This document shows, piece after piece, positions 1 to 64,000 of a stretch of DNA of 64,000 bases. Source of the stretch: Variovorax sp. PCZ-1 (GTDB lineage: Bacteria; Pseudomonadota; Gammaproteobacteria; Burkholderiales; Burkholderiaceae_C); NCBI RefSeq assembly GCF_018413605.1, contig NZ_JAHCDN010000001.1, positions 434,001 through 498,000 on the forward strand, written 5' to 3'. A program made the position numbers and the translations under genes. Numbering within the stretch: the stretch's first letter is position 1; the number at the start of each line of letters is the position of its first letter. The notes under the pieces were generated by a model. It was not told the DNA's origin. It saw only the letters and a program-made list of their open reading frames with translations, and searched no databases.

Positions 1-1440
1 GGCTCAGCCAAAGGCGTGGCGCGGCTCATTCAGCGTGCAGGTCGCAGCGGCCATGCGCCGGGGCGCACGAGCCGCATCACTCTAGTGCCGACCAATACGT
101 TGGAGTTGATCGAGGCGGCTGCAGCGCGACGCGCAGCACAGGCGGGGCAGATTGAAAGCCGCGCTTCCCCCTACAAACCGCTGGATGTCTTGGTGCAGCA
201 TATCGTCACCGTCGCGCTCGGTGGGGGCTTTACAGCGGATGCTTTGTATGAAGAAGTGCGATCCGCTTTCGCCTACCAAGACTTGAGCCGAGAAGAATTT
301 AATTGGGCGCTCGCCTTCTGCGAGCGTGGTGGTGATTCACTCGCCGCGTATCCAGACTATCACCGCATCAAGCCAGACGAGAATGGTATTTATCGCGTCC
401 CAGACCGCGCCGTAGCGCGCCGCCACCGTCTGAACATCGGCACGATTGTGAGCGATGCCGCTATGCAGGTGAAATACCAAACAGGCCAGCGCATTGGCAC
501 GATAGAAGAGAGCTTCATCGCCCGCCTGAAGAAAGGCGATTGCTTCACCTTCGCAGGCCGCATTCTTGAACTGATCCGCGTGAACGATATGACGGCTTAT
601 GTCAAGCGCGCCGAGAAAAACAAAGCCAGCGTGCCCAGCTGGCAAGGCGGGAAAATGCCGCTCTCTAGCGAGTTGGCAGATAACGTGGTGTCACTACTGG
701 CCGAGGCTTCAGATGGCTATTTTCATGAGCCAGAAATGCAAGCCGCAGAGCCCATGCTCGCCACACAAATGCGCCTTTCCCGCATGCCTAGGCCGGGGAG
801 CTTGCTGATTGAAAGCTACACCAGCAAAGAAGGCCATCATCTCTACATCTATCCCTTTGCAGGCCGCAATGTGCATCTGGGGCTGGCATCTCTCTTGGCC
901 TACCGCCTTGCGCTCGATGAGCCGGCTACTTTTAGCCTATCGGTGAACGACTACGGCTTTGAATTGCTCAGCGCCACGGCCTGCGATATGAGTAAGTTGC
1001 AAGACCAAAGCCTGTTTGCCAGCAAAGATCTCTTGCAAGACGTGCTCGCCTCGCTCAACAGCTCCGAGCTCGCACAAAGAAGATTTCGAGAAATCGCGCG
1101 CATTGCTGGCCTGATCTTCACAGGCTATCCTGGTGCAGCTAAAAGCAACAAGCAACTTCAAGCATCGAGCGGTTTGTTTTTTGAAGTGTTCAAAAAATAC
1201 GATGAGAGAAATATGTTGCTTGTGCAAGCCCAGCAAGAAGTGCTTTCGCAAGAGCTCAATATCGAACAACTGCAAAGCACCTTGCAAGCCATGCAAAAAA
1301 ACCGCTTGGATTGGGTGCAGCTTTCACACCCCAGCCCTTTGAGCCTGCCGCTGATGGTGGAGCGGCTGCGCGAGAAGCTCAGTACAGAAAAATTGGCAGA
1401 CCGCCTCGACAGAATCTTGCGCGATGCTGAGAAAATATAA
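1..1440 (+). CDS. Ligase-associated Lhr-type DEXH helicase, 3' part
   Basis: The frame is open from the first base, so the gene begins outside the window and only its last 479 codons are present. The first residues hold helicase motif VI (QRAGRSGH), which ends the second RecA-like domain. After it come the winged-helix and Lhr-core regions, then a helical C-terminus with YPG, KSNKQLQASSGLF and STEKLADR signatures typical of the DNA-ligase-associated DEXH helicases. These are ATP-driven 3'-5' translocases believed to act in DNA repair together with an ATP-dependent ligase and an exonuclease, whose genes usually lie just upstream and would be off the left edge. The thermonuclease gene starts 3 bases later. 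The GTG at base 16 is an internal codon, not a start. Confidence 0.88.
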   Translation, partial: GSAKGVARLIQRAGRSGHAPGRTSRITLVPTNTLELIEAAAARRAAQAGQIESRASPYKPLDVLVQHIVTVALGGGFTADALYEEVRSAFAYQDLSREEFNWALAFCERGGDSLAAYPDYHRIKPDENGIYRVPDRAVARRHRLNIGTIVSDAAMQVKYQTGQRIGTIEESFIARLKKGDCFTFAGRILELIRVNDMTAYVKRAEKNKASVPSWQGGKMPLSSELADNVVSLLAEASDGYFHEPEMQAAEPMLATQMRLSRMPRPGSLLIESYTSKEGHHLYIYPFAGRNVHLGLASLLAYRLALDEPATFSLSVNDYGFELLSATACDMSKLQDQSLFASKDLLQDVLASLNSSELAQRRFREIARIAGLIFTGYPGAAKSNKQLQASSGLFFEVFKKYDERNMLLVQAQQEVLSQELNIEQLQSTLQAMQKNRLDWVQLSHPSPLSLPLMVERLREKLSTEKLADRLDRILRDAEKI

Positions 1441-1443
1441 GCA

Positions 1444-1926
1444 ATGAAAATTGTCTTGATCAGTTTATTACTGTGCTTCACGCATACGGCTGCAATATCC
1501 AAAACGCTGCAAGGTGTCGTGACACATGTGAGCGATGGCGATACGCTGTGGATCAAAGTCGATCCTGCAGCCAAGCCTATCAAAGTGCGTTTGCAAGGCA
1601 TGGATGCGCCCGAGATTTGCCAAGCTTGGGGCACGCAAGCGCGCGATGCACTCAGAGCGAAGATTTTGAAACAAAGCGTGAGTCTCAGCACTCGCGCGAA
1701 AGACGATTACAAGCGCGTACTGGGCCGAGTGCAATTCAAAGCTGAGGATGTGGGGGCGTGGCTTGTCAAAAACGGTCATGCTTGGAGCGATCACCATCGG
1801 CGTCATCTGCGGCCGTATGCCAACGAAGAAGCTGCCGCTAGGAAGGCGCGACTGGGCTTGTGGGCGCAAGCAGGCGCACAGGAGCCGCGTCAGTTTCGCA
1901 AGCTGCATGGCTCTTGTCACAAATGA
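1444..1926 (+). CDS. Secreted thermonuclease (SNase-like) family protein
   Basis: A 160-residue protein with a hydrophobic signal peptide (about residues 1-19), so it is probably exported. The staphylococcal-nuclease fold is visible: SDGDTL with D31 and D33, VRLQGMDAPE with R49 and E57, and KRVLGR with R91, matching the Ca2+-binding and catalytic Arg-Glu-Arg positions of the family. It should hydrolyse DNA or RNA phosphodiester bonds in the periplasm or outside the cell. It follows the Lhr helicase by 3 bases and may be co-transcribed. Length is normal for a single-domain SNase. The substrate in vivo cannot be told from sequence. Confidence 0.87.
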   Translation: MKIVLISLLLCFTHTAAISKTLQGVVTHVSDGDTLWIKVDPAAKPIKVRLQGMDAPEICQAWGTQARDALRAKILKQSVSLSTRAKDDYKRVLGRVQFKAEDVGAWLVKNGHAWSDHHRRHLRPYANEEAAARKARLGLWAQAGAQEPRQFRKLHGSCHK

Positions 1927-1983
1927 AATTGATGCGTTTTAGCGCTTTCGCCGTATAGGTTCAGCGCTCTAATTTATATAGCG

Positions 1984-2023
1984 TTGACACTGAAATGTCA
2001 TAGAGTTGAGATGGCGCTGTCAT
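1984..2023 (+). promoter_or_regulatory. PHO-box-like repeats upstream of the plcP-agt-like pair
   Basis: Four 7-mers lie in an 11-base register: TTGACAC (1984), ATGTCAT (1995), TTGAGAT (2006) and CTGTCAT (2017). The PhoB consensus half-site is CTGTCAT repeated every 11 bases; the second and fourth copies match at 6/7 and 7/7, the others at 4/7. The position just upstream of a lipid-remodelling gene pair fits PhoB activation under phosphate limitation. The block lies very close to the annotated ATG (2047), which would suit a later start codon. Confidence 0.5.
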
Positions 2024-2046
2024 AAATAAGCGCTAACTTCTTATGC

Positions 2047-3006
2047 ATGAATACTAATGTGTGGAGAGCGCCCATCATCAGCCGCCAAAGCTTGGCGGAT
2101 GCTGCTTCATTGCCCACTCCAGAGGTGGCAAATTGGGTCAGAGCCGTGCCCCCAAGCCCAGTGGATGAAGAGGAGGGAGAGGGCGGCAAGACGCATTACC
2201 GCACCGTCTTCATCTCAGATATTCATTTGGGCACGGCAGGTTGCCAAGCGCATGCGCTGCTTGATTTTCTGCGCGTGACGCGCTGTGATTATTTGTACTT
2301 GGTGGGCGACATTGTGGATGGCTGGCAGCTTCGCAGGCGTTGGTTTTGGCCACAGGCGCACAACGATGTGGTGCAAAAAGTGCTTCGCGCTGCGCGTAAG
2401 GGCACAAAGGTGATTTTTGTTCCAGGCAATCATGATGAGTTTGCGCGGCGCTACGAAGGCCATGAGTTTGGCGGCATGATCGTGATGAACGAATGCATTC
2501 ACATCACGGCGGATGGCCGAAAGCTCTGGGTCACGCATGGCGACTTGTTTGATGGCGTCATTCAGTGTGCGAAATGGCTGGCTTATTTGGGCGATCAAGC
2601 CTATGAATTCACGCTGCGCCTGAATCGCAGCTTCAATATTTTGCGGGCACGGCTGGGCTTGCCTTATTGGTCGCTCTCGCAATATCTCAAACACAAAGTC
2701 AAGCGCGCGGTGAGCTATGTGTCGGATTTTGAGACGGCGGTGGCGCATGAGGCCAAGCGACGCGGGCTCGATGGCGTGGTCTGCGGGCATATCCATCGTG
2801 CTGAGATGCGTGAGATCGAAGGCGTGCTGTATTGCAACGATGGCGATTGGGTGGAAAGCCTGACAGCATTGGTGGAGCATGCTGATGGCACTCTTGAGTT
2901 GATTGATTGGTCAACAAAATCGGGTGATGCGTATGCCATGACGAAACGCTTAAAAGCGAAACAGGTTTCAGAACAACCAACGACGACAGTCACTGTGGGG
3001 ATTTAA
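2047..3006 (+). CDS. PlcP-like calcineurin-fold phospholipase C (often annotated UDP-2,3-diacylglucosamine diphosphatase family)
   Basis: A metallophosphoesterase with all metal-binding motifs: D58-x-H60, GDIVDG (D88), GNHD (N128, H129), H164 in VTHGD, and GHIH (H248, H250). It ends with the CNDGDWVES signature seen in the PlcP/LpxH-like subfamily. PlcP enzymes cleave phospholipid headgroups to diacylglycerol when phosphate is scarce. The next gene, 3 bases downstream, is a family-4 glycosyltransferase, which is the known PlcP-Agt arrangement and argues against the lipid A enzyme LpxH. The first ~48 residues are low-complexity and no Shine-Dalgarno precedes the ATG; GTG at 2161 would give 281 residues, the usual PlcP size. 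PHO-like repeats lie upstream. Confidence 0.72.
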   Translation: MNTNVWRAPIISRQSLADAASLPTPEVANWVRAVPPSPVDEEEGEGGKTHYRTVFISDIHLGTAGCQAHALLDFLRVTRCDYLYLVGDIVDGWQLRRRWFWPQAHNDVVQKVLRAARKGTKVIFVPGNHDEFARRYEGHEFGGMIVMNECIHITADGRKLWVTHGDLFDGVIQCAKWLAYLGDQAYEFTLRLNRSFNILRARLGLPYWSLSQYLKHKVKRAVSYVSDFETAVAHEAKRRGLDGVVCGHIHRAEMREIEGVLYCNDGDWVESLTALVEHADGTLELIDWSTKSGDAYAMTKRLKAKQVSEQPTTTVTVGI

Positions 3007-3009
3007 ACC

Positions 3010-4050
3010 ATGCGTATTGCGATCATTACCGATGCTTGGAAACCTCAGGTCAATGGCGTGGTGACCATTTTGGTGGAGCTGGTCGATCAGCTCAAAGCAT
3101 TGGGGCACGAGGTGCTGGTGATTCAGCCTGATCTGTTTGACACACGGCCCTGTCCGGGCTACCCGGAGATAGCATTGGCGCGTGGCATCGAACCGCGCCT
3201 CTCACGCCAGCTGCAAGCCTTTGCGCCACAAGCCATCCATGTAGCCACCGAAGGCCCGTTGGGCAGCAAAGCGCGCAAATTTTGCATCAAACGCAAACTG
3301 CCTTTCACCACAGCATTTCACACACGCTTTCCTGAAATTTTGCATGCCGCTTTGAGAGTGCCCCTGGCCTGGGGCTACTGGTGGTTTCGCCGCTTTCATG
3401 CCCGTGCACAGCGCGTGATGGTGCCCGCACCTGCGACATTGCGCATGCTGCAAGCGCGTGGCTTTGAGAATGTGGTGCAATGGACGCATGGCGTGGACGG
3501 GCAAGTGTTTGCTCCCGGCGCACGCAATGCGCTCGATCATTTGAATTTGCCCAAGCCGATCCATTTGTTTGTTGGGCGTGTCTCTTACGAGAAAAATATT
3601 GAAGCGTTTTTGAATCTGGATTTACCCGGTAGCAAGGTGGTGTGTGGTGTGGGGCCGCTGGCGACGAGACTGAAAACGCAATTTCCAGATGTGACTTGGC
3701 TGGGTATCTTGCCGCGTAAAGAGTTGGCAGGTGTTTATCGCGCTGCAGATGTGTTTGTCTTCCCCAGCAAATCAGACACCTTTGGACTCACGATGCTGGA
3801 GGCCATGGCCTGCGGCACACCTGTGGCGGCCTACCCGGTAGAGGGGCCGATCGATGTGATCTCAGATTCGCCAGCAGGCGTGATGCATGACGATCTGGCG
3901 CAAGCGGTGCAAGCGGCGCTGCGCATTGATCGCTTCTATCCGCCACAACGTGCTGCGCATTTTGATAATACGACGGTGACGCAAGAATTCTTGCAAATGC
4001 TAGCGCCCATCGCTTCGCCTGCATTGAAGCCGCAGCTGGCGCTGGGCTAA
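3010..4050 (+). CDS. GT4-family glycosyltransferase, Agt-like
   Basis: A 346-residue GT-B glycosyltransferase. The N-terminus (MRIAIITDAWKPQVNGV) is the acceptor-side Rossmann strand and loop typical of the PimB/Agt-like GT4 group. The C-terminal donor-sugar site reads SDTFGLTMLEAMACGTPV, a D-x7-E version of the family's E-x7-E motif. With its partner immediately upstream, the likely role is to add a sugar from a nucleotide-sugar donor to diacylglycerol freed by the PlcP-like enzyme, making a phosphate-free glycolipid at the inner membrane. Donor sugar and acceptor are not readable from sequence. A different glycolipid or polysaccharide role remains possible. Confidence 0.72.
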   Translation: MRIAIITDAWKPQVNGVVTILVELVDQLKALGHEVLVIQPDLFDTRPCPGYPEIALARGIEPRLSRQLQAFAPQAIHVATEGPLGSKARKFCIKRKLPFTTAFHTRFPEILHAALRVPLAWGYWWFRRFHARAQRVMVPAPATLRMLQARGFENVVQWTHGVDGQVFAPGARNALDHLNLPKPIHLFVGRVSYEKNIEAFLNLDLPGSKVVCGVGPLATRLKTQFPDVTWLGILPRKELAGVYRAADVFVFPSKSDTFGLTMLEAMACGTPVAAYPVEGPIDVISDSPAGVMHDDLAQAVQAALRIDRFYPPQRAAHFDNTTVTQEFLQMLAPIASPALKPQLALG

Positions 4051-4059
4051 TTTCACGCA

Positions 4060-5043
4060 TTAAAGTGTGAGGATGGTGCAACCTGTCGTTTTGCGGGCTT
4101 CCAAATCACGATGCGCTTGCTGCACATCTTCGAGCTTATAGCGCTGATCAATTTTGATTTTCACTGCGCCGCTTTGCACCACGGCAAACAAATCATCGGC
4201 CATTGCCTGTGTGCTCTCGCGGGTGGCGATGTGGGTGAAGAGGGTTTGGCGCGTCACGTAGATTGAGCCTTTCGCGCCGAGCATGCCGGGCGCAAACGGA
4301 GGCACCACGCCTGAGGCATTGCCGAAGCTGGCCATCAGACCAAAGGGGGAGAGGCAATCGAGCGATTTATCCCACGTATCTTTACCCACGGAGTCGTACA
4401 CCACCTTCACGCCTTTGCCGCTCGTGATCTCTTTCACGCGTGCCGCGAAATCTTCATTGGAGTAATTAATCACATGTGCGGCGCCATGGGCTTTGGCTAA
4501 GGCACATTTTTCGTCAGACCCAGCTGTGCCAATCAGCTGATAGCCCAAAGCCTTTGCCCATTGGCAAGCAATCAAGCCTACGCCGCCAGCGGCTGCGTGA
4601 AAGAGCACAAAATCGCCAGCTTTCAAGCCTTCCACAGGCAAGGTTTTGCGCAACAGGTATTGCGCCGTGAGCCCTTTGAGCATCATGGCCGCACCTGTTT
4701 CAAACGAAATCGCATCAGGCAGTTTGCACACACACTTCGCAGGCATCACACGCACTTCGCAATACGCGCCTGGGGGCTGGCTGGCATACGCTGCGCGGTC
4801 ACCGACCTTCAGATGCGTCACGCCCGCACCCACAGCTTCCACCACACCAGCTGCTTCCATACCGAGCTGTAATGGCAAAGGCAGGGCATACACGCCGCTG
4901 CGCTGATACACGTCGATGAAGTTGAGGCCAATGGCGTGGTGGCGAATCCGAATCTCGCCCGCGCCTGGTTCGCCCACATTCACGTCAACGAGCTTCATTT
5001 GCTCAGGGCCGCCGGTTTGTTCGATGATGATGGCTTTGGTCAT
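4060..5043 (-). CDS. qorA: NADPH:quinone oxidoreductase, zinc-independent MDR superfamily
   Basis: A 327-residue medium-chain dehydrogenase/reductase. It has a GroES-like N-terminal domain (GLNFIDVYQRSG) and a Rossmann domain with AAAGGVGLIACQWAKALG. The structural and catalytic zinc cysteines of alcohol dehydrogenases are absent, which points to the QOR subgroup. These soluble enzymes reduce quinones or reactive carbonyls with NADPH. A GGAGAC ribosome-binding site precedes the ATG. The gene stands convergent to the Agt-like gene and downstream of an EamA transporter on the same strand, with no obvious functional link. Confidence 0.88.
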   Translation of the reverse strand: MTKAIIIEQTGGPEQMKLVDVNVGEPGAGEIRIRHHAIGLNFIDVYQRSGVYALPLPLQLGMEAAGVVEAVGAGVTHLKVGDRAAYASQPPGAYCEVRVMPAKCVCKLPDAISFETGAAMMLKGLTAQYLLRKTLPVEGLKAGDFVLFHAAAGGVGLIACQWAKALGYQLIGTAGSDEKCALAKAHGAAHVINYSNEDFAARVKEITSGKGVKVVYDSVGKDTWDKSLDCLSPFGLMASFGNASGVVPPFAPGMLGAKGSIYVTRQTLFTHIATRESTQAMADDLFAVVQSGAVKIKIDQRYKLEDVQQAHRDLEARKTTGCTILTL

Positions 5044-5077
5044 GTTTTGTCTCCAGAGAATTCAAGTTTAAAACGCT

Positions 5078-5977
5078 TCAAGAAGCTTTGCTGCGGCTGA
5101 CCCAATACACCCCCAGAAGCACGAGCACCGTGCCGCCGATGATCCAAAGATTGAGTGATTCGCCCAGAAAAATCACGCCCATGCCAATTGTGCTCATCGG
5201 GCCGATCATGCCGGTTTGCGCGGCGAGGCTTGCGCCAATGCGCTCAATGGCCATCATCACCAGCACCACAGGCACGGCGGTGCAGAGCGTGGCATTCAAG
5301 ATGGAGAGCCAAATCACTTCTGGTGCAACCATTGCAGCAGACATCGGCATCAGCAAGGCGAACTGCGCAATGCAAAACAAGCAAGCCACACTGGTGGCAA
5401 GGCCAACTAAACGCAGCGAACCCAGGCGCTTGACCATTTCCCCGCTGTAGACCAAGTAAATCGCATACGACACGGCGCTGGCAAACACCAAGGATGTACC
5501 CAACAGCACATTCTTGCCCTCAAAGCTTACTTCGTGGCCAAACACCAGCAGCACACCGCCATAGCTCAGCGCCATGGCAATCGCTTGTGTGCGCGTGATT
5601 TTCTTTTTGAAGAGCAGCGCCCCGAGGATCAAAACGATGGTGGGGTTGAGGTACAAAATCAGCCGCTCCAAAGAGGCAGTGATGTATTGCAAGCCTAGAA
5701 AATCTAAAAAGCTCGCCAAGTAATAGCCACAAAACCCGAGGCCCATCACACCCAGCCAATCTTTGCGAGTTAATGGCGCTTTGCCGCGCGATGCCCACCA
5801 GGCCATGGCCAAAAAGAAGGGCAATGCAAACAGCATGCGATACATGATGAGCGTGACCGCATCTACGCCATAGCGATAGGCTAATTTGACGATGATGGCT
5901 TTGCCGCTGAAGGCAATCGAGCCCACCACGGCCATGGCAAGGCCTGTGAGCTGAGCACGGCGAGCAAGTGTCGTCAT
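5078..5977 (-). CDS. EamA/DMT-family transporter
   Basis: A 299-residue integral membrane protein, almost entirely hydrophobic with about ten predicted transmembrane segments arranged as two EamA repeats. The N-terminus (GLAMAVVGSIAFSGKAIIVKLAYRYG) and the second-half signature (LNATLCTAVPVVLVMMAIERIGAS) are typical of drug/metabolite exporters of the inner membrane. The substrate cannot be inferred. The gene is upstream of qorA with a 34-base gap, so the two may be co-transcribed. A family A repeat begins just upstream of its start. Confidence 0.87.
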   Translation of the reverse strand: MTTLARRAQLTGLAMAVVGSIAFSGKAIIVKLAYRYGVDAVTLIMYRMLFALPFFLAMAWWASRGKAPLTRKDWLGVMGLGFCGYYLASFLDFLGLQYITASLERLILYLNPTIVLILGALLFKKKITRTQAIAMALSYGGVLLVFGHEVSFEGKNVLLGTSLVFASAVSYAIYLVYSGEMVKRLGSLRLVGLATSVACLFCIAQFALLMPMSAAMVAPEVIWLSILNATLCTAVPVVLVMMAIERIGASLAAQTGMIGPMSTIGMGVIFLGESLNLWIIGGTVLVLLGVYWVSRSKAS

Positions 5978-5984
5978 AAGTGAT

Positions 5985-6052
5985 TTACTATCAATACAAT
6001 AGCACTTTGCGCAGATTCTACGCCGGCGATATGCCGATTTGGCTTATAAAAA
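5985..6052 (+). repeat. Family A repeat, copy 1 (intergenic)
   Basis: Contains ATAGCACTTTGCGCAG, then ATTCTACGCCGGCGATATGCC, matching the family core GCGCAG-N7-9-GCCGGC. It fills the gap between two minus-strand genes (EamA transporter and the gamma-glutamyltransferase-like gene). No T-run follows, so it is not an obvious terminator. Confidence 0.8.
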
Positions 6053-6056
6053 GACA

Positions 6057-7667
6057 TTAAAAGCCTACAGCCTGCCCGTCGCGCCGCGCATCGCTCGCTG
6101 CCACATAGCCTTGGCTCTTCGGATCACCCGCGCGCCAGATGAATTGGCCTGCACCAAAGTCTTGGTAGGAATCGTTGATCACTTCTGTTTTGTGGCCACG
6201 GTCGATCAAGCCTTGCACAGTTTGCGCATTCATCGCCGCTTCCACATTGATCTCCACGCCTTGATTGAAGCGCCAGCGCGGTGCATCACAAGCAGCCTGT
6301 GGATTCTGGCCGTAATCGAGCATGCGTACAAGAGTCTGCATATGGCCTTGAGGCTGCATGTTCGCGCCCATCACGCCATAGCTCATCACTGGCTGGCCAT
6401 TCTTGGTGAGGAAGGCGGGGATGATGGTGTGGAAAGGGCGCTTGCCGGGCGCGACCACGTTGGGCGAAGCCGGATCAAGCGAGAAGGCATGGCCACGGTT
6501 TTGCAAGCTCACGCCGAATGTGGGCTCCACGCAGCCTGAGCCAAAGCCCATGTAGTTGCTCTGAATGAAGCTCACCATCATGCCGTTTTCATCAGCTGCG
6601 GTGAGATAAATCGTGCCGCCTTTGGCGATGTTGCCTGCTTGGAAGTCTTGGGCTTTGTCCATACGGATCAGCTTAGCGCGACTGGCGAGATACGCATCGG
6701 AGAGCATCTGCTCTGGCGTGACACTCATGGAAGAGGGCTCGGCGACGAACTTGTACACATCGGCAAAGGCCAGCTTCATCGCCTCGATTTGCAGATGCTG
6801 CGAATCTACGCCATCGACCTTGTGACTAGCGATATCAAAATGATTCAAGATGCCTAAGGCGATGAGCGCGGCAATGCCTTGGCCATTGGGTCCGATTTCA
6901 TGCAGCTCATGATCACGGTATTTCTTAGAAATGGGCTTCACCCACTCTGGCTTGTAGGCCGCGAAATCAGCAGCGGTGATGCTACCGCCATTGGCGTTTG
7001 AAAATTTCTCGATGGCTGCTGCAATCTCACCGCCATACATTGCCGCGCCTTTGCTCTCAGCGATTTTGCGCAAACCATGCGCCGCCGCTTTGAACTGAAA
7101 CAGCTCGCCCACATTCGGCGCACGCCCCCATGGCAGAAAGCCTTGCGCGAAGCCGGGAAGGCTCTGCAATTCAGGTGTGGCTGCAGCCCATTTTTGCTGA
7201 ACCACAGGTGGCAGCAAATAGCCTCGCTCTGCAATTTCAATGGCTGGCTCCAACAAATCAGCGAAAGCAAGCTTGCCAAATTTCTCACTCATGGCCACCC
7301 AGCTCGCCACTGCGCCGGGCACAGTCACGGTATCCATCCCACGCTTGGGTAAGTTCAGGGATTCGCCGTATTTGCGTTTGAAATACTCTGGCGTCCAAGT
7401 CTGTGGCGCGCGACCAGAGGCATTGAGCCCATGCAGTTCTTTGCCGTCCCACAAAATACAAAACGCGTCAGAGCCAAGGCCATTGCTCACAGGCTCGCAA
7501 ATCGTGATGGCCGCTGCTGCAGCAATCGCCGCATCGACTGCATTGCCACCCTTGAGCATCATGCGCAGGCCTGCTTGCGCGGCAAGCGGATGCGAGGTGC
7601 TCACCACATTGCGGGCGAAAACGGGAATGCGGGTGGTGGTGTAGGGGTTGGAAAAATCGAAATTCAT
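6057..7667 (-). CDS. Gamma-glutamyltransferase family protein (YwrD-like)
   Basis: A 536-residue Ntn-hydrolase of the gamma-glutamyltransferase family. The N-terminal region has the family signatures (STSHPLAAQAG, GGNAVDAAIAAA, GLGSDAF). The autoprocessing and nucleophile threonine falls at about T352 in the segment GGTIYLTAADENG, where classical enzymes have TTHxSVVD. There is no signal peptide, unlike periplasmic GGT, so the protein should be cytoplasmic. Members of this cytosolic subgroup may act on glutathione, gamma-glutamyl compounds or unrelated amides. It is divergent from an XRE-type regulator across a 212-base gap rich in dyads, which suggests control by that regulator. Confidence 0.85.
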   Translation of the reverse strand: MNFDFSNPYTTTRIPVFARNVVSTSHPLAAQAGLRMMLKGGNAVDAAIAAAAAITICEPVSNGLGSDAFCILWDGKELHGLNASGRAPQTWTPEYFKRKYGESLNLPKRGMDTVTVPGAVASWVAMSEKFGKLAFADLLEPAIEIAERGYLLPPVVQQKWAAATPELQSLPGFAQGFLPWGRAPNVGELFQFKAAAHGLRKIAESKGAAMYGGEIAAAIEKFSNANGGSITAADFAAYKPEWVKPISKKYRDHELHEIGPNGQGIAALIALGILNHFDIASHKVDGVDSQHLQIEAMKLAFADVYKFVAEPSSMSVTPEQMLSDAYLASRAKLIRMDKAQDFQAGNIAKGGTIYLTAADENGMMVSFIQSNYMGFGSGCVEPTFGVSLQNRGHAFSLDPASPNVVAPGKRPFHTIIPAFLTKNGQPVMSYGVMGANMQPQGHMQTLVRMLDYGQNPQAACDAPRWRFNQGVEINVEAAMNAQTVQGLIDRGHKTEVINDSYQDFGAGQFIWRAGDPKSQGYVAASDARRDGQAVGF

Positions 7668-7695
7668 CGGGAGGCTCTGAATAAGTTTTCGGGAA

Positions 7696-7819
7696 AAAGC
7701 TGGTTTGATTTCGGGATGAGATGCTAGGCCAATAACGCAGCTTTAGCGGTGCTAAAGCGAGTATTTTCAACGAATCAGACTGCCCGAAAGCTGGTCTGAT
7801 TTGTCCGAACAACTTGTTC
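7696..7819. promoter_or_regulatory. Operator-like repeats between the GGT-family gene and the XRE regulator
   Basis: A 16-base direct repeat with one mismatch (AAAGCTGGTTTGATTT at 7696, AAAGCTGGTCTGATTT at 7787) flanks a perfect 8-bp palindrome (GCTTTAGC-GGT-GCTAAAGC, 7740-7758). A further perfect dyad GAACAA-C-TTGTTC lies at 7807-7819. The gap separates divergent genes, so these are plausible binding sites for the XRE protein, but no consensus is known to me. Confidence 0.4.
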
Positions 7820-7879
7820 AGAGCCTGCCTGTCATTATCAAGCTGAATAGAATGCACTTACAACATAACAGGCATCACC

Positions 7880-8614
7880 ATGGCAGATACCACCCTTCTC
7901 ATCGATGTGATCAAGCAAGAGCTGAAAAGCCGCAACAAGACCTATGCGGACATGGCCGAGGCACTTGAGATGAGCGAATCCAGCATCAAGCGCATGTTCA
8001 GCAAGAAGGAAATGCCGCTCTCGCGCATTGATGATGTGTGCCGTTACCTAGGCACTGATTTCGCCGATCTCTCCCGCAAAGTGGCCGAGAGCACGCCGCT
8101 GATGACCGAGCTCACCTACGAGCAAGAAGCCGCCGTGGTGAAGGATCCTTTGCTGATGCTGGCTGCGATTTGCGTGCTCTCGTATTGGGAATACGAGCAG
8201 ATTGTGCAAACCTATCAAATGACTGAGGCGCAATGTACAGCCAGACTGCTGGCGCTAGACAAGCTGGGCGTGATTGAGCTCAAGCCCATGAACCGCTATC
8301 GCTTGAAGGTAGCCAAGACTTTCAGATGGCGCAGCGATGGCCCGATCCGCAGCTACTTCACGCAGCACATCGTGGGCGAATATTTCGCAGGCCGCTTTGA
8401 CCGCGAGGGCGAGACCCTAATGATGGTGCATGGCAACATCAATCGCGCAGTGGCCCCGAATTTTGTAGAGCGCATCAACCGCTTAGGCCAAGACTTCGCG
8501 GCGCAGCATCTGGCGGATAAGAAGATGGATGAGAAGCATCGCGACGGCTTCACGATGATTGTGGGATTTAGACGCTGGGAGTTCTCGGCGTTTACGGGTC
8601 TTCGAAGGAAGTAG
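7880..8614 (+). CDS. XRE-family (Cro/C1 HTH) transcriptional regulator
   Basis: A 244-residue protein with a Cro/C1-type helix-turn-helix at about residues 8-55 (KTYADMAEALEMSESSIKRM, then a stretch ending in VCRYLG). The rest is a C-terminal domain of unknown ligand specificity with no catalytic motif I recognise; similar proteins with this HTH-plus-helical-domain layout are common in beta- and gammaproteobacteria. It is transcribed divergently from the GGT-like gene and probably regulates that gene or itself through the dyads in between. A family B hairpin follows its stop codon. Confidence 0.85.
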   Translation: MADTTLLIDVIKQELKSRNKTYADMAEALEMSESSIKRMFSKKEMPLSRIDDVCRYLGTDFADLSRKVAESTPLMTELTYEQEAAVVKDPLLMLAAICVLSYWEYEQIVQTYQMTEAQCTARLLALDKLGVIELKPMNRYRLKVAKTFRWRSDGPIRSYFTQHIVGEYFAGRFDREGETLMMVHGNINRAVAPNFVERINRLGQDFAAQHLADKKMDEKHRDGFTMIVGFRRWEFSAFTGLRRK

Positions 8615-8632
8615 CCATCTAGAGATCGTTTT

Positions 8633-8736
8633 GAACGCAAAAGACGCAAAAGTTACGCAGAAGGCGCAAAAAAGAAACAGCCAAGTTGTGGTTTCTATTC
8701 TGCGAATTTTGCGTAGTTTTTGCGTCTTCTGCGTTC
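8633..8736. repeat. Family B long-hairpin repeat, copy 1
   Basis: A roughly 100-bp imperfect palindrome. The left arm starts GAACGCAAAAGACGCAAAAG and the right arm ends TTTTTGCGTCTTCTGCGTTC, each rich in GCAAAA/TTTTGC units. It sits between the convergent XRE and orn genes and could fold into a long stem that stops transcription from both sides. Confidence 0.8.
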
Positions 8737-8764
8737 TGCTCTTCGAGAACCCAATGTGCAGCCT

Positions 8765-9325
8765 TCAAAGCTTCAGGAAATGCTCCCGATAGTGAATCAG
8801 CTCGTCAATCGATTCATGCACATCGGCCAGCGCCGTATGCCTTTGCTTTTTCTTGAAGCTTTTGTAGGCTTCCGGCTTCCAGCGTTTGGCCAGCTCTTTC
8901 AAAGTGCTCACATCCAAATTGCGGTAGTGGAAAAAGGCTTCTAGCTTGGGCATGTAGCGCACGAGGAAGCGCCGGTCTTGGCCGATGGTGTTGCCGCACA
9001 TGGGGGCTTTGCCTGCGCCGACGTAGGTTTTGAGAAAGTCGATCAAGGGCTGCTCGGCTTGTTTGGCCGTGGTTTTGCTCGCACGCACGCGCTCGATCAA
9101 ACCGCTGTTGGTGTGGGTGGAGACATTCCATTTGTCCATCTTCTTGAGCGCAGCTTCGCTGACTTTCAAAGCAAACACCGGGCCTTCAACGCGGATCGAC
9201 AGGTCTGGGCTGGTCACAACGACCGCGATTTCGATCAGGCGGTTTTCTTTCGGATCAAGGCCTGTCATCTCGCAATCGAGCCAGACAAGGTTGTGTTCGG
9301 ATTTCTTGAGGGTGGTAGATGTCAT
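8765..9325 (-). CDS. orn: Oligoribonuclease
   Basis: A 3'-5' exoribonuclease of the DEDDh family that degrades two- to five-nucleotide RNA fragments, including pGpG from cyclic-di-GMP turnover. Visible motifs are [10 protein letters not shown] (D17, E19), [10 protein letters not shown] with the third acidic residue, and [11 protein letters not shown] with the catalytic His and last Asp. The ATG at 9325 gives 186 residues, the normal size; an in-frame TTG at 9361 would add 12 residues but fits the family poorly. It lies divergent from an M48 peptidase and convergent to the XRE gene. Confidence 0.95.
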
Positions 9326-9378
9326 AGCTTGATTTTCGCTGAAAGCCAAGGCAATTCCCAAAAGCCTAAAATCTAGGC

Positions 9379-10641
9379 ATGTCTGCTCCTATTTTCACTG
9401 CTCTTTTTGCCGCCGCTCTTGTTGTCGGCCTTTTGCTCAAACTCTGGCTGGCTTCGCGTCAGATTCGTCATGTGGCGCTCAATCGCTCTGTCGTGCCCGC
9501 TGCCTTTGCTGAGCGCATCACCTTAGCAGCGCATCAAAAAGCGGCTGATTACACCATTGCGAAATCTCGCCTAGGTATTTTGGAGCTGGCCTTCGGTGCG
9601 GCTGTGTTACTGGCTTGGACGCTGTTGGGCGGTCTAGATGTGCTCAACCAATTTTTACTGGCGTGGCTTGGCCCTGGCTTGACTCAGCAACTTGCATTGC
9701 TGGCCAGCTTCGTGGTGATCGGTGGCATCATCGATTTACCCTTTTCCTTGTATGGCACGTTCGTGCTCGAAGAAAAATTTGGCTTCAACAAAATGACGTT
9801 CAAGCTGTGGTTGCTTGACGCGATCAAAGGAGCCTTCGTTGGTGCCTTGATCGGCCTGCCGATTGCTGCACTGATCCTCTGGCTCATGGGTGCAGCAGGT
9901 GACTTATGGTGGCTCTGGGCTTGGTGTGTGTGGATGGGCTTCAATGTTTTGTTGATGTTGATTTACCCGACCTTTATCGCGCCTCTGTTCAACAAATTCG
10001 AGCCTTTGCAGGACGAGACTCTCAAGGAACGCGTTACTGCGTTGATGAACCGCTGTGGCTTCACCGCCAAAGGCTTGTTTGTGATGGACGGCAGCAAGCG
10101 CAGCGCGCATGCGAATGCGTATTTCACGGGATTTGGCGCGAGTAAGCGAGTTGTCTTTTTTGATACTTTGCTGAAAAGCCTCACACCCGGCGAAGTGGAT
10201 GCTGTGCTTGCGCATGAGCTGGGGCATTTCAAGCACAAGCACATCATCAAGCGTATCGTGAGCATGTTTGCGATGAGCTTGGCAGGCTTTGCATTGCTAG
10301 GCTTCTTGAGCAACCAGCTTTGGTTTTACCTCGGCCTCGGCGTGCGCCCGATCACGGCAGATGTGCAAGGCGTGAATTCTGCTTTGGCGCTGTTGCTCTT
10401 CATGATGGCGATTCCTGTGTTCACCGTGTTCATCTCTCCACTCATGGCGCAGCTCTCGCGCAAGCATGAGTTTGAAGCGGATGCTTATGCCGTGAGTCAA
10501 ACGAAAGCGCAAGATTTGAAAAATGCGCTGCTCAAGCTTTATGAAGACAATGCATCGACGCTCACCCCCGATCCGCTGTATGTGAAGTTTTACTACTCGC
10601 ATCCGCCTGCATCGGAGCGCTTGGCGCGAATGGGGGCTTGA
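9379..10641 (+). CDS. M48-family membrane zinc metallopeptidase (Ste24-like)
   Basis: A 420-residue inner-membrane protease. Several hydrophobic segments occupy the N-terminal half. The zinc site HELGH (H279, E280, H283) lies in [13 protein letters not shown], and a second acidic ligand is in [10 protein letters not shown]. Length and order of features match the CaaX-protease-1/Ste24-like branch of M48, larger than HtpX. Such proteins help clear misfolded membrane proteins, although the physiological substrate here is unknown. It heads a compact run with phhB (1-base gap) and rsgA (overlapping), suggesting one transcript. Confidence 0.9.
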
Positions 10642-10642
10642 G

Positions 10643-10981
10643 ATGAGTGATTTAAAGAAAAAAGACTGGTCCACCGGCGCAAGACGTGCGCTGAGTGCTA
10701 CTGAAATTGTAGCGAAGCTGGTAGAACTGCCCGGCTGGATACTCGATGGAGACGGGGCGCAAGTCGCGATTCAAAAAACCTTCCGCTTTACCAATTATCT
10801 GGAAACCATGAGCTTCGTGAATGCCGTGGCTTTTGTTGCTGAGCGGCACGATCATCATCCTGATATGAGCGTGCATTACAACCGCTGCATTGTGCGTTTC
10901 AACACGCATGATGTGAACGGCATCTCCATCACTGATATCGAATGCGCCACCGAGGTGGATGCTTTGATCAAAGTACGTTGA
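10643..10981 (+). CDS. phhB: 4a-hydroxytetrahydrobiopterin dehydratase (PCD/DCoH)
   Basis: A 112-residue pterin-4a-carbinolamine dehydratase. The active-site signature ERHDHHPDMSVHYN contains the conserved histidines. It dehydrates the hydroxypterin produced by aromatic amino acid hydroxylases so the cofactor can be recycled; some homologues also act in molybdopterin or folate metabolism. No phenylalanine hydroxylase gene is nearby, so the partner is elsewhere or absent. The ATG follows the peptidase stop by one base and its stop overlaps the start of rsgA. Confidence 0.93.
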   Translation: MSDLKKKDWSTGARRALSATEIVAKLVELPGWILDGDGAQVAIQKTFRFTNYLETMSFVNAVAFVAERHDHHPDMSVHYNRCIVRFNTHDVNGISITDIECATEVDALIKVR

Positions 10982-11931
10982 AAGCAGCGCAAGACCTCGA
11001 ACTCGGCTTGGTGATTGCCAGCTTTGGTCGGCATTGTTTGGTGGAATCACCCGATGGCCGCCGCACGATCTGCCACCCGCGTGGCAAAAAATCACAGGCT
11101 GTGGTGGGCGATAAAGTCCAATGGCTGGCAAGCGAAGATGAAGGCACGATCGAGCGCGTGGATGAACGGCGCAATTTGCTCTATCGCCAAGATGAAATCC
11201 GCAGCAAGATGTTTGCTGCCAACCTCGATCAAGCCCTGATTTTGATCGCGGCTGAACCAGAATTTTCAGAAAGCCAACTCACTCGTGCGCTGATTGCCTG
11301 CGAGGCTGCAAAAATTTCGCCGATCATCGCGCTCAACAAGAGTGATCTGCAAGAGTCTTTCGAGCGCGCATGGGAGCGCCTCGCGGCGTATCGCCACATG
11401 CATTACGGCGTGTTGCCGCTTTCGCTGCGTTTGTCTAGCGATGCGGATCAGGCGGCATTGATGAAACGTCTGCAAGGCAAGACCACACTCGTGCTGGGCC
11501 CCAGTGGTGTCGGCAAAAGCACCTTGGTGAATTTGCTGGCGCCTCAGGCTCGAGAGATGCAGGGCGAGCTGGTGAAGACGCAAGAAATCTCGCAGGCTCT
11601 CAATTCGGGCAAACACACCACGACTTCGACGACTTTGTATTGGTTGGATGAAGCCAGACAAACTGCTTTGATCGATAGCCCTGGCTTCCAAGAATTCGGT
11701 CTGCACCACATCGAGCCGACTCAGCTTGCGAGCTTGATGCCCGATCTGGCGCAGCATTTGGGGCAGTGCAAGTTCTACAACTGCACGCATCTGCACGAAC
11801 CCGGCTGCGGTGTGCGCGAGCATGTGATTTCTGAGGATAAATCAGCCTCCAGCCGGCAAGAAATCAGCGCAAGGCGCTATCAACTTTATAGTGATTTATT
11901 TGCGCAATTGAGCGCGCCGCCCAACTACTGA
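10978..11931 (+). CDS. rsgA: Ribosome small-subunit GTPase RsgA
   Basis: A circularly permuted GTPase that checks 30S subunit maturation. An N-terminal OB-fold is followed by G4 (NKSD), then G1 (GPSGVGKST), then G3 (DSPGF), the order diagnostic of the YjeQ/RsgA family. A C-terminal zinc motif C-x4-C-x-H-x5-C follows. The best start is TTG at 10978 in a TTGA overlap with the phhB stop, giving 317 residues beginning (M)KAAQDLELG; the longer frame from 10942 would run deep into phhB. It ends one base short of the convergent CbiB-like gene. Confidence 0.93.
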   Translation: MKAAQDLELGLVIASFGRHCLVESPDGRRTICHPRGKKSQAVVGDKVQWLASEDEGTIERVDERRNLLYRQDEIRSKMFAANLDQALILIAAEPEFSESQLTRALIACEAAKISPIIALNKSDLQESFERAWERLAAYRHMHYGVLPLSLRLSSDADQAALMKRLQGKTTLVLGPSGVGKSTLVNLLAPQAREMQGELVKTQEISQALNSGKHTTTSTTLYWLDEARQTALIDSPGFQEFGLHHIEPTQLASLMPDLAQHLGQCKFYNCTHLHEPGCGVREHVISEDKSASSRQEISARRYQLYSDLFAQLSAPPNY

Positions 11932-11932
11932 T

Positions 11933-12877
11933 TCAGCCGAGCAAGCGTGCCAACGTGAGCAGTGCAATCAACAGCAGCCAAAGCACGACCGCGCGCCACA
12001 CCAGCCCCACGATGCTGCGCAGATGCTCAGGCAGCGCTGTATCGCCCAGACCCAAAGAGGCGGCCATGGCCATTTGAATCACGCCGTCGTTGTCCGAGGG
12101 GGGGCGGTTACGCCAAGCTTCCACCACCTCTTCAAAATTGCCCACGACTGCAAAAGCCATGGCTGTGGCGCGCGCAGGCACGTAATCCATCACATGCCAA
12201 GCCGTTTGTGCGGCTTGTTGGCTTGATGGGCTGCTCAAGCCTTTGGCGATTGTGCTGCGTGGCTTCGGCTCCAAGCTGTGATAGACCGATCCATAGAGCT
12301 CATCTTGGTTATCGGTATGAAAGTAGCGCGAGACAAACTCTGCCATGCGATAGAGCACTGCGCCTGCTGGCCCAAGCCCTAAAGCCGCGAGCACGGCATA
12401 CCACAGCAGCACGGCAAATACATGCCGATGCGCTGCAATCACGGCATGCTCCATCAGTTGCCGGGTGAGTTGATCGGGTGAAATCTGGCTGACATCGACT
12501 TGCTTCCAAGCGGCCAGCAATTGCGCTGCTTGCGCCGTATTGCCTTCATCAAGGGCTTGGCGGATGGCTGAGAAATGGTGGCTGAACTGCCGAAACCCCA
12601 AAGTGCAATAGAGCACCGCCACACTCCAAGCAAAGGCCAGCACCGCACCCACCCAGCCACCACCGAGCAGCAAGAGCGCATACACGCCCCAAGCCAGCAG
12701 CGCTGGCAGCAGGACCGCGCAGCTCCATAGCAGCCAGCCGTGATGCACGCGCCCTGCATCCAAACTGCGGGCGCAGGAGCGCACCCAAGAAAAAGCCGAG
12801 CGATGCACCGCACTTTCCAGCGGCATAGGACGCACCTGCTCGATCAGCAAAGCAAAAAGAATGGCGAAAAAGCTCAT
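11933..12877 (-). CDS. CobD/CbiB-family membrane protein
   Basis: A 314-residue hydrophobic protein with several transmembrane segments. Recognisable signatures are YGSVYHSLEPKPRSTIA in the middle and the segment after HVMDYVPARATA, which match proteins annotated as CobD/CbiB family in Burkholderiales. CbiB attaches the aminopropanol arm in cobalamin synthesis, but no other cobalamin gene is present and these isolated homologues may instead be AmpE-like. I keep the family name and do not assert cobalamin synthesis. The gene is convergent to rsgA and follows the Lrp-family gene on the same strand after 23 bases. Confidence 0.75.
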   Translation of the reverse strand: MSFFAILFALLIEQVRPMPLESAVHRSAFSWVRSCARSLDAGRVHHGWLLWSCAVLLPALLAWGVYALLLLGGGWVGAVLAFAWSVAVLYCTLGFRQFSHHFSAIRQALDEGNTAQAAQLLAAWKQVDVSQISPDQLTRQLMEHAVIAAHRHVFAVLLWYAVLAALGLGPAGAVLYRMAEFVSRYFHTDNQDELYGSVYHSLEPKPRSTIAKGLSSPSSQQAAQTAWHVMDYVPARATAMAFAVVGNFEEVVEAWRNRPPSDNDGVIQMAMAASLGLGDTALPEHLRSIVGLVWRAVVLWLLLIALLTLARLLG

Positions 12878-12900
12878 GTCAACAATGATAGCGCGTTGCT

Positions 12901-13506
12901 CTATTTGCTGTAAGACAGATGTGCAAGCGGTAGTTCACGCGAAGCTTTGACTTCGCCGAGCGAAAAACTCGTGTGCAAATCTTTCACATGCGGGAGGTTA
13001 ATCAAGGTCTCCATCGCAAAGCGTGAATAGGATTCCAGATCGGTTGCGAGCACGGTGATCTCGAATGAACCTTCACCGGAGATGTGATGTACATCCATCA
13101 CTTCTGGCAGCTTCACCAAGGCTTGGCGCAGCTCTCGCGTGACTGCGCCGGTGTTCACATCCGCATACAGGCGCACGAAGGCGATCACACCGAGGCCGAG
13201 TTTATGACGGTTCAATTGCGCGTGATACCCGCTGATGTAGCCTTCTTGCTCCAAGCGCTTGACGCGCCGCCAACACGGGGCGGGTGAGAGGCCGATGCGC
13301 TCGGAGAGCTCGGCATTGGTCAAGCGCCCATCGCTTTGCAGCTCGCGCAGGATGCGGATGTCAAACCTGTCTAGGCCAGAGAGCACTTCTTCCACTTCTG
13401 CGGTGCTTGGCGCAGGCTCAGGGGTTTTGAGCTGCAGGGGTTGCTTTTTGGGCAGAGTGGGTGGGGTGATTTTTCGTTTTGTAGCCATTGCGTGACTCGG
13501 ATGCAT
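12901..13506 (-). CDS. Lrp/AsnC-family transcriptional regulator
   Basis: A 201-residue regulator. It has an N-terminal extension of about 45 residues rich in Lys and Pro, then the winged HTH (LDRFDIRILRELQSDGRLTN, AELSERIGLS, CWRRVKRLEQEGYI), then a RAM ligand-binding domain (VIAFVRLYAD, VHHISGEGSFEITV). These proteins sense amino acids and often control transport or metabolism genes. It is divergent from an aminotransferase, and an azlCD exporter follows that, so all may respond to the same amino acid. ATG at 13488 is an alternative start and would remove six residues. Confidence 0.9.
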   Translation of the reverse strand: MHPSHAMATKRKITPPTLPKKQPLQLKTPEPAPSTAEVEEVLSGLDRFDIRILRELQSDGRLTNAELSERIGLSPAPCWRRVKRLEQEGYISGYHAQLNRHKLGLGVIAFVRLYADVNTGAVTRELRQALVKLPEVMDVHHISGEGSFEITVLATDLESYSRFAMETLINLPHVKDLHTSFSLGEVKASRELPLAHLSYSK

Positions 13507-13609
13507 GAAGAACGATTGTTGCTGATATTAGATGAATCGAGCACTAAAAAGCAATAGTTAAGCGCATTGCCGCAAGGATGAATTCAATTTTTCAGATGAC
13601 AATGGATGC

Positions 13610-14776
13610 ATGCGATCCATCATCCAATCCTTAGAAGAATCCAAAATCCGCGAAGTGGCCAATGCGGGCTTGGGCCGTGAGGGCGTTTTGCCTTTCTGGT
13701 TTGGCGAGAGTGATGAAGTCACGCCGGAATTTATTCGACAAGCCGCGATGCAATCCTTGCAAGAGGGCGAAACCTTTTATTCTCATAACCTCGGATTGCC
13801 TGCTTTGCGCGAAGCTGTGGCGCAGTATGCGAGCAAGTTGCATCAGCCGATTGCAGCAGAACGAATTGGTATCACCGCAGGCGGCGTGAACGCGTTGATG
13901 TTGGCCTGCCAAACTTTGCTGGATGCAGGAGATGAAGTGGTGGCCGTGACGCCCGTGTGGCCGAATCTCACGGCTCAGCCGCTGATCATGGGCGCGCAGG
14001 TGAAATGCATCAGCCTCGCGCCTGATGCACATGGCGCTTGGCAGCTTGATCTGCGAAAGCTGTTGAGTGCAGTGACAGCGAAGACGAAGCTCTTGATTTT
14101 GAACGCTCCCAATAATCCCACGGGTTGGACGCTCACGCGCTCTGAACAAGAAACCATCCTCGCGCATTGCCGAAAAACGGGCACTTGGATCTTGGCCGAT
14201 GAAGTGTATGAGCGCTTGTATTACAGCGGCGATACGGCCAACGGCTGCGCGCCGAGCTTTTTAGACATCGCCACACCGGAAGATCGCGTGATCGCCGTCG
14301 GCTCCATGAGCAAAAGCTTTCTCATGACAGGCTGGCGCGTGGGTTGGCTCATCATGCCTACGGGTATGAGCGCGCAGGTGGGCAAGCTGATTGAATTCAA
14401 CACCTCATGCAGCCCCGTGTTCATACAAAAAGCGGCGGCTTTGGCTTTGCAACGTACTAACGAAGTGACCCCGCGCATCGTGGCGCATCTTCACCAATGC
14501 CGCGACAAGCTGGTGAAGCTTTTGCAAGAAACGCCAGGTGTGAAAGTGGCTGCTGCGCCCGGTGGCATGTATGCTTTTTTCCAAATCGATGGGCATACCG
14601 ATGCTTTGCAAACCGCCAAGCGCCTCGTGCTCGAAGCAGGCTTAGGTCTGGCGCCAGGCAATGCATTCGCGCCGCAAGGCGAGGGCTGGTTGCGCTGGTG
14701 TTTTGCATCGAAAGACCTCTCGCGCTTGGATGAAGGTGCGCAGCGCTTACGCACTTGGTTATTGCATAAAAAATGA
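13610..14776 (+). CDS. PLP-dependent aminotransferase, class I/II
   Basis: A 388-residue fold-type I aminotransferase. The N-terminal substrate-recognition segment and YSHNLGLPALREAVA are present, as are NAPNNPTGW, ADEVYERLYY, and the cofactor lysine in SMSKSFLMTGWRVGW. It transfers an amino group from an amino acid to a 2-oxo acid in the cytoplasm; the exact substrate (aspartate, aromatic or branched-chain type) is not clear from sequence. Divergence from the Lrp-type regulator and proximity to azlCD suggest a role in amino acid turnover. A family A repeat lies between its stop and azlC. Confidence 0.9.
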   Translation: MRSIIQSLEESKIREVANAGLGREGVLPFWFGESDEVTPEFIRQAAMQSLQEGETFYSHNLGLPALREAVAQYASKLHQPIAAERIGITAGGVNALMLACQTLLDAGDEVVAVTPVWPNLTAQPLIMGAQVKCISLAPDAHGAWQLDLRKLLSAVTAKTKLLILNAPNNPTGWTLTRSEQETILAHCRKTGTWILADEVYERLYYSGDTANGCAPSFLDIATPEDRVIAVGSMSKSFLMTGWRVGWLIMPTGMSAQVGKLIEFNTSCSPVFIQKAAALALQRTNEVTPRIVAHLHQCRDKLVKLLQETPGVKVAAAPGGMYAFFQIDGHTDALQTAKRLVLEAGLGLAPGNAFAPQGEGWLRWCFASKDLSRLDEGAQRLRTWLLHKK

Positions 14777-14784
14777 ATGATTTA

Positions 14785-14832
14785 GGCAGTTTGCCGGCAT
14801 AGAATCTGCGCAGAGTGCTATTAAAATAATAG
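14785..14832 (-). repeat. Family A repeat, copy 2
   Basis: Reads TTGCCGGCATAGAATCTGCG, then CAGAGTGCTATTAAAATAAT, the minus orientation of the family. It ends two bases before the azlC ATG, so it forms the entire leader of that gene; no Shine-Dalgarno is visible in it. Confidence 0.8.
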
Positions 14833-14834
14833 TA

Positions 14835-15572
14835 ATGAAATTCCTTCAAGACGATGCCCGCCCTGCCTTCATGGATGGCGTGCGCGAGACGTTGATCATC
14901 GTGCCATCGTATTTGCCCTTCGCCTTGGTCTGCGGCGTGGCGGCAGTGAATGCGGGGCTCTCTCTGCCCGCTGCGCTGGCTTTGCCGGGCTTGGTGTATG
15001 GCGGTAGCTCGCAGGCTGTGCTCACGCAGTTTTTGCAAAGTGCCTCATCACTGTGGGTGGCGGTGCTCTCGGGGCTGGTGGTGAACCTGCGCATGGCGGT
15101 GTATAGCGCGGCGATGGCGCCACGCCTGCGGCATTTGAGCCTACCGCGCCGCATGCTGGGCGCGGCTTTCTTGGTAGACAACGCTTTTGCCTTCATGCAG
15201 CAGAGGCAACAAGACAAGCCACACGAGAGCAATGACCACTTGCTGGCCTACTACGCTGGGCTCACCTGTGTGCTCTGGCCCGCATGGATGGTGTTTTGTG
15301 TGCTCGGCTCCCTTTTGGGCAGCGTGATCCCCGCGAGTTGGCAGTTGGATTTTGCGATTCCTCTGGCTTTTATCGCCACGCTTTCCACCACCGTGCGTAG
15401 CATGCCGCTTTTGGCAGCGGCTGTGGCGGGCGCGGTCGCGAGTGTGGTGTTGTTTGCCTTGCCATTGAAACTTGGTCTGATTGCGGCTTGCCTGCTGGGT
15501 TTGCTCGCGGGATTGATCGTGGAGTGGCTCATGCCTGCCTCCAAGATCACAACCGAGGAGCCCAAGCCATGA
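14835..15572 (+). CDS. azlC: AzlC-family branched-chain amino acid exporter, large subunit
   Basis: A 245-residue membrane protein with the AzlC signatures GLVYGGSSQAVLTQF and VVNLRMAVYSAAMAPRL and multiple transmembrane segments. AzlC acts with the small subunit AzlD to export branched-chain amino acids or analogues. The azlD start overlaps its stop (ATGA), the usual arrangement. The preceding aminotransferase and Lrp-type regulator fit an amino acid homeostasis unit. The start directly abuts a family A repeat and lacks a clear ribosome-binding site. A second azlCD pair is at 48068-49197. Confidence 0.88.
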   Translation: MKFLQDDARPAFMDGVRETLIIVPSYLPFALVCGVAAVNAGLSLPAALALPGLVYGGSSQAVLTQFLQSASSLWVAVLSGLVVNLRMAVYSAAMAPRLRHLSLPRRMLGAAFLVDNAFAFMQQRQQDKPHESNDHLLAYYAGLTCVLWPAWMVFCVLGSLLGSVIPASWQLDFAIPLAFIATLSTTVRSMPLLAAAVAGAVASVVLFALPLKLGLIAACLLGLLAGLIVEWLMPASKITTEEPKP

Positions 15573-15907
15573 GCGTTTTAGAAAGCTGGGGCGTCGTGCT
15601 CGCTTTGGGTTTGGGCACTTTCCTCATTCGTTATTCCTTCATCGGCCTGTTTGCCAACCATGATATGCCCGAATGGCTCTCGCATGGGCTCAAACTCATC
15701 GTGCCGGCCATCTTTGCGGCGATTGTGGCCAGTGGCGTGGCCATTTCAAATGGCCAATTCGGCGGCTGGGCACTTTGGCCAAAATACGGCGCAGCCGCCA
15801 TCGCGCTGGCCTTCGCTTTGCGATTCAAAGGCAATATCTTGGTGACCGTGATCACTGGCATGCTGGCCTTGCATATTCTCTTGGCTGTCCAGCGCTGGAT
15901 GGCCTGA
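15569..15907 (+). CDS. azlD: AzlD-family small subunit of amino acid exporter
   Basis: A 112-residue hydrophobic protein (VLALGLGTFLIRYSFIGLF, then LSHGLKLIVPAIFAAIVASG), matching AzlD in size, about four transmembrane segments and position directly after azlC. ATG at 15569 overlaps the azlC stop and has GAGGAG a short distance upstream; longer readings in the same frame are inside azlC and are rejected. It is expected to form a two-component exporter with AzlC in the inner membrane. Confidence 0.87.
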   Translation: MSVLESWGVVLALGLGTFLIRYSFIGLFANHDMPEWLSHGLKLIVPAIFAAIVASGVAISNGQFGGWALWPKYGAAAIALAFALRFKGNILVTVITGMLALHILLAVQRWMA

Positions 15908-15965
15908 TAGGGTTTTAGCTATCGGCGTCTTCGCTAGAAGCAATCGCCCTGCGCGCACAGGGCCC

Positions 15966-16002
15966 ATAGATTACATTTATGATACATGTATTGCCGATTG
16001 AT
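15966..16002 (+). promoter_or_regulatory. OxyR-like site upstream of ahpC
   Basis: ATAG-N7-TTAT-N7-GTAT-N7-TGAT, spaced exactly like the OxyR consensus ATAG-N7-CTAT-N7-ATAG-N7-CTAT and matching 11 of 16 positions. It lies about 115 bases upstream of the ahpC ATG, a position consistent with peroxide-dependent activation. Moderate match only. Confidence 0.35.
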
Positions 16003-16115
16003 GCGATGCATGATGACCTTGAAAGTGCAGTAGCAAACCTCAGTTGGTGATAAGGGTATACCCTCTACCCGACAATCAATTCTCATTTCGATTTTTCTTT
16101 CAACCTGGAGCATAC

Positions 16116-16679
16116 ATGTCCCTTATTAACACGCAAGTCGCACCGTTCAAGACCACCGCTTTCCACAACGGTAAGTGGGTCGACGTGACTGAAAAGACTT
16201 TCACAGGCAAATGGTCTGTGCTGATTTTCATGCCAGCGGCTTTCACGTTCAACTGCCCCACCGAGATCGAAGACGCGGCAGACAACTATGCTGAGTTCCA
16301 AAAAATGGGTGCTGAGGTTTACATCATCACCACCGACACGCATTTCTCTCACAAAGTGTGGCACGAGACATCTCCTGCTGTGGGCAAAGCCAAATTCCCC
16401 TTGGTTGGCGACCCAACGCACCAACTCACCCGCGCTTTCGGCGTGCACATTGACGAAGAAGGCCTGGCACTGCGCGGCACCTTCATCGTGGATCCATCCG
16501 GCAAGATCAAAACGCTGGAAATCCATTCCAACGAAATCGCCCGTGATGTGAAAGAAACCGTGCGCAAGCTCAAAGCTGCTCAATACACGGCTGCTCACCC
16601 CGGTGAAGTTTGCCCCGCCAAGTGGAACGATGGTGCCAAAACACTCAAGCCATCCTTGGAGTTGGTTGGCAAGATCTGA
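16116..16679 (+). CDS. ahpC: Alkyl hydroperoxide reductase peroxiredoxin AhpC
   Basis: A typical 2-Cys peroxiredoxin of 187 residues that reduces hydrogen peroxide, organic peroxides and peroxynitrite in the cytoplasm. The peroxidatic cysteine C47 lies in FTFNCPTEIED and the resolving cysteine C166 in HPGEVCPAKW. ATG at 16116 follows CTGGAG by a normal spacing; an upstream in-frame start at 16044 lacks support. Its reductase ahpF follows after a terminator-like structure, so ahpC can be made in excess over ahpF, as is usual. An OxyR-like site lies upstream. Confidence 0.96.
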   Translation: MSLINTQVAPFKTTAFHNGKWVDVTEKTFTGKWSVLIFMPAAFTFNCPTEIEDAADNYAEFQKMGAEVYIITTDTHFSHKVWHETSPAVGKAKFPLVGDPTHQLTRAFGVHIDEEGLALRGTFIVDPSGKIKTLEIHSNEIARDVKETVRKLKAAQYTAAHPGEVCPAKWNDGAKTLKPSLELVGKI

Positions 16680-16697
16680 TCAAGATCTTTAGCCACC

Positions 16698-16786
16698 ACC
16701 AGACTCTGATCGCGAGCACTTTTTTATACCGCAGCCAAGCCGCTGCGGCGCAAAATTCCTGTTTGCCATGGAGTCTGGTTTTTTAT
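16698..16786 (+). terminator. Terminator or attenuator between ahpC and ahpF
   Basis: ACCAGACTC (16698) pairs with GAGTCTGGT (16771), followed at once by a T-run (TTTTTTAT). Inside lies a second hairpin CCGCAGC-CAAGCC-GCTGCGG (16729-16748). A branched stem ending in U-residues suggests partial termination after ahpC. Confidence 0.5.
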
Positions 16787-16804
16787 CGTCTTTTTTAAGC
16801 CTTT

Positions 16805-16849
16805 TGGGCATTTCTCCGGCATACAGACTGCGCGAAGTGCTATATATTT
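16805..16849 (-). repeat. Family A repeat, copy 3
   Basis: TTTCTCCGGCATACAGACTG, then CGCGAAGTGCTATATATTTA, a more diverged copy in minus orientation. It immediately precedes the AGGAG ribosome-binding site and ATG of ahpF. Confidence 0.65.
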
Positions 16850-16861
16850 AGGAGTATCGCC

Positions 16862-18475
16862 ATGTTAGACCAAGACCTTCAAGACCAACTCGCCGCGTAT
16901 TTGGAGCGCGTGAAAGAGCCGTTTGAACTCGTGGCAACACTGGGCGATGACGCAGGCTCGCAAGAGATGCGCGAGCTCTTGGAAACGGTAGCCAAACTCT
17001 GCGACAAGATCACTTTGCGCACTGATGGCAATGACGCGCGCACGCCTTCTTTTGCCTTGCAACGCAAGAGTGGCGCGCCGATGAAGCTGCGCTTTGCAGC
17101 CATCCCTCTCGGCCATGAATTCACCTCGCTCGTGCTCGCGTTGCTTTGGACAGGCGGTCATCCACCCAAGGTGGAAGAAGACACGATCACGCAGATCAAA
17201 GCGCTGCAGTTTGATCAACCCCAGAAATTCGATGTGTTCATGAGCCTCTCATGCCACAACTGCCCAGACGTCGTGCAAGCTTTGTCACTCATGGCAATCA
17301 ACAACCCAGCGTTTGATGTGACCATCATCGACGGTGGCTTGAACCAAAAAGAAGTGGAAGACAAAGGCATCATGGCCGTGCCCGCTGTACATCTGCAAGG
17401 TGAGATGTTCCATTCAGGCCGCGCATCCCTGGAAGAGCTGGTCGCTAAGCTCGATACGGGCGCAGCAAAGCGCGAAGCCGCCAAGCTCTCTGCCCGCGCT
17501 CCTTATGAAGTGCTCATCCTCGGTGGTGGCCCCGCAGGCGCGGCGGCAGCCGTGTACGCCGCGCGCAAAGGCATCCGCACGGGCCTGCTGGCTGAGCGTT
17601 TTGGCGGCCAGGTCAACGACACCATGGCGATTGAAAACTACATCGGCGTGCCCGAGACGGATGGGCCCAAATACGCTGCTGCACTCGAGCAGCATGTGAA
17701 AACCTACGACGTAGATTTCATGAACGGCCATCGCGCTGCGAGCGTGATCCCCGCTCACGAGGAGGGTGGGTACATCACCCTCAAAACCGATGCCGGTGGC
17801 ACTTTGCAGACCCGCAGCCTCATCATCGCCACCGGCGCACGCTGGAGAAACATCAATGTGCCGGGCGAGCAGGAATACAAAAACAAAGGCGTGGCTTATT
17901 GCCCGCATTGCGATGGCCCGCTCTTCAAAGGCAAAGATGTGGCTGTGATCGGCGGCGGCAATTCTGGTGTCGAAGCGGCGATTGATTTGGCGGGTCTGGT
18001 CAAGCATGTCACCGTGTTTGAATTCATGCCCGAGATGAAGGCTGATGCGGTGCTCATCCACAAGCTCAAGAGCTTGCCGAATGTGACGATCCACACGAAT
18101 TCACAGACGCTGGAAATCACGGGTGCGGATGGCAAGGTCAACGGCCTGAAATACAAAGACCGTGCGACGAACGAAGAGCACACCGTGCCGCTGGAAGGCG
18201 TGTTCATCCAAATCGGCCTCGTGCCTAACACTGAATTTTTGGGCACCACGATTGAGCGCACCAAGTTTGGCGAGATCATGGTGGATGCGAAGAATCACAC
18301 CAATGTGGCCGGTATCTTCGGAGCCGGTGACTGCACCACGGTGCCTTACAAGCAAATCGTGATTGCTGCCAGTGAGGGCGCAAAAGCAGCGCTGAGCGCG
18401 TTTGACCATCTGATTCGCACTCCAGCGCCAGCAGCTCAAGCCACCGAGCGTGAGCAAGAAGCCGTCGCAGCCTGA
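16862..18475 (+). CDS. ahpF: Alkyl hydroperoxide reductase flavoprotein subunit AhpF
   Basis: A 537-residue flavoprotein that passes electrons from NAD(P)H to AhpC. The N-terminal tandem thioredoxin-like domain carries C131 and C134 (SCHNCPDV). The thioredoxin-reductase-like part has the FAD site [17 protein letters not shown], the redox pair C347 and C350 (AYCPHCDG), the NAD site [15 protein letters not shown] and the C-terminal FAD motif FGAGDCT. AGGAG precedes the ATG. It is separated from ahpC by a terminator-like hairpin and a family A repeat but clearly belongs with it. Confidence 0.96.
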
Positions 18476-18489
18476 GCGGAATGTGTGTC

Positions 18490-18516
18490 GTTTAGAGGCG
18501 TATTTCGCCTCTAAAC
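18490..18516 (+). terminator. Perfect hairpin between ahpF and aroE
   Basis: GTTTAGAGGCG-TATTT-CGCCTCTAAAC is an 11-bp perfect inverted repeat. It has no T-run and ends one base before the first aroE ATG (18518), so it may stop ahpF transcription or mask aroE translation initiation. Confidence 0.5.
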
Positions 18517-18517
18517 T

Positions 18518-19369
18518 ATGCCTATGAATCCCTCTTCCGCTGTAGATCGCTATGCCGTGATCGGCAACCCCATCGTTCAATCCAAATCACCCATCATTCA
18601 TGGCCTGTTTGCAGCGGCGACTGACCAGCAGATGGAATACACCAAGGTCGAAGGACGGATCGGCGATTTCGCAAAACAATTGGACGAGCTGCGCGCAGTT
18701 GGCATGCGCGGCATGAATGTGACCGCGCCATTCAAGCTGGAAGCTTTTGCCTATGCCACACATCTTTCAGAGTCTGCAAAATTAGCAGGCGCTGTGAATG
18801 CGCTCAAGTTTGAGGGCGCTGAAGTCCACGCACAGAATTTTGACGGCATTGGGCTGGTCAACGACATTGAGCGAAATCACAAAACGCCCATGAAAGGCAA
18901 ACGCGTTTTGCTGCTCGGCGCTGGTGGCGCAGTGCGCGGGGCCTTATTGCCTTTTGCACGTTGCGAGCCGGCTTTGCTCGTGGTGGCGAATCGCACGGTT
19001 GCCAAGGCGCAAGAATTGGTGGATATGCTGCGCACGCAATCGGCTGCGAATGTGCAAGCCAGCAGCTATGAAGATTTGCGAGAGCCGTTTGATGTGATTG
19101 TTAACGGCACATCAGCCAGCCTCTTTGGTGATGCACCTGCTGTGCCGCATGCTGCGTTTTCTGTCGATGGCCTGGCTTACGAAATGGCTTATGGCAAAGG
19201 TGCCACACCCTTTTTGCTGCTTGCCCAAGCGGCCGGTGCTCGCCGCATGGTCGATGGTGTGGGCATGCTGGTAGAGCAGGCAGCGCTGGCATTTGAGTGG
19301 TGGCGCGGCGTGCGCCCAAGTACCGTTCAGGCGATCCATCAACTCACGGTTCCCATTGATTTTTCCTGA
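18518..19369 (+). CDS. aroE: Shikimate dehydrogenase (AroE type)
   Basis: A 283-residue AroE-family enzyme that interconverts 3-dehydroshikimate and shikimate with NADP(H). Substrate-site serines S22 and S24 (QSKSP), the catalytic lysine K73 (NVTAPFK) and D109 (NFDGIG), and the nucleotide loop GAGGAVRG are all present, which is the canonical shikimate pattern. The gene opens the catabolic island 18518-34913, next to ABC binding-protein genes rather than aromatic-biosynthesis genes, so it may serve shikimate catabolism as well as, or instead of, biosynthesis. A second, divergent AroE-like gene ends the island. Start could be ATG 18518 or 18524; a hairpin covers the usual ribosome-binding region. 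Confidence 0.9.
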   Translation: MPMNPSSAVDRYAVIGNPIVQSKSPIIHGLFAAATDQQMEYTKVEGRIGDFAKQLDELRAVGMRGMNVTAPFKLEAFAYATHLSESAKLAGAVNALKFEGAEVHAQNFDGIGLVNDIERNHKTPMKGKRVLLLGAGGAVRGALLPFARCEPALLVVANRTVAKAQELVDMLRTQSAANVQASSYEDLREPFDVIVNGTSASLFGDAPAVPHAAFSVDGLAYEMAYGKGATPFLLLAQAAGARRMVDGVGMLVEQAALAFEWWRGVRPSTVQAIHQLTVPIDFS

Positions 19370-19465
19370 TGGTCAGCTCAAGGGTGATGGTCGAGGCGAA
19401 GAGCCACGGCTTGGGTTGACAGGGCGCGATAGGTGAAAAACCTCACTCTGCGAGGGGGTGTATTA

Positions 19466-19483
19466 ATGTACGATCTGGTACGT
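19466..19483. promoter_or_regulatory. Palindromic operator ATGTAC-N6-GTACGT
   Basis: ATGTAC-GATCTG-GTACGT lies 29 bases before the first ABC binding-protein gene. An almost identical perfect palindrome (ATGTAC-TGATTG-GTACAT) lies before the TRAP genes at 29427. The pair suggests one regulator controls both uptake systems; the regulator is not identified. Confidence 0.55.
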
Positions 19484-19512
19484 TTTTACCTTCCAACCTT
19501 TGGAGTTTTGCC

Positions 19513-20676
19513 ATGCAACGCCGTTCCACTTTCAAAATTGCTATCACTTCCATAGCTGCTTGCGCAGCATTGGTAAGCGCAAACACTGCTTTTTCTCAAA
19601 ATACCCTCAAGCTAGCTGCAATCGTGGAGCTCTCTGGTGGCGGCGCAACTGCGGGCACCAACTTTAAAAACGGCGTCGAGCTGGCTGTGAAAGAAATCAA
19701 TGCAGCTGGCGGCATCATGGGCAAGAAGCTGGAGCTGTCGATCAATGACACCACCACCAATCCCGGCGTGGCGCTCGCTTTAACAAAGAAAGCGATTGAC
19801 AACGATGTATTCGCCATATTTGGCCCTGTGTTTTCCGGCTCCATCATCGTGAGCATGAAAGAAAGCCAAAAAGCAGAAGTGCCCAACTGGACAGGCGGCG
19901 AAGCAGCGGGCATCACGATGCAAGGCAATCCCTACATCTTCCGTACCAGCTTCACGCAAGCCACGGCGATGCCAAAAATCGGCCGTTATATCAGCGATCA
20001 AGCCAAGGTGAAAAATCTCTCGATCATTTATGTGAACAACGACTTCGGCAAGGGTGGCTTGGACATGATCAAGAAAACACTGGCCGGTGGTTCCACCAAG
20101 ATCGTTGACGAAATTTCTACCGACGCTGGCCAAGTAGATTTTTCTGCCGCGGTGCTCAAAGCAAAAAATAGCGGCTCGGATGCTTTGTTTGCCTATGTGA
20201 ATGAAGACGAATCTGCCCGCCTCTTGCGCGAGCTGCGCAAACAAGGCTTTAACAAGCCTGTGATTGGTGAGACCACACTCACCGGCCAAAAAGTGATTGA
20301 GCTCGCAGGTGACGCCGCAACTGGTGCGATTGCACACGTTGGCCTCACGATTGATGCGCCCAGCCCTGAGATGTTGAAGTTCAAGGCCAAGTTTTACCAA
20401 GACTACAAATACCTGCCGGATCATAACGGTCCTAAAGGCTACATCGGCGTGTACACCATGAAAGCCGCGATTGAGAAAGCTGGCAAGTTGGATCGCAAGG
20501 CAGTGGCCGCTGCGATGAAGGGCTTGGAGCTGGATGTGAAGAAACATCCCGGCGTGTTGATGAGCGGCCGCTTTGATGACAAAGGCGATGTGGATCGCGA
20601 GAGCTATTTGGTGCAGGTCAAGAATGGCCGCCAAGAGGTTATTTCTGTGTTGCCTCCTTTGTCGGCCAAGAAGTGA
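19513..20676 (+). CDS. ABC transporter substrate-binding protein, LIV/HAAT type (first copy)
   Basis: A 387-residue periplasmic type-I binding protein with a signal peptide (about residues 1-27, ending near AFSQ). Family signatures include IKxAAIVELSG-like and GVELAVKEINAAGGI near the N-terminus and YVNNDFGKGG in the middle. This branch often binds aromatic or alicyclic acids rather than amino acids. It is about three quarters identical by eye to the gene at 21730, a clear duplication, with the IclR gene between them. An ATGTAC palindrome precedes it. No permease follows directly, so it likely shares the LivHMGF permease downstream. Confidence 0.87.
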   Translation: MQRRSTFKIAITSIAACAALVSANTAFSQNTLKLAAIVELSGGGATAGTNFKNGVELAVKEINAAGGIMGKKLELSINDTTTNPGVALALTKKAIDNDVFAIFGPVFSGSIIVSMKESQKAEVPNWTGGEAAGITMQGNPYIFRTSFTQATAMPKIGRYISDQAKVKNLSIIYVNNDFGKGGLDMIKKTLAGGSTKIVDEISTDAGQVDFSAAVLKAKNSGSDALFAYVNEDESARLLRELRKQGFNKPVIGETTLTGQKVIELAGDAATGAIAHVGLTIDAPSPEMLKFKAKFYQDYKYLPDHNGPKGYIGVYTMKAAIEKAGKLDRKAVAAAMKGLELDVKKHPGVLMSGRFDDKGDVDRESYLVQVKNGRQEVISVLPPLSAKK

Positions 20677-20704
20677 TCAGTGATTCTTCGGTGGCGAGTG
20701 CAGC

Positions 20705-21547
20705 TCAAACGAGATTGCGCATGCCACTGGCCGCTTCTTGCATCACACCCAGCACGCGTGCACTGGCCTGATCTGCCGCTTCGTTGCCTATGTACATCGT
20801 CACACTCAAAGCAGCGATCACATCGCCTTTGATGTCGCGCACAGGTACGGCTACGCCACGAAAGTGCAGCTCCAGTTGCTGCTCCGAAATGGCCCAGTCC
20901 TGCAATCGGCTGTTGAGCAGATGCTTGCGTAGCTTAGCCTTGTCGGTGATGCTATGAGCTGTCAAGGTTTTCAATTTGATTTTCGCAAGCCAGGCGTCCA
21001 AAGCTTGCGGCGCGCGCAGGGCCAAGAGCAGCGTTCCTGCAGCCGTGACATGAGCGGGAACGAGCATACCCAGCATGTAGCCAATGTTTTGCGGGCGCAG
21101 GCTAGCTGCACTGCTACCTTGGCGTGCGATGTACACCACCGAGTCGCCCTCCATGACTGAGAGGAATGCATTCTCTCCCGTGCCTTGCGCTATCCGCTGC
21201 AAAAAGGGTTGTGCAACACGCACCAAGCGCGATGAGGCGAGATACGCCTGCGAAAACTGCAAAACACGTGGCGTGAGCCAGAAGAGCTTGCCGTCCGTGG
21301 CCAGATATCCCAAATGTGCCAAGGTCAGCAAATATCGCCGCACAGCCGTGCGCGTCATGCCAGTGAGATCTGCCATTTCGCTGGCGCTGACGCGCGAATG
21401 TTCTTCATCAAAGCATCGCAGTAACTCCAACCCTTTCTCTAGCCCGGCGATCCAGTCTCTCCGAAGCAATGGCAGCTGCGTCGTTTGCGCCTCGTTGACA
21501 GTGAGAGTTGCTTCTTCGGAGCTGGAAAGAGGTGTTTTCTTAGCCAT
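20705..21547 (-). CDS. IclR-family regulator, PcaR/PcaU/PobR type
   Basis: A 280-residue regulator. The winged HTH is at about residues 33-85 (GLEKGLELLRCFDEEH, then MTRTAVRRYLLTLAHLGYL) and an IclR effector domain follows (ENAFLSVMEGDSVVYIARQG). Wording such as KLFWLTPRVLQFSQAYL is typical of the beta-ketoadipate regulators PcaR, PcaU and PobR, which respond to protocatechuate-pathway compounds. It is divergent from the second binding-protein gene, and the gap contains TCGATAATCGC, the core I recall for PcaR/PcaU operators. It therefore probably controls uptake and conversion of quinate or shikimate to protocatechuate. The specific effector is inferred. Confidence 0.82.
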   Translation of the reverse strand: MAKKTPLSSSEEATLTVNEAQTTQLPLLRRDWIAGLEKGLELLRCFDEEHSRVSASEMADLTGMTRTAVRRYLLTLAHLGYLATDGKLFWLTPRVLQFSQAYLASSRLVRVAQPFLQRIAQGTGENAFLSVMEGDSVVYIARQGSSAASLRPQNIGYMLGMLVPAHVTAAGTLLLALRAPQALDAWLAKIKLKTLTAHSITDKAKLRKHLLNSRLQDWAISEQQLELHFRGVAVPVRDIKGDVIAALSVTMYIGNEAADQASARVLGVMQEAASGMRNLV

Positions 21548-21623
21548 AAATAATTGCTATGACTGGTAGCTTGATATGCATTTCATTGCAAACCCTATTT
21601 TAGATCGTTGATTGAAATAATTG

Positions 21624-21640
21624 TATCGATAATCGCGCAA
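21624..21640. promoter_or_regulatory. PcaR/PcaU-like operator between the IclR gene and the second binding protein
   Basis: The stretch TATCGATAATCGCGCAA contains the 11-base core TCGATAATCGC (21626-21636). The PcaR/PcaU site as I recall it is GTTCGATAATCGCAC, which shares that core exactly. It lies in the divergent promoter region of a PcaR-type regulator, so autoregulation and control of the transporter operon are likely. Confidence 0.55.
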
Positions 21641-21729
21641 ATAACCAACTTCGAGAGTGATGCGGATCGAATAATCACATGACCAGCAAGTGCCTGGACT
21701 CATTCGTTTCATCACTTTAGGAGACAAAC

Positions 21730-22956
21730 ATGTCATCTTCACTTCGCTTCCATTCCCTCGTCGGCGTCGCCTCGGTTGCTGCTGCTTTGGGATTTTCATT
21801 GCCAGTAAGCGCACAAAGCACGATCAAGTTGGCTGCCATCGTTGAGTTATCAGGTGCAGGTGCAACCGCAGGTACGAATTTCAAAAACGGCGTCGAAATG
21901 GCCGTGAAGGAAATCAATGCTGCGGGCGGCATTTTGGGCAGAAAGCTCGAGCTCAGCGTCAACGATACAACGACCAATCCCGGTGTTGCTCTGGCGATGA
22001 CGAAAAAAGCCATTGATCAAGATGTGTTTGCTATTTTTGGCCCCGTGTTTTCAGGCTCGATCATCGTCAGCATGAAGGAAAGCGAGAAAGCCAAGATCCC
22101 TAACTGGACGGGTGGTGAAGCAGCCAACATCACAATGCAAGGTAATCCCTACATTTTCCGCACCAGTTTCACACAAGCTACCGCGATGCCCAAAGTTGCT
22201 CGCTACATCAGCCAAGAGGTGAAAGTCAAAAGCCTGGCGATTGCTTATGTGAATAACGATTTTGGCAAAGGCGGTTTGGACATGATCAAGAAAGCCTTGG
22301 CCACAACCGATACAAAAATCACGGCTGAGATTTCTACCGATGCTGGGCAAGCGGATTTCTCTGCGGCAGTGCTCAGAGCCAAACAAAGCAATGCAGATGC
22401 GCTGTTTGTTTATCTGAATGAGGATGAATCAGCGCGAATCTTGCGTGAATTGCGCAAACAAGGCTGGAACAAGCCCATCATTGGTGAGACGACGCTCACC
22501 GGGCAGAAGGTCATTGATTTGGCGGGCGAGGCCGCCAACGGTGCCGTTGCGCACGTTGGTCTCACGGTAGATGCCCCCGTACCAGCGATCAGGGCGTTCA
22601 AAGCGAAATTTGAAAAAGAGTACAAATACGTTTCTGATCACAACGGCATGAAAGGTTATTCTGGCGTTTACAGTATGCAAGCGGCCATTGAGCGTGCGGG
22701 GAAGATAGATCGTGAAGCCGTCGCCAAAGCCATGCAAGGCCTGAAGATCAACACAGACAAATATCCTGGGGCATTGATGTACACCGAATTTGATGACAAA
22801 GGTGATTTAGATCGCATGAGTTTCTTGGTTCAGGTAAAAAATGGAAAGCAAGAGGTGATCAATCTCCTGCCTCCTTTGAATACGAAGACGGTAGTTACTT
22901 CGCCTGTGCCAACTGCTCTGAGTAACCAAGCAGCAGCTAAAAAAGTAAAGCCATAA
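21730..22956 (+). CDS. ABC transporter substrate-binding protein, LIV/HAAT type (second copy)
   Basis: A 408-residue periplasmic binding protein with a signal peptide of about 26 residues (ending near VSAQ). Its sequence closely follows the protein at 19513 (shared GATAGTNFKNGVE, DTTTNPGVALA, IFGPVFSGSIIVSMKES), with a roughly 20-residue Ala/Pro/Lys-rich C-terminal extension absent from the first copy. TAGGAG lies upstream of the ATG. It starts the apparent operon with livHMGF and is divergent from the PcaR-type regulator, so it is the likely main receptor for an aromatic or alicyclic acid such as quinate, shikimate or protocatechuate. Confidence 0.88.
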   Translation: MSSSLRFHSLVGVASVAAALGFSLPVSAQSTIKLAAIVELSGAGATAGTNFKNGVEMAVKEINAAGGILGRKLELSVNDTTTNPGVALAMTKKAIDQDVFAIFGPVFSGSIIVSMKESEKAKIPNWTGGEAANITMQGNPYIFRTSFTQATAMPKVARYISQEVKVKSLAIAYVNNDFGKGGLDMIKKALATTDTKITAEISTDAGQADFSAAVLRAKQSNADALFVYLNEDESARILRELRKQGWNKPIIGETTLTGQKVIDLAGEAANGAVAHVGLTVDAPVPAIRAFKAKFEKEYKYVSDHNGMKGYSGVYSMQAAIERAGKIDREAVAKAMQGLKINTDKYPGALMYTEFDDKGDLDRMSFLVQVKNGKQEVINLLPPLNTKTVVTSPVPTALSNQAAAKKVKP

Positions 22957-23036
22957 GACAGGCAATCCAACACTCGAAACACTGATCGGCAGCATATGAA
23001 AAATTCTGACAACACATACGACAGGGAGGTGATCGA

Positions 23037-23912
23037 GTGATTGATTTCCTACAACTGGTCTTCAGCGGCATGGCCACAGGCTGTATTTATGCGCTGGTGG
23101 CGCTTGGTTTCACACTGCTTTGGCAAGCCGCGGGCACGATCAATTTTGCGCAGGGCGAATTCGTCATGCTGCCTGGATTTGGCATGCTGGCCTTCATGGC
23201 TTGGGGTGCGCCTCTGCCGATTGCGTTTTTGCTTACGGTCATAGTTGCCACTGTGGTGCTCGGATGGGCTTTCAAGCGCACGGTGGTAGATCCGCTCTTC
23301 AAGCACGGCATGATGCAGATCGTGGTGGCTACGATTGGTCTGTCTATCGTGATGAAAAACAGCATGCGCGCTGGCTACAGTGCGGAGGCGCATCCGTTCC
23401 CCAGCATCTTCGGCGATACCTTGTTTCAAATCGCAGGTGTGACTGTTTCGCTGGGCGATGTGGGCACCCTGATGGCTGCGCTGATCATCGTGTTTGCCAC
23501 TCAGGCTTTCCTGTCGGGAACGATCACTGGCCGTGCGATGCAGGCGGTGGCGCAAAACACGGAAAGCGCAGCGGTGCTGGGCATCAATGTGCCACGCATG
23601 ATTTTTTATACTTTTGCAATCAATGCGGCGCTGGCTTGCGCGGCGGCGATCTTGGTCACACCCACGTATCTCGCCAAGTTCGATATGGGTGATTTCCTCG
23701 GCACGAAAGCCTTCTTCGCAGCTATCATCGGCGGCTTTAACAATTCCCGTGGCGCCTTACTCGGTGGTTTGATTGTTGGCGTGAGTGAAAATCTCGCCGC
23801 TGCTTATATCTCGCCCGCCTACAAAGATGCCGTGGCACTGGTGGTGTTCATGGCCGTGATTTTGTTCAGACCTCAAGGCTTGCTGGGCCGGAAAGAGGAG
23901 CGTAAGGTATGA
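23037..23912 (+). CDS. livH: Branched-chain-type ABC permease LivH
   Basis: A 291-residue inner-membrane permease of the LivH family with about eight transmembrane segments. GLxxGCIYALVALGFTLLWQA-like and TINFAQGEFVMLPGFG motifs near the N-terminus and the EAA-type loop GRAMQAVAQNTESAAVLGI are visible. A GTG start follows GGGAGGTGATC, a strong ribosome-binding site. It pairs with LivM, whose start overlaps its stop by four bases. Together with LivG and LivF it imports the ligand carried by the nearby binding proteins. Confidence 0.9.
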   Translation: MIDFLQLVFSGMATGCIYALVALGFTLLWQAAGTINFAQGEFVMLPGFGMLAFMAWGAPLPIAFLLTVIVATVVLGWAFKRTVVDPLFKHGMMQIVVATIGLSIVMKNSMRAGYSAEAHPFPSIFGDTLFQIAGVTVSLGDVGTLMAALIIVFATQAFLSGTITGRAMQAVAQNTESAAVLGINVPRMIFYTFAINAALACAAAILVTPTYLAKFDMGDFLGTKAFFAAIIGGFNNSRGALLGGLIVGVSENLAAAYISPAYKDAVALVVFMAVILFRPQGLLGRKEERKV

Positions 23913-24916
23913 ACAATAATCAGAAGTTCGCCGGCGTATTCATTGCGCTAGTAGCTATTATTTTGATAGCTGTTCCACCGTTCTTGAAAAATTATGGTGT
24001 GTATCTCTTCAGCCTCTGGCTCGTCTTCGTGGTCGCAACCATGGGCTTGAATCTCACGGTGGGCTATGCGGGGCAAAAGTCTCTCGGGCATGCCGCTTTC
24101 TTCGGCATCGGCGCGTATGGCGTGGCTATTGCTATGAAAGCGGGGCTCTCATGGTGGCTTGGCTTGCCGATAGCCATGCTGGCCTGCTTCATCATGGGAA
24201 TCATCGTGGGCTTTCCGGCGCTGCGGGTGCAAACGATCTATTTGGCCTTTGCTACGCTGGGTTTTAACACGGCGATGTGGCTCGTCTTCCGCAATGAAGA
24301 ATGGCTCACGGGTGGTACGTTTGGCTTTAACGGTATTGCGAGGCCAACTGTTTTTGGCATCTCACTTAAAGGGCATTTGGCGTATTACTACTTTGTGCTC
24401 TCTGTTTCAGCAATAGCTATTGCATTGCTGTGGGGTTTGCTGCGTTCGCCTTGGGGCAAAGCTTTTCAAGCCTTGCGTGATAACCCAATTCGCGCGGAGA
24501 GCTTAGGTATTGACACACGAGCCTACACGCTGCTGAGCTTTGCGATTGGCGCTGCGTATGCAGGGTTGGCGGGCGCTCTGTATGCGTCGCTCACAGATTA
24601 CATTGATCCAGCCTCCTTCACAGTCGGCGCATCGATCACCATGTATTTGATGGTAGTCGTAGGCGGCGCAGGCGCATTCCTAGGGCCGCTCGTGGGCGCA
24701 CTGGTGGGCTTGATCTTGCCGGAGTGGATTCGTGATGTCGCGCCTGCCTTGGCCAATTGGTATCTGCCTGTGTTTGGCGTGATGGTGATTGCGATGTTGG
24801 TGTGGCTGCCCGATGGCCTGATGAGCTTGCCAGAGAAGCTATTTTCTAAGCGAAATGTGCTTCAAGCCGGCGTACCTTCTGCGCAGAATGCTATCAAAAT
24901 GGGAGAAAAAAAATGA
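23909..24916 (+). CDS. livM: Branched-chain-type ABC permease LivM
   Basis: A 335-residue permease with the LivM signatures GLNLTVGYAGQKSLGHAAFF and the EAA loop KAFQALRDNPIRAESLGID. ATGA overlaps exist on both sides with livH and livG. Residues about 310-330 (around LQAGVPSAQNAIKM) are encoded by a family A repeat in minus orientation and form the cytoplasmic tail, where an insertion is tolerable. Near the N-terminus, AGCTAT-N7-ATAGCT (23953-23971) encodes part of the first membrane segment and resembles one end of the same repeat. Confidence 0.9.
   Translation: MNNNQKFAGVFIALVAIILIAVPPFLKNYGVYLFSLWLVFVVATMGLNLTVGYAGQKSLGHAAFFGIGAYGVAIAMKAGLSWWLGLPIAMLACFIMGIIVGFPALRVQTIYLAFATLGFNTAMWLVFRNEEWLTGGTFGFNGIARPTVFGISLKGHLAYYYFVLSVSAIAIALLWGLLRSPWGKAFQALRDNPIRAESLGIDTRAYTLLSFAIGAAYAGLAGALYASLTDYIDPASFTVGASITMYLMVVVGGAGAFLGPLVGALVGLILPEWIRDVAPALANWYLPVFGVMVIAMLVWLPDGLMSLPEKLFSKRNVLQAGVPSAQNAIKMGEKK
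23953..23971. repeat. Partial family A-like dyad in livM
   Basis: AGCTAT-TATTTTG-ATAGCT forms a short palindrome resembling the GATAGC end of family A but lacks the GCGCAG and GCCGGC cores. It may be a remnant or chance. Confidence 0.3.
24838..24900 (-). repeat. Family A repeat, copy 15, inside livM
   Basis: TCAAGCCGGCGTACCTTCTG, then CGCAGAATGCTATCAAAATG. It is read through in frame as QAGVPSAQNAIKM near the LivM C-terminus, the antisense-frame form of the repeat peptide. Confidence 0.75.
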
Positions 24917-25671
24917 GCTCTCCTGTTTTAAAAGTTTCCGATATGAAGAAAGCCTACGGCGCAATCCAAGCCGTGGGTGGGGTGAGTTTTGAAGTGATGC
25001 CAGGTGAGATTTTCGGCGTGATCGGGCCCAATGGCTCAGGTAAGACGACGCTGTTCAACTCCATGCTCGGTCAGATCAAGCCTGATTCTGGCAGCATCGA
25101 ATTCAAAGGCCAAGATGTCACGAAAGCGGGGCCGCTGGAGCTCTCGCGCCTCGGCGTGGGGCGCACGTTTCAAACACTGCAGGTGTTTGGCAAGATGAGT
25201 GTGCGCGATAACTTGATCGTTGCCGCGCAAGAGCATCAAGGCAGCAAACTCAGCCGCATGTTTGCGCCTTCTGATTCAGGGCTGGGCGATAAAGCCGATG
25301 CACTGATTGATCAGTTTCGCATTCGTCATGTGGCGGATTTGAAGGCGGGCACACTGAGCTATGGTCAGCAAAAACTGGTAGATATCGCCATGGCCTTCAT
25401 GCGCGAGCCGGATTTGGTCTTGCTTGATGAGCCTTGCGCAGGGGTGAATCCATCTCTGGTGGGTGGCATTTCTTCTTTGCTCAAACAGCTGAATGAAACA
25501 GGCTGGGGCGGCAAGAAGAGCAGCTTCGTGGTGATTGAACACAATATGGATTTCGTGATGAGTCTGTGTCACCGTATCATGGTGATGGTAGAAGGCAAGG
25601 TGCTCGCTATCGGCACACCTGCTGAAATTCGCGGTAACAAAGCCGTGCTTGATGCTTATCTGGGAGCATGA
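24913..25671 (+). CDS. livG: Branched-chain-type ABC transporter ATPase LivG
   Basis: A 252-residue ABC ATPase with Walker A GPNGSGKTT, signature LSYGQQKLVDIAMAF, Walker B DLVLLDEPCAG and the LivG-type switch VVIEHNMDFVM. It energises the LivHM permease from the cytoplasmic side together with LivF. Its start overlaps the livM stop (ATGA) and the livF gene follows with a short overlap or a two-base gap, so the operon is translationally coupled. Confidence 0.93.
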   Translation: MSSPVLKVSDMKKAYGAIQAVGGVSFEVMPGEIFGVIGPNGSGKTTLFNSMLGQIKPDSGSIEFKGQDVTKAGPLELSRLGVGRTFQTLQVFGKMSVRDNLIVAAQEHQGSKLSRMFAPSDSGLGDKADALIDQFRIRHVADLKAGTLSYGQQKLVDIAMAFMREPDLVLLDEPCAGVNPSLVGGISSLLKQLNETGWGGKKSSFVVIEHNMDFVMSLCHRIMVMVEGKVLAIGTPAEIRGNKAVLDAYLGA

Positions 25672-25673
25672 TC

Positions 25674-26405
25674 ATGAGCCAAGATATTGCTATTCAATTC
25701 GACAAAGTGCTCGCAGGCTACAAGGATTTGATGATCTTGAATCATCTGGATTTGAAGATTCGCCGTGCAGCCATCACTTTGCTCATTGGCCCCAATGGTG
25801 CGGGGAAATCCACCGTGCTTAAAACGCTTTTTGGCCTGCTCAAACCGCGCGAGGGCCGTGTGCTCTTTGAAGGTGAGGACATTTCTGGCGCAACACAGAA
25901 AGATCTGCTCGGCAAAGGCCTGGCCTTCGTGCCACAAGGGCGCAACCTGTTTCCGCAGCTCTCGGTGTATCAAAACCTAGAGCTTGGCGGCATCACGCTG
26001 GGCACCAAGCTCACCCATGAGCGTATCCCAGAAGTCTTGAAGCACTTCCCGCGTGTACAAGAGCGTATCCATTCGCAGGCGAGTGCATTGAGCGGTGGCG
26101 AGCAAAAGCAATTAGAAATCGCTCGTGCTTTGTTGCTGCGCCCGAAAGTGTTGCTGATTGATGAGCCATCGATTGGCCTTTCGCCCATTGTTGTTCAAGA
26201 TGTATTCAAACTCTTGCGCCAGTTGGCAGAGCAGGGCACAACGATTGTGATGGTTGAGCAAAACGTGAAAAGTGCTTTGAAGATTTCAGATGAGGCGATA
26301 GCGCTGGAGTCTGGCCGATGTGTGCTGCATCGCAAGGCTTCGGAGTTGTTGGCTGATCCAGATATTGAGAGGTTGTTTCTGGGCGGGCACGTAGCTTCCG
26401 TATAG
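25674..26405 (+). CDS. livF: Branched-chain-type ABC transporter ATPase LivF
   Basis: A 243-residue ABC ATPase with Walker A GPNGAGKST, signature LSGGEQKQLEIARALL, Walker B VLLIDEPSIGL and VEQNVKSAL at the switch, all LivF-like. The ATG at 25674 is spaced properly from GGGAG; the ATG at 25668 lies too close to it. It ends the livHMGF operon, and a family B hairpin begins 22 bases later, a likely transcript end or processing point before the dehydratase genes. Confidence 0.93.
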   Translation: MSQDIAIQFDKVLAGYKDLMILNHLDLKIRRAAITLLIGPNGAGKSTVLKTLFGLLKPREGRVLFEGEDISGATQKDLLGKGLAFVPQGRNLFPQLSVYQNLELGGITLGTKLTHERIPEVLKHFPRVQERIHSQASALSGGEQKQLEIARALLLRPKVLLIDEPSIGLSPIVVQDVFKLLRQLAEQGTTIVMVEQNVKSALKISDEAIALESGRCVLHRKASELLADPDIERLFLGGHVASV

Positions 26406-26426
26406 ATAGTTGCAGATCAAAAAATA

Positions 26427-26525
26427 GAACGCAAAAGCGGCAAAAAAACGCAAAAGGTGCAAAAGCATGAATAGGCATTTTTCTTTTTCTGCGTCTGTTG
26501 CGTTCCTTTTGCGCTTTTTGCGTTC
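26427..26525. repeat. Family B long-hairpin repeat, copy 2
   Basis: The left arm GAACGCAAAAGCGGCAAAAA pairs with the right arm ending CTTTTTGCGTTC; the flanking bases AATA and TATT extend the pairing. It separates livF from the VOC gene. Confidence 0.8.
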
Positions 26526-26567
26526 TATTATTCGAGCGATGTAAGAGATGAATACCCGGAGAAAATC

Positions 26568-27488
26568 ATGAGCGACCTGTTGATGAAAGCGCCAGAGCGT
26601 GTAGATGGGCGCGAGCCTTTGCAGCATTCGTTTTCGGATGCGGCCAACCCGATTGGTTTGGATGGGATTGAGTTCATTGAATACGCCACTTCCAAGCCGC
26701 AAGCGCTTGGGCAAGTGTTGGAGATGATGGGTTTCAAGCCTGTGGCTCGGCATCGTTCGCGCGAGGTGTTGCTGTATCGGCAAGGTGGCTTGAACATCGT
26801 CGTGAACGCGCATCCTGATGAAGTACGCGGCGCAACACATGGGCGGGAAACGCCAGCGATTGCCGCAATTGCGCTTCGTGTGCGCGATGCGCGAGCGGCT
26901 TATGCCTATGCGCGCGAGCGTGGCGCGTGGGAAGTGCCTACACATGCGCAGGTGATGGAGCTGAATATCCCGGCGATTCATGGCGCGGGAGGAAGCCGGA
27001 TTTATTTTGTGGATCGGTATCGTGAATTCAGTATCTACAGCGTGGATTTCGTGCCGATTCCAGACGTGGATCAAGCGCCGCCCGCCACCGCCGGCCTGCA
27101 TTTCTTTGGCGTGGTGCAATACATCGGCGCGGAACGCAGCAATGATTGGATTGCGTTTTACAAAGAGCTGTTTGGCTTTGATCTGATCCCCGATGAAGAG
27201 CGCTTTGGCATCATGCCCAAGGGCACGCTGATGAAGAGCCCAGCGCTCTCCGCGGGAGCAGGCTTCATGCTGCAGATGGTGGAGCCAGATGTGAATGTGC
27301 TCGATGGCGAAGAGCGTTTGCAGCGCATCGGTCTTGGTGTGCCAGATGTGTTGCTGGCAGTGAATGCTCTGCGCAAATTGGGCATTGAGTTTGTCGAAAC
27401 CAAGGCGGCGCACACTGAGCAACGCGGCGCGATCACGAAGACGTATTTGGGCGGTGTGGTGTTTGAGCTGGTTCATAGCGCGGGGTGA
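26568..27488 (+). CDS. VOC-superfamily protein, HPPD-like, partner of the dehydroshikimate dehydratase
   Basis: A 306-residue protein of two VOC modules resembling 4-hydroxyphenylpyruvate dioxygenase. Of the expected metal ligands, H178 (GLHFFGVVQ) and E300 (VVFELVHS) are seen, but the second histidine position reads LQRIGLGVPD with R253, so dioxygenase chemistry is doubtful. In QuiC/QsuB enzymes an HPPD-like domain of this kind is fused behind a 3-dehydroshikimate dehydratase TIM barrel. Here it is a separate gene placed before the TIM-barrel gene with a 4-base gap, so the two products probably work together. Confidence 0.72.
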   Translation: MSDLLMKAPERVDGREPLQHSFSDAANPIGLDGIEFIEYATSKPQALGQVLEMMGFKPVARHRSREVLLYRQGGLNIVVNAHPDEVRGATHGRETPAIAAIALRVRDARAAYAYARERGAWEVPTHAQVMELNIPAIHGAGGSRIYFVDRYREFSIYSVDFVPIPDVDQAPPATAGLHFFGVVQYIGAERSNDWIAFYKELFGFDLIPDEERFGIMPKGTLMKSPALSAGAGFMLQMVEPDVNVLDGEERLQRIGLGVPDVLLAVNALRKLGIEFVETKAAHTEQRGAITKTYLGGVVFELVHSAG

Positions 27489-27492
27489 GATC

Positions 27493-28389
27493 ATGAAACT
27501 CATTCGCGAATTCGGTATGGATACGATCAGCTTGGCTGGGCCGATTGAGGCCAAACTTGCTGCGATGAAAGCGGCGGGCTTTGATCAGGTGATGCTCAAG
27601 GCCAATGATTTGGTAGGGCATCCGGGTGGTTTGCAAGCAGCTGTGGCTGCCTGCAATGCGAGCGGCTTGCGTGCCACAGGCTTTCAAGTGCTGCGCGATT
27701 TTGAAGGCTTGTCAGGCCATTTGCACGAATACAAGATCGACATCGCCAAAAGCATGCTGCAAATGGCGCATAGCTTGGGTGCGAAGGTCTTGCTCGCCTG
27801 CTCATCCGTCTCAGCGCATGCCACGCAGGATCTCGACAAGATTGCAGCCGATTTGCGCAAGCTAGCTATGCTCGCCGTGCCCTATGGCATCAAGATCGCC
27901 TATGAAGCTCTGAGCTGGGGGCGCACGGTCAATGAGCTGCCGCAGAGCTGGGATGTGGTCTGCAGAGCTGATGCGCCTAACCTAGGCATTTGCGTGGATT
28001 CTTATCACGTGCTCGCTGCGAAGACTTCGCCCGAAGAGATTGATTACCTCGATGCTTCCAAAATCTTCCTCGTACAGCTCGCCGATTTCATGTGGGAAGA
28101 GACGAAGAGCTTTGAAGAGCGCATGACCACAGCGCGCACATTCCGTGTTTTTCCAGGCGAAGGCGTGCATAGCGATGCTTTGGTGGATATTGTGCTGCGG
28201 CTCGAGAGGATAGGCTACCGTGGTGACTACAGCTTCGAAGTGTTCAATGACGATTATGTGAACTTGCCGCTAGAGCTCGTCTGCGAGCGCGCAAAGAAAA
28301 GCGCACAGTGGTTGGCTGAGGATGTATTGCGACGCTCCACACCACTGCCAGGCAGCATGCGATTGAAGATTGCAAAGCTACTTATTTGA
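27493..28389 (+). CDS. 3-dehydroshikimate dehydratase, TIM-barrel (QuiC/QsuB catalytic-domain type)
   Basis: A 298-residue sugar-phosphate-isomerase/epimerase-type TIM barrel. The metal tetrad is visible as E138 (KIAYEALSWGR), D169 (CVDSYHV), Q195 (FLVQLADF) and E249 (YSFEVFND), matching in order and spacing the Glu-Asp-Gln-Glu site of QuiC-type dehydratases. These convert 3-dehydroshikimate to protocatechuate. The start is ATG 27493, four bases after the VOC gene stop; an open frame running further upstream overlaps that gene. The last two codons and the TGA stop lie in a family A repeat. An isomerase of another sugar acid is the main alternative, but the neighbours argue for this role. Confidence 0.75.
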   Translation: MKLIREFGMDTISLAGPIEAKLAAMKAAGFDQVMLKANDLVGHPGGLQAAVAACNASGLRATGFQVLRDFEGLSGHLHEYKIDIAKSMLQMAHSLGAKVLLACSSVSAHATQDLDKIAADLRKLAMLAVPYGIKIAYEALSWGRTVNELPQSWDVVCRADAPNLGICVDSYHVLAAKTSPEEIDYLDASKIFLVQLADFMWEETKSFEERMTTARTFRVFPGEGVHSDALVDIVLRLERIGYRGDYSFEVFNDDYVNLPLELVCERAKKSAQWLAEDVLRRSTPLPGSMRLKIAKLLI

Positions 28390-28430
28390 TAGCACTTAGC
28401 GCAGTATCTATGCCGGCGATAGGCTTAAAA
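28383..28430 (+). repeat. Family A repeat, copy 4
   Basis: TATTTGATAGCACTTAGCGC, then AGTATCTATGCCGGCGATAG. Its TTTGATAG end supplies the stop codon (TGA, 28387-28389) of the dehydratase gene. Confidence 0.85.
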
Positions 28431-28449
28431 TGCTTCGAAAGAGAGAACT

Positions 28450-29364
28450 ATGACAATACCGCAACATGCCATCGCTGGTCTCTGGCCAGCGCTTTTGACC
28501 CCAATCCATACTGACGGAAGTATCGATATACCGCGCATGATTGCGCATGGGCAACACTTGCTCAGCAGCGGGAGTGACGGTTTAACGCTGTTTGGCACAA
28601 CAGGCGAAGGCACATCGTTCACTGTGCAGCAGCGCATGGCTGCTGCCGATGCGTTTGTCGCTGCGGGAGTGATGGGCGATCAGCTTGTTATCAATCTCAC
28701 AGCGCTCGCGCGCGATGATGCGGTTGCTTTGGGTGTGCACGCTGTGAAGATCAAAGCCAAAGCAGGTCTCTTGATGCCGCCCTTCTATTACAACGGCCAG
28801 CATGACGCAGGCTTGGTGAATTACATCGGCGAAGTTATCGACGAGGTATGTGCCCATGCAGGTCATTGCTTGCCTATCATTCTTTATCACTTCCCTGGTC
28901 TTTCGGGTGTAGGTTGGAGTGTGAGCGCGATTGCGCAACTCATGCAAAAGCACCCTCAGCAAGTGGTGAGCATCAAAGACAGCAGCGCTGATGTGGCGCA
29001 TTCCAAAATGCTGGCGCAAACATTTCCGAAACTTGCTGTGCTCGTCGGCTGTGAGCCCGATGTGATGCCTACTCAGCTTGTGGGTGGCGCTGGCTCAATT
29101 TGTGGTTTAGCGAATATCGCACCCAAGCTGATGCGCCGCATGATGGATGAGCCCGCGCATGTGAGTGCAGCAGATGACAAACTGATGCGAGATTTATTGG
29201 GCTTGCTTTCTTTGCAGCCTGGAATGCCATTTGTGAGCGCTTACAAAGCGATGCTCGCAGAACTGACGGGTGACGATGCATGGCTTCGTGTTCGTACGCC
29301 GCTCACTGCATTGAGCGCACAGCAGGAAAATGCTGTGCGCCAAGGCTATCGCAAGCTGCACTAA
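28450..29364 (+). CDS. Dihydrodipicolinate synthase/N-acetylneuraminate lyase family protein
   Basis: A 304-residue class I aldolase-fold protein. The family signature TTGEG (50-54), Y146 (ILYHFP) and the Schiff-base lysine K176 (VVSIKDSS) are present. Such enzymes join or cleave 2-oxo acids, or dehydrate sugar acids. Unlike true DapA, it sits in a catabolic and transport island, so it more likely acts on a substrate imported by the adjacent TRAP transporter. The reaction cannot be assigned from sequence. A family A repeat lies between the dehydratase gene and this one. Confidence 0.82.
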   Translation: MTIPQHAIAGLWPALLTPIHTDGSIDIPRMIAHGQHLLSSGSDGLTLFGTTGEGTSFTVQQRMAAADAFVAAGVMGDQLVINLTALARDDAVALGVHAVKIKAKAGLLMPPFYYNGQHDAGLVNYIGEVIDEVCAHAGHCLPIILYHFPGLSGVGWSVSAIAQLMQKHPQQVVSIKDSSADVAHSKMLAQTFPKLAVLVGCEPDVMPTQLVGGAGSICGLANIAPKLMRRMMDEPAHVSAADDKLMRDLLGLLSLQPGMPFVSAYKAMLAELTGDDAWLRVRTPLTALSAQQENAVRQGYRKLH

Positions 29365-29426
29365 CAGCTGTATTTCAACCGACAAGTATGGCTACGTAAA
29401 AACCCTTGTGCCCTAAACTGCGATAA

Positions 29427-29444
29427 ATGTACTGATTGGTACAT
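29427..29444. promoter_or_regulatory. Palindromic operator ATGTAC-N6-GTACAT before the TRAP genes
   Basis: A perfect 6+6 palindrome, ATGTAC-TGATTG-GTACAT, ending 10 bases before the DctQ start and touching its AGGAG ribosome-binding site. Nearly the same sequence lies before the ABC binding protein at 19466. Repressor occupancy would block transcription or translation of the TRAP operon. Confidence 0.6.
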
Positions 29445-29454
29445 AATAGGAGCC

Positions 29455-29985
29455 ATGCTGAATAAACTCATCAATACATATTGCAAGCTGCTCGAATATG
29501 CGATGGCGCTGTTTCTTGCACTCATGGTGCTCATGGTGTTTGGCAATGTCGTGTTGCGCTATGGGTTCAACTCAGGTATCACCATCAGCGAAGAGCTCTC
29601 ACGTTGGCTCTTTGTTTGGGTGACGTTCATGGGCGCTGTCGTTGCGCTCAAAGAAAAAGGCCATTTGGGTACCGATATGCTGATCGCTCGGCTGGGTGTG
29701 CAAGGCAAGAAGTTGTGTTTGGGCCTGAGTTTGTTGCTGATGCTCGCTTTGTGCGGCGTACTATTCAAAGGTGCATGGGAGCAAACCAAGATCAATGCGA
29801 GCTCAAGCAGCGCCGCAATGGAAATCTCCATGGGCATCTTCTTCTCGGTGGGCTTGATGTTTGCCGTGCTCGGTGGCTTGATCATTGCGCGGGATTTTTA
29901 TAGTTTGGTCACAGGCCAAATGAGTGAGGCTGATTTGATGGCCGTACGTGAATCCGAAGATGTGCCGCATGGCGATCATAAATAA
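29455..29985 (+). CDS. dctQ: TRAP transporter small permease (DctQ)
   Basis: A 176-residue membrane protein with four hydrophobic segments and the DctQ signature ISEELSRWLFVWVTFMGAVVALKEKGHLG. It links the periplasmic binding protein and the large permease of a sodium-driven TRAP importer. AGGAG precedes the ATG. The large permease follows after 12 bases and the binding protein lies downstream, a complete QMP set. A palindromic operator overlaps the leader. Confidence 0.9.
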   Translation: MLNKLINTYCKLLEYAMALFLALMVLMVFGNVVLRYGFNSGITISEELSRWLFVWVTFMGAVVALKEKGHLGTDMLIARLGVQGKKLCLGLSLLLMLALCGVLFKGAWEQTKINASSSSAAMEISMGIFFSVGLMFAVLGGLIIARDFYSLVTGQMSEADLMAVRESEDVPHGDHK

Positions 29986-29997
29986 GCGAGTCGCAAA

Positions 29998-31278
29998 ATG
30001 ACGATTGCACTTTTCCTCCTCGCTTTGCTCGGCGCCATGGCGCTAGGTATGCCCATTGCTTTCTCGCTCTTACTCACTGGCGCTGCCCTGATGTGGCAAC
30101 TGGGTATGTGGGATTCGCAAATCCTTGCGCAAAACGTGATTGAGGGGGCGAACAGCTTTCCACTGCTCGCTGTGCCTTTCTTTATGCTTGCTGGTGAGAT
30201 CATGAACGCGGGTGGCTTGTCTCGCCGCATTGTGAATTTTGCTCTCGCGCTTGTAGGCCATATCCCTGGTGGCTTAGGTTATGTGGCCATCGTGGCGGCC
30301 TGCATCATGGCTGCGCTCTCGGGTTCAGCGGTGGCCGATGCTGCCGCGCTTTCAGCTTTGCTATTACCTATGATGGTTCGCGCGGGTCACGATCCTGCGC
30401 GCTCTGCGGGCTTGATTGCTTCTGCCAGCATCATAGCGCCGATTATTCCGCCTTCAATTGCTTTCATCATTTTTGGTGTGGCTGCAAATATTTCGATTTC
30501 CAAGTTGTTCCTCGCAGGCATCGTTCCCGGTATCTTGCTGGGCGTATCGCTGTGGATTACGTGGTGGATTCTGGTGCGCAAAGAAAAAGTCACACCCTCG
30601 CCGCGCGCCACGCGTGCCGAGGTGGCCAAGGCTTTCCGCGAAACTTTGCTCGCGCTAGGTTTGCCCTTGATCGTGGTAGGTGGCTTGAAATTCGGCGTGT
30701 TCACGCCGACAGAGTCGGCCGTGGTGGCTGCGGTGTATGCGCTGTTGATTTCGATTTTTGTGTATGGCGAAATCAAGATCAAACAGTTGCTGCCGATTTT
30801 TATTCAAGCCGCGAAAACCAGCGCAGTGGTGATGTTTCTGGTGGCCGCAGCCATGGTTTCGGCTTGGATGATCACCGTCGCGCAATTGCCCGCCCAGCTT
30901 ACTGCTTTGCTGCAGCCCTTGCTCGATAGCCCGCGCCTGCTCATGTTCTGCATCATGGTGATCGTGATCATTGTCGGTACGGCAATGGACATGACGCCGA
31001 CGATTTTGATTCTCACGCCCGTTCTGATGCCGCTCATCAAGGCTGCTGGGATTGACCCGGTGTATTTTGGCGTGATGTTCATCATCAACAACGCGATCGG
31101 CCTGATCACGCCACCAGTTGGCACGGTGCTCAACACCGTCGCAGGTGTGGGAAAAATCAGTATGGATAAGGTCACTCGCGGCGTACTGCCTTTCATGATT
31201 GCGCAATTCATCTTGTTGTTCTTGATGGTGCTGTTTCCGCAAATCGTGATCTGGCCAGCAAAATTTTTGGCTGGCTAA
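29998..31278 (+). CDS. dctM: TRAP transporter large permease (DctM)
   Basis: A 426-residue, roughly 12-segment membrane protein of the DctM family. Signatures include MAALSGSAVADAAALSALLL, ASASIIAPIIPPSIAFIIFG and AMDMTPTILILTPVLMPL, the last being part of the transport core. It moves the substrate together with sodium. Typical length. It is co-transcribed with dctQ, and the binding-protein gene follows 118 bases later. Confidence 0.93.
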   Translation: MTIALFLLALLGAMALGMPIAFSLLLTGAALMWQLGMWDSQILAQNVIEGANSFPLLAVPFFMLAGEIMNAGGLSRRIVNFALALVGHIPGGLGYVAIVAACIMAALSGSAVADAAALSALLLPMMVRAGHDPARSAGLIASASIIAPIIPPSIAFIIFGVAANISISKLFLAGIVPGILLGVSLWITWWILVRKEKVTPSPRATRAEVAKAFRETLLALGLPLIVVGGLKFGVFTPTESAVVAAVYALLISIFVYGEIKIKQLLPIFIQAAKTSAVVMFLVAAAMVSAWMITVAQLPAQLTALLQPLLDSPRLLMFCIMVIVIIVGTAMDMTPTILILTPVLMPLIKAAGIDPVYFGVMFIINNAIGLITPPVGTVLNTVAGVGKISMDKVTRGVLPFMIAQFILLFLMVLFPQIVIWPAKFLAG

Positions 31279-31396
31279 GTATTTGTCCTGATATCTGGAT
31301 ACTGATTAAGTCGCTTTAGTCCTAACAAAGCATATGAAGACACGCCATATGCCCAGTTTTTCCAATCGCGTGTTGTGTCATTTCTTGGAGACTCTT

Positions 31397-32404
31397 ATGA
31401 AACGTCTGTTTGTTAAAAGCGTGATCGCTGCCGTCGCTCTCGTAGCTGCTGGCGTGGCATCTGCTCAAAATTATTCTGAGCGCACGATCAAATTTGGCAC
31501 GCAAAATGCGGCTGGGCATTCCATAGTGCAAGGCATGGAGCGTTTCAAGTCCATCGTCGAAGCCAAATCTGGCGGCAAGATCAAGGTCAACGTATTCCCC
31601 GCAGCGCAATTGGGCAACGACCAATTCCATGTGAGCGGCGTGCAGGGTGGCACGATTGAAATGGCTGTGATGAATAGCGGTATCTTGGCCTCTCAAGTGC
31701 CAGCTTTCGCCATTTACGATTTCCCTTTCATGTTTGAGAGCGAAGCCGTGGCTGACAAAATTGTGGATGGCCCCTTCGGCAAGAAAATGCATACCCGCTT
31801 GGAAGAAAAAGGCATCGTCGGCATCGCTTACTGGGAGCTGGGCTTCCGCAACATGACCAACAGCAAAAAGCCGCTCAATAAAGTGGAAGACATCGCTGGC
31901 CTGAAACTGCGAGTGATCCCCAATGCCATCAATTTGGATTGGGTCAAAGCTTTGGATGCTAACCCAACACCGCTTCCTTTCCCTGAGCTCTACGGCGCTT
32001 TGGAGAACAAGGCGGTGGATGGCCAAGAGAACCCCATCCCCACTATTAAAGGCAACAAGTTTGCAGAAGTGCAAAAGCATTTGGCTTTGACGAAACACGT
32101 GTACAACCCACAATCTGTGATGGTGAGCAAGAAGCTTTGGGACTCCTTAAACGCAGATGAGAAAAAACTCTTCAACGATGCTGCTGCTGAGGCTGGTGTA
32201 TTCCAACGCAAAACCAACCGCGATGCATTGGCCAAGGATTTGGCTGATCTGAAAACTGCTGGCATGCTCGTGACAGAGTTCCCTCCTACCGAGACAGCCA
32301 AGTTTGTTGAAAAAATGAAGCCTGTGATTGCCAAGCATGCCGCTACTGTAGGCGCAGATGTGGTCAACGAATTCATTGCGGCTTCTGCTGCAGCGAAGCG
32401 CTGA
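31397..32404 (+). CDS. dctP: TRAP transporter substrate-binding protein (DctP)
   Basis: A 335-residue periplasmic binding protein with a signal peptide of about 23 residues (ending VASA). DctP-family features include SGGKIKVNVFPAAQLG, the conserved carboxylate-binding arginine in GLKLRVIPN, and a helical C-terminus. The arginine indicates an organic-acid ligand; the island suggests quinate, shikimate or a related hydroxy acid, which is inference. ATG 31397 follows TTGGAG at a good distance; the upstream in-frame ATG at 31334 lacks support. Confidence 0.9.
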   Translation: MKRLFVKSVIAAVALVAAGVASAQNYSERTIKFGTQNAAGHSIVQGMERFKSIVEAKSGGKIKVNVFPAAQLGNDQFHVSGVQGGTIEMAVMNSGILASQVPAFAIYDFPFMFESEAVADKIVDGPFGKKMHTRLEEKGIVGIAYWELGFRNMTNSKKPLNKVEDIAGLKLRVIPNAINLDWVKALDANPTPLPFPELYGALENKAVDGQENPIPTIKGNKFAEVQKHLALTKHVYNPQSVMVSKKLWDSLNADEKKLFNDAAAEAGVFQRKTNRDALAKDLADLKTAGMLVTEFPPTETAKFVEKMKPVIAKHAATVGADVVNEFIAASAAAKR

Positions 32405-32515
32405 TTGCTTTGAACGCTACGCTCGCAGGCAACTATGCCGCGAGCCTGCGCACTGGGCTTGCATGTGTGCTTATGAATGCGAGTCCAGTCCACAGGCTGA
32501 AGATGTGAACTCCCC

Positions 32516-33559
32516 ATGAATCGAAGCAAAATTGCTGTTGCCGGCGCAGGCTATATCGGCCAAGTGCATATGGCTGCGTTGCTTTCGAGCCGCACGCTTT
32601 GCTTGAGCGCCGTGGTTGATCCGACAGAAGCTGGCGCGCAGGCTGCAGCTAAGGCAGGCGTGCCTTACTACAGTTCGATTGAAGAGCTGCTTGCGCAAGA
32701 TCGCCCAGATGGCATCGTGCTCGCTACGCCTAATCAATTTCATGTGCCGCATGCGATGCAATGCTTGGAAGCCAAGCTTCCGATGCTGCTGGAAAAGCCG
32801 ATTGCACCGACGGTGAAAGAGGGCTTGAGCCTCTTGCAAGCCTGCGAAAAAATGCAAGGCCAGATACTGATGGGTCATCATCGCGCCCACAGCCCGATCA
32901 TGGCCAAGGCGTGTGAAGTGGTGCAAAGCGGACAGCTAGGGCGTATCGTTGCTCTGCAAGGCAGTGCAACATTTTTCAAGCCAGATCATTATTTTGCAGA
33001 GAGCCCATGGCGGCGCGAGCTGGGCGGCGGCCCGATTTTGCTCAACATGATTCATGAGGTGCACAATTTGCGCATGCTCTGCGGCGAAATTTCCGCTGTT
33101 CAAGCTTTTAAAAGCCATGCAGTTCGCCGATTTGCGGTGGAAGATACCGTGGCAATCACTCTGCAGTTTGAGAGCGGCGCTCTCGGCACATTCATGCTGA
33201 GTGACACTGCAGCCAGCGCGAAGAGCTGGGAACAAACCTCTCAGGAAAACAAAGCCTACCCGAGCTATAGCGATGAAGATTGCTACACCGTGAGCGGCAC
33301 GCGGGGCACACTTTCTGTGCCTACGATGCGCATGAAGACTTATGCAAGCGATGAAGGCTGTTCTTGGTGGAAGCCATTTGAGATTGGCCAAGCAAGTGTG
33401 CAACGCGATGATCCGATCAAACTGCAAATGGAGCATTTCGGCGCAGTTGTGCGCGGGCAAGCCCAGCCGCTGGTAAGTGCTCATGATGGTTTACAGAATC
33501 TTCGCGTGACAGAAGCTATCTCTCTAGCGGCACAATCAGGCACCACCATCACACTTTAG
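32516..33559 (+). CDS. Gfo/Idh/MocA-family NAD(P)-dependent oxidoreductase
   Basis: A 347-residue two-domain oxidoreductase. The Rossmann motif VAGAGYIGQVH starts the protein, K94 lies in the family motif EKPI, and ILLNMIHEVHNLRML occupies the catalytic His region of the second domain. Members oxidise hydroxyls of sugars, inositols and sugar acids. In this setting it is a candidate for oxidising quinate, shikimate or a related alicyclic hydroxy acid to the 3-keto form, but this is inference. It ends 9 bases before aroQ and is probably co-transcribed with it. Confidence 0.85.
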   Translation: MNRSKIAVAGAGYIGQVHMAALLSSRTLCLSAVVDPTEAGAQAAAKAGVPYYSSIEELLAQDRPDGIVLATPNQFHVPHAMQCLEAKLPMLLEKPIAPTVKEGLSLLQACEKMQGQILMGHHRAHSPIMAKACEVVQSGQLGRIVALQGSATFFKPDHYFAESPWRRELGGGPILLNMIHEVHNLRMLCGEISAVQAFKSHAVRRFAVEDTVAITLQFESGALGTFMLSDTAASAKSWEQTSQENKAYPSYSDEDCYTVSGTRGTLSVPTMRMKTYASDEGCSWWKPFEIGQASVQRDDPIKLQMEHFGAVVRGQAQPLVSAHDGLQNLRVTEAISLAAQSGTTITL

Positions 33560-33568
33560 GGAAACATC

Positions 33569-34006
33569 ATGAAAATTCTCGTTCTCAATGGCATCAATCT
33601 CAATATGTTTGGCAAGCGCGATGCAGCCACCTATGGCACAGCCACGCTGGATGACATCAACGCAGCTTGTGTCGCTCTAGGCAAAGAGCTCGGCCACGAG
33701 GTGAGCTGTTTTCAGACCAATATTGAAGGAGAAATGGCTCAGCGCATTCATACCGCGCATGGCGATGGCACGGCTGCTGTGGTGATCAACGCTGGCGCAT
33801 GGACGCACTACAGCATTGGCCTACGCGATGCGTTGGCAATTCTCAAGTGCCCCATCATTGAAGTACATATGAGCAATATCCACGCGCGCGAAGAGTTCCG
33901 CCACCATTCTGTGATCGCTGCGATTGCCAAAGGACAGATTGCCGGCTTTGGCGTAGAGAGCTACTTGCTGGGGATCCGTGCAGCAGTATCTGCAGCGAAG
34001 GCTTAA
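33569..34006 (+). CDS. aroQ: Type II 3-dehydroquinate dehydratase
   Basis: A 145-residue type II dehydroquinase that interconverts 3-dehydroquinate and 3-dehydroshikimate. Catalytic residues are conserved: R17 and Y22 (GKRDAATYG), N74 (INAGAW), H80, H100 (EVHMSN) and R111 (EFRHHS). The substrate-site segment is INAGAWTHYSIGLRDAL rather than the common INPGAYTHTSVALRDAL, suggesting a specialised, probably catabolic, paralogue. GGAAAC-type spacing from the Gfo/Idh gene and the dehydratase upstream support a quinate-to-protocatechuate route. Confidence 0.9.
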   Translation: MKILVLNGINLNMFGKRDAATYGTATLDDINAACVALGKELGHEVSCFQTNIEGEMAQRIHTAHGDGTAAVVINAGAWTHYSIGLRDALAILKCPIIEVHMSNIHAREEFRHHSVIAAIAKGQIAGFGVESYLLGIRAAVSAAKA

Positions 34007-34008
34007 CG

Positions 34009-34061
34009 CTACTTATTTAATAGCACTCTGCGCAGTATTTATGCCGGCTATATGCCTAAAA
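34009..34061 (+). repeat. Family A repeat, copy 5
   Basis: TTTAATAGCACTCTGCGCAG, then TATTTATGCCGGCTATATGC. It fills most of the 76-base gap between aroQ and the AroE-like gene. Confidence 0.85.
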
Positions 34062-34082
34062 CACCCTTAATTTAGATTCAAA

Positions 34083-34913
34083 ATGCGTATCGACGGCAAT
34101 ATCGAAATCATCGCCCACATTGGCTGGCCGACCTACAGCTTCAAAGCGCCGCTCATTTACAACCCGTATTTTGAGCAAGCGGGGATCAACGCCATGGTCA
34201 CGCCAATGGGATGTAAACCAGAGCACTTCCCTGAGTTTCTGCGCAATGTGTTCCATCTGGAAAATGTGCGTGGTGCATTGATCACCATGCCTCACAAAGT
34301 CAGCGTGATGGATTTGCTGGACGTTATTTCACCCGCGGCACGTGTAGCTGGTGCATGCAATGCAGTCAAGCGCGGTTCAGACGGCAAGCTCTATGGCGAT
34401 ATGTTTGATGGCGAAGGTTTTGTGCGCGGCGTGCAGCGCAAAGACTTTGTTGTAGAGGGCAAGCGTGCACTCATTGTGGGAGCAGGCGGCGTAGGCAGTG
34501 CGATTGTGGCGTCGCTGGCCCACGCAGGTTTGAAAGCGATGACTTTGTATGACGTTGACGCTACGAGCTGTGATGCACTTGCTGATCGTATTCGCGCGAA
34601 TTTTCCTCATGTGAGGGTTTGTGTTGGCAGCAATGATCCTGCTGGATTTGATCTGGTGGTCAATGCCACACCGCTGGGTATGAAGAAGGGCGATCCCTTG
34701 CCACTGGATGTGAGCCGCTTAGATGCCAACACCTTTGTCGGCGAGGTGGTGATGGCGCAAGAAATCACGGCCTTCTTAGCTGCAGCGCGCGCGCGCGGTT
34801 GTCGAACGCAAGTCGGCACAGACATGCTCTATGAGCAAATTCCCGCGTATCTTGAGTTTTTTGGTTTACCAAGCACCACGGCGGAGCATCTGCGCGAAGT
34901 GTCTCTGGCTTGA
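34083..34913 (+). CDS. Shikimate/quinate dehydrogenase-family protein, divergent AroE-like
   Basis: A 276-residue AroE-fold oxidoreductase. The catalytic pair K72 (ITMPHK) and D109 (MFDGEG), N93 (CNAV) and the nucleotide loop GAGGVGSA (133-140) are kept. The carboxylate-binding motif that reads SxS in AroE is S19-F-K21 here, so substrate preference probably differs from shikimate. Its position after aroQ and near the split dehydratase resembles, as I recall it, the Pseudomonas PA0242-PA0245 region, where an AroE-like gene lies beside aroQ2 and quiC. It may be the quinate-oxidising enzyme of the island. Confidence 0.78.
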   Translation: MRIDGNIEIIAHIGWPTYSFKAPLIYNPYFEQAGINAMVTPMGCKPEHFPEFLRNVFHLENVRGALITMPHKVSVMDLLDVISPAARVAGACNAVKRGSDGKLYGDMFDGEGFVRGVQRKDFVVEGKRALIVGAGGVGSAIVASLAHAGLKAMTLYDVDATSCDALADRIRANFPHVRVCVGSNDPAGFDLVVNATPLGMKKGDPLPLDVSRLDANTFVGEVVMAQEITAFLAAARARGCRTQVGTDMLYEQIPAYLEFFGLPSTTAEHLREVSLA

Positions 34914-34942
34914 AATTAATGGGGTTCTGATCCCATTTAATT
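34913..34942. repeat. Family C repeat, copy 1
   Basis: AAATTAATGGGGTTCTGATC, then CCATTTAATT, with ATGGG/CCCAT arms. It occupies the whole gap between the convergent AroE-like and DUF962 genes and may act as a bidirectional terminator. The sister copy is at 60924. Confidence 0.7.
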
Positions 34943-35295
34943 CAGAGCTTGATTCGCCCGATCAAGATATCTTTGTACATCACCCAATCTCCCATGAAGG
35001 AATAGAGTGGGCGCTTGAAACTGGCAGGCTTGTTGTGCTCAAAGCCGAAATGGCCAATCCATGCGAAGCCGTAGCCACAGAGCAGACCGGCGAGCAGCCA
35101 CAGCGCATTTCCAGTGATGAGTAGCATCATCAAACAACCCAGCGATAAAGAGGAGCCGACGAAATGCAGGCGGCGGCAAGTGCGGTCTTTGTGTTCGGTG
35201 AGGTAGAAAGGATAAAACTCAGCGAAGCTCTGCACTGCTTTTAAGTCAGGCGAGCGCGGTACCGTGGTGTCGATCGTGCTGTGAAAGCTGCTCAA
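34942..35295 (-). CDS. DUF962 (Mpo1-like) membrane protein
   Basis: A 117-residue protein with the DUF962 signatures FYPFYLTEHKDRTCRRLHF, GYGFAWIGHFGFEHNKPA and LYSFMGDWVMYKDIL around two to three membrane segments. The yeast homologue Mpo1 is a dioxygenase in fatty-acid alpha-oxidation; the bacterial role is unsettled. The start is a TTG at 35295 preceded by GAGGAGA at a good spacing; an ATG-initiated reading upstream to 35433 would overlap the next gene and adds an unrelated N-terminus. It converges on the AroE-like gene across a family C repeat. Confidence 0.8.
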   Translation of the reverse strand: MSSFHSTIDTTVPRSPDLKAVQSFAEFYPFYLTEHKDRTCRRLHFVGSSLSLGCLMMLLITGNALWLLAGLLCGYGFAWIGHFGFEHNKPASFKRPLYSFMGDWVMYKDILIGRIKL

Positions 35296-35335
35296 AATTG
35301 TCTCCTCAGATATCGATGGGAACCATGCTACTCGC

Positions 35336-35860
35336 TCATTCGCTATGTTTGTCGCGCGTGAGCCGCTCTGCGAAGGATATACCAATCGCTGACAAGACAA
35401 AAGTGAAATGAATGACGGCCACCATCGTGACAACTTGTATGTTCTCCAAAGTCAAATCACCGCTGAGGTAGGTTTTTAAAGCATGCACGCCAGATATGGA
35501 GATGATGGCAAAAGCCAACTTAAGTTTCAGGTTGTATGTGTTGACATGATCGAGCCAATCCGGTTTTTTCATGTCTTTTTTATCGAAATGCCCCGTGGTG
35601 ACGAAGAGCGACACACCAGCCAAGGCCACCACCCACACCAGCTGCGCCACCATCGTCATGTCTACCAGTTCCAGTACCTTGATGATCAGGCCAATTTTTT
35701 CCAAATCGCCAAAGATCAAGGTTTGCATGAGTTTGTAGGTTTCAAGCAAAAATTTACCCAAGATGCCGAAAATGATCGCCACCAAGCCCACATAGAAAAA
35801 CAACATGATGATTCGCATGCCATAGAGCAGCGAGCCAACGCTGGATAAGAGTTTTTCCAT
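35336..35860 (-). CDS. UPF0114/YqhA-family membrane protein
   Basis: A 174-residue membrane protein with about four hydrophobic segments and the YqhA-type C-terminal SAIGISFAERLTRDK. The function of this widespread family is not established. ATG at 35860 has AGGAAG upstream; the longer in-frame start at 35893 does not. It lies between two other same-strand genes (DUF962 and the AIM24-like protein) at short distances, so the three may form one transcript. Confidence 0.85.
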   Translation of the reverse strand: MEKLLSSVGSLLYGMRIIMLFFYVGLVAIIFGILGKFLLETYKLMQTLIFGDLEKIGLIIKVLELVDMTMVAQLVWVVALAGVSLFVTTGHFDKKDMKKPDWLDHVNTYNLKLKLAFAIISISGVHALKTYLSGDLTLENIQVVTMVAVIHFTFVLSAIGISFAERLTRDKHSE

Positions 35861-35920
35861 GATCTTCCTTGATAAAAATACAAATGCAGTCACTGCACCA
35901 AACCAACTGGGCTGTTGACC

Positions 35921-36733
35921 TTATCTGTTGTTGCCGCCCAGAATACCACCTAGCAAGCCACCAGCGCTTAAAAGCGAGCCTTCTTCGCTGCTGCCACCTT
36001 GCTGAGGCGCTGAGGCAAATACGCGGCTGGCCAGGCGCGAGAAAGGCAGGCTTTGTAGCCAAACCGTGCCGCCGCTTTGCCCACCTGAGAGCTTGGCAAA
36101 AAACAAACCCTCGCCGCCAAACAGCGCCGTCTTGATCTTACCTACATACTGAATTTCAAAATTTGTATTCGGTGTGTAAGCGACCACGCAGCCGGTATCG
36201 ACCATCAGCGTCTGCCCCGGTGCGAGATCACGCTTCACGACTGTGCCGCCCGCGTGTACAAAAGCCAAGCCTTCGCCTTCCAGTTTTTGCATGATGAAGC
36301 CTTCTCCGCCGAAAAAGCCCACGCCGATTTTTTTCTGAAATGCGATATCCAAACTCACTCCGCGCGCGGCAGCCAAGAAAGCGTCTTTCTGGCAGATCAA
36401 TGTTCCGCCGAGTTCTTGCAAATTCATTGGCAAAATTTTACCGGGGTAGGGTGCAGCAAAGGCCACGCGCTGCTTGCCTTGCGCTTGGTTGGTATAGACC
36501 GTGGTGAACAGCGATTCACCTGTCACCAGCCGCTTACCAGCACCCAGCAGCTTGCCAAAAATACCGCCCGTTTGCGCTCCACCGTCGCCAAACACCGTAT
36601 CCATGCTGATGCCTGCGTCCATGAACATCATGGAGCCAGCCTCGCCAATCGCAGCCTCTCCGGGGTCGAGCTCAATCTCTACAAACTGCATTTCTGCGCC
36701 GCGAATATCGTAGTCAATCACGTCCATTGCCAT
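35921..36733 (-). CDS. TIGR00266/AIM24-family protein
   Basis: A 270-residue cytoplasmic protein of repeated beta strands. Family features include VEIELDPGEAAIGEAGSMMF, the glycine-rich FFGGEGFIMQKLEG and ALFGGEGLFFAKLSG, and a low-complexity Gly/Ser-rich C-terminus. The yeast relative AIM24 is needed for normal inner-mitochondrial-membrane organisation; the bacterial role is unknown. It appears to head a small group with the YqhA and DUF962 genes. Confidence 0.85.
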   Translation of the reverse strand: MAMDVIDYDIRGAEMQFVEIELDPGEAAIGEAGSMMFMDAGISMDTVFGDGGAQTGGIFGKLLGAGKRLVTGESLFTTVYTNQAQGKQRVAFAAPYPGKILPMNLQELGGTLICQKDAFLAAARGVSLDIAFQKKIGVGFFGGEGFIMQKLEGEGLAFVHAGGTVVKRDLAPGQTLMVDTGCVVAYTPNTNFEIQYVGKIKTALFGGEGLFFAKLSGGQSGGTVWLQSLPFSRLASRVFASAPQQGGSSEEGSLLSAGGLLGGILGGNNR

Positions 36734-36789
36734 GTCATCGGTCCTCTATAAAAATGTGTCAATCATGAGTGCGGTTTCAGCGCGGGAAT

Positions 36790-38025
36790 TCAGTTTTTTG
36801 ATTTTGCCGCAGCATCGAAATATTTCAGCGTCGTGTCGAGAGCCAAGTTGCGCCAAGCATCTTTTTCAAGATGCAAGGCATGGCGAGACTCAGGAATGCG
36901 CCAGCCAGTGCAGCGGCCCGCCATGGCAGTGTTCACTTGTGCGCAAAACTCAGCTTGCGCCTCGTTGCGTACGATCGTATCTTGCCCGCCACTGAACACC
37001 AGCACAGGAACTGCGACTTGTCTCGCCGCGATGCCACGAATTTCTGCTGAGGCATTACAGGCTTGCAGACCCCATTGCAAGCTAGGCCCAGAAACGCGTG
37101 CGTCCGTATGCCCGCAGTGTGGCTTGGCCTGGCAGACAGCTTCACGAGATTTCATATGCTGGCGCAGGCGCGGCACACTTGTAGAAAGATCATTTTTACT
37201 CTGATCTTTGGATTGCAAGAATGCATCGCGTTGCGCTTCAAACTCTGATCCACCTGCGCGGCGGGTGGCAATGCCTTCAGGCAATTGCACAGCCGATGCG
37301 CCGCGATGGCACCAGGCCTGCAGAGTCCGACCAAAGAAGCTGGTGAGATCTGATGCGGTGACAGGCTCAAACATGGGGGTAAAAAGAGACACAGCTCGCA
37401 GGGGACTGGCCGCGCCTTGACGCTCAATCGCACCTGCCATGATGGCGCCCCCCATCGAGTGTGCAAAGCCGTAGAGTGGCTTGGCTTTGGCACCCCGCTC
37501 TTTGTGAACCTGCTGGATAAATGCATCGAGATCGAGGATGAAATTCTCGAAATGATGGATATGCCCAATTGTTCCGGGCGCAAGCCGTGTGGAAAAGCCT
37601 TGACCACGGTGATCTTGCACATACACGGAGTAACCGTTGGCCACCAAGTCGTGAATCACTTCTTGGTACATCGTCAGACCTTCGGTGAAGCCCACGCTGA
37701 TGACGACACCACCACGGCTCTCGGTGCGGTGGATGTATTTGCGCCAGTGCAATTTCACTGGTGTTTGATTCGATGCATCCATGGGCACCCCCATCGAACT
37801 GCCGATCCGCACGTCAGCCCAGCGACGGGTACGTTGTTCCCATTGACGCCAAGTCGTTTTGCTAGCGACGGATTCTGTGCTCCAGATGCCAAGAGCTGGT
37901 TGAGAACTCTTGGGTAAGTCTGCAAAGGCCGGAAACTGGGGCGTTGCGTTGCTACTTTGGCTCAGGCTATGGCCTGAAAGGAATAAACAAAATACTAGTG
38001 AAACAATCTGGCGAATGGAGCTCAT
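36790..38025 (-). CDS. Secreted alpha/beta hydrolase (lysophospholipase/S33 type)
   Basis: A 411-residue alpha/beta-hydrolase with an N-terminal signal peptide of about 23 residues. The nucleophile elbow is AHSMGG; oxyanion and strand features GVVISVGFTEGLTMYQEVI and VYVQDHRGQGFS are those of PldB-like lysophospholipases and monoacylglycerol lipases. The acid lies near GGQDTIV and the histidine in ESRHALH. It should cleave ester bonds of lipids in the periplasm or at the cell surface. ATG at 38025 keeps a clean signal peptide; an ATG at 38082 would add 19 residues. Confidence 0.83.
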   Translation of the reverse strand: MSSIRQIVSLVFCLFLSGHSLSQSSNATPQFPAFADLPKSSQPALGIWSTESVASKTTWRQWEQRTRRWADVRIGSSMGVPMDASNQTPVKLHWRKYIHRTESRGGVVISVGFTEGLTMYQEVIHDLVANGYSVYVQDHRGQGFSTRLAPGTIGHIHHFENFILDLDAFIQQVHKERGAKAKPLYGFAHSMGGAIMAGAIERQGAASPLRAVSLFTPMFEPVTASDLTSFFGRTLQAWCHRGASAVQLPEGIATRRAGGSEFEAQRDAFLQSKDQSKNDLSTSVPRLRQHMKSREAVCQAKPHCGHTDARVSGPSLQWGLQACNASAEIRGIAARQVAVPVLVFSGGQDTIVRNEAQAEFCAQVNTAMAGRCTGWRIPESRHALHLEKDAWRNLALDTTLKYFDAAAKSKN

Positions 38026-38301
38026 TGGATAACCTGGTTGGAGAAAAGAGCGATACTGGCAAAAGCAAATGGAGTGATTCAATGCATAGCTTGACAGATA
38101 TCTGTGACGATTTCAAATGAGCTTGCTGTTGCAAAAACTTATGCAAATCGTAAACGAACTGGATCGAAAAGATGCTTGTGTGTGGTGTGAAATCAGCATA
38201 GATCAGGGTTTGCCGCCATACGCAATATGAACTTTCGCGTGATGCTTGAATCTCTTTCAATCAAAACCCCTTCTAAACACAGTTGAACCTAGGAGAAAGC
38301 C

Positions 38302-39216
38302 ATGACACCCATCACTCCCGGCTCGCGCCTCACAGCAGCAGATTTTGACCAAGAACTCTTGATCCTGTTCGATGCTTATGTGCATGGCGATATGGACCGA
38401 CGTGGTTTTTTGCAACGCGCTGAGAAGTTTGCCAAAGGTGGTGTGACCGCCGCTGCCATTCTGGCGTCCTTACAACCCAATTTCGCCGCAGCGCAAATCG
38501 TGCCCAAAGATGATTCGCGACTCAAAACTGAAACCGTCACCGTTTCTTCACCCGATGGTTCAGGCAGTATCAAAGCCTATGTGGCCAAGCCGGCCAACGC
38601 AACGGGCAAGCTCCCCGCTGTGCTCGTGATCCATGAAAACCGGGGCCTCAATCCTCACATTGAAGATATCACCCGCCGTATTGCACTCGATGGGTATATT
38701 GCCTTCGCGCCTGATGCGCTCACCGCTCTCGGTGGCTACCCCGGCGATGAAGACAAGGCCCGCGCTGAGTTCGCCAAACTAGACCAAGCCAAAATTCGCA
38801 CAGACTTCCTCGCCAGCTATGCCGCGCTCAAGGCGAGAAGCGATGTGACTGGCAAAGTGGGTGCCGTTGGCTTTTGCTATGGCGGCGGCATGGTGCATTT
38901 TCTCTCCACCCGCCTGCCCGATTTGGCCGCTGGCGTGCCTTTCTATGGCAATCACCCGGCAGCTGAAGAAGCCGCCAAAGTCAAAGCGCCGCTGCAAATT
39001 CATTTCGCTGGGATTGACGAGCGAATCAATGCTGCGTGGCCTGCTTATGAGGCCGCATTAAAGGCCGCAAACGTGAATCACGTCGCGCATATTTACCCGA
39101 ACACCCAACATGGCTTCAACAACGACACGACACCACGTTTTGATGCTGCCGCAGCCAAACTAGCATGGGAGCGCACGATGGGTTTCTTTGGGCAGCATTT
39201 AAGACAACTCAGCTGA
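38302..39216 (+). CDS. Dienelactone hydrolase family protein with TAT-like signal
   Basis: A 304-residue alpha/beta-hydrolase of the dienelactone hydrolase family. The cysteine nucleophile is in GFCYGGG, the acid in AGIDERI and the histidine in NTQHGFNND. An N-terminal segment [16 protein letters not shown] followed by a hydrophobic stretch ending AAAQ looks like a twin-arginine signal, as in many Burkholderiales homologues, so the enzyme is probably periplasmic. The substrate is unknown. GGAG precedes the ATG. Its last 18 bases overlap the 3' end of the convergent LLM gene. Confidence 0.87.
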
Positions 39217-40218
39217 TCGCTCGCGAATGGCCTGAGCTGCAATATCCAAGGATCTGAGTCGGAGCGCAGGATCATGTACGTCGCAGACAAACATGATCTC
39301 ATCAGCTTGGGTTTGATCCAGCAAATCCTCTAAACCACTGCGCACGGTTTCAGGTGAACCGATCACACCTGCAGCTAAAAAATCGTGAATCGCTGCACGG
39401 CCTTGCGGATCAATGCGCGACATGAAGCCTGCGTCTGGCACTGGCAACAAGCCTCGCCGCCCTGTCAAGATGCCATAGACGCGCTGATAGACGCTGCTGG
39501 CCAGATACTGCGCTTCTTCATCGGTGGGCGCAGCGATCAAGGGCACGCCGATGATGGCGTAGGGTTTGGCAAGCTGCGCAGAAGGCTTGAATGTTCGGCG
39601 ATAAATGTCCAAAGCCTGCAGCAGCATCGCGGGCGCGAAATGTGAGGCAAAGGCATAGGGTAAGCCCATTTGCGCAGCGAGCTGAGCGGAGAAGAGGCTA
39701 GAGCCCAGCAGCCAGATCGGCACTTGCGTGCCCGCGCCAGGGTTGGCCGTGATGCGCTGGCCTTCTTGGGCGGGCGCGAGATAGCTCATCAGCTCGGCCA
39801 CCTCGCGCGGGAAATCATCAGCGGACTCTAGGTTGTGGCGGCGCAGGGCGCGCATGGTGTATTGGTCTGTTCCGGGCGCTCTGCCCAAGCCCAGATCTAT
39901 GCGGCCAGGGTAGAGCTCAGCCAATGTACCGAAGGCTTCTGCCACGACGAGCGGCGCATGGTTGGGCAACATGATGCCGCCGGAGCCCACGCGAATCGTT
40001 GTCGTGCCGCCTGCGATGTGGCCGACGAGTACGGCAGTGGACGAACTGGCCACACCGGCCATGTTGTGATGCTCAGCCAGCCAGTAGCGCGAGAAGCCCA
40101 GCCGCTCTGCATGTTGAGCGGTTTGCAGCGCAATCTGTAAAGCCTGCGCCGTTGTGCCACCTTCGCGCACGGCCACGAGATCGAGCATGGAAACAGCAGT
40201 TTGGGATAGAGTTTTCAT
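39199..40218 (-). CDS. LLM-class flavin-dependent oxidoreductase (MsnO8 type)
   Basis: A 339-residue luciferase-like monooxygenase. Diagnostic segments are [43 protein letters not shown] and [14 protein letters not shown], which place it in the MsnO8-like subfamily. It probably uses FMNH2 and oxygen; the substrate is unknown. Its 3' end overlaps that of the convergent dienelactone hydrolase gene by 18 bases. A family A repeat lies 4 bases upstream of its start. Confidence 0.9.
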
Positions 40219-40222
40219 GGTC

Positions 40223-40276
40223 TTTTAAGCATATTGCCGGCGTAGAATCTGCGCGAGGTGCTATTAAAAATATAGC
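40223..40276 (-). repeat. Family A repeat, copy 6
   Basis: ATTGCCGGCGTAGAATCTGC, then GCGAGGTGCTATTAAAAATA. It lies between the LLM gene and smpB, both on the minus strand. Confidence 0.85.
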
Positions 40277-40285
40277 ATAGACAGG

Positions 40286-40762
40286 TTAGCGATTATTCAC
40301 CTTCATCGCCCGCTCGACCTCACGTTTGCCTTCGCGCTCTGCAACAGTGTTGCGTTTGTCGTGTTCGCCTTTGCCTTTGGCCAGTGCAATTTCGCATTTC
40401 ACGCGGCCGCTTTTCCAATGCAAATTGATCGCCACCAGGGTGTAGCCTTTTTGCTCCACTTTGCCCACCAAGCGGCGGATTTCGTCTTTGTGCATCAGCA
40501 GCTTGCGGCTACGCACGGCATCAGGGTGCACATGGGTGGAGGCGGTCTTCAAAGGGTTGATCTGGCAGCCCATGACGAAAAGCTCGCCGTTTTTGATGAT
40601 CACGTAGCCGTCTGTTAGCTGTACTTTGCCATTGCGCACAGCTTTGACTTCCCAGCCTTCCAGCACCATGCCGCACTCATACCGCTCCTCGAAGAAGTAG
40701 TTGAATGAGGCTTTTTTGTTTTCGGCAATACGACCAGGGGGATCAGACTTAGGTTTGGCCAT
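40286..40762 (-). CDS. smpB: SsrA-binding protein SmpB
   Basis: A 158-residue protein that binds tmRNA and delivers it to stalled ribosomes for trans-translation. The motifs [35 protein letters not shown] and the basic C-terminal tail [20 protein letters not shown] are characteristic. Normal length. It is divergent from ratA-rnfH, an arrangement common in proteobacteria. No ssrA gene was seen in the window. Confidence 0.97.
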
Positions 40763-40832
40763 GAGGCTCTTTAAATGCGGATGTCGCTAGAAATTACAAT
40801 AGAGGTATGATTGTATTGGCGCGCGTCTCTTT

Positions 40833-41285
40833 GTGAATTCCATCCAAAAATCCGTGTTGATTTGGTACAGCGCCCAGCAGATGTTTGATCTGGTCTCGGA
40901 TGTGGCCAGCTACCCCCAATTTTTGCCTTGGTGCGATCAAGCCCAGGTGCTGCAAAAGCACGCTGATGGGCAAACGGCCGAGATCAGCCTCAACTTCAAG
41001 GGGCTCAAGCAGAGCTTTTCTACCCGCAATACGCATGTTCGCTATGAAGACGGCACGCTGGAGGATCGCTTGCAGCTGGTCAAAGGGCCGTTTTCACAAC
41101 TCGACGGCGTGTGGCGCTTCTCCCCTGTGGGCGATATTGCCTTGTCGTCCTGCAAGATCGAGCTGGCGCTGAGCTACGATTTTGACAATACCGCCATGGC
41201 CGCACTCGTGGGCCCGGTGTTTGAATGGATTGCTTCAAGTTTGGTGGATGCTTTTGTGCAGCGGGCCGAAAGCGTGTATGGCTGA
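40833..41285 (+). CDS. RatA/COQ10-like START-domain protein
   Basis: A 150-residue START-like lipid-binding protein (MFDLVSDVASYPQFLPWC, LDGVWRFSPVG, FEWIASSLVDAFVQRAE). In Escherichia coli the homologue was called the toxin RatA, but the fold and eukaryotic COQ10 relatives suggest a role in ubiquinone handling. A GTG start at 40833 matches the family N-terminus. The rnfH gene overlaps its stop, and smpB is divergent 70 bases away. Confidence 0.9.
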   Translation: MNSIQKSVLIWYSAQQMFDLVSDVASYPQFLPWCDQAQVLQKHADGQTAEISLNFKGLKQSFSTRNTHVRYEDGTLEDRLQLVKGPFSQLDGVWRFSPVGDIALSSCKIELALSYDFDNTAMAALVGPVFEWIASSLVDAFVQRAESVYG

Positions 41286-41622
41286 GCCACGGCAAATCAG
41301 CGTGCTTTTGGTGTATTCGCCTGCGCCACGTGTGGTGCATGAGCTCATATTGAATGTGCCTTCAGGCACGCGTTTGAGCGATGCACGGGCGCTAGCTGCC
41401 CAAGACCCACGCTTTGCTCATCTACCCAGTGAGGCCAGTTTTGGCGTGTGGGGGCGCAAAGTCACGATTCATCACAGCTTGCGCCACGAAGAGCGCTTGG
41501 AAATCTATCGCCCTTTACGTGTTGACCCCAAAGTGGCGCGCCGCGAGCGCTTCAAAAAGCAGGGTGCCAAGTCTGCAGGCTTGTTTGCTAAGCGCAGACC
41601 GGGCGCAAAAGCAGGCTATTGA
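41278..41622 (+). CDS. RnfH-family ubiquitin-like protein
   Basis: A 114-residue protein of the RnfH (RatB) family with the beta-grasp features ISVLLVYSPAPRVVHEL, FGVWGRKV and RLEIYRPLRVDPKVARRERF. ATG at 41278 overlaps the ratA stop by eight bases. Function is not established; it commonly accompanies ratA and smpB. The C-terminus is basic (KRRPGAKAGY). Upstream in-frame ATGs lie inside ratA and are rejected. Confidence 0.9.
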   Translation: MAEPRQISVLLVYSPAPRVVHELILNVPSGTRLSDARALAAQDPRFAHLPSEASFGVWGRKVTIHHSLRHEERLEIYRPLRVDPKVARRERFKKQGAKSAGLFAKRRPGAKAGY

Positions 41623-41650
41623 ACAGCTTGCCCCCAGCGACTGAGATCGT

Positions 41651-42295
41651 TTAGGCAGGTCGCTTGAGCGATTGGCGAGCGCTTTCGACCTGAGCACGGT
41701 GGCTGCAGCCCTCCAAATGGTCGTTGACCACGCCCATGGATTGCATGAGGGCATACATGGTGGTGGGGCCGACGAAATTGAAGCCCATTTTGCGTAAGGT
41801 TTTGCTCAAGGCTTGAGATTGCTCGGTTTGGCCGAGTGTGCTCGCAACCGCAGGCGTGATTTTTGTGGGGCGTTGTTTGGCTGAGGGCTCATGTGACCAA
41901 ATGAGTTTCGCCAAAGCGCCTGAGCCTTGGGTATCGATCAGATCACAGACTTTTTGCGCGTTGTTGATCGCGGATTCGATCTTGCCGCGATGGCGGATGA
42001 TGCCAGCGTCTTGAACCAGGCGCTCGACGTCTTTCTCTGTGAAGCGAGCAACTTTTTCAAAATTGAATTGCTGGAAGACTTCGCGGAAGCGATCACGTTT
42101 GCGCAAAATCGTGATCCAGCTCAAACCCGCCTGAAAACCTTCGAGCGTGATTTTTTCAAACAGCCTGCGCTCATCGATCACAGGCATACCCCATTCGTGA
42201 TCGTGGTAGTGGATGTAGTCCGCAAAAGCATCCCCTTGCCCACACCAGGAGCATCGGTGTTTGCCGTCGGGGTGATGAATGAGTGAGAGTGGCAT
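41651..42295 (-). CDS. tag: DNA-3-methyladenine glycosylase I
   Basis: A 214-residue base-excision repair enzyme that removes 3-methyladenine from DNA. The zinc-binding cysteines start the protein (RCSWCGQ), followed by YHDHEWGMPV, LEGFQAGLSWITIL and the C-terminal GPTTMYALMQSMGVVNDH. Length and motif order are typical of Tag. It is convergent to rnfH and on the same strand as argP, with no clear functional link to neighbours. Confidence 0.95.
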   Translation of the reverse strand: MPLSLIHHPDGKHRCSWCGQGDAFADYIHYHDHEWGMPVIDERRLFEKITLEGFQAGLSWITILRKRDRFREVFQQFNFEKVARFTEKDVERLVQDAGIIRHRGKIESAINNAQKVCDLIDTQGSGALAKLIWSHEPSAKQRPTKITPAVASTLGQTEQSQALSKTLRKMGFNFVGPTTMYALMQSMGVVNDHLEGCSHRAQVESARQSLKRPA

Positions 42296-42305
42296 GGAGA
42301 AGAGT

Positions 42306-43232
42306 TTAAGGAGTTTGGCTTGGGAGCAGATGCAAACGTGCGGCTTCGATCACCGCCGCAGTCAAGCGCGCAGCTTGTGCAGACTCTTGGCTCCAGGAAT
42401 GCCAATACAAAGGCACATCGATGTATTGCCCCGGAAACAGATCGATGAGCCGGCCAGATTCAATATTGCCGCGCCACTGCAAACGCATTTGCACATCGGC
42501 CTGCAAGCCCCAGCCGAGGCCTTCCAGCATGGCCAAGTGATAAGCATCGCCAGCGGGAAAATAGTGGCGCGGGTAGTTAGCCTCATGCAAACCAAAAGCT
42601 TCCATCAAGAAGCGCTCTTGCAGTTGGTCTTTGCGGTTAAAGCAAAGCGCAGGGATTTGCAAAAGAGCGGGAGCGTGGGTTTTCTTTTTGAGTGAGCGCA
42701 GCAGCTTCGCAATCGCTGGATTCCCCAAACAGTGGTAGCGCATCGTGCCCAAGGGCTGTGCTGTGCAGCCGCGCAAGGGTTTGGGTAAATCAGTGACGCA
42801 GCCGAGCACATCGCCGTTTTGCAGCCACTGCAAGGTGTGCTCTTGGTCATCGACCACGCTGTGCAGCAGAAGGCGATGCGTTCGAAGCGTCTCTTGTACA
42901 CCTAATAAAAACCACGATGCCAGTGAATCCGCATTCACGGCGACGGGCAAAGCGAGCCACTGAGATTCATCACTCGGTGATGCCAAACGCTCGGTCAAAT
43001 CGGCTTCAAGCAAGCGTGTGCGGCTAATGTGCGCCAGCAGCACTTGGCCGGCTCGGGTGGCCTGCGCGGTTTTGCCGCGAATGAGCAAGCGCTGGCCAAG
43101 CTGAGCCTCGAGCGCTTTGATGCGGATGCTGATTGCCGCCAAGGTGATGTGCATTTGCTTGGCGGCCAAAGCCATGCTGCCGGTTTGTACGGTTGCAGCG
43201 AAGGCTTCGAGTTGTTTGGGGTCCAGTGCCAT
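42306..43232 (-). CDS. argP: LysR-family regulator ArgP
   Basis: A 308-residue LysR-type regulator with HTH at about residues 4-60 (LDPKQLEAFAATVQTGSMAL, AAISIRIKALEAQLGQ) and an effector domain. The wording and the divergent LysE/ArgO exporter gene identify it as ArgP (IciA, LysG), which activates basic-amino-acid export in response to arginine or lysine. The 83-base gap between the two genes should contain its binding site; the region is AT-rich but no unique palindrome was assigned. Confidence 0.9.
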   Translation of the reverse strand: MALDPKQLEAFAATVQTGSMALAAKQMHITLAAISIRIKALEAQLGQRLLIRGKTAQATRAGQVLLAHISRTRLLEADLTERLASPSDESQWLALPVAVNADSLASWFLLGVQETLRTHRLLLHSVVDDQEHTLQWLQNGDVLGCVTDLPKPLRGCTAQPLGTMRYHCLGNPAIAKLLRSLKKKTHAPALLQIPALCFNRKDQLQERFLMEAFGLHEANYPRHYFPAGDAYHLAMLEGLGWGLQADVQMRLQWRGNIESGRLIDLFPGQYIDVPLYWHSWSQESAQAARLTAAVIEAARLHLLPSQTP

Positions 43233-43315
43233 TCATGAATTAAAACATTTTTAACCGAATTGATAAATAGTTAATTGCATTTGATTCAGAGGGTTGACGC
43301 ATCACAATCCATCCC

Positions 43316-43936
43316 ATGAATATTTTTTTCTCTGGCATGTTGCTCAGCCTGTCCTTGATTGTGGCCATTGGCCCGCAAAACGCCCATGTGTTGCGCATGG
43401 GCTTGCTGCGCTCGCATGTGGGCATCACGATTGCGGCTTGCGCCATCACGGATTTGCTGTTGATCTGCATCGGCGTGTTTGGCTTAGCCAAGCTCGGCAA
43501 TCTCTCGCCGGCGATCAACACAGGCTTGGTGGGCGCAGCCATTTTGTTTTTGATCAACTACGGCTGGCAGGCCGCCAAGCGCGCACGCCTGCCAGCACAC
43601 GAGGGCTTAAAGGCCGCTCAGAAAGCCGCACCAAAAAGCGCAGGCGTCGCGTTGTCGAGCGCGTTGGCATTTTCTTGGCTCAATCCGCATGCGTGGATTG
43701 ATACGGCGGTGATCATTGGCACGGCGTCGTTGGCGTATGGCGCGCCGAGCAATTGGTTGTTTGGCATGGGCGCAGCGGCTGGTTCAGCGATTTGGTTTAT
43801 CACGCTGGGCTTGGGTGCAGCAGCGATGGCCAAGCAGCTCGCTCATCCAGCTGTGTGGCGCGCGATTGATGTGTTGGTGGTGATCACGATGTGGGGCACA
43901 GCGGCTTGGCTGGCCGTGGGTTTGTTCAAAACTTAA
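43316..43936 (+). CDS. argO: LysE/ArgO-family amino acid exporter
   Basis: A 206-residue inner-membrane exporter with the LysE signature SLIVAIGPQNAHVLRMGLLR and about six hydrophobic segments. It exports arginine and/or lysine. Divergence from argP is the classical arrangement and supports the assignment. It overlaps the 3' end of the convergent dprA gene by four bases. Confidence 0.92.
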   Translation: MNIFFSGMLLSLSLIVAIGPQNAHVLRMGLLRSHVGITIAACAITDLLLICIGVFGLAKLGNLSPAINTGLVGAAILFLINYGWQAAKRARLPAHEGLKAAQKAAPKSAGVALSSALAFSWLNPHAWIDTAVIIGTASLAYGAPSNWLFGMGAAAGSAIWFITLGLGAAAMAKQLAHPAVWRAIDVLVVITMWGTAAWLAVGLFKT

Positions 43937-45123
43937 GCTTGCGCCATCCGTTGAAACAAGCCGCCCGGTAGCCTGGCCACATCGCCAAGCAGCTCCAACT
44001 CAAGCAGCTGCACTTGCAATTGCGCTGCCGGGATGCCGGTGCGGTCGATCAAGCTGTCTAAGCTGATGGGGTCATGCCCCATGGCCTCAAAGAGTGGATT
44101 GTTTTGTGTATTTTCAAGGCCTTTTATGCCGTTTGCCGGCATAGGATCTGCGCAGAGTGCTCCTGAAATCATAGTATTTGCGAGCTGTGCAGTAGGCTGG
44201 ATCGGTAATTCTTCCAGCACATCTTGCGCGCTTTCTACCAATTTTGCGCCTTGTTTGATCAAGTGATGGCAGCCTTTGGATTGCGGATTGTGGATCGAGC
44301 CAGGAATGGCGAAAACCTCTTTGCCCAGATCGAGGGCTTGCCGCGCTGTGATGAGTGAGCCTGATTGGATAGCCGCTTCCACCACCAGCGTGCCTTGCGT
44401 GAGCGCGGCGATGATGCGGTTGCGGCGCGGGAAGTTTTCTGCCAAGGGCGGCGTACCGATGGGGAATTCTGAAACGATCAAGCCGTGCTGCACGATGCGG
44501 TGTGCGAGCTCGTGATGGCGCTTGGGATACACGCGATCCAGACCTGTGCCCACCACGGCAACCGTGCTGCCTGCCGCGCTGCCGAAATCTTGCTGCGCAT
44601 CGAGCGCGCCCTCATGTGCTGCACCATCGATGCCCAGCGCCAAGCCGCTCACAACATGCATGCCCGATTGTGCGAAAGCTTTGGCAAAGTTGCGTGCGTT
44701 AGCAAGGCCTTGTGGCGTGGCGTTGCGGCTGCCAACGATGGCGATGTCGTCTGCAGTTTCTTTGGCAGCGAGATGCGCGTAAACCGCATGTGAGCCTGTC
44801 ACGTAAAGCAAAATGGGCGGATCAGGCAGTTGCAGCAGCGCTTTGGGGTAATCGCTGTCGGCCAGGCTCACTACAGTGCGCCATGCAGCACTGGTGTCAG
44901 ATAACCAGTTCCATGTGGCTTCGATCAGCGCAGGCAATTCCTGGCCCGGATCGAGAAGCGCTTTGACTTGCTTGGCTGTGATGCCTGCGCTCAGAGTATC
45001 CGCACTTTGGGAAAAAATCTGCTCTGGCAGACCAAAGCGCTGCAACAGCTTGGTGGCGGTGAGTGAACCAATACCATCGGCTGCGCTCAAGCGCAACCAC
45101 TGGGCGAGCTCCTCGCGCGTCAT
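43933..45123 (-). CDS. dprA: DNA processing protein DprA
   Basis: A 396-residue protein that loads RecA on incoming single-stranded DNA during natural transformation. An N-terminal helical domain is followed by the Rossmann-type DprA fold (VGSRNATPQGLANARNFA, SGLALGIDGAAHEGAL, GTGLDRVYP, SEFPIGTPPLAENFPRRNRI) and a C-terminal winged-helix. Residues about 316-336 (including ISGALCADPMPANGIKG) are a family A repeat read in frame and lie in the linker between fold and C-terminal domain. It is convergent with argO. Confidence 0.94.
   Translation of the reverse strand: MTREELAQWLRLSAADGIGSLTATKLLQRFGLPEQIFSQSADTLSAGITAKQVKALLDPGQELPALIEATWNWLSDTSAAWRTVVSLADSDYPKALLQLPDPPILLYVTGSHAVYAHLAAKETADDIAIVGSRNATPQGLANARNFAKAFAQSGMHVVSGLALGIDGAAHEGALDAQQDFGSAAGSTVAVVGTGLDRVYPKRHHELAHRIVQHGLIVSEFPIGTPPLAENFPRRNRIIAALTQGTLVVEAAIQSGSLITARQALDLGKEVFAIPGSIHNPQSKGCHHLIKQGAKLVESAQDVLEELPIQPTAQLANTMISGALCADPMPANGIKGLENTQNNPLFEAMGHDPISLDSLIDRTGIPAAQLQVQLLELELLGDVARLPGGLFQRMAQA
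44117..44176 (-). repeat. Family A repeat, copy 7, inside dprA
   Basis: TTTGCCGGCATAGGATCTGC, then GCAGAGTGCTCCTGAAATCA. Read in frame on the coding strand as ALCADPMPANG in the interdomain linker. Confidence 0.85.
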
Positions 45124-45141
45124 GCAAATTCAGCGAAACAA

Positions 45142-46341
45142 TCAGCGAGGATTGATCAAGCGGTCGCCTACTTTCACGCCGTCATTGATCTGCAAAATCA
45201 GCGCGTAGGAGACTTTATCAAACGTGCGGAACACCATGGCCAGACCATTGCGCTCGTCAGGCAGTTTGACTTCTTGGCGAGGTGTTACGGTGTTGTCATT
45301 GATGGTGCGGCCGTCTTTGATGATGGCCAACACATGGCCCACTTCCAAGCCATCAGCAGCGCCTTTGTTGAGGCTGACAATCGAATTTTGTCCGGCACGA
45401 GCCACCGTGTTGCCATACATGGACATCACGCGCACACCATCGATCACTTTGCTTGGAGCACGTGGCACATAAGTTGGGAAATCGCGCTTGGGCTCGGGAA
45501 CCAAGCGATCACCAGCGCGCATTTCTTCTTTGTTGCCAACAATATCAAAGGTCGCGGGCACGATTTCCTTGGCTGGCTTGCCATCTTTGCCTGTGACATC
45601 GCGCACGCTTTGACCACGGACCAACTCTGCAGAGCCGAGATACTGCGCTTCATAAGCCAAAATTTGCCCAGTTGTCGGGTCTTTCAAGGGCACAGCATTG
45701 CGATAAACGCGGTAATTGGCCGGCGAGTCTTTCTCGGTTGCCAAATCATTGGGCAAGGCGGCGCGGGCATAGACGCGATCGCCCTTGGCGAAGAGTACGC
45801 GTTCGTTGTCTGAGCTGATGAAGCGAGGTGCGTTAGAGTGCGCTGCTTCATCTACCAAGATAGGCTCGGCCAAGAAAGGCTCGATCAGGTTGGAGGCGAG
45901 CGTAGGAATAGCGGCATCGGCCAGGCTGCTGTAGCGCGTGCGAGGCGATACTTTCACAGTTTGCAAACCGCCACTTGCAGTACCGGCGCGCAGTACGGCA
46001 CGGCCGCTGCTCTTGTCCAGAGTCAGCACTTGGCCAGGATAGATCAGGTGCGGGTTACGAATCTCGTTGATATTCATGCCCCACAGCTCGGGCCAGCGCC
46101 AGGGTTGCTTGAGAAAGAGGCCAGAAATCGCCCAAAGCGTGTCGCCACCTTTAACGGTGTAGCTCTCAGGTGCGTTGGCCGCGAGCTCGTCAAGCGCGAC
46201 GCCGGCTTGAGCCACGCGCTGAGCCGTTGCCTTTTGTGCAGGCGTGGTGATGTTTTGAGCGGTTGCTGGGGCAAGGCCAAACGCAGCGCCAAGCAATGCA
46301 GCTGCCAAAATAGAAGTTGTGTTGTGATGCTTCGTGCGCAT
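45142..46341 (-). CDS. LysM peptidoglycan-binding domain protein
   Basis: A 399-residue exported protein with a signal peptide of about 28 residues (ending ATAQ) and one LysM domain at about residues 60-110 (YTVKGGDTLWAISGLFLK, PHLIYPGQVLTL) that should bind peptidoglycan. The long remainder is a beta-rich region typical of a conserved Burkholderiales family; I recognise no catalytic motif. ATG 46341 has GGGG at a good distance; GTG 46347 is the alternative. It is upstream of dprA on the same strand, a common pairing in this order, and divergent from def. Confidence 0.88.
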   Translation of the reverse strand: MRTKHHNTTSILAAALLGAAFGLAPATAQNITTPAQKATAQRVAQAGVALDELAANAPESYTVKGGDTLWAISGLFLKQPWRWPELWGMNINEIRNPHLIYPGQVLTLDKSSGRAVLRAGTASGGLQTVKVSPRTRYSSLADAAIPTLASNLIEPFLAEPILVDEAAHSNAPRFISSDNERVLFAKGDRVYARAALPNDLATEKDSPANYRVYRNAVPLKDPTTGQILAYEAQYLGSAELVRGQSVRDVTGKDGKPAKEIVPATFDIVGNKEEMRAGDRLVPEPKRDFPTYVPRAPSKVIDGVRVMSMYGNTVARAGQNSIVSLNKGAADGLEVGHVLAIIKDGRTINDNTVTPRQEVKLPDERNGLAMVFRTFDKVSYALILQINDGVKVGDRLINPR

Positions 46342-46502
46342 TTTCACCCCGTATCAAGCTAGAAATTACTGTCAATTTTGATCTTAACCTATTGATTTGG
46401 CAAGATTTCTTAGATTTTTTGTCTTTTCGTGGGCGGCGGAAGGGCTGAAATATTGCGAAAATACGTCATTTACAGCATTCGCAGCACTTTTTGGCCTTCT
46501 CC

Positions 46503-47039
46503 ATGACATCTGCCCAGATTCTCCCCATTTTGACTTACCCCGATCCACGCCTGCACAAAGTGGCTGAACCAGTGGCGCTTGGCTCGGGTGTCGATGCACG
46601 CACAGAGCAGCTCGTCGCTGACATGCTGGCCACGATGTACGACGCGCAAGGTATCGGCTTGGCCGCCACACAAGTGGATGTACATGAGCGCCTGATCGTG
46701 ATTGACGTGAGCGAGGAGCGCAATGCGCCCTTGGTACTGATCAATCCAGAAGTGCTATGGGCAAGCCCCGAGAAAACCAAAGGCGATGAAGGTTGCCTTT
46801 CTGTGCCCGGCGTGTATGACGGTGTAGAGCGCAGCAGCTCGATCCGTATTCGCGCGCTTGATGAAAAAGGCGCATCGCGCGAGATCGAGGCCGATGGCTT
46901 GCTAGCGGTCTGCATTCAGCACGAGATGGATCATTTGATGGGCAAGGTGTTTGTGGAATATCTCTCGCCACTGAAGCGCACGCGCATCAAAGGAAAAATG
47001 GCCAAGGCTGAGCGCGAAGCCCTTGCAGGCAAACGTTGA
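46503..47039 (+). CDS. def: Peptide deformylase
   Basis: A 178-residue metalloenzyme that removes the N-formyl group from nascent proteins. The three motifs are present: GIGLAATQ (50-57), EGCLS with C98, and QHEMDH with H140, E141 and H144. ATG at 46503 is preferred over an upstream TTG. It forms the conserved pair with fmt, whose start lies 25 bases beyond its stop; it is divergent from the LysM gene. Confidence 0.96.
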
Positions 47040-47064
47040 TTCAAATCCGTCTGGGCAATCACAG

Positions 47065-48057
47065 ATGAAGATGATTTTCGCGGGCACGCCCGAGTTTGCG
47101 CGTGTGGCGCTGCAAGCCTTGCATCGTGCTGGTCATGAGATCGCCTTGGTGCTCACGCAGCCAGATCGCCCAGCAGGGCGTGGCATGAAATTGCAGGCAT
47201 CCGCAGTCAAGCAATTCGCTTTGGATCATGGCATCCCCGTTGCGCAGCCACGTAGTTTGCGACTCGATGGCAAGTATCCTGAGGAAGCGCTTGCCGCTCA
47301 AGCGCAGATGCAAGCCACACAAGCGGATGTGATGATCGTAGCTGCCTATGGGCTGATCTTGCCGCAATGGGTTTTAGATACGCCGCGCTTGGGCTGCCTC
47401 AATATTCACGCCAGCTTGCTCCCGCGCTGGCGCGGCGCAGCGCCCATTCACCGCGCCATTGAAGCCGGCGATAGCGAGACGGGCATCACCATCATGCAGA
47501 TGGATGCAGGGCTGGATACCGGCGATATGCTGCTGGTTGAGAAGCTGCCCATTTCACCACAAGACAGCACACCAAGCTTGCATGACAAGCTTGCAGCGCT
47601 CGGTGGCCGCTTGATTGTGCAAGCGCTTCAAACCATGCCGCTACACCGCACAGCGCAACCGATGGCAGGCATCACCTATGCGCACAAGATCGACAAAGCG
47701 GAGAGCGCGGTGAACTGGCAGCAAAGCGCTGAGCAGATCGAGCGCCGCATCCGCGCTTTCGCGCCATCGCCAGGCTGCAGCGCTGTGTTGCGCGGCGAGC
47801 TGATCAAGCTCTGCGCGGCGCAGCACATCGATGTTGGGAGCTCTGAAATTGATAGCACTTTGCGCAGTACCTATGCCGGCGAAGGCACTGTTTTGCTTAT
47901 AAATTCGAATGCTATTGTGGTGGCTTGTGGCGCGGGCACGGCTGTGCGTATCACCGAGCTGCAGCGCTCGGGTGGTAAGCGGCTTGCTGCACAAGACTTC
48001 TTGCGCGGCTTCCCAATTCAAGTGGGGGACAAGTTTGAAAGCGCAAAGGGTGACTGA
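47065..48057 (+). CDS. fmt: Methionyl-tRNA formyltransferase
   Basis: A 330-residue enzyme that formylates initiator Met-tRNA with 10-formyltetrahydrofolate. The N-terminal catalytic domain has [25 protein letters not shown] and [15 protein letters not shown]. In the C-terminal tRNA-binding domain, residues about 261-281 (around [15 protein letters not shown]) come from a family A repeat read in frame, where other Fmt proteins have a short turn. ATG 47065 gives the standard N-terminus. The gene overlaps or abuts a second azlC. Confidence 0.95.
47845..47905 (+). repeat. Family A repeat, copy 8, inside fmt
   Basis: ATTGATAGCACTTTGCGCAG, then TACCTATGCCGGCGAAGGCA. Read as [13 protein letters not shown], a frame different from the other internal copies. 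Confidence 0.85.
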
Positions 48058-48067
48058 GCCCGCACAG

Positions 48068-48862
48068 ATGCCACGACATTTCTGGCAGTACCCCGAATTC
48101 CGCGAAGGCGCACGCGCCATGCTCCCCGTCGCGCCAGGCATTGCCTCATGGGGCTTGATGACGGGCGTGGCCATGATGAAATCTGGCCTCTCACTGACCG
48201 AGAGTCTGGCGATGGCTTTGCTGGTGTTTGCCGGTAGTTCACAGCTGGCTGCGATGCCTCTTATCATCGCGGGCGCACCCATGTGGGTGATCTTGGCCAC
48301 CGGCTTTTGCGTCAACTTGCGTTTCGTTGTCTTCAGCCTGCACCTGCGACCCTACATGATGCATCTGCCGTTGTGGCGCAGGATGTTGGGCGGCTATCTC
48401 ACGGCGGATTTAACCTATGTTCTGTTTACCAAGCGCTATCCGCATCCGACAGGTGATGCTATAAAAAGAGAAGCATCTCGCGCAGATCCTATGACGGCAA
48501 ACGGCCCAAACGATCTAGAAAATGCACAAAAAGAACGCCATCAGCAGCAAGCCTTTCTGCTGGGCAACAGCTTGGTCAATTGGTTCTCATGGGTCGCGTT
48601 CTGCGTAGCTGGCGTCCTGCTGGCCAATTTGATTCCGCAGGCTTGGGGATTGGGCTTTGCTGGCATCTTGGCGCTCGTGGGAATCGCCTGCTCGCTCGCC
48701 ACAAGCCAATTACGCGTCGTCTCTGCGCTGATTGCTGGCGCAGCCGGGGTGGTGGCTTTTGCATTGCCACTGCGTCTGAACATCTTGGTCGCTATCGGCG
48801 TGGCCGTGGTCGTGTGCCTGAGCCTAGAGCGCTTTCGCCCAACAAGGGAAGCCAAATCATGA
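48068..48862 (+). CDS. azlC: AzlC-family exporter, large subunit (second locus)
   Basis: A roughly 264-residue membrane protein with AzlC features (GVAMMKSGLSLTESLAMALL, FAGSSQLAAMPLI, FCVNLRFVVFSLHLRPYM). It is an amino acid exporter subunit partnered with the overlapping azlD. Residues about 129-148 (IKREASRADPMTANG) are a family A repeat inserted in a cytoplasmic loop, which is longer than in the first-locus protein. ATG 48068 is preferred; GTG 48050 would overlap the fmt stop. Why fmt and azlC adjoin is unclear. Confidence 0.83.
   Translation: MPRHFWQYPEFREGARAMLPVAPGIASWGLMTGVAMMKSGLSLTESLAMALLVFAGSSQLAAMPLIIAGAPMWVILATGFCVNLRFVVFSLHLRPYMMHLPLWRRMLGGYLTADLTYVLFTKRYPHPTGDAIKREASRADPMTANGPNDLENAQKERHQQQAFLLGNSLVNWFSWVAFCVAGVLLANLIPQAWGLGFAGILALVGIACSLATSQLRVVSALIAGAAGVVAFALPLRLNILVAIGVAVVVCLSLERFRPTREAKS
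48454..48510 (+). repeat. Family A repeat, copy 9, inside azlC
   Basis: ATGCTATAAAAAGAGAAGCA, then TCTCGCGCAGATCCTATGAC, then GGCAAACGG. Read in frame as ASRADPMTANG, close to the dprA peptide. Confidence 0.75.
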
Positions 48863-49197
48863 GGGATGGCACTGATTTCTGGACGCTCATCGTCATCTTC
48901 GGTTTGGCCGCAGTCACTGTGATCACGCGCTCATTCTTTTTCATCAGCAAAAAAGATTTCCATCTGCCGAATTGGGCGCAGCGTGGCTTGCAATACGCGC
49001 CTATCGCCGCATTGTCTGCAGTGATCATTCCAGAAATCGTGATGACACAAGGTCAACTGATTGCTACGCTGCAAGATGCGCGCATCTATGGCGCTTTAGC
49101 TGGCGCAGCAATTTTCTACTGGCGGCGCGATACGCTGGCTTGCATCATCGGCGGCATGGCTGTTTATCTGCCGATGCGCATGATGCTGGGTTGGTGA
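48859..49197 (+). CDS. azlD: AzlD-family small subunit (second locus)
   Basis: A 112-residue hydrophobic protein (TLIVIFGLAAVTVITRSFFF, GLQYAPIAALSAVIIPE) of the AzlD family. Its ATG overlaps the azlC stop (ATGA). Together with AzlC it should form an amino acid exporter. It differs clearly from the first azlD at 15569, so the two loci are not recent duplicates. It ends one base before the convergent reductase gene. Confidence 0.85.
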   Translation: MRDGTDFWTLIVIFGLAAVTVITRSFFFISKKDFHLPNWAQRGLQYAPIAALSAVIIPEIVMTQGQLIATLQDARIYGALAGAAIFYWRRDTLACIIGGMAVYLPMRMMLGW

Positions 49198-49198
49198 T

Positions 49199-50104
49199 CT
49201 ACTTCAAGCGCTTGATCAAGCTAGAAGTATCCCAGCGCTGACCACCGAGCTGCTGCACATCGGCGTAGAACTGATCGACCAAGGCCGTCACGGGCAAGCG
49301 TGCGCCGTTGCGTTTCGCTTCATCGAGCACGAGACCGAGGTCTTTGCGCATCCAATCCACAGCAAAGCCGAAATCAAATTTATCGGCCACCATGGTCTTG
49401 CCGCGGTTGTCCATTTGCCAGCTTTGCGCTGCGCCTTTGCCGATCACATCGAGCACGAGGTTCACGTCCAGCCCGGCTTTGCTACCGAAGGCAATGGCTT
49501 CAGACAAGCCTTGCACCAAGCCCGCGATCGCGATCTGATTGACCATCTTGGTGAGCTGCCCAGCACCCGCCTCGCCCATGCGCGTGAAGGCTTTGGAGAA
49601 AGCCATGGCTGCAGGCTTGGCCGCATCAAACGCAGCCTGATCGCCGCCACACATCACGGTGAGCATGCCGTTCTGCGCGCCTGCTTGGCCGCCCGAGACT
49701 GGCGCGTCTACGAAATGCAAGCCCTTCGCTTTGGCCTCTGCATACAGCTCGCGCGCCACATTAGCAGAAGCCGTGGTGTGATCAACAAATATGGCGCCTG
49801 CTTTCATGCCTGCAAATGCCCCATCTGCGCCAAGCACCACGCTGCGCAAATCATCATCATTGCCCACGCAGCAATACACGATGTCTGCACCAGCTACCGC
49901 TTCTTTAGGTGTTAAACCACGTTTTGCCGGCGTGAATTCTGCGCAGAATGCTTCGCTTTTCGTAGCATTGCGGTTATACACCGTCACTTGATGACCGGCT
50001 TTTATCAAATGTCCTGCCATGGGATAGCCCATCACACCGAGGCCGAGGAAAGCCACTTTGTGTGAAGCGCTAGGTTCGTAAGTTTTTGCGTTGATGGAAG
50101 ACAT
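49199..50104 (-). CDS. 2-hydroxy-3-oxopropionate reductase / 3-hydroxyisobutyrate dehydrogenase family (GlxR-like)
   Basis: A 301-residue NAD(P)-dependent dehydrogenase. FLGLGVMGYPMAGHLIKAG binds the nucleotide, DAPVSGGQAGAQNGMLTVM is the substrate-site signature, and KMVNQIAIAG contains the catalytic lysine. The reaction is likely tartronate semialdehyde or 3-hydroxyisobutyrate interconversion. Residues about 45-65 (NATKSEAFCAEFTPAKRG) come from a family A repeat and replace the usual loop after the second Rossmann strand, next to the part that chooses NAD or NADP. It is convergent with azlD. Confidence 0.88.
   Translation of the reverse strand: MSSINAKTYEPSASHKVAFLGLGVMGYPMAGHLIKAGHQVTVYNRNATKSEAFCAEFTPAKRGLTPKEAVAGADIVYCCVGNDDDLRSVVLGADGAFAGMKAGAIFVDHTTASANVARELYAEAKAKGLHFVDAPVSGGQAGAQNGMLTVMCGGDQAAFDAAKPAAMAFSKAFTRMGEAGAGQLTKMVNQIAIAGLVQGLSEAIAFGSKAGLDVNLVLDVIGKGAAQSWQMDNRGKTMVADKFDFGFAVDWMRKDLGLVLDEAKRNGARLPVTALVDQFYADVQQLGGQRWDTSSLIKRLK
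49910..49970 (-). repeat. Family A repeat, copy 10, inside the GlxR-like gene
   Basis: TTTTGCCGGCGTGAATTCTG, then CGCAGAATGCTTCGCTTTTC. Contains the palindrome ATTCTGCGCAGAAT. Read on the coding strand as AFCAEFTPAKR. Confidence 0.85.
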
Positions 50105-50125
50105 GTCGGATCAGGAAATAAAAAA

Positions 50126-51262
50126 TTAAACAATGGCAAACATTTCAGTGCCAGCGGCCAAATCCGAGGTCTTAGCACGCTGCGAATTGAGCTTGATTTG
50201 AAGGCGAAGATCGTTCACGGAATCGGCATTGCGCAGTGCATCTTCAAAGGTGATTTGATTGGTTTCAAAGCCATCAAACAGCGCTTGGTCGAAGGTTTGC
50301 ATGCCCAGGTTGCGGCTCTTCTTCATGATCTCTTTGATCTCGGCCACATCGCCTTTGAAAATCAAATCAGAAATCAAAGGCGTATTAATCAAAATCTCTA
50401 CCGCTGCGAAGCGGCCTTTGCCGTCTTGTTTGGGCACGAGGCGTTGAGAGACCAAGCCTTTCAAGTTCAGCGACAAATCCATCAACAACTGCGCGCGGCG
50501 CTCTTCTGGGAAGAAGTTGATGATGCGATCCAGCGCTTGGTTGGCGCTGTTGGCGTGAAGCGTGGCCATACAGAGGTGGCCGGTTTCGGCGAAGGCTACG
50601 GCGTGCTCCATGGTCTCACGATCACGAATCTCGCCCATCAAAATCACATCAGGCGCTTGGCGCAGGGTGTTCTTCAAAGCGGCATCCCATGAGTCAGTAT
50701 CCAAACCCACTTCGCGCTGCGTCACCACACAATTTTTGTGTGGATGCACAAACTCCACAGGATCTTCAATCGTGATGATATGGCCGTAAGAGTTTTCATT
50801 ACGGTGATCAATCATCGCAGCCAAAGTGGTGGATTTTCCAGAGCCAGTTGCGCCAACCAGAATCATCAGGCCGCGCTTGGTCATGACCAATTCAGACAGC
50901 ACAGATGGCAGACCCAGGGATTGAATCGTTGGCAGGGTTTGCGGAATCACGCGCAGCACCATCCCCACCTTGCCCTGCTGAATGAAAGCGTTCACACGAA
51001 AGCGACCCACGCCTGGCGGAGAAATGGCGAAATTGCATTCCTTGGTTCGCTCAAACTCAGCGGCTTGTTTGTCGTTCATGATCGAACGCGCCAGCGCCAG
51101 CGTGTGCGCAGCCGTGAGGGGTTGAGGCGAGACTTTGGCGATTTTTCCATCTACCTTCACAGCGGGTGGAAAGTCGCCAGTCAAAAACAAATCCGAGCCA
51201 TTGCGGCCTACCATCAATCTCAAAAGATCATTGATGAATTTCGAAGCTTGGTCGCGTTCCAT
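50126..51262 (-). CDS. pilU: Type IV pilus retraction ATPase PilU
   Basis: A 378-residue hexameric ATPase that assists pilus retraction. It shows Walker A GATGSGKSTT, the Asp box IITIEDPVEFVH, Walker B RQAPDVILMGEIRDRET and the His box AETGHLCMATLHANSANQA. The C-terminal extension distinguishes PilU from PilT. It lies downstream of pilT on the same strand, separated by about 130 bases that include a strong hairpin, so the two can be expressed at different levels. Confidence 0.95.
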   Translation of the reverse strand: MERDQASKFINDLLRLMVGRNGSDLFLTGDFPPAVKVDGKIAKVSPQPLTAAHTLALARSIMNDKQAAEFERTKECNFAISPPGVGRFRVNAFIQQGKVGMVLRVIPQTLPTIQSLGLPSVLSELVMTKRGLMILVGATGSGKSTTLAAMIDHRNENSYGHIITIEDPVEFVHPHKNCVVTQREVGLDTDSWDAALKNTLRQAPDVILMGEIRDRETMEHAVAFAETGHLCMATLHANSANQALDRIINFFPEERRAQLLMDLSLNLKGLVSQRLVPKQDGKGRFAAVEILINTPLISDLIFKGDVAEIKEIMKKSRNLGMQTFDQALFDGFETNQITFEDALRNADSVNDLRLQIKLNSQRAKTSDLAAGTEMFAIV

Positions 51263-51349
51263 GGAACGACTCCTTATCTGTTAACTTGCCTTACTGATAC
51301 ATTTTCAAGCAGCCGCTGTAGATCTGGCTTTGTCAGGCTACTAACGGCG

Positions 51350-51388
51350 CCCCCTGGGGGGAAGCGACCGCTAGGTCACTTCAGGGGG
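51350..51388. terminator. Strong hairpin between pilT and pilU
   Basis: CCCCCTGGGGGGAAGCGACC, then GCTAGGTCACTTCAGGGGG. GCGACC pairs with GGTCAC-type arms and CCCCCTG with CAGGGGG. It starts 6 bases beyond the pilT stop; no long T-run follows. Similar C-rich hairpins are, as I recall, common between genes in Comamonadaceae. Confidence 0.6.
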
Positions 51389-51393
51389 TACGT

Positions 51394-52437
51394 TTACCCC
51401 ACAAAATTCTCCGGAATCTTCGCTTTACTGCGCGCTTCTGCCGGAGAGATGAGATTACGTTTTACGAGATCGGTCAAATTCTGATCCAGGGTTTGCATAC
51501 CCACGCTGTTACCTGTTTGGATCGCAGAATACATCTGCGCTACTTTGGCCTCGCGGATCAAATTGCGGATGGCAGATGTGCCCAGCATGATCTCGTGAGC
51601 GGCCACGCGGCCTGTGCCGTCTTTGGTTTTGCACAGGGTTTGCGAGATCACAGCTTGCAAAGATTCGGAGAGCATGGCGCGCACCATTTCTTTTTCATCA
51701 GCGGGGAAGACGTCGATGATACGGTCAATGGTTTTTGCGGCGCTACTGGTGTGCAGCGTGCCGAAGACCAAGTGACCTGTTTCAGCTGCCGTCATCGCTA
51801 AGCGAATTGTTTCCAAATCGCGCATCTCACCCACCAGAATACAGTCTGGGTCTTCGCGCAAAGCGGATTTCAGAGCAGCGGCGAACGAGAGCGTCATGGG
51901 GCCGACTTCACGCTGGTTCACCAAGCATTTTTTGGATTCGTGCACGAACTCGATCGGGTCTTCCACGGTGAGGATGTGACCGTATTCGGTTTCGTTCAGG
52001 TAATTTACCATTGCAGCCAGTGTGGTGGATTTGCCGGAGCCTGTCGGGCCTGTGACCAGTACCATGCCACGTGGCTTCAAGGCCAAATCGCCAAAAATCT
52101 TGGGCGCATTGAGTTGCTCGAGCGTCAGAATTTTGGAGGGGATGGTACGAAACACCGCAGCCGCGCCGCGATTTTGGTTGAAGGCATTCACACGGAAACG
52201 CGCCAAGCCTTCGATCTCAAAAGAAAAGTCACATTCCAAAAATTCTTCATACTGCTTGCGCTGCGAATCGTTCATGATGTCATACACCATGCTGTGAACG
52301 GTTTTGTGATCCAGTGCATCCACATTGATGCGGCGCACATCGCCATGCACTCGGATCATGGGGGGCAGGCCAGCGGACAAGTGAAGGTCAGAAGCTTTGT
52401 TTTTAACGCTGAATGCCAGCAGCTGAGTGATATCCAT
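51394..52437 (-). CDS. pilT: Type IV pilus retraction ATPase PilT
   Basis: A 347-residue ATPase that depolymerises type IV pili, driving twitching and DNA uptake. Walker A GPTGSGKSTT, Asp box ILTVEDPIEFVH, Walker B REDPDCILVGEMRDLET, His box AETGHLVFGTLHTSSAAKT and the C-terminal AIRNLIREAK are all present. It is divergent from yggS, the common gammaproteobacterial and betaproteobacterial arrangement. dprA elsewhere in the window fits natural competence. Confidence 0.97.
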   Translation of the reverse strand: MDITQLLAFSVKNKASDLHLSAGLPPMIRVHGDVRRINVDALDHKTVHSMVYDIMNDSQRKQYEEFLECDFSFEIEGLARFRVNAFNQNRGAAAVFRTIPSKILTLEQLNAPKIFGDLALKPRGMVLVTGPTGSGKSTTLAAMVNYLNETEYGHILTVEDPIEFVHESKKCLVNQREVGPMTLSFAAALKSALREDPDCILVGEMRDLETIRLAMTAAETGHLVFGTLHTSSAAKTIDRIIDVFPADEKEMVRAMLSESLQAVISQTLCKTKDGTGRVAAHEIMLGTSAIRNLIREAKVAQMYSAIQTGNSVGMQTLDQNLTDLVKRNLISPAEARSKAKIPENFVG

Positions 52438-52477
52438 GATGGTGCAAAATTTGGCTAGATGAAGTTATAGATACATT

Positions 52478-53164
52478 ATGAGCATGATTTCAGACAATTT
52501 GGCCAGCGTCAATGCGCAGATTCACGCAGCCTGCGAGGAATTTGGTCGCAAACCACAGAGCGTTCGCCTGCTGGCAGTCAGCAAAACTTTCCCACATCAG
52601 GCGGTGCGCGAGGCCTATGCGGCTGGACAGCGCTCGTTCGGTGAAAACTATATTCAAGAGGGTGTGGAGAAAACACTGGCTTTGGTGGATCTGCCTGATA
52701 TTGAGTGGCACATGATTGGGCCGATTCAAAGTAACAAGACGCGCCTGGTGGCCGAGCACTTCCATTGGGTGCACAGCGTCGATCGCTTGAAGATTGCGCA
52801 GCGCCTTTCCGAGCAGCGCCCAGTTGGCTTGCCAGCTTTGCAAGTGTGTTTGCAGGTGAACATTGATGGCGGGCCCAACAAATCGGGTTGCCTGCCTTCA
52901 GAGGCGGTGCAATTGGCGCGAGATATCTGCCAGTTGCAAAACCTGCAGCTGCGGGGGCTCATGGTGATACCCGAGCCTGCTCCTGATTTTATAGCTGCTT
53001 GCGCAGTACTGATGAGCGCAAAACAGCTATTTGACTCTATAAAAGAGCAAATTCCTGGCCTGGACACACTCTCCATGGGCATGAGCGCAGATTTGCGCGC
53101 TGCGGTGAAAGAGGGCAGCACGATGGTGCGGGTAGGAACGGCGATTTTCGGCACTCGGGTCTGA
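52478..53164 (+). CDS. yggS: YggS-family pyridoxal 5'-phosphate homeostasis protein
   Basis: A 228-residue PLP-binding TIM-barrel protein that buffers free cofactor. Features are LLAVSKTFP with the cofactor lysine, FGENYIQEGVEK, WHMIGPIQSNK and LSMGMSADLRAAVKEGSTMVR, the phosphate-binding loop. Residues about 170-189 (IAACAVLMSAKQLFDSIK) overlap a family A-like repeat that replaces the usual Glu-rich helix after the PEP motif. It is divergent from pilT. Confidence 0.95.
   Translation: MSMISDNLASVNAQIHAACEEFGRKPQSVRLLAVSKTFPHQAVREAYAAGQRSFGENYIQEGVEKTLALVDLPDIEWHMIGPIQSNKTRLVAEHFHWVHSVDRLKIAQRLSEQRPVGLPALQVCLQVNIDGGPNKSGCLPSEAVQLARDICQLQNLQLRGLMVIPEPAPDFIAACAVLMSAKQLFDSIKEQIPGLDTLSMGMSADLRAAVKEGSTMVRVGTAIFGTRV
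52986..53045 (+). repeat. Family A repeat, copy 11 (diverged), inside yggS
   Basis: TTTTATAGCTGCTTGCGCAG, then TACTGATGAGCGCAAAACAG. Keeps GCGCAG and the spacing but has GAGCGC for GCCGGC. Read in frame as AACAVLMSAK. Confidence 0.6.
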
Positions 53165-53245
53165 ATTTTATGGCGCAGAGCCGTTTCAAAAAATGGGTTC
53201 TGTGGCTGTGCACAGAGCCTTTCCATTTACAATCATGACACTATG

Positions 53246-53306
53246 TTTTTGATAGCTATCCGCGCACATTCTTTGCCGGCAACAAGGCGGTTTTGCTTTG
53301 TAAAAC
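53246..53306 (+). repeat. Family A repeat, copy 12
   Basis: TTTTTGATAGCTATCCGCGC, then ACATTCTTTGCCGGCAACAA. It lies in the 163-base gap between yggS and dadA. Confidence 0.8.
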
Positions 53307-53327
53307 ATTGAAATCTGTTGGATACAC

Positions 53328-54641
53328 ATGAAAATTGCAGTTGTTGGCGCTGGCATCATTGGCATCACCACCGCGTATGAGTTAGCGCGTGATGGCCATG
53401 AAGTCACGGTGTTTGAGAAACGGGGAGCCGCAGCGGAAGAGAGCAGCTTTTCAAATGCTGGTGTGCTTTCGCCAGGTTATGTGACGCCTTGGGCAGCACC
53501 TGGCATGCCTTGGAAGGTGCTCAGGCAGATGGCCAGTTCGCATGCGGCGTTTCGCTTGAATTTTCCTCTGAGCGGCGCTGATATTGCTTGGCTGTGGCGC
53601 TTTTGGCGCGCGTGCAATTTACCGGCTTACCAAAGCCATCGTTCGGCTCTGCAGCAAATGGCGTTTTACAGCAGGAGCCAATTGCATGCCATCACCGAAC
53701 GCCATGGTTTGGAATACGATCGCGCCGAAGGTTATTTGATTGCGCTGCGCACAGAGAAAGATCGCGCGCTGGTACAGCCCAGTTTGCAGGTGCTGCGCGA
53801 TTTGGGTGTGCCTTTTTCCGAGCTAGACGAAGCAGGCGCCCGCGAGATTGAGCCTGCGATCAATACCGATACGCGCTTTGCGGGCGCCATTCATTTGGCG
53901 CAAGATGAGGTCGCCAATTGCCGCCAATTTGCATTGCTTCTCAAAGATGAGTGCCGCCGACTGGGTGTGCAGTTTGAATTCAACACTTCTGTGCAAAAAC
54001 TGCAGATCGCCGGCACACATGCTGCGCAAAGCGCTACTCTTTTAGTAGCGGATATTCAGCCGCAATCACAGCTTTCCTCTTTACTGCCCAATACGCACCC
54101 GGCATCCGAGGCGGGGCGGGAGATCAACTTTGATGCCGTGGTGCTGTGCACTGGTGTGCAAGCGGCATCGTTGGTCGCCAAGCTGGGTGTGCATCTGCCG
54201 CTGCGCCCGGTGTACGGCTATTCGGTGAGTGCGCATGTGAAAGAGCCACTGAATGCACCACGCTCTGGGCTGATGGATGAGCGCTACAAGGTGAGCATCA
54301 CCCGCTTGGGGCAGCGCGTGCGTGTGGCTGGTAGCGCTCAGGTGGGCGGGCGAGCGGGCGAGATGAACCGCGCAGCCCTCAAAACGCTCTACAAGGTGCT
54401 GCACGATTGGTTTCCTGGCGCTGCGGTGATGAGTCAAGGTGTGCAGGAATGGCAGGGCGCGCGGCCGATGTTGGCCAATCGGCCGCCAGTGATCAGCCGC
54501 GTAGCCATGGGCTCTGCGGTATGGCTTAACCTGGGTCATGGCTCCAGCGGTTGGGCGTTATCGTGCGGCAGTGCGCGTCTCTTGGCTGATCAGATCAGCA
54601 AGCGTCAGCCAGCGATTGACAGCCAGGCCTATGCGCTGTGA
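53328..54641 (+). CDS. dadA: D-amino acid dehydrogenase small-subunit type flavoprotein
   Basis: A 437-residue FAD oxidoreductase that deaminates D-amino acids and passes electrons to the respiratory chain. The N-terminal dinucleotide site is VVGAGIIGITTAYELARDG, followed by SFSNAGVLSPGYVTPWAAPG, and the C-terminal flavin segment is LNLGHGSSGWALSCGSARLL. A loop of about 20 residues near 235 (SATLLVADIQPQSQLSS) is partly encoded by the palindrome GCTACT-N5-AGTAGC and looks like a repeat-derived insertion. An alanine racemase gene, its usual partner, is not adjacent. Confidence 0.92.
   Translation: MKIAVVGAGIIGITTAYELARDGHEVTVFEKRGAAAEESSFSNAGVLSPGYVTPWAAPGMPWKVLRQMASSHAAFRLNFPLSGADIAWLWRFWRACNLPAYQSHRSALQQMAFYSRSQLHAITERHGLEYDRAEGYLIALRTEKDRALVQPSLQVLRDLGVPFSELDEAGAREIEPAINTDTRFAGAIHLAQDEVANCRQFALLLKDECRRLGVQFEFNTSVQKLQIAGTHAAQSATLLVADIQPQSQLSSLLPNTHPASEAGREINFDAVVLCTGVQAASLVAKLGVHLPLRPVYGYSVSAHVKEPLNAPRSGLMDERYKVSITRLGQRVRVAGSAQVGGRAGEMNRAALKTLYKVLHDWFPGAAVMSQGVQEWQGARPMLANRPPVISRVAMGSAVWLNLGHGSSGWALSCGSARLLADQISKRQPAIDSQAYAL
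54033..54049. repeat. Short palindrome in dadA, possible repeat remnant
   Basis: GCTACT-CTTTT-AGTAGC, read in frame as ATLLVA inside a non-conserved loop of DadA. It resembles one end of dispersed repeats but lacks the family A core. Confidence 0.3.
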
Positions 54642-54656
54642 TGGCGCGGCAGCCGT

Positions 54657-56723
54657 TCAAGATTTGTAGATTTGCTGCGTAGGCAGATAGCTGGACTGCA
54701 AACCACTCTGGCTGTCTTGCGAATCACCCGCAGCCTGCTGTGCAGACTGTGCTTCATTCAATGTGCGGCTCATTCGCTCTGCTTCCTCCACCAAGAAGCG
54801 TGTATCGATGCCATGAAGCATTTCGCGCTCTATACGGTGAATGCGCTCATACAAATTCGTAGAACTGGCATGAGTTTGCGCAGCATCGGATTGTGCAATC
54901 TGATCCGTGAATTCGTTGGGTGTGCTGTAGGCCATGGTCGAATCTCTGAGCAATTGAGAAGCATCTTTATGCGATTCAACGCCACCCACCCAACCAATTC
55001 TTTTGTTGGGCTCCAGTGTTTGCAAAGCGAGTTGGCAGCGCCGCTCCAAGGTATCGGCGCGGAAACCGTTGAGCGGCATCCAGGCCAGAGCCATACGCGC
55101 TGTACTGGCCATGGGCGCACCATGCGAGGCCAATACCATCAGGCGCGAGAGGATCTTTTGTGCCATGCGAATCGCCAGCGCTGGATCTGGCGGCATCATC
55201 ACGGTGATACCGAATGCATGACCAGAGATTCGCCCCACGCCGTCTGTGCCCGAGACACTGGTGGATAGGCTTGCTGCTATCTGAACCATGCCCATCTCAA
55301 AACCCTGCTCGCCATGTTCATCCATAGCGGCCTGTGTGTCCAGCACGGAAATAAAAATAAACACGGCGCAGGTTTGCTGCTGCTGCAGCCGCTCACGTAC
55401 TTTGTACAAATGTGCTTGCATGCCTTCGCGGTTAAGCAGACCCGTGAGCACATCGCGCAGCGGCGAAATGTTGGCGCGGGCCAAAACCTGCCTTCCCATG
55501 CGGTGCTGCAGGAACAGGCCACGCATCATCAACAGGGAGGCCAGGGTGCAAAGCACAGAGGCGATCTTGCCGCTTGTATCAGAGCTGATCATGCCTGAGT
55601 AGGCCATGAATAACAAAAACAAACCCACTGGGTACAGCAGCAAACCCAAAGTGATGCCCAAATTACGCGAGTAGTTTTTGAACCATGAGATGGTCAATAA
55701 AAACAGCACAAATACCAAGACCAAGGCCATCAGAATGCCGATGGTCATAGGGGTGGTGTCGCGCAAATCATAACTGGCCAAAATCAAAGCACCAATAAAA
55801 ACGGCAATGGTGATCAATACGCTCGCCCACCACAATCGCGCAGAATAGGCATGCGTGCCCAATGCGATCGTTGCGACAATTGGCAAAAGCGCACCCCATG
55901 TGGTGTTGATGATGAATTTGCTCAAATCATTGAACTCATCACTGCTGGTATACACAAACATGCCGCCTAAGCCGCTGCTAGAAATCAACACCATAGCCAT
56001 GATGAAGCTCATGGCAGTCACAGCCAAGAAGCCCGCTTTTTGGAAATTCAGTGCCATCAAAATACCCATCAGCGCCATCACCAAATTGACGCCAATGAAA
56101 ATACCCGATGCCCAAATATTGCCCGTGCGTGCTTCCATGAACGCGCTGTTGTTTTGCAGCAGCACCGGAGCATCCAGCATTCCACGATGCGCAAACTGCA
56201 TCACCACATCCAACTGACCGGGCGGCACTGGGAGAATAAAGCTGGGCTGGCGATCCGCCAGTGGCCAGCGATCCATCGCAATACGATCGCCGGAGGAAAG
56301 CGTCTTCCAAGGCCCGTAGTCGTAGCGGTAGGACACATGCACGATATCCAAGCGGGGCATCATGACCGTGATGCTGAAATCGCTGGCCAGGCGTTCGGAA
56401 AATACCGTCATGCGAGTGACCATGCGCTCATTCGCTTGCAAAGCAAAGGGATCAGTTTTGGGGGCGATAGAAAAGCGCTGTGCTGGCCATTCCCAGATCT
56501 GATCTGGATCTAGCGGTATCTCATTACTCTGTGTCACGCCACTGACAACGGTGGCTTCCCAGCGTTGGCGTAAATCAATCTCTAGGCTTTCACGAATTTC
56601 TCTGCTCTGCGACTGAGTCAGCATCTCGCCCCAATTGATTTGCGGAGCCGCTTGAGCGAATGCCTGCCAAACCACCAGCACTGCAGGCAAAACATAGCGT
56701 AAGCATCGAAGTGGGGCTATCAC
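54657..56723 (-). CDS. 7TM-DISM receptor with degenerate GGDEF domain
   Basis: A 688-residue membrane signalling protein. It has a signal peptide (about 1-22), a periplasmic beta-rich 7TM-DISM extracellular domain (to about residue 180), seven transmembrane segments (about 195-400), and a C-terminal GGDEF-like domain starting at DVLTGLLNREGMQAHL. The active-site loop reads VGRISGHAFGITV where cyclases have RxGGDEF, so it is very unlikely to make cyclic-di-GMP and may sense or regulate instead. GTG at 56723 in a GTGA overlap with the DUF599 stop, preceded by GGAGG, is the start; a longer frame to 56822 is rejected. Confidence 0.82.
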   Translation of the reverse strand: MIAPLRCLRYVLPAVLVVWQAFAQAAPQINWGEMLTQSQSREIRESLEIDLRQRWEATVVSGVTQSNEIPLDPDQIWEWPAQRFSIAPKTDPFALQANERMVTRMTVFSERLASDFSITVMMPRLDIVHVSYRYDYGPWKTLSSGDRIAMDRWPLADRQPSFILPVPPGQLDVVMQFAHRGMLDAPVLLQNNSAFMEARTGNIWASGIFIGVNLVMALMGILMALNFQKAGFLAVTAMSFIMAMVLISSSGLGGMFVYTSSDEFNDLSKFIINTTWGALLPIVATIALGTHAYSARLWWASVLITIAVFIGALILASYDLRDTTPMTIGILMALVLVFVLFLLTISWFKNYSRNLGITLGLLLYPVGLFLLFMAYSGMISSDTSGKIASVLCTLASLLMMRGLFLQHRMGRQVLARANISPLRDVLTGLLNREGMQAHLYKVRERLQQQQTCAVFIFISVLDTQAAMDEHGEQGFEMGMVQIAASLSTSVSGTDGVGRISGHAFGITVMMPPDPALAIRMAQKILSRLMVLASHGAPMASTARMALAWMPLNGFRADTLERRCQLALQTLEPNKRIGWVGGVESHKDASQLLRDSTMAYSTPNEFTDQIAQSDAAQTHASSTNLYERIHRIEREMLHGIDTRFLVEEAERMSRTLNEAQSAQQAAGDSQDSQSGLQSSYLPTQQIYKS

Positions 56724-57412
56724 CCCAATACCTCCAGCACATCCGAGCGGTATTCGCGGCTGTAGAGGATCATCACAACAGCTGCGGTAGCCAATGCAAA
56801 AGCAAAGGGTGAGAAAAACCAAGCAATCACTGCAAATGCAAAGTAATAACCTCGCAAGCCATCGTTGAAGGTTTCTGCTGCCATGCTCAGCATACGACCT
56901 GCTCGCTGAGAAAACAGCTCACGGTCATACTTACCGGCTTCAAATTCCTTGGGGTCTGGCATGGAGCCAATCAGCAGCGCCACAAAGGTGTATTGCCGCA
57001 TGCTCCAGGAAAAGCGAAAAAACGAAAAAACGAAAATGCTGATCATGACCAGCACTTTGAGATCAAAAATGAGCACGGAGGTGCGCTGAGCAAAAGGAAT
57101 ATCGCGCACCAATTCCGTTGCTTTGTCTGTGCTTCCCAAAAGCGCAAACAAACCACCGATCACAATGATCGTGGTAGAACTAAAGAAAGCGGGAGTCGAG
57201 GAGAGATTCTGCGCAATGATGCCATCTAGCACACGGGGATCGCGGCTGGTGGCGACTTGCATCCAATAGCCACGATAGCGATTCGTGGCAGCGATCAAAG
57301 AGTTGCGCTTCTCGCCTTGCGTCTTGGTGAACCAAGAATAGGACACCCAGACTGAGAAAAACCAGCCCAAAGCCAGCCAATCTGGCCAAGGAAGAAGTGA
57401 CAGCATACGCAT
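56720..57412 (-). CDS. DUF599-family membrane protein
   Basis: A 230-residue membrane protein with about four hydrophobic segments. DUF599 signatures are WFTKTQGEKRNSLIAATNRYR, the segment around QNLSSTPAFFSSTTIIVIGG and ETFNDGLRGYYFAFA. Function is unknown. ATG 57412 (or 57406) gives a natural N-terminus; the frame to 57454 adds unsupported residues. Its stop overlaps the GTG of the DISM-GGDEF gene, so translation of the two is coupled, which suggests a shared role. Confidence 0.83.
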   Translation of the reverse strand: MRMLSLLPWPDWLALGWFFSVWVSYSWFTKTQGEKRNSLIAATNRYRGYWMQVATSRDPRVLDGIIAQNLSSTPAFFSSTTIIVIGGLFALLGSTDKATELVRDIPFAQRTSVLIFDLKVLVMISIFVFSFFRFSWSMRQYTFVALLIGSMPDPKEFEAGKYDRELFSQRAGRMLSMAAETFNDGLRGYYFAFAVIAWFFSPFAFALATAAVVMILYSREYRSDVLEVLG

Positions 57413-57466
57413 ATCACTTGATCTTACACAAATCTCAGGGTAATAACATCCCAATTTCAGAGGAGA

Positions 57467-57489
57467 CCCAGCCCCGACTTGGGGCTGGG
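57467..57489. terminator. GC-rich hairpin after the flavodoxin gene
   Basis: CCCAGCCCC-GACTT-GGGGCTGGG, a perfect 9-bp stem 11 bases beyond the flavodoxin stop. No clean T-run follows on the minus strand, but the stem is strong enough to end or stabilise the transcript. Confidence 0.55.
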
Positions 57490-57499
57490 CTTGAGCCGA

Positions 57500-58033
57500 T
57501 CAACCGCGCAATTTGGTTGCAACTTCGGCCACGCGCTTGCCGTAAGCTTGCGCGGTGTCCAAATCGCCTTGAGGAATCTTGTCAGCCGGATCTTGCGGAC
57601 CGCATTGCGCCATGACGCCACTGTTGGAGCCGATGCGGTTGATGTTGCCATCGTTCATGGCTGGCTGGCCGACCCAGATCATGCCTTGCTGCATCGAGAG
57701 TGTGATGAAGTATTGAATGGTGGAGAGCTTGTCGCCACTTGGGCTGGCAGAGCAAGTGAAGCCGCCGGCCACTTTGTCTTTCCAGGCGCTGGTGAACCAC
57801 TTCTTGCTGGTGGCATCAGCAAATTTTTTGAACTGCCAGCTGGCCATGCCCATGTAAGTGGGGCTGCCCATGATGATCGCGTCTGCGGCATCGAGCGTGG
57901 CCCATTGCGCATCGGTCAAGTCACCATTGGCATCGATGGCCACGAGTTCGGCGCCTGCGCCTTTGGCAACAAAATCTGCCACGCGTTGGGTGTGACCATA
58001 ACCTGAGTGATAAACAACTGCTACTTTTGCCAT
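57500..58033 (-). CDS. Flavodoxin-family NAD(P)H-dependent reductase
   Basis: A 177-residue flavodoxin-fold protein. VVYHSGYGHTQRVADFVAKG is the FMN phosphate loop and GSPTYMGMASWQFKKFADAT and CSASPSGDKLSTIQ shape the flavin site, as in small WrbA-like reductases. It probably reduces quinones or similar compounds with two electrons. It is downstream of two pirin genes on the same strand and may be co-transcribed. AGGAG-like bases precede the ATG. Confidence 0.85.
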   Translation of the reverse strand: MAKVAVVYHSGYGHTQRVADFVAKGAGAELVAIDANGDLTDAQWATLDAADAIIMGSPTYMGMASWQFKKFADATSKKWFTSAWKDKVAGGFTCSASPSGDKLSTIQYFITLSMQQGMIWVGQPAMNDGNINRIGSNSGVMAQCGPQDPADKIPQGDLDTAQAYGKRVAEVATKLRG

Positions 58034-58089
58034 TGAGGATTCTCCTAAAAATTGGCGTTGAGGGAAGATTGAGAAAGCTTGAGAAAGGT

Positions 58090-58968
58090 CTAGTGCGAAG
58101 CGGAGAGATGACCCATCTCTCCACGCGCAAAGGCCCGTTTGTACGCGAAGATGTCTTCAGCTGTATTACCCATAAATGGCCCTCCAGAAAACATGGGCTC
58201 TTTGATCGGCGTGCCGCTGAAAAACACGCCACGCAGGGTTTGACTGCCAGCCTTGATGCGAGCAATACTCTCGCCAGGTTGCTCAGATGCTTCAAAAATA
58301 ATAGCACTCTGCGCAGTATCTACGCCGTCCATCTGCTCAAAACTGCCTGAACGGACGACAAAAAAGGCGTTATCACCTTGCTTGACAGGAATGTCCACAC
58401 TAGCGCCAGCTTGCAGCGTCACATCCAACATGTTCACACGCGTGAGCCAGCGTGCGTCATGCGTGATCGGTGAGTGTTGGCCATCGAATTCGCCTGCGAC
58501 CACGCGCAAGTTACCACCTTCAAAGTTCACAATTGGTATGTCAGCATGCTTGACGCGCAAGCCCACGGGATCAGCGCCCTTGTTGGCGCGGCTTAGATTC
58601 ACGAAGATTTGCAGCCCATGCTCGGTACTGCCGGGTGATGCAGGCGTTTCTTCATGCATCGCGCCGCGCCCGGCTTGAAACCAATGCAAATCACCGGGCT
58701 CGATGCGGCTGTGATCGCCCATGGTGTCACGGTTGATCGTGCCGCCTTCCGATTCAGGCAAAGTGAGCGATACCGCGCTCATGCCAGCATGCGGATGTGG
58801 GCCAAAAGGATTGGAGCGCAAGGTGTAGCTGTCCACACCGATAAACGGATCAATCCAGCGGTTGTCCACGCGAAGCATGCTCGCGCCAGAGATGCCATCA
58901 AAGCTGTGATAGGGCATCTCTACAACGGCTTTCACAGCCAGCACAGGGCGAAGTTCAGCACCACACAT
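58090..58968 (-). CDS. Pirin family protein (first copy)
   Basis: A 292-residue double-cupin protein. The pirin N-terminal motif set (FGPHPHAGMSAVSL, GDLHWFQAGRGAMHEE) supplies the metal-binding histidines, and the C-terminal cupin ends with FMGNTAEDIFAYKRAFARG. Pirins can be quercetinases or regulators. Residues about 209-228 (MDGVDTAQSAIIFEAS) are encoded by a family A repeat in frame, replacing a loop of the C-terminal cupin. AGGAGCG precedes the ATG. The second pirin gene lies 11 bases upstream. Confidence 0.88.
   Translation of the reverse strand: MCGAELRPVLAVKAVVEMPYHSFDGISGASMLRVDNRWIDPFIGVDSYTLRSNPFGPHPHAGMSAVSLTLPESEGGTINRDTMGDHSRIEPGDLHWFQAGRGAMHEETPASPGSTEHGLQIFVNLSRANKGADPVGLRVKHADIPIVNFEGGNLRVVAGEFDGQHSPITHDARWLTRVNMLDVTLQAGASVDIPVKQGDNAFFVVRSGSFEQMDGVDTAQSAIIFEASEQPGESIARIKAGSQTLRGVFFSGTPIKEPMFSGGPFMGNTAEDIFAYKRAFARGEMGHLSASH
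58286..58342 (+). repeat. Family A repeat, copy 13, inside a pirin gene
   Basis: AATAATAGCACTCTGCGCAG, then TATCTACGCCGTCCATCTGC. On the coding strand it is read as GVDTAQSAI, close to the livM peptide GVPSAQNAI. Confidence 0.8.
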
Positions 58969-58979
58969 CTTGCGCTCCT

Positions 58980-59681
58980 TTAAGCTGCCAAATCAAAAAC
59001 CAGGACCTCTGCATCGTTCGCAGCGTTCAATGTCAAGCTCGACTCGCCTTGAATTTTTGCAGCATCACCGCCTGTAAGTTGCTGGCCATTGACCGATAAG
59101 CTCCCGCGCACGAGATGCACGTAGGCTTTGCGCTTCGGATCCAATGCGAGCGTGGCGCTCTCACTGCCATCGAGCAGACCAGCATACAGGCGCGCATCGG
59201 CATGCAAGCCAATGCTTGCGCCTTCGCCAGCAGGTGCGGCCACGAGTTTGAGAACGCCTTGTTTTTCTGCTGCCTCAACAGTTTTCTGTTCGTAGCTGGG
59301 AGAAATCCCGGTCACATTGGGCTCAATCCAAATCTGCAAGAAGTGGGTCTCTTGGCCTTGCGCATGATTGAACTCGCTGTGCATCACGCCCTTGCCTGCG
59401 CTCATGCGCTGCACATCACCGGGCGGAATACCTTTGATATTGCCCATGCTGTCTTTGTGTGCGAGATTGCCCGAGAGCACGTAAGAGATGATCTCCATAT
59501 CGCGGTGGCCGTGCGTGCCAAAGCCGGTGCCGGGGGCGATGCGGTCTTCATTGATTACGCGCAGGTTACCCCAGCCCATGTTCGCTTCGTCGTAGTAACC
59601 AGCGAAGGAAAACGAGTGATAGCTCTTGAGCCAGCCATGGTCTGCATAGCCACGCTCTTGGGATTTGCGAAGTGTGATCAT
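58980..59681 (-). CDS. Pirin family protein (YhaK type, second copy)
   Basis: A 233-residue pirin. FGTHGHRDMEIISYVLSG and GDVQRMSAGKGVMHSEFNH carry the conserved histidines and glutamate of the metal site in the first cupin; the second cupin is shorter. Size and sequence match the YhaK-type quercetin-dioxygenase-like branch. It opens a run with the first pirin and the flavodoxin gene and is divergent from a LysR regulator, which probably controls it. Confidence 0.9.
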   Translation of the reverse strand: MITLRKSQERGYADHGWLKSYHSFSFAGYYDEANMGWGNLRVINEDRIAPGTGFGTHGHRDMEIISYVLSGNLAHKDSMGNIKGIPPGDVQRMSAGKGVMHSEFNHAQGQETHFLQIWIEPNVTGISPSYEQKTVEAAEKQGVLKLVAAPAGEGASIGLHADARLYAGLLDGSESATLALDPKRKAYVHLVRGSLSVNGQQLTGGDAAKIQGESSLTLNAANDAEVLVFDLAA

Positions 59682-59719
59682 ATTGCTGCGCCTTATCGAA
59701 AAATTAGTTCAATGAATAG

Positions 59720-59818
59720 AACGCAAAAGGCGCAAAAACTACGCAAAAGCCGCAAAAAAGATAAAACTGAATTTTCATTTCTGCGTCTTCTGCGTGGTTT
59801 TTGCGTCTTTTGCGTTCC
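59720..59818. repeat. Family B long-hairpin repeat, copy 3
   Basis: The left arm GAACGCAAAAGGCGCAAAAA pairs with the right arm ending TTTTTGCGTCTTTTGCGTTC; the flanks CAATG and CATTG extend it. It lies in the divergent promoter region between the second pirin gene and the LysR gene. Confidence 0.8.
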
Positions 59819-59897
59819 ATTGTTGGTTAACCATTGACGTAATGTAAGTGGCTAGAGATCATTTGCAATCGAACGATTTTGATGTCATCATTCAAAA

Positions 59898-60860
59898 ATG
59901 AAGAATGTTCGAGATCTCATCACCCCTGAATCCCTGGCCTTGATCCGGACTGTCGCGACGCAAGGCAGCATGGCCGCAGCTGCCCGAGAAATGGGTTTGG
60001 TGCCCAGTGCCGTCACTTATCGCGTGCGGCAGATCGAAGATGCGCTGGATGTGTTGCTCTTTGATCGCTCGGCCAAGCAAGCCCGCATCACGCCTGCAGG
60101 CGAAGAGCTATTGCAAGGCGGCGAGCATGTGTTGCAGGAGCTGGATGCCGTGGCGCGGCGAGTGCAGCGCGTGGCCACGGGCTGGGAGCCGCAGCTGACC
60201 ATTGCAGTCGACAGCCTGATTTCAAAGCGCACCATGTTGGAGTTGTGTGAGGCCTTTTTTGCCTGCGGCGAGAAAGGCTTGCCGCCACCTACGCGGCTTC
60301 GCATCCAAAGCGAAACACTCTCCGGCACTTGGCATGCGTTGATCGATGGCCAGGCTGATCTGTCTATTGGCGGGGTCGTCGATGGCATTGCGCAGGCGGG
60401 CATACAAGCCAAACCATTGGGCGATGTGCCCTTTGTGTTTGCAGTGGCGCCGCACCATCCGCTCGCGAATTGCCCGCAAGCTCTGGCCAAGCAGCCACTG
60501 CAAGATGCCGTGATTCAAGAGCACCGCATCGTTGCCGTGGCAGATTCCACGCGCCGCAAGCAGTCTGTCACTGTAGGCATTCTTCCGGGCCAAGATGTTC
60601 TCACCGTGAGCAATATGCCGGATAAATTGGATGCACAGCTGCGCGGCTTGGGCTGCGGTTTCGTGCCGCATTGCATCGCGCAGCCTTATGTAGAAAGCGG
60701 CAGGCTCGTGCTGCTGACCACCGAGCGCATCCCCCGCACCCCACGAGTCAATTACGCTTGGCACACGCCTGCACGCGGCACATTGGGCAAAGCACTCTCA
60801 TGGTGGCTTGCCCAACTCGCGCAAACTACAACACGCGAGGCTTTGCTGTTTAAGCATTAG
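59898..60860 (+). CDS. LysR-family transcriptional regulator
   Basis: A 320-residue LysR-type regulator with N-terminal HTH (about residues 8-65: ESLALIRTVATQGSMAAAAR, SAVTYRVRQIEDALDVLLFD) and an effector domain. Similar LysR proteins divergent from pirin or flavodoxin genes are common in Burkholderiales and are presumed to regulate them, perhaps in response to electrophiles or oxidants. The effector is unknown. A family A repeat follows its stop, then a family C copy and cydB. Confidence 0.88.
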   Translation: MKNVRDLITPESLALIRTVATQGSMAAAAREMGLVPSAVTYRVRQIEDALDVLLFDRSAKQARITPAGEELLQGGEHVLQELDAVARRVQRVATGWEPQLTIAVDSLISKRTMLELCEAFFACGEKGLPPPTRLRIQSETLSGTWHALIDGQADLSIGGVVDGIAQAGIQAKPLGDVPFVFAVAPHHPLANCPQALAKQPLQDAVIQEHRIVAVADSTRRKQSVTVGILPGQDVLTVSNMPDKLDAQLRGLGCGFVPHCIAQPYVESGRLVLLTTERIPRTPRVNYAWHTPARGTLGKALSWWLAQLAQTTTREALLFKH

Positions 60861-60861
60861 T

Positions 60862-60926
60862 TTTGCTATTTATTTGATAGCTGTTTGCGCAGATTCTACG
60901 CCGACGAAAGGCTGTTTTTGCTTAAA
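60862..60926 (+). repeat. Family A repeat, copy 14
   Basis: TTTGATAGCTGTTTGCGCAG, then ATTCTACGCCGACGAAAGGC. It runs directly into a family C copy between the LysR gene and cydB. Confidence 0.85.
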
Positions 60927-60955
60927 ATTAATGTGACTCTGACCCCATTTAATTT
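60924..60955. repeat. Family C repeat, copy 2
   Basis: AAAATTAATGTGACTCTGAC, then CCCATTTAATTT. It supplies the last codon and the TAA stop of cydB (60949-60954). I recall this motif between genes in many proteobacteria. Confidence 0.7.
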
Positions 60956-61974
60956 CCGTAGCTCATTGCGCGCGTCTTGCCGGAGAAGATGCGGTAAACG
61001 ACCACGGTGTAAGCAATGATCATCGGCAGCACGATGAGTGCGCCGGCTAGGATGATCTTCATTGCCTCGGGTGAGGTTGCTGCTTGCCAAACCGTCATTT
61101 GGTCGATCACGAGGTAGGGGAAGAGGCTGTAAGCCAAACCATAAAAAGCGAGGATGAAGATGCCCACGGTGGATGCAAACGGCACCCAATCGCCATAGGC
61201 ATTGCCTTGCGCCAAGCGCGTGGGCAGGCGCGCGAGGCTGCGGTGAATGATGAAAAACAGCAAGCCTGTTGCCAGTGGCAAGGGCAGTAAGAGCACCAGA
61301 TAGGGCAGGGTGAACCATTTGGTGAAGATACGCTCGCTGATATAGGGCGTCGCTACAGAAATCGCTAGAACGCCCAAAGCAGTGAGCAGCAATGCCCCGC
61401 GCGCCCATTTCACTGCTTGCAGCTGCAAACTGCCTTCGGTTTTGAAGACGAGCCATGTCGCACCCAGGAGCGCATAGCCTGCGGCGAGGCACAGCGCAAT
61501 CAGCGCGGCAAACAGGTTGCCTTGCCAGCCACTTTGAAAGCCAATGATGTAGCTGCCCAGCATCCAGCCCTGAGAAAGTGCCGCGCCCAGCGAGCCTGCA
61601 TAAAACGCGCGATCCCACCAGGGGCGATAGGCCGCTGGCGCTTTCACGCGAAATTCAAACGCCACGCCGCGCAGAATCAGCGCAATCAGCATGAGGGCGA
61701 CTGGCAAATACAGCTCGCCCAAAATGATGCCATGCGCTGCTGGAAAACAGGTGAGCAAAATGCCCACGCCGAGCACGAGCCAAGTTTCATTCGCATCCCA
61801 AAAAGGCCCGATGCTGCTCACCATCATGTCTTTGTCTGCATGGTTTGCGCGGCGCAGCAAGATGCCCACACCCAGGTCATAGCCATCGAGCACCACATAA
61901 GCCAGCATCGCCAAGCCCATCACGATCAAAAAGATCACGGGCAACCAATCGTTGAAGGTGAGCAGTGGATTCAT
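60949..61974 (-). CDS. cydB: Cytochrome bd ubiquinol oxidase subunit II
   Basis: A 341-residue membrane subunit with about eight to nine segments. The N-terminal region (LDGYDLGVGILLRRANHADK, FWDANETWLVLGVG) is diagnostic. With CydA it forms a terminal oxidase of high oxygen affinity that resists nitric oxide. Its start overlaps the cydA stop by four bases. No cydX-type small gene follows; the next bases are family C and A repeats. The last codon and stop lie in a family C element. Confidence 0.96.
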   Translation of the reverse strand: MNPLLTFNDWLPVIFLIVMGLAMLAYVVLDGYDLGVGILLRRANHADKDMMVSSIGPFWDANETWLVLGVGILLTCFPAAHGIILGELYLPVALMLIALILRGVAFEFRVKAPAAYRPWWDRAFYAGSLGAALSQGWMLGSYIIGFQSGWQGNLFAALIALCLAAGYALLGATWLVFKTEGSLQLQAVKWARGALLLTALGVLAISVATPYISERIFTKWFTLPYLVLLLPLPLATGLLFFIIHRSLARLPTRLAQGNAYGDWVPFASTVGIFILAFYGLAYSLFPYLVIDQMTVWQAATSPEAMKIILAGALIVLPMIIAYTVVVYRIFSGKTRAMSYGN

Positions 61975-63335
61975 GCTGTGCTCCCAGCCAGTTGCGTTGA
62001 AGCTTTGGTTTCGCCTGAACCCGCTTTACGTGCGAGATAAAACAGCACAGAAATATAGGAGACCAAGAGCATCAAATAGACCACGATATACAAAGCCAGC
62101 GTGCCAGCGAGCATCGGTGTGGGAATGCTGGCAGCGGCTTGTTTGGTGGTGAGCACACCAGTGACCAGCCAAGGCTGGCGGCCAATTTCCGTCACATACC
62201 AGCCGGCGAGCGTCGCCACCCAACCGGAGAACGTCATACCAACCATGACTCGACCCAGCCAAGGCTTGATCTGCCCACCCTTGCGCTGCTGCCACACAGC
62301 GAGCCAGCCCACCGCAAGCATCAGCATGCCAGTGCCCACCATGACACGAAAGCCCCAAAAGACAGGAGCCACCGGGGGATGCACGCCTTTGAAATCATTC
62401 AGCCCCTTCACTTCGCCATCAAGCTCATGCGTCAAATACAGTGAGGCGAGTTTGGGAATGCTGATCTCGTATTTGTTTTCGCGTGCTTTCTCATCTGGAA
62501 TACCAAAGATCACAGCAGGCGCGCCGCGCTGTGTTTCCCAGATACCTTCCATGGCGGCTAATTTCGCAGGCTGATGTTTGAAAGTATTCAGGCCGTGCAA
62601 ATCACCGAGCACGATCTGCGCAGGCACGAGCACAGCTGCCATCACCACGCCCGTGCGCAGTGTTGCGAGCACGCTGGCAGCGCGGTCACCTCGCAGCCAG
62701 CGATACGCGCTGATACCTGTGAGCAGAAACGCCACTGTCACGAAGCAGGCCATCATCATGTGGCTCATGCGGTAGGGGAAGGAGGGATTGAAAATCACGG
62801 CCCACCAATCGGTCACATGCGCCACCATCAACCCGGCTTCGTTGGGGCGCATCTCAAAGCCCGCAGGCGTTTGCATCCACGAGTTGAGCGCAAGAATCCA
62901 GAAGGCGGAGAGGCTGGTGCCCAGCGCCACCAAGAGCGTCGCTACCGTGTGCCAACGATGCCCCACGCGTTGCAAACCAAACAGCATCACGCCAAGGAAA
63001 CTCGCCTCCAGAAAGAACGCCGTCATGACTTCATAAGCCAACAGCGGCCCCGCGATATTGCCCACGGTGTTCATAAAGCCCGGCCAGTTCGTGCCAAACT
63101 GAAAGCTCATCGTGATGCCGCTGACCACCCCGAGTGCAAAGGTAAGCGCAAACACTTTCACCCAGAAAAAGTAAGCATCCATCCACTTGGCATCTTGCGT
63201 GCGTGCGAAGCGCCATTTGAAAAACACCAAGACCCAAGCCAGCGCAATCGTGATCGTAGGAAAGAGGATGTGAAAGCTGATATTGGCCGCAAATTGAATG
63301 CGGTGCAAGATCAGGGGATCAAAGCTATCGCTCAT
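61971..63335 (-). CDS. cydA: Cytochrome bd ubiquinol oxidase subunit I
   Basis: A 454-residue haem-carrying subunit. The haem b595 ligand is the first His of LHRIQFAANISFHILF; Q-loop residues are in KHQPAKLAAMEGIWET, and GWYVTEIGRQPW lies near the C-terminus. The protein is some 70 residues shorter than E. coli CydA, which fits the short-Q-loop (S-type) subclass. AGGAGT precedes the ATG, 9 bases after gbsR, so the three genes form one operon. Confidence 0.96.
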   Translation of the reverse strand: MSDSFDPLILHRIQFAANISFHILFPTITIALAWVLVFFKWRFARTQDAKWMDAYFFWVKVFALTFALGVVSGITMSFQFGTNWPGFMNTVGNIAGPLLAYEVMTAFFLEASFLGVMLFGLQRVGHRWHTVATLLVALGTSLSAFWILALNSWMQTPAGFEMRPNEAGLMVAHVTDWWAVIFNPSFPYRMSHMMMACFVTVAFLLTGISAYRWLRGDRAASVLATLRTGVVMAAVLVPAQIVLGDLHGLNTFKHQPAKLAAMEGIWETQRGAPAVIFGIPDEKARENKYEISIPKLASLYLTHELDGEVKGLNDFKGVHPPVAPVFWGFRVMVGTGMLMLAVGWLAVWQQRKGGQIKPWLGRVMVGMTFSGWVATLAGWYVTEIGRQPWLVTGVLTTKQAAASIPTPMLAGTLALYIVVYLMLLVSYISVLFYLARKAGSGETKASTQLAGSTA

Positions 63336-63344
63336 GGCTTACTC

Positions 63345-63959
63345 CTAAAAAATTGGGGGGATGGTGTTGTCTGCTGCTGTCTCTTTCGCTGTTGTTGTCG
63401 TTGGTGTTTTGTCTTTGCTCTTGAAGAGCATCATGTCTTTGAGCTCAAGCAGCTTTTGCGCTGCAGCGCCCATCTTCATCAGCTGGCGAAGGGTCTGCTC
63501 ATCGAGGCGCTGAATGTCTGTGAACCAAGTCGTCACCAGCTCAATCAGCTCATGCATTTGCGCCATGCGCTTTTGCGCGTGCGCGTCTTGCGGGTTGGTG
63601 GGCGAAACGAGGAGTGAATCGCGCAGCATGGAAAGTGTGGGATCAATCTCGCGCTTTTTGCGCTCATCGGCCAGTGTGCGAAAAATCAGCCACACATCAT
63701 CAGGCGCGCTGAAATATTCGCGACGATCGCCCGGTAAATGCTGCAGCTTGGTCAGCCGCCAAGAATCCAGCTCCTTCAAACCCATGCTCACGTTTGAGCG
63801 CGAAAAATCCAGCGCTTCGGCGATTTCATCGGCGTTTAGTGGGCGCTCGCTCACAAACAACAGGGCATAAATCTGGCCGACCGTGCGGTTGATGCCCCAG
63901 CGGCTGCCCATTTCACCAAAATGGAGCACAAAACTTTGAGCCAGGGGGGTGAGGTTCAT
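63345..63959 (-). CDS. GbsR/MarR-family transcriptional regulator
   Basis: A 204-residue winged-helix regulator. GQIYALLFVSERPLNADEIA, then LDFSRSNVSMGLKEL and PGDRREYF, is the GbsR-type DNA-binding region (about residues 25-90); the C-terminus is helical with a Lys/Thr-rich tail. It is the first gene of an operon with cydAB and probably regulates it. A perfect 14+14 palindrome immediately upstream is the likely autoregulatory site. The inducing signal is unknown. Confidence 0.87.
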   Translation of the reverse strand: MNLTPLAQSFVLHFGEMGSRWGINRTVGQIYALLFVSERPLNADEIAEALDFSRSNVSMGLKELDSWRLTKLQHLPGDRREYFSAPDDVWLIFRTLADERKKREIDPTLSMLRDSLLVSPTNPQDAHAQKRMAQMHELIELVTTWFTDIQRLDEQTLRQLMKMGAAAQKLLELKDMMLFKSKDKTPTTTTAKETAADNTIPPIF

Positions 63960-63963
63960 GTGA

Positions 63964-63999
63964 TTCCTATAATTTCAAGAATTACTGAAATTATAGGAA
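63964..63999. promoter_or_regulatory. Perfect palindromic operator at the gbsR-cydAB promoter
   Basis: TTCCTATAATTTCA-N8-TGAAATTATAGGAA, with perfect 14-base arms. On the minus strand the distal arm contains TATAAT, a -10-like box, and the proximal arm contains the AGGA of the ribosome-binding site, ending 5 bases before the gbsR ATG. Binding would block both promoter and translation start. Any -35 box would lie beyond the window. Confidence 0.75.
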
Positions 64000-64000
64000 A

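Follow-up and report, generated by a model that had tools for sequence, protein, structure and literature searches.

A two-gene relative of QuiC-type 3-dehydroshikimate dehydratases in Burkholderiales, with a VOC partner that lacks the metal histidines

The closest described relatives of the gene pair reported here are QuiC1 from P. putida (PDB 5HMQ) and QsuB from Corynebacterium glutamicum, which, like the pair, combine a metal-dependent TIM barrel with an HPPD-like double-VOC part. The available portions of two reports either call the function of this HPPD-like domain in bacterial dehydroshikimate dehydratases unknown or propose that it is structural (PMC7442255; PMC9324987). As far as the available text of the first of these goes, removal of the C-terminal domain leaves QsuB active, though mostly as a monomer where the full protein is an octamer, and activity on protocatechuate was not detected (PMC7442255). 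Other dehydroshikimate dehydratases, AsbF and the fungal-type enzymes, are free-standing TIM barrels, as is the barrel here (classes according to the available part of PMC9324987). IolI and the sugar-phosphate isomerase/epimerase barrels (PF01261) share the fold and the general metal site with our TIM protein, but their similarity to it is much lower. We know of no VOC partner for these latter barrels. The two-gene form itself was not found in the titles or abstract openings of the partial literature collection that was searched.

Here we analyse a stretch of 64,000 nucleotides from Variovorax sp. PCZ-1 (hereafter, the window) in which the two parts are encoded separately. While QuiC1 and QsuB are one chain with the TIM barrel first, the window has two genes with the VOC gene first. 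The initial annotation had described the VOC half as a gene of its own, placed four bases before the TIM-barrel gene, and both open reading frames are indeed found in this arrangement on the plus strand (Table 1). It had also described QuiC/QsuB-type enzymes as TIM followed by VOC in a single chain, which agrees with all 36 fused relatives that we scored. Two further differences from QuiC1 and QsuB concern the proteins themselves: the window VOC has neither metal histidine and ends soon past the Glu, and the window TIM carries a loop that is specific to the split form, its active-site residues being otherwise the same except for S206. The fused QuiC model NF042435 is matched by the two halves in reversed order, the VOC covering model positions 291-488 and the TIM positions 5-250, and its cut-off of 1200 bits is reached by neither (TIM, 174.1 bits; VOC, 88.1 bits). 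A search of the genome found no fused QuiC elsewhere, and a promoter and terminator scan of positions 26300-28700 returned 0 sites of either kind. The possibility that the VOC gene is the HPPD gene of this genome was rejected, as a separate true HPPD gene is present at C1:130644.

Table 1. Features of the locus (positions in the window).
Feature	Position	Strand	Basis
VOC gene, 306 aa; HPPD-like two-VOC protein (Glyoxalase_5 + Glyoxalase), metal histidines absent	26568..27488	+	Pfam matches, alignment, AlphaFold2 model
Intergenic spacer between VOC and TIM genes, 4 bases	27489..27492	+	
TIM-barrel gene, 298 aa; putative half of a QuiC-type 3-dehydroshikimate dehydratase (E138, D169, Q195, E249)	27493..28389	+	Profile and PDB matches, AlphaFold2 model
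TIM codons 69-81, split-specific loop with EGLxGxLH; putative docking surface, suggested post hoc	27697..27735	+	
livHMGF ABC-transporter genes, upstream of the VOC-TIM pair	23037..26405	+	
TRAP transporter genes dctQ, dctM (named from sequence) and dctP (HMM)	29455..32404	+	
aroQ, type II 3-dehydroquinate dehydratase	33569..34006	+	Profile matches
aroE-like shikimate/quinate dehydrogenase	34083..34913	+	Profile matches

The VOC protein matches Glyoxalase_5 (PF14696, the HPPD N-terminal part) with 154.9 bits, above the gathering score of 27, and also matches Glyoxalase; against TIGR01263 (HPPD) it scores 91 bits, below the cut-off of 277 bits. Its AlphaFold2 model (pLDDT 90.0) finds HPPD and then 5hmq as the best PDB folds, and 5hmq is its third-best PDB sequence match. 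Although it has the fold and the N-terminal VOC sequence in common with HPPD, it is shorter, adjoins a TIM barrel gene and lacks the 2-His-1-Glu iron site, as the HPPD ligand positions are occupied by Gly181, Arg253 and Glu300, with the protein ending 6 residues past this Glu. The Gly/Arg/Glu triad is present in 128 of 130 split VOCs, the exceptions being the divergent L232 (QAA) and the Azoarcus L006 (HDE; L numbers denote loci and G numbers genomes). The triad is His/His/Glu in 13/13 HPPDs, in QuiC1 itself according to the alignment, and in 30/36 fused VOCs, while the remaining six read HQE (4), HQA (1) and GAE (1). Because the HPPD metal histidines have been lost, we predict that the split VOC does not act as a dioxygenase. 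Probably it is a partner that does not itself catalyse a reaction, a pseudo-enzyme in which an Arg-Glu pair may stand in for the metal. The initial annotation had recognized the HPPD-like nature of this half and had missed the absence of its metal histidines. Among fused enzymes, Gln takes the place of the second VOC metal His in L064, L085, L201, L202 and L204, and two genomes with such a Gln-type fused QuiC (G044 and G131) also have a split pair.

The TIM protein matches PF01261 (xylose isomerase-like TIM barrel) with 102.8 bits, above the gathering score of 31.1. Among PDB sequences, it matches 5hmq best (QuiC1, P. putida; 3.6e-43), and the same entry is the best PDB fold for its AlphaFold2 model (pLDDT 91.9), with 1i60 next after the 5hmq chains. 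The retention of E138, D169, Q195 and E249, which the initial annotation had listed, is borne out by their alignment with the QuiC1 metal-ligand residues E134, D165, Q191 and E239. The available part of the QuiC1 literature gives R64, L97, E134, L136, D165, H168, Q191, S206, R210 and E239 as the active-site residues (PMC7442255). The equivalent residues of the window TIM are R68, L101, E138, L140, D169, H172, Q195, A214, R218 and E249, that is, 9/10 are kept and S206 is replaced by Ala214; this Ala occurs in 127/131 split TIMs, and S206 is present in 31/36 fused TIMs. All four metal ligands are retained in 126/131 split TIMs, and of the five exceptions one (L006) has the single change E249D and the other four have two ligands changed. 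However, these four residues cannot be taken as a sign of dehydratase activity, because the same ligands E, D, Q and E are found in 10/11 more distant AP_endonuc_2 barrels used as an outgroup. In the same 11 barrels R210 occurs in 11, H168 in 10 and R64 in 8 (QuiC1 numbering), and the four ligands are accompanied by R64, H168 and R210 together in 7/11. Since the active-site residues are largely common to these distant barrels, the assignment of a substrate rests on gene neighbours and phylogeny.

The pair is frequent in Burkholderiales, and many bacteria of soil and fresh water appear to carry it. Among 150 genomes of the window's family, for which the VOC and TIM searches were treated as one sample since the genome handles agree, closely related VOCs (E up to 1e-60) were found in 47/150 and TIMs at the same level likewise in 47/150, 46 genomes being shared. 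All 47 VOC genomes also carry a TIM, the one in G022 being strongly diverged (1.1e-48), and no VOC without TIM was found among them. In the reverse direction, a related TIM (E up to 1e-60) is present in G020, where the search for a split VOC turned up only a true HPPD; the VOC is therefore not required by every member. This QuiC-related solo TIM (L082, 9607-10503) has aroE and aroQ as neighbours. In G148, the TIM is a piece of 55 residues only.

In total, 185 TIM rows were scored, comprising 142 split TIMs with a VOC upstream, 36 fused TIM-VOC proteins and 7 rows in which no VOC was found, two of which (L080 and L115) end at a contig border; neither a TIM-first pair nor a VOC-TIM fusion occurs among the 185. 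Without duplicates, the set consists of 36 fused TIMs, 7 others and 131 split TIMs, the window among them. The split count includes L233, which lacks a VOC itself and received its label only through the VOC belonging to a fused neighbour, so that there are 130 true pairs. Because the VOC gene lies upstream on the same strand in 130/131 distinct split TIMs, the arrangement is not due to chance, and the idea of a sequencing or annotation accident was rejected on the same count. The constant VOC neighbour also distinguishes these barrels from the AsbF/fungal class; moreover, trees built from members other than AsbF and the fungal enzymes place the barrel with the two-domain class. The distance from stop to start is -4 to +30 bp in 115/130 pairs.

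Hosts among the best 80 of 550 relatives in a genome scan, each of at least 71% identity and hence speaking for near relatives rather than for the outer limits of the family, include Hydrogenophaga, Limnohabitans, Variovorax, Rhodoferax, Polaromonas, Ramlibacter, Leptothrix, Sphaerotilus and Aquabacterium. Further copies of the pair are located on plasmids of Vitreoscilla filiformis, Massilia putida and Azoarcus sp. KH32C. In the three plasmid records examined, the pair is annotated as 4-hydroxyphenylpyruvate dioxygenase and sugar phosphate isomerase/epimerase, names that are probably misleading. In a draw of 398 genomes across the phylum, all six matches stronger than 1e-100 fell within the order of the window. 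Of the remaining matches, four lie in frames of 276-318 aa (L235-L238) that have no VOC beside them, and all others lie in frames of roughly 600 aa or longer; those of the long ones that were fetched and scored are fused. Two of these solo barrels, L237 and L238 (G555 and G790, of the window's class), are 33-35% identical to the L082 TIM. The split pair is an old lineage, conserved and widely distributed, and not a local accident.

The genes around the pair support an assignment to quinate/shikimate catabolism. Downstream of the window pair are the TRAP transporter, aroQ and the aroE-like gene, and upstream are an IclR regulator, which comes closest to the PcaR/PcaU/PobR subfamily (242.9 bits, below the cut-off of 284.75), and the Liv-type ABC operon. 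Two similar Liv-type substrate-binding proteins (19513-20676 and 21730-22956) are encoded on either side of this regulator, upstream of livHMGF. A DapA-like aldolase (28450-29364) and a Gfo/Idh/MocA oxidoreductase (32516-33559) are situated among the quinate/shikimate genes; their counterparts occur in 2/102 (DapA) and 11/102 (Gfo) of the long loci, defined as those with a fetched stretch of >14 kb (n=102). In this set, aroE or aroQ is present in 81/102 loci, neither was found in 21/102, and a TRAP or Liv transporter is present in 74/102. The window genome also encodes a class III extradiol dioxygenase beta subunit (NF009903, 526.7 bits), which scores 501.5 bits against the protocatechuate 4,5-dioxygenase model, below the fused model's cut-off of 837. 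This neighbourhood would fit a route from quinate or shikimate to protocatechuate and, together with the matches to the fused model, is in line with the initial annotation of the two genes as halves of a QuiC/QsuB-type dehydratase.

We could speculate that the TIM acts instead on a related substrate, such as another cyclitol or a sugar acid, and that the fused enzyme is the true dehydroshikimate dehydratase wherever both occur. The pair could act on another substrate because five family genomes (G022, G044, G052, G066 and G131) and the Massilia putida plasmid carry a fused QuiC in addition to the split pair; the generic active site of the barrel, its S206A change and the Liv-type ABC genes near 23/102 long loci point in the same direction. 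This scenario is difficult to reconcile with an aroE-like gene placed within the pair itself, in the approximately 840 bp that separate VOC from TIM in L220, L221, L223 and L229, four loci from other families of Burkholderiales; in L220 its ends overlap both genes. It also fits poorly with the presence of aroE or aroQ near most long loci, with a window genome in which no fused QuiC was found and yet aroQ, aroE and a TRAP transporter adjoin the pair, and with split TIMs that lie next to fused QuiC TIMs in the trees. We therefore regard another substrate as quite improbable.

The initial annotation had proposed that the two genes are either the unfused ancestral form or the product of a fission, and that a phylogeny of each half against the fused enzymes would bear on this. 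We aligned 43 split rows (window included) with 24/36 fused and 13 HPPD rows, and trees were built on chosen rows: 84 for a quick TIM tree, 45 of those 84, long rows excluded, for the TIM AU test, and 38 for the VOC AU test. With HPPD as the outgroup, the 38-row VOC tree contains a fused VOC clade (100/100) and a split VOC clade (95/89), and the grouping of split VOCs with Burkholderiales fused VOCs is rejected (AU p 1.6e-5). In the 45-row TIM tree, a clade (95/100) unites the fused rows with two solo barrels, and no single clade is resolved for the split rows, while in the 84-row quick tree all 44 split TIMs group (81) and have the solo L082 as their sister; in both, the split TIMs adjoin the fused QuiC TIMs. 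The VOC half is thus distinct from its fused counterparts, and the TIM half is apart from them in the best trees, although its grouping with Burkholderiales fused TIMs has an AU p of 0.119 and the fission tree is not rejected for this half.

That TIM result is what speaks for a fission in which a fused QuiC was split and its VOC half then moved in front. The VOC test and clades oppose it, as do HPPD-like residues such as R104 and E249, which are kept in split VOCs and missing from most fused VOCs, and no intermediate, either a VOC-TIM fusion or a TIM-first pair, occurs in the 185 rows. Because the VOC tree rejects a grouping with Burkholderiales fused VOCs, fission from a sampled fused gene seems unlikely, and from the Burkholderiales fused genes it is already rejected for this half; an earlier fission, before the fused clade diversified, or an unfused ancestor would hinge on the root of the three-way VOC tree, which is uncertain. 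Overall, we consider fission a very improbable origin for the pair.

Two or more ligands are altered in 4/131 split TIMs: E138V and E249Q in L231, E138K and E249S in L081, E138R and E249W in L084 (G022), and E138Q and D169G, plus R218G, in L072. These four come from genomes G022, G052, G299 and G017. A fifth broken TIM, identified by reading its sequence and not among the 131, is that of G864, in the genus of G022, from which both Glu are absent. The genus searches around the broken-TIM genomes covered 1, 6 and 2 genomes (centre included), and only G864 added a pair. All five are open frames beside a VOC of the usual type, and they represent perhaps two or three independent events, as judged from a quick tree built without G864. 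The initial annotation had missed that some TIM partners are predicted pseudo-enzymes. A fused QuiC gene is also present in G022, G052 and G864 and was not found in G017 and G299; in G022 and G052 it may have relieved the TIM of its function. In the one genus concerned, the fused QuiC gene is directly followed by the split VOC and the broken TIM (L084, 6931-10727, in G022; L307 in G864), and the G864 fused gene has a frame that appears broken in its VOC part.

Across the 130 pairs, the TIM is 10 points more conserved than the VOC (median), and the four broken pairs rank 1, 2, 3 and 5 the other way. Similarly, pN/pS, a crude estimate at high divergence, is 0.40 for the VOC and 0.68 for the TIM between G022 and G864, whereas the TIM is below the VOC in 5/5 comparisons of intact pairs. 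Because conservation of the VOC persists in five genomes whose TIM is without some of its catalytic residues, these sequences suggest a role of the VOC beyond catalysis. The three most changed TIMs retain 49 of the 116 sites that are conserved in intact split TIMs, including 8/10 sites at positions 69-81 as compared with 41/106 elsewhere (Fisher p 0.017, post hoc). The motif EGLxGxLH in this loop is present in 119/124 intact split TIMs, 5/5 broken TIMs and 0/36 fused TIMs, and is missing from L006, L232, L233 and the solo L082. This post hoc pattern hints that the loop might be a VOC-docking surface. A VLRRS-like tail at the TIM C-terminus follows a strict pattern in 63/124 intact split TIMs, looser ones in 96/124 and 107/124, against 0/36 fused TIMs; as the pattern was chosen after the data were seen, the tail is a faint candidate for a signature of the pair.

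It is tempting to speculate that the pair has a task other than, or in addition to, dehydration, and that the VOC is its functional centre, a ligand-binding sensor or regulator of the pathway, with the TIM as a scaffold that is catalytic in most lineages and a dispensable enzyme in some. Such a sensor would account for the open frames of TIMs with changed ligands, for the conservation ranks and pN/pS values of the broken pairs, for the retention of the split-specific loop in all broken TIMs and for the lack of any VOC-only genome among the 47. On the other hand, nearly all TIMs keep their four ligands, the broken cases and their independent origins are few, and the TIM could simply be decaying with the VOC lagging behind, three of the five genomes having a fused QuiC as well. 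We consider this scenario rather unlikely. More tentatively than our preferred reading below, we entertain that the VOC is a metal-free pseudo-dioxygenase from the HPPD lineage that serves as a constant partner of the TIM, whether as scaffold, sensor or allosteric subunit, and that its role is separable from catalysis and can outlive it, leaving a non-enzymatic heteromer with a dead TIM in several lineages.

Starting from what is directly observed, namely the gene order, its conservation, the loss of the VOC metal residues, the pathway neighbours and a VOC lineage apart from the fused one, we think it fairly probable that the pair forms a 3-dehydroshikimate dehydratase of two subunits that serves quinate/shikimate catabolism, its VOC partner being a pseudo-enzyme. 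In this enzyme, the TIM subunit would hold a divalent metal and dehydrate 3-dehydroshikimate to protocatechuate. The VOC subunit would be a pseudo-dioxygenase that has kept the two-VOC fold, with Gly and Arg in place of the metal histidines, and would assemble, stabilise or tune the TIM subunit, as proposed for the C-terminal domain in fused QsuB. Docking of the two subunits could occur via the EGLxGxLH loop.

The two-gene form is a real variant of a known enzyme class, the bacterial dehydroshikimate dehydratases. Being a natural two-gene form, it allows each part to be expressed, mixed or deleted singly. Because the metal residues of the split VOC have been lost, dioxygenase activity would not be needed for the role of the partner here. 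Moreover, the genomes with a broken TIM may separate the role of the VOC from the dehydratase step. Finally, a pseudo-enzyme partner, together with the cases of a dead TIM, makes the question of what the HPPD-like domain does a testable one.
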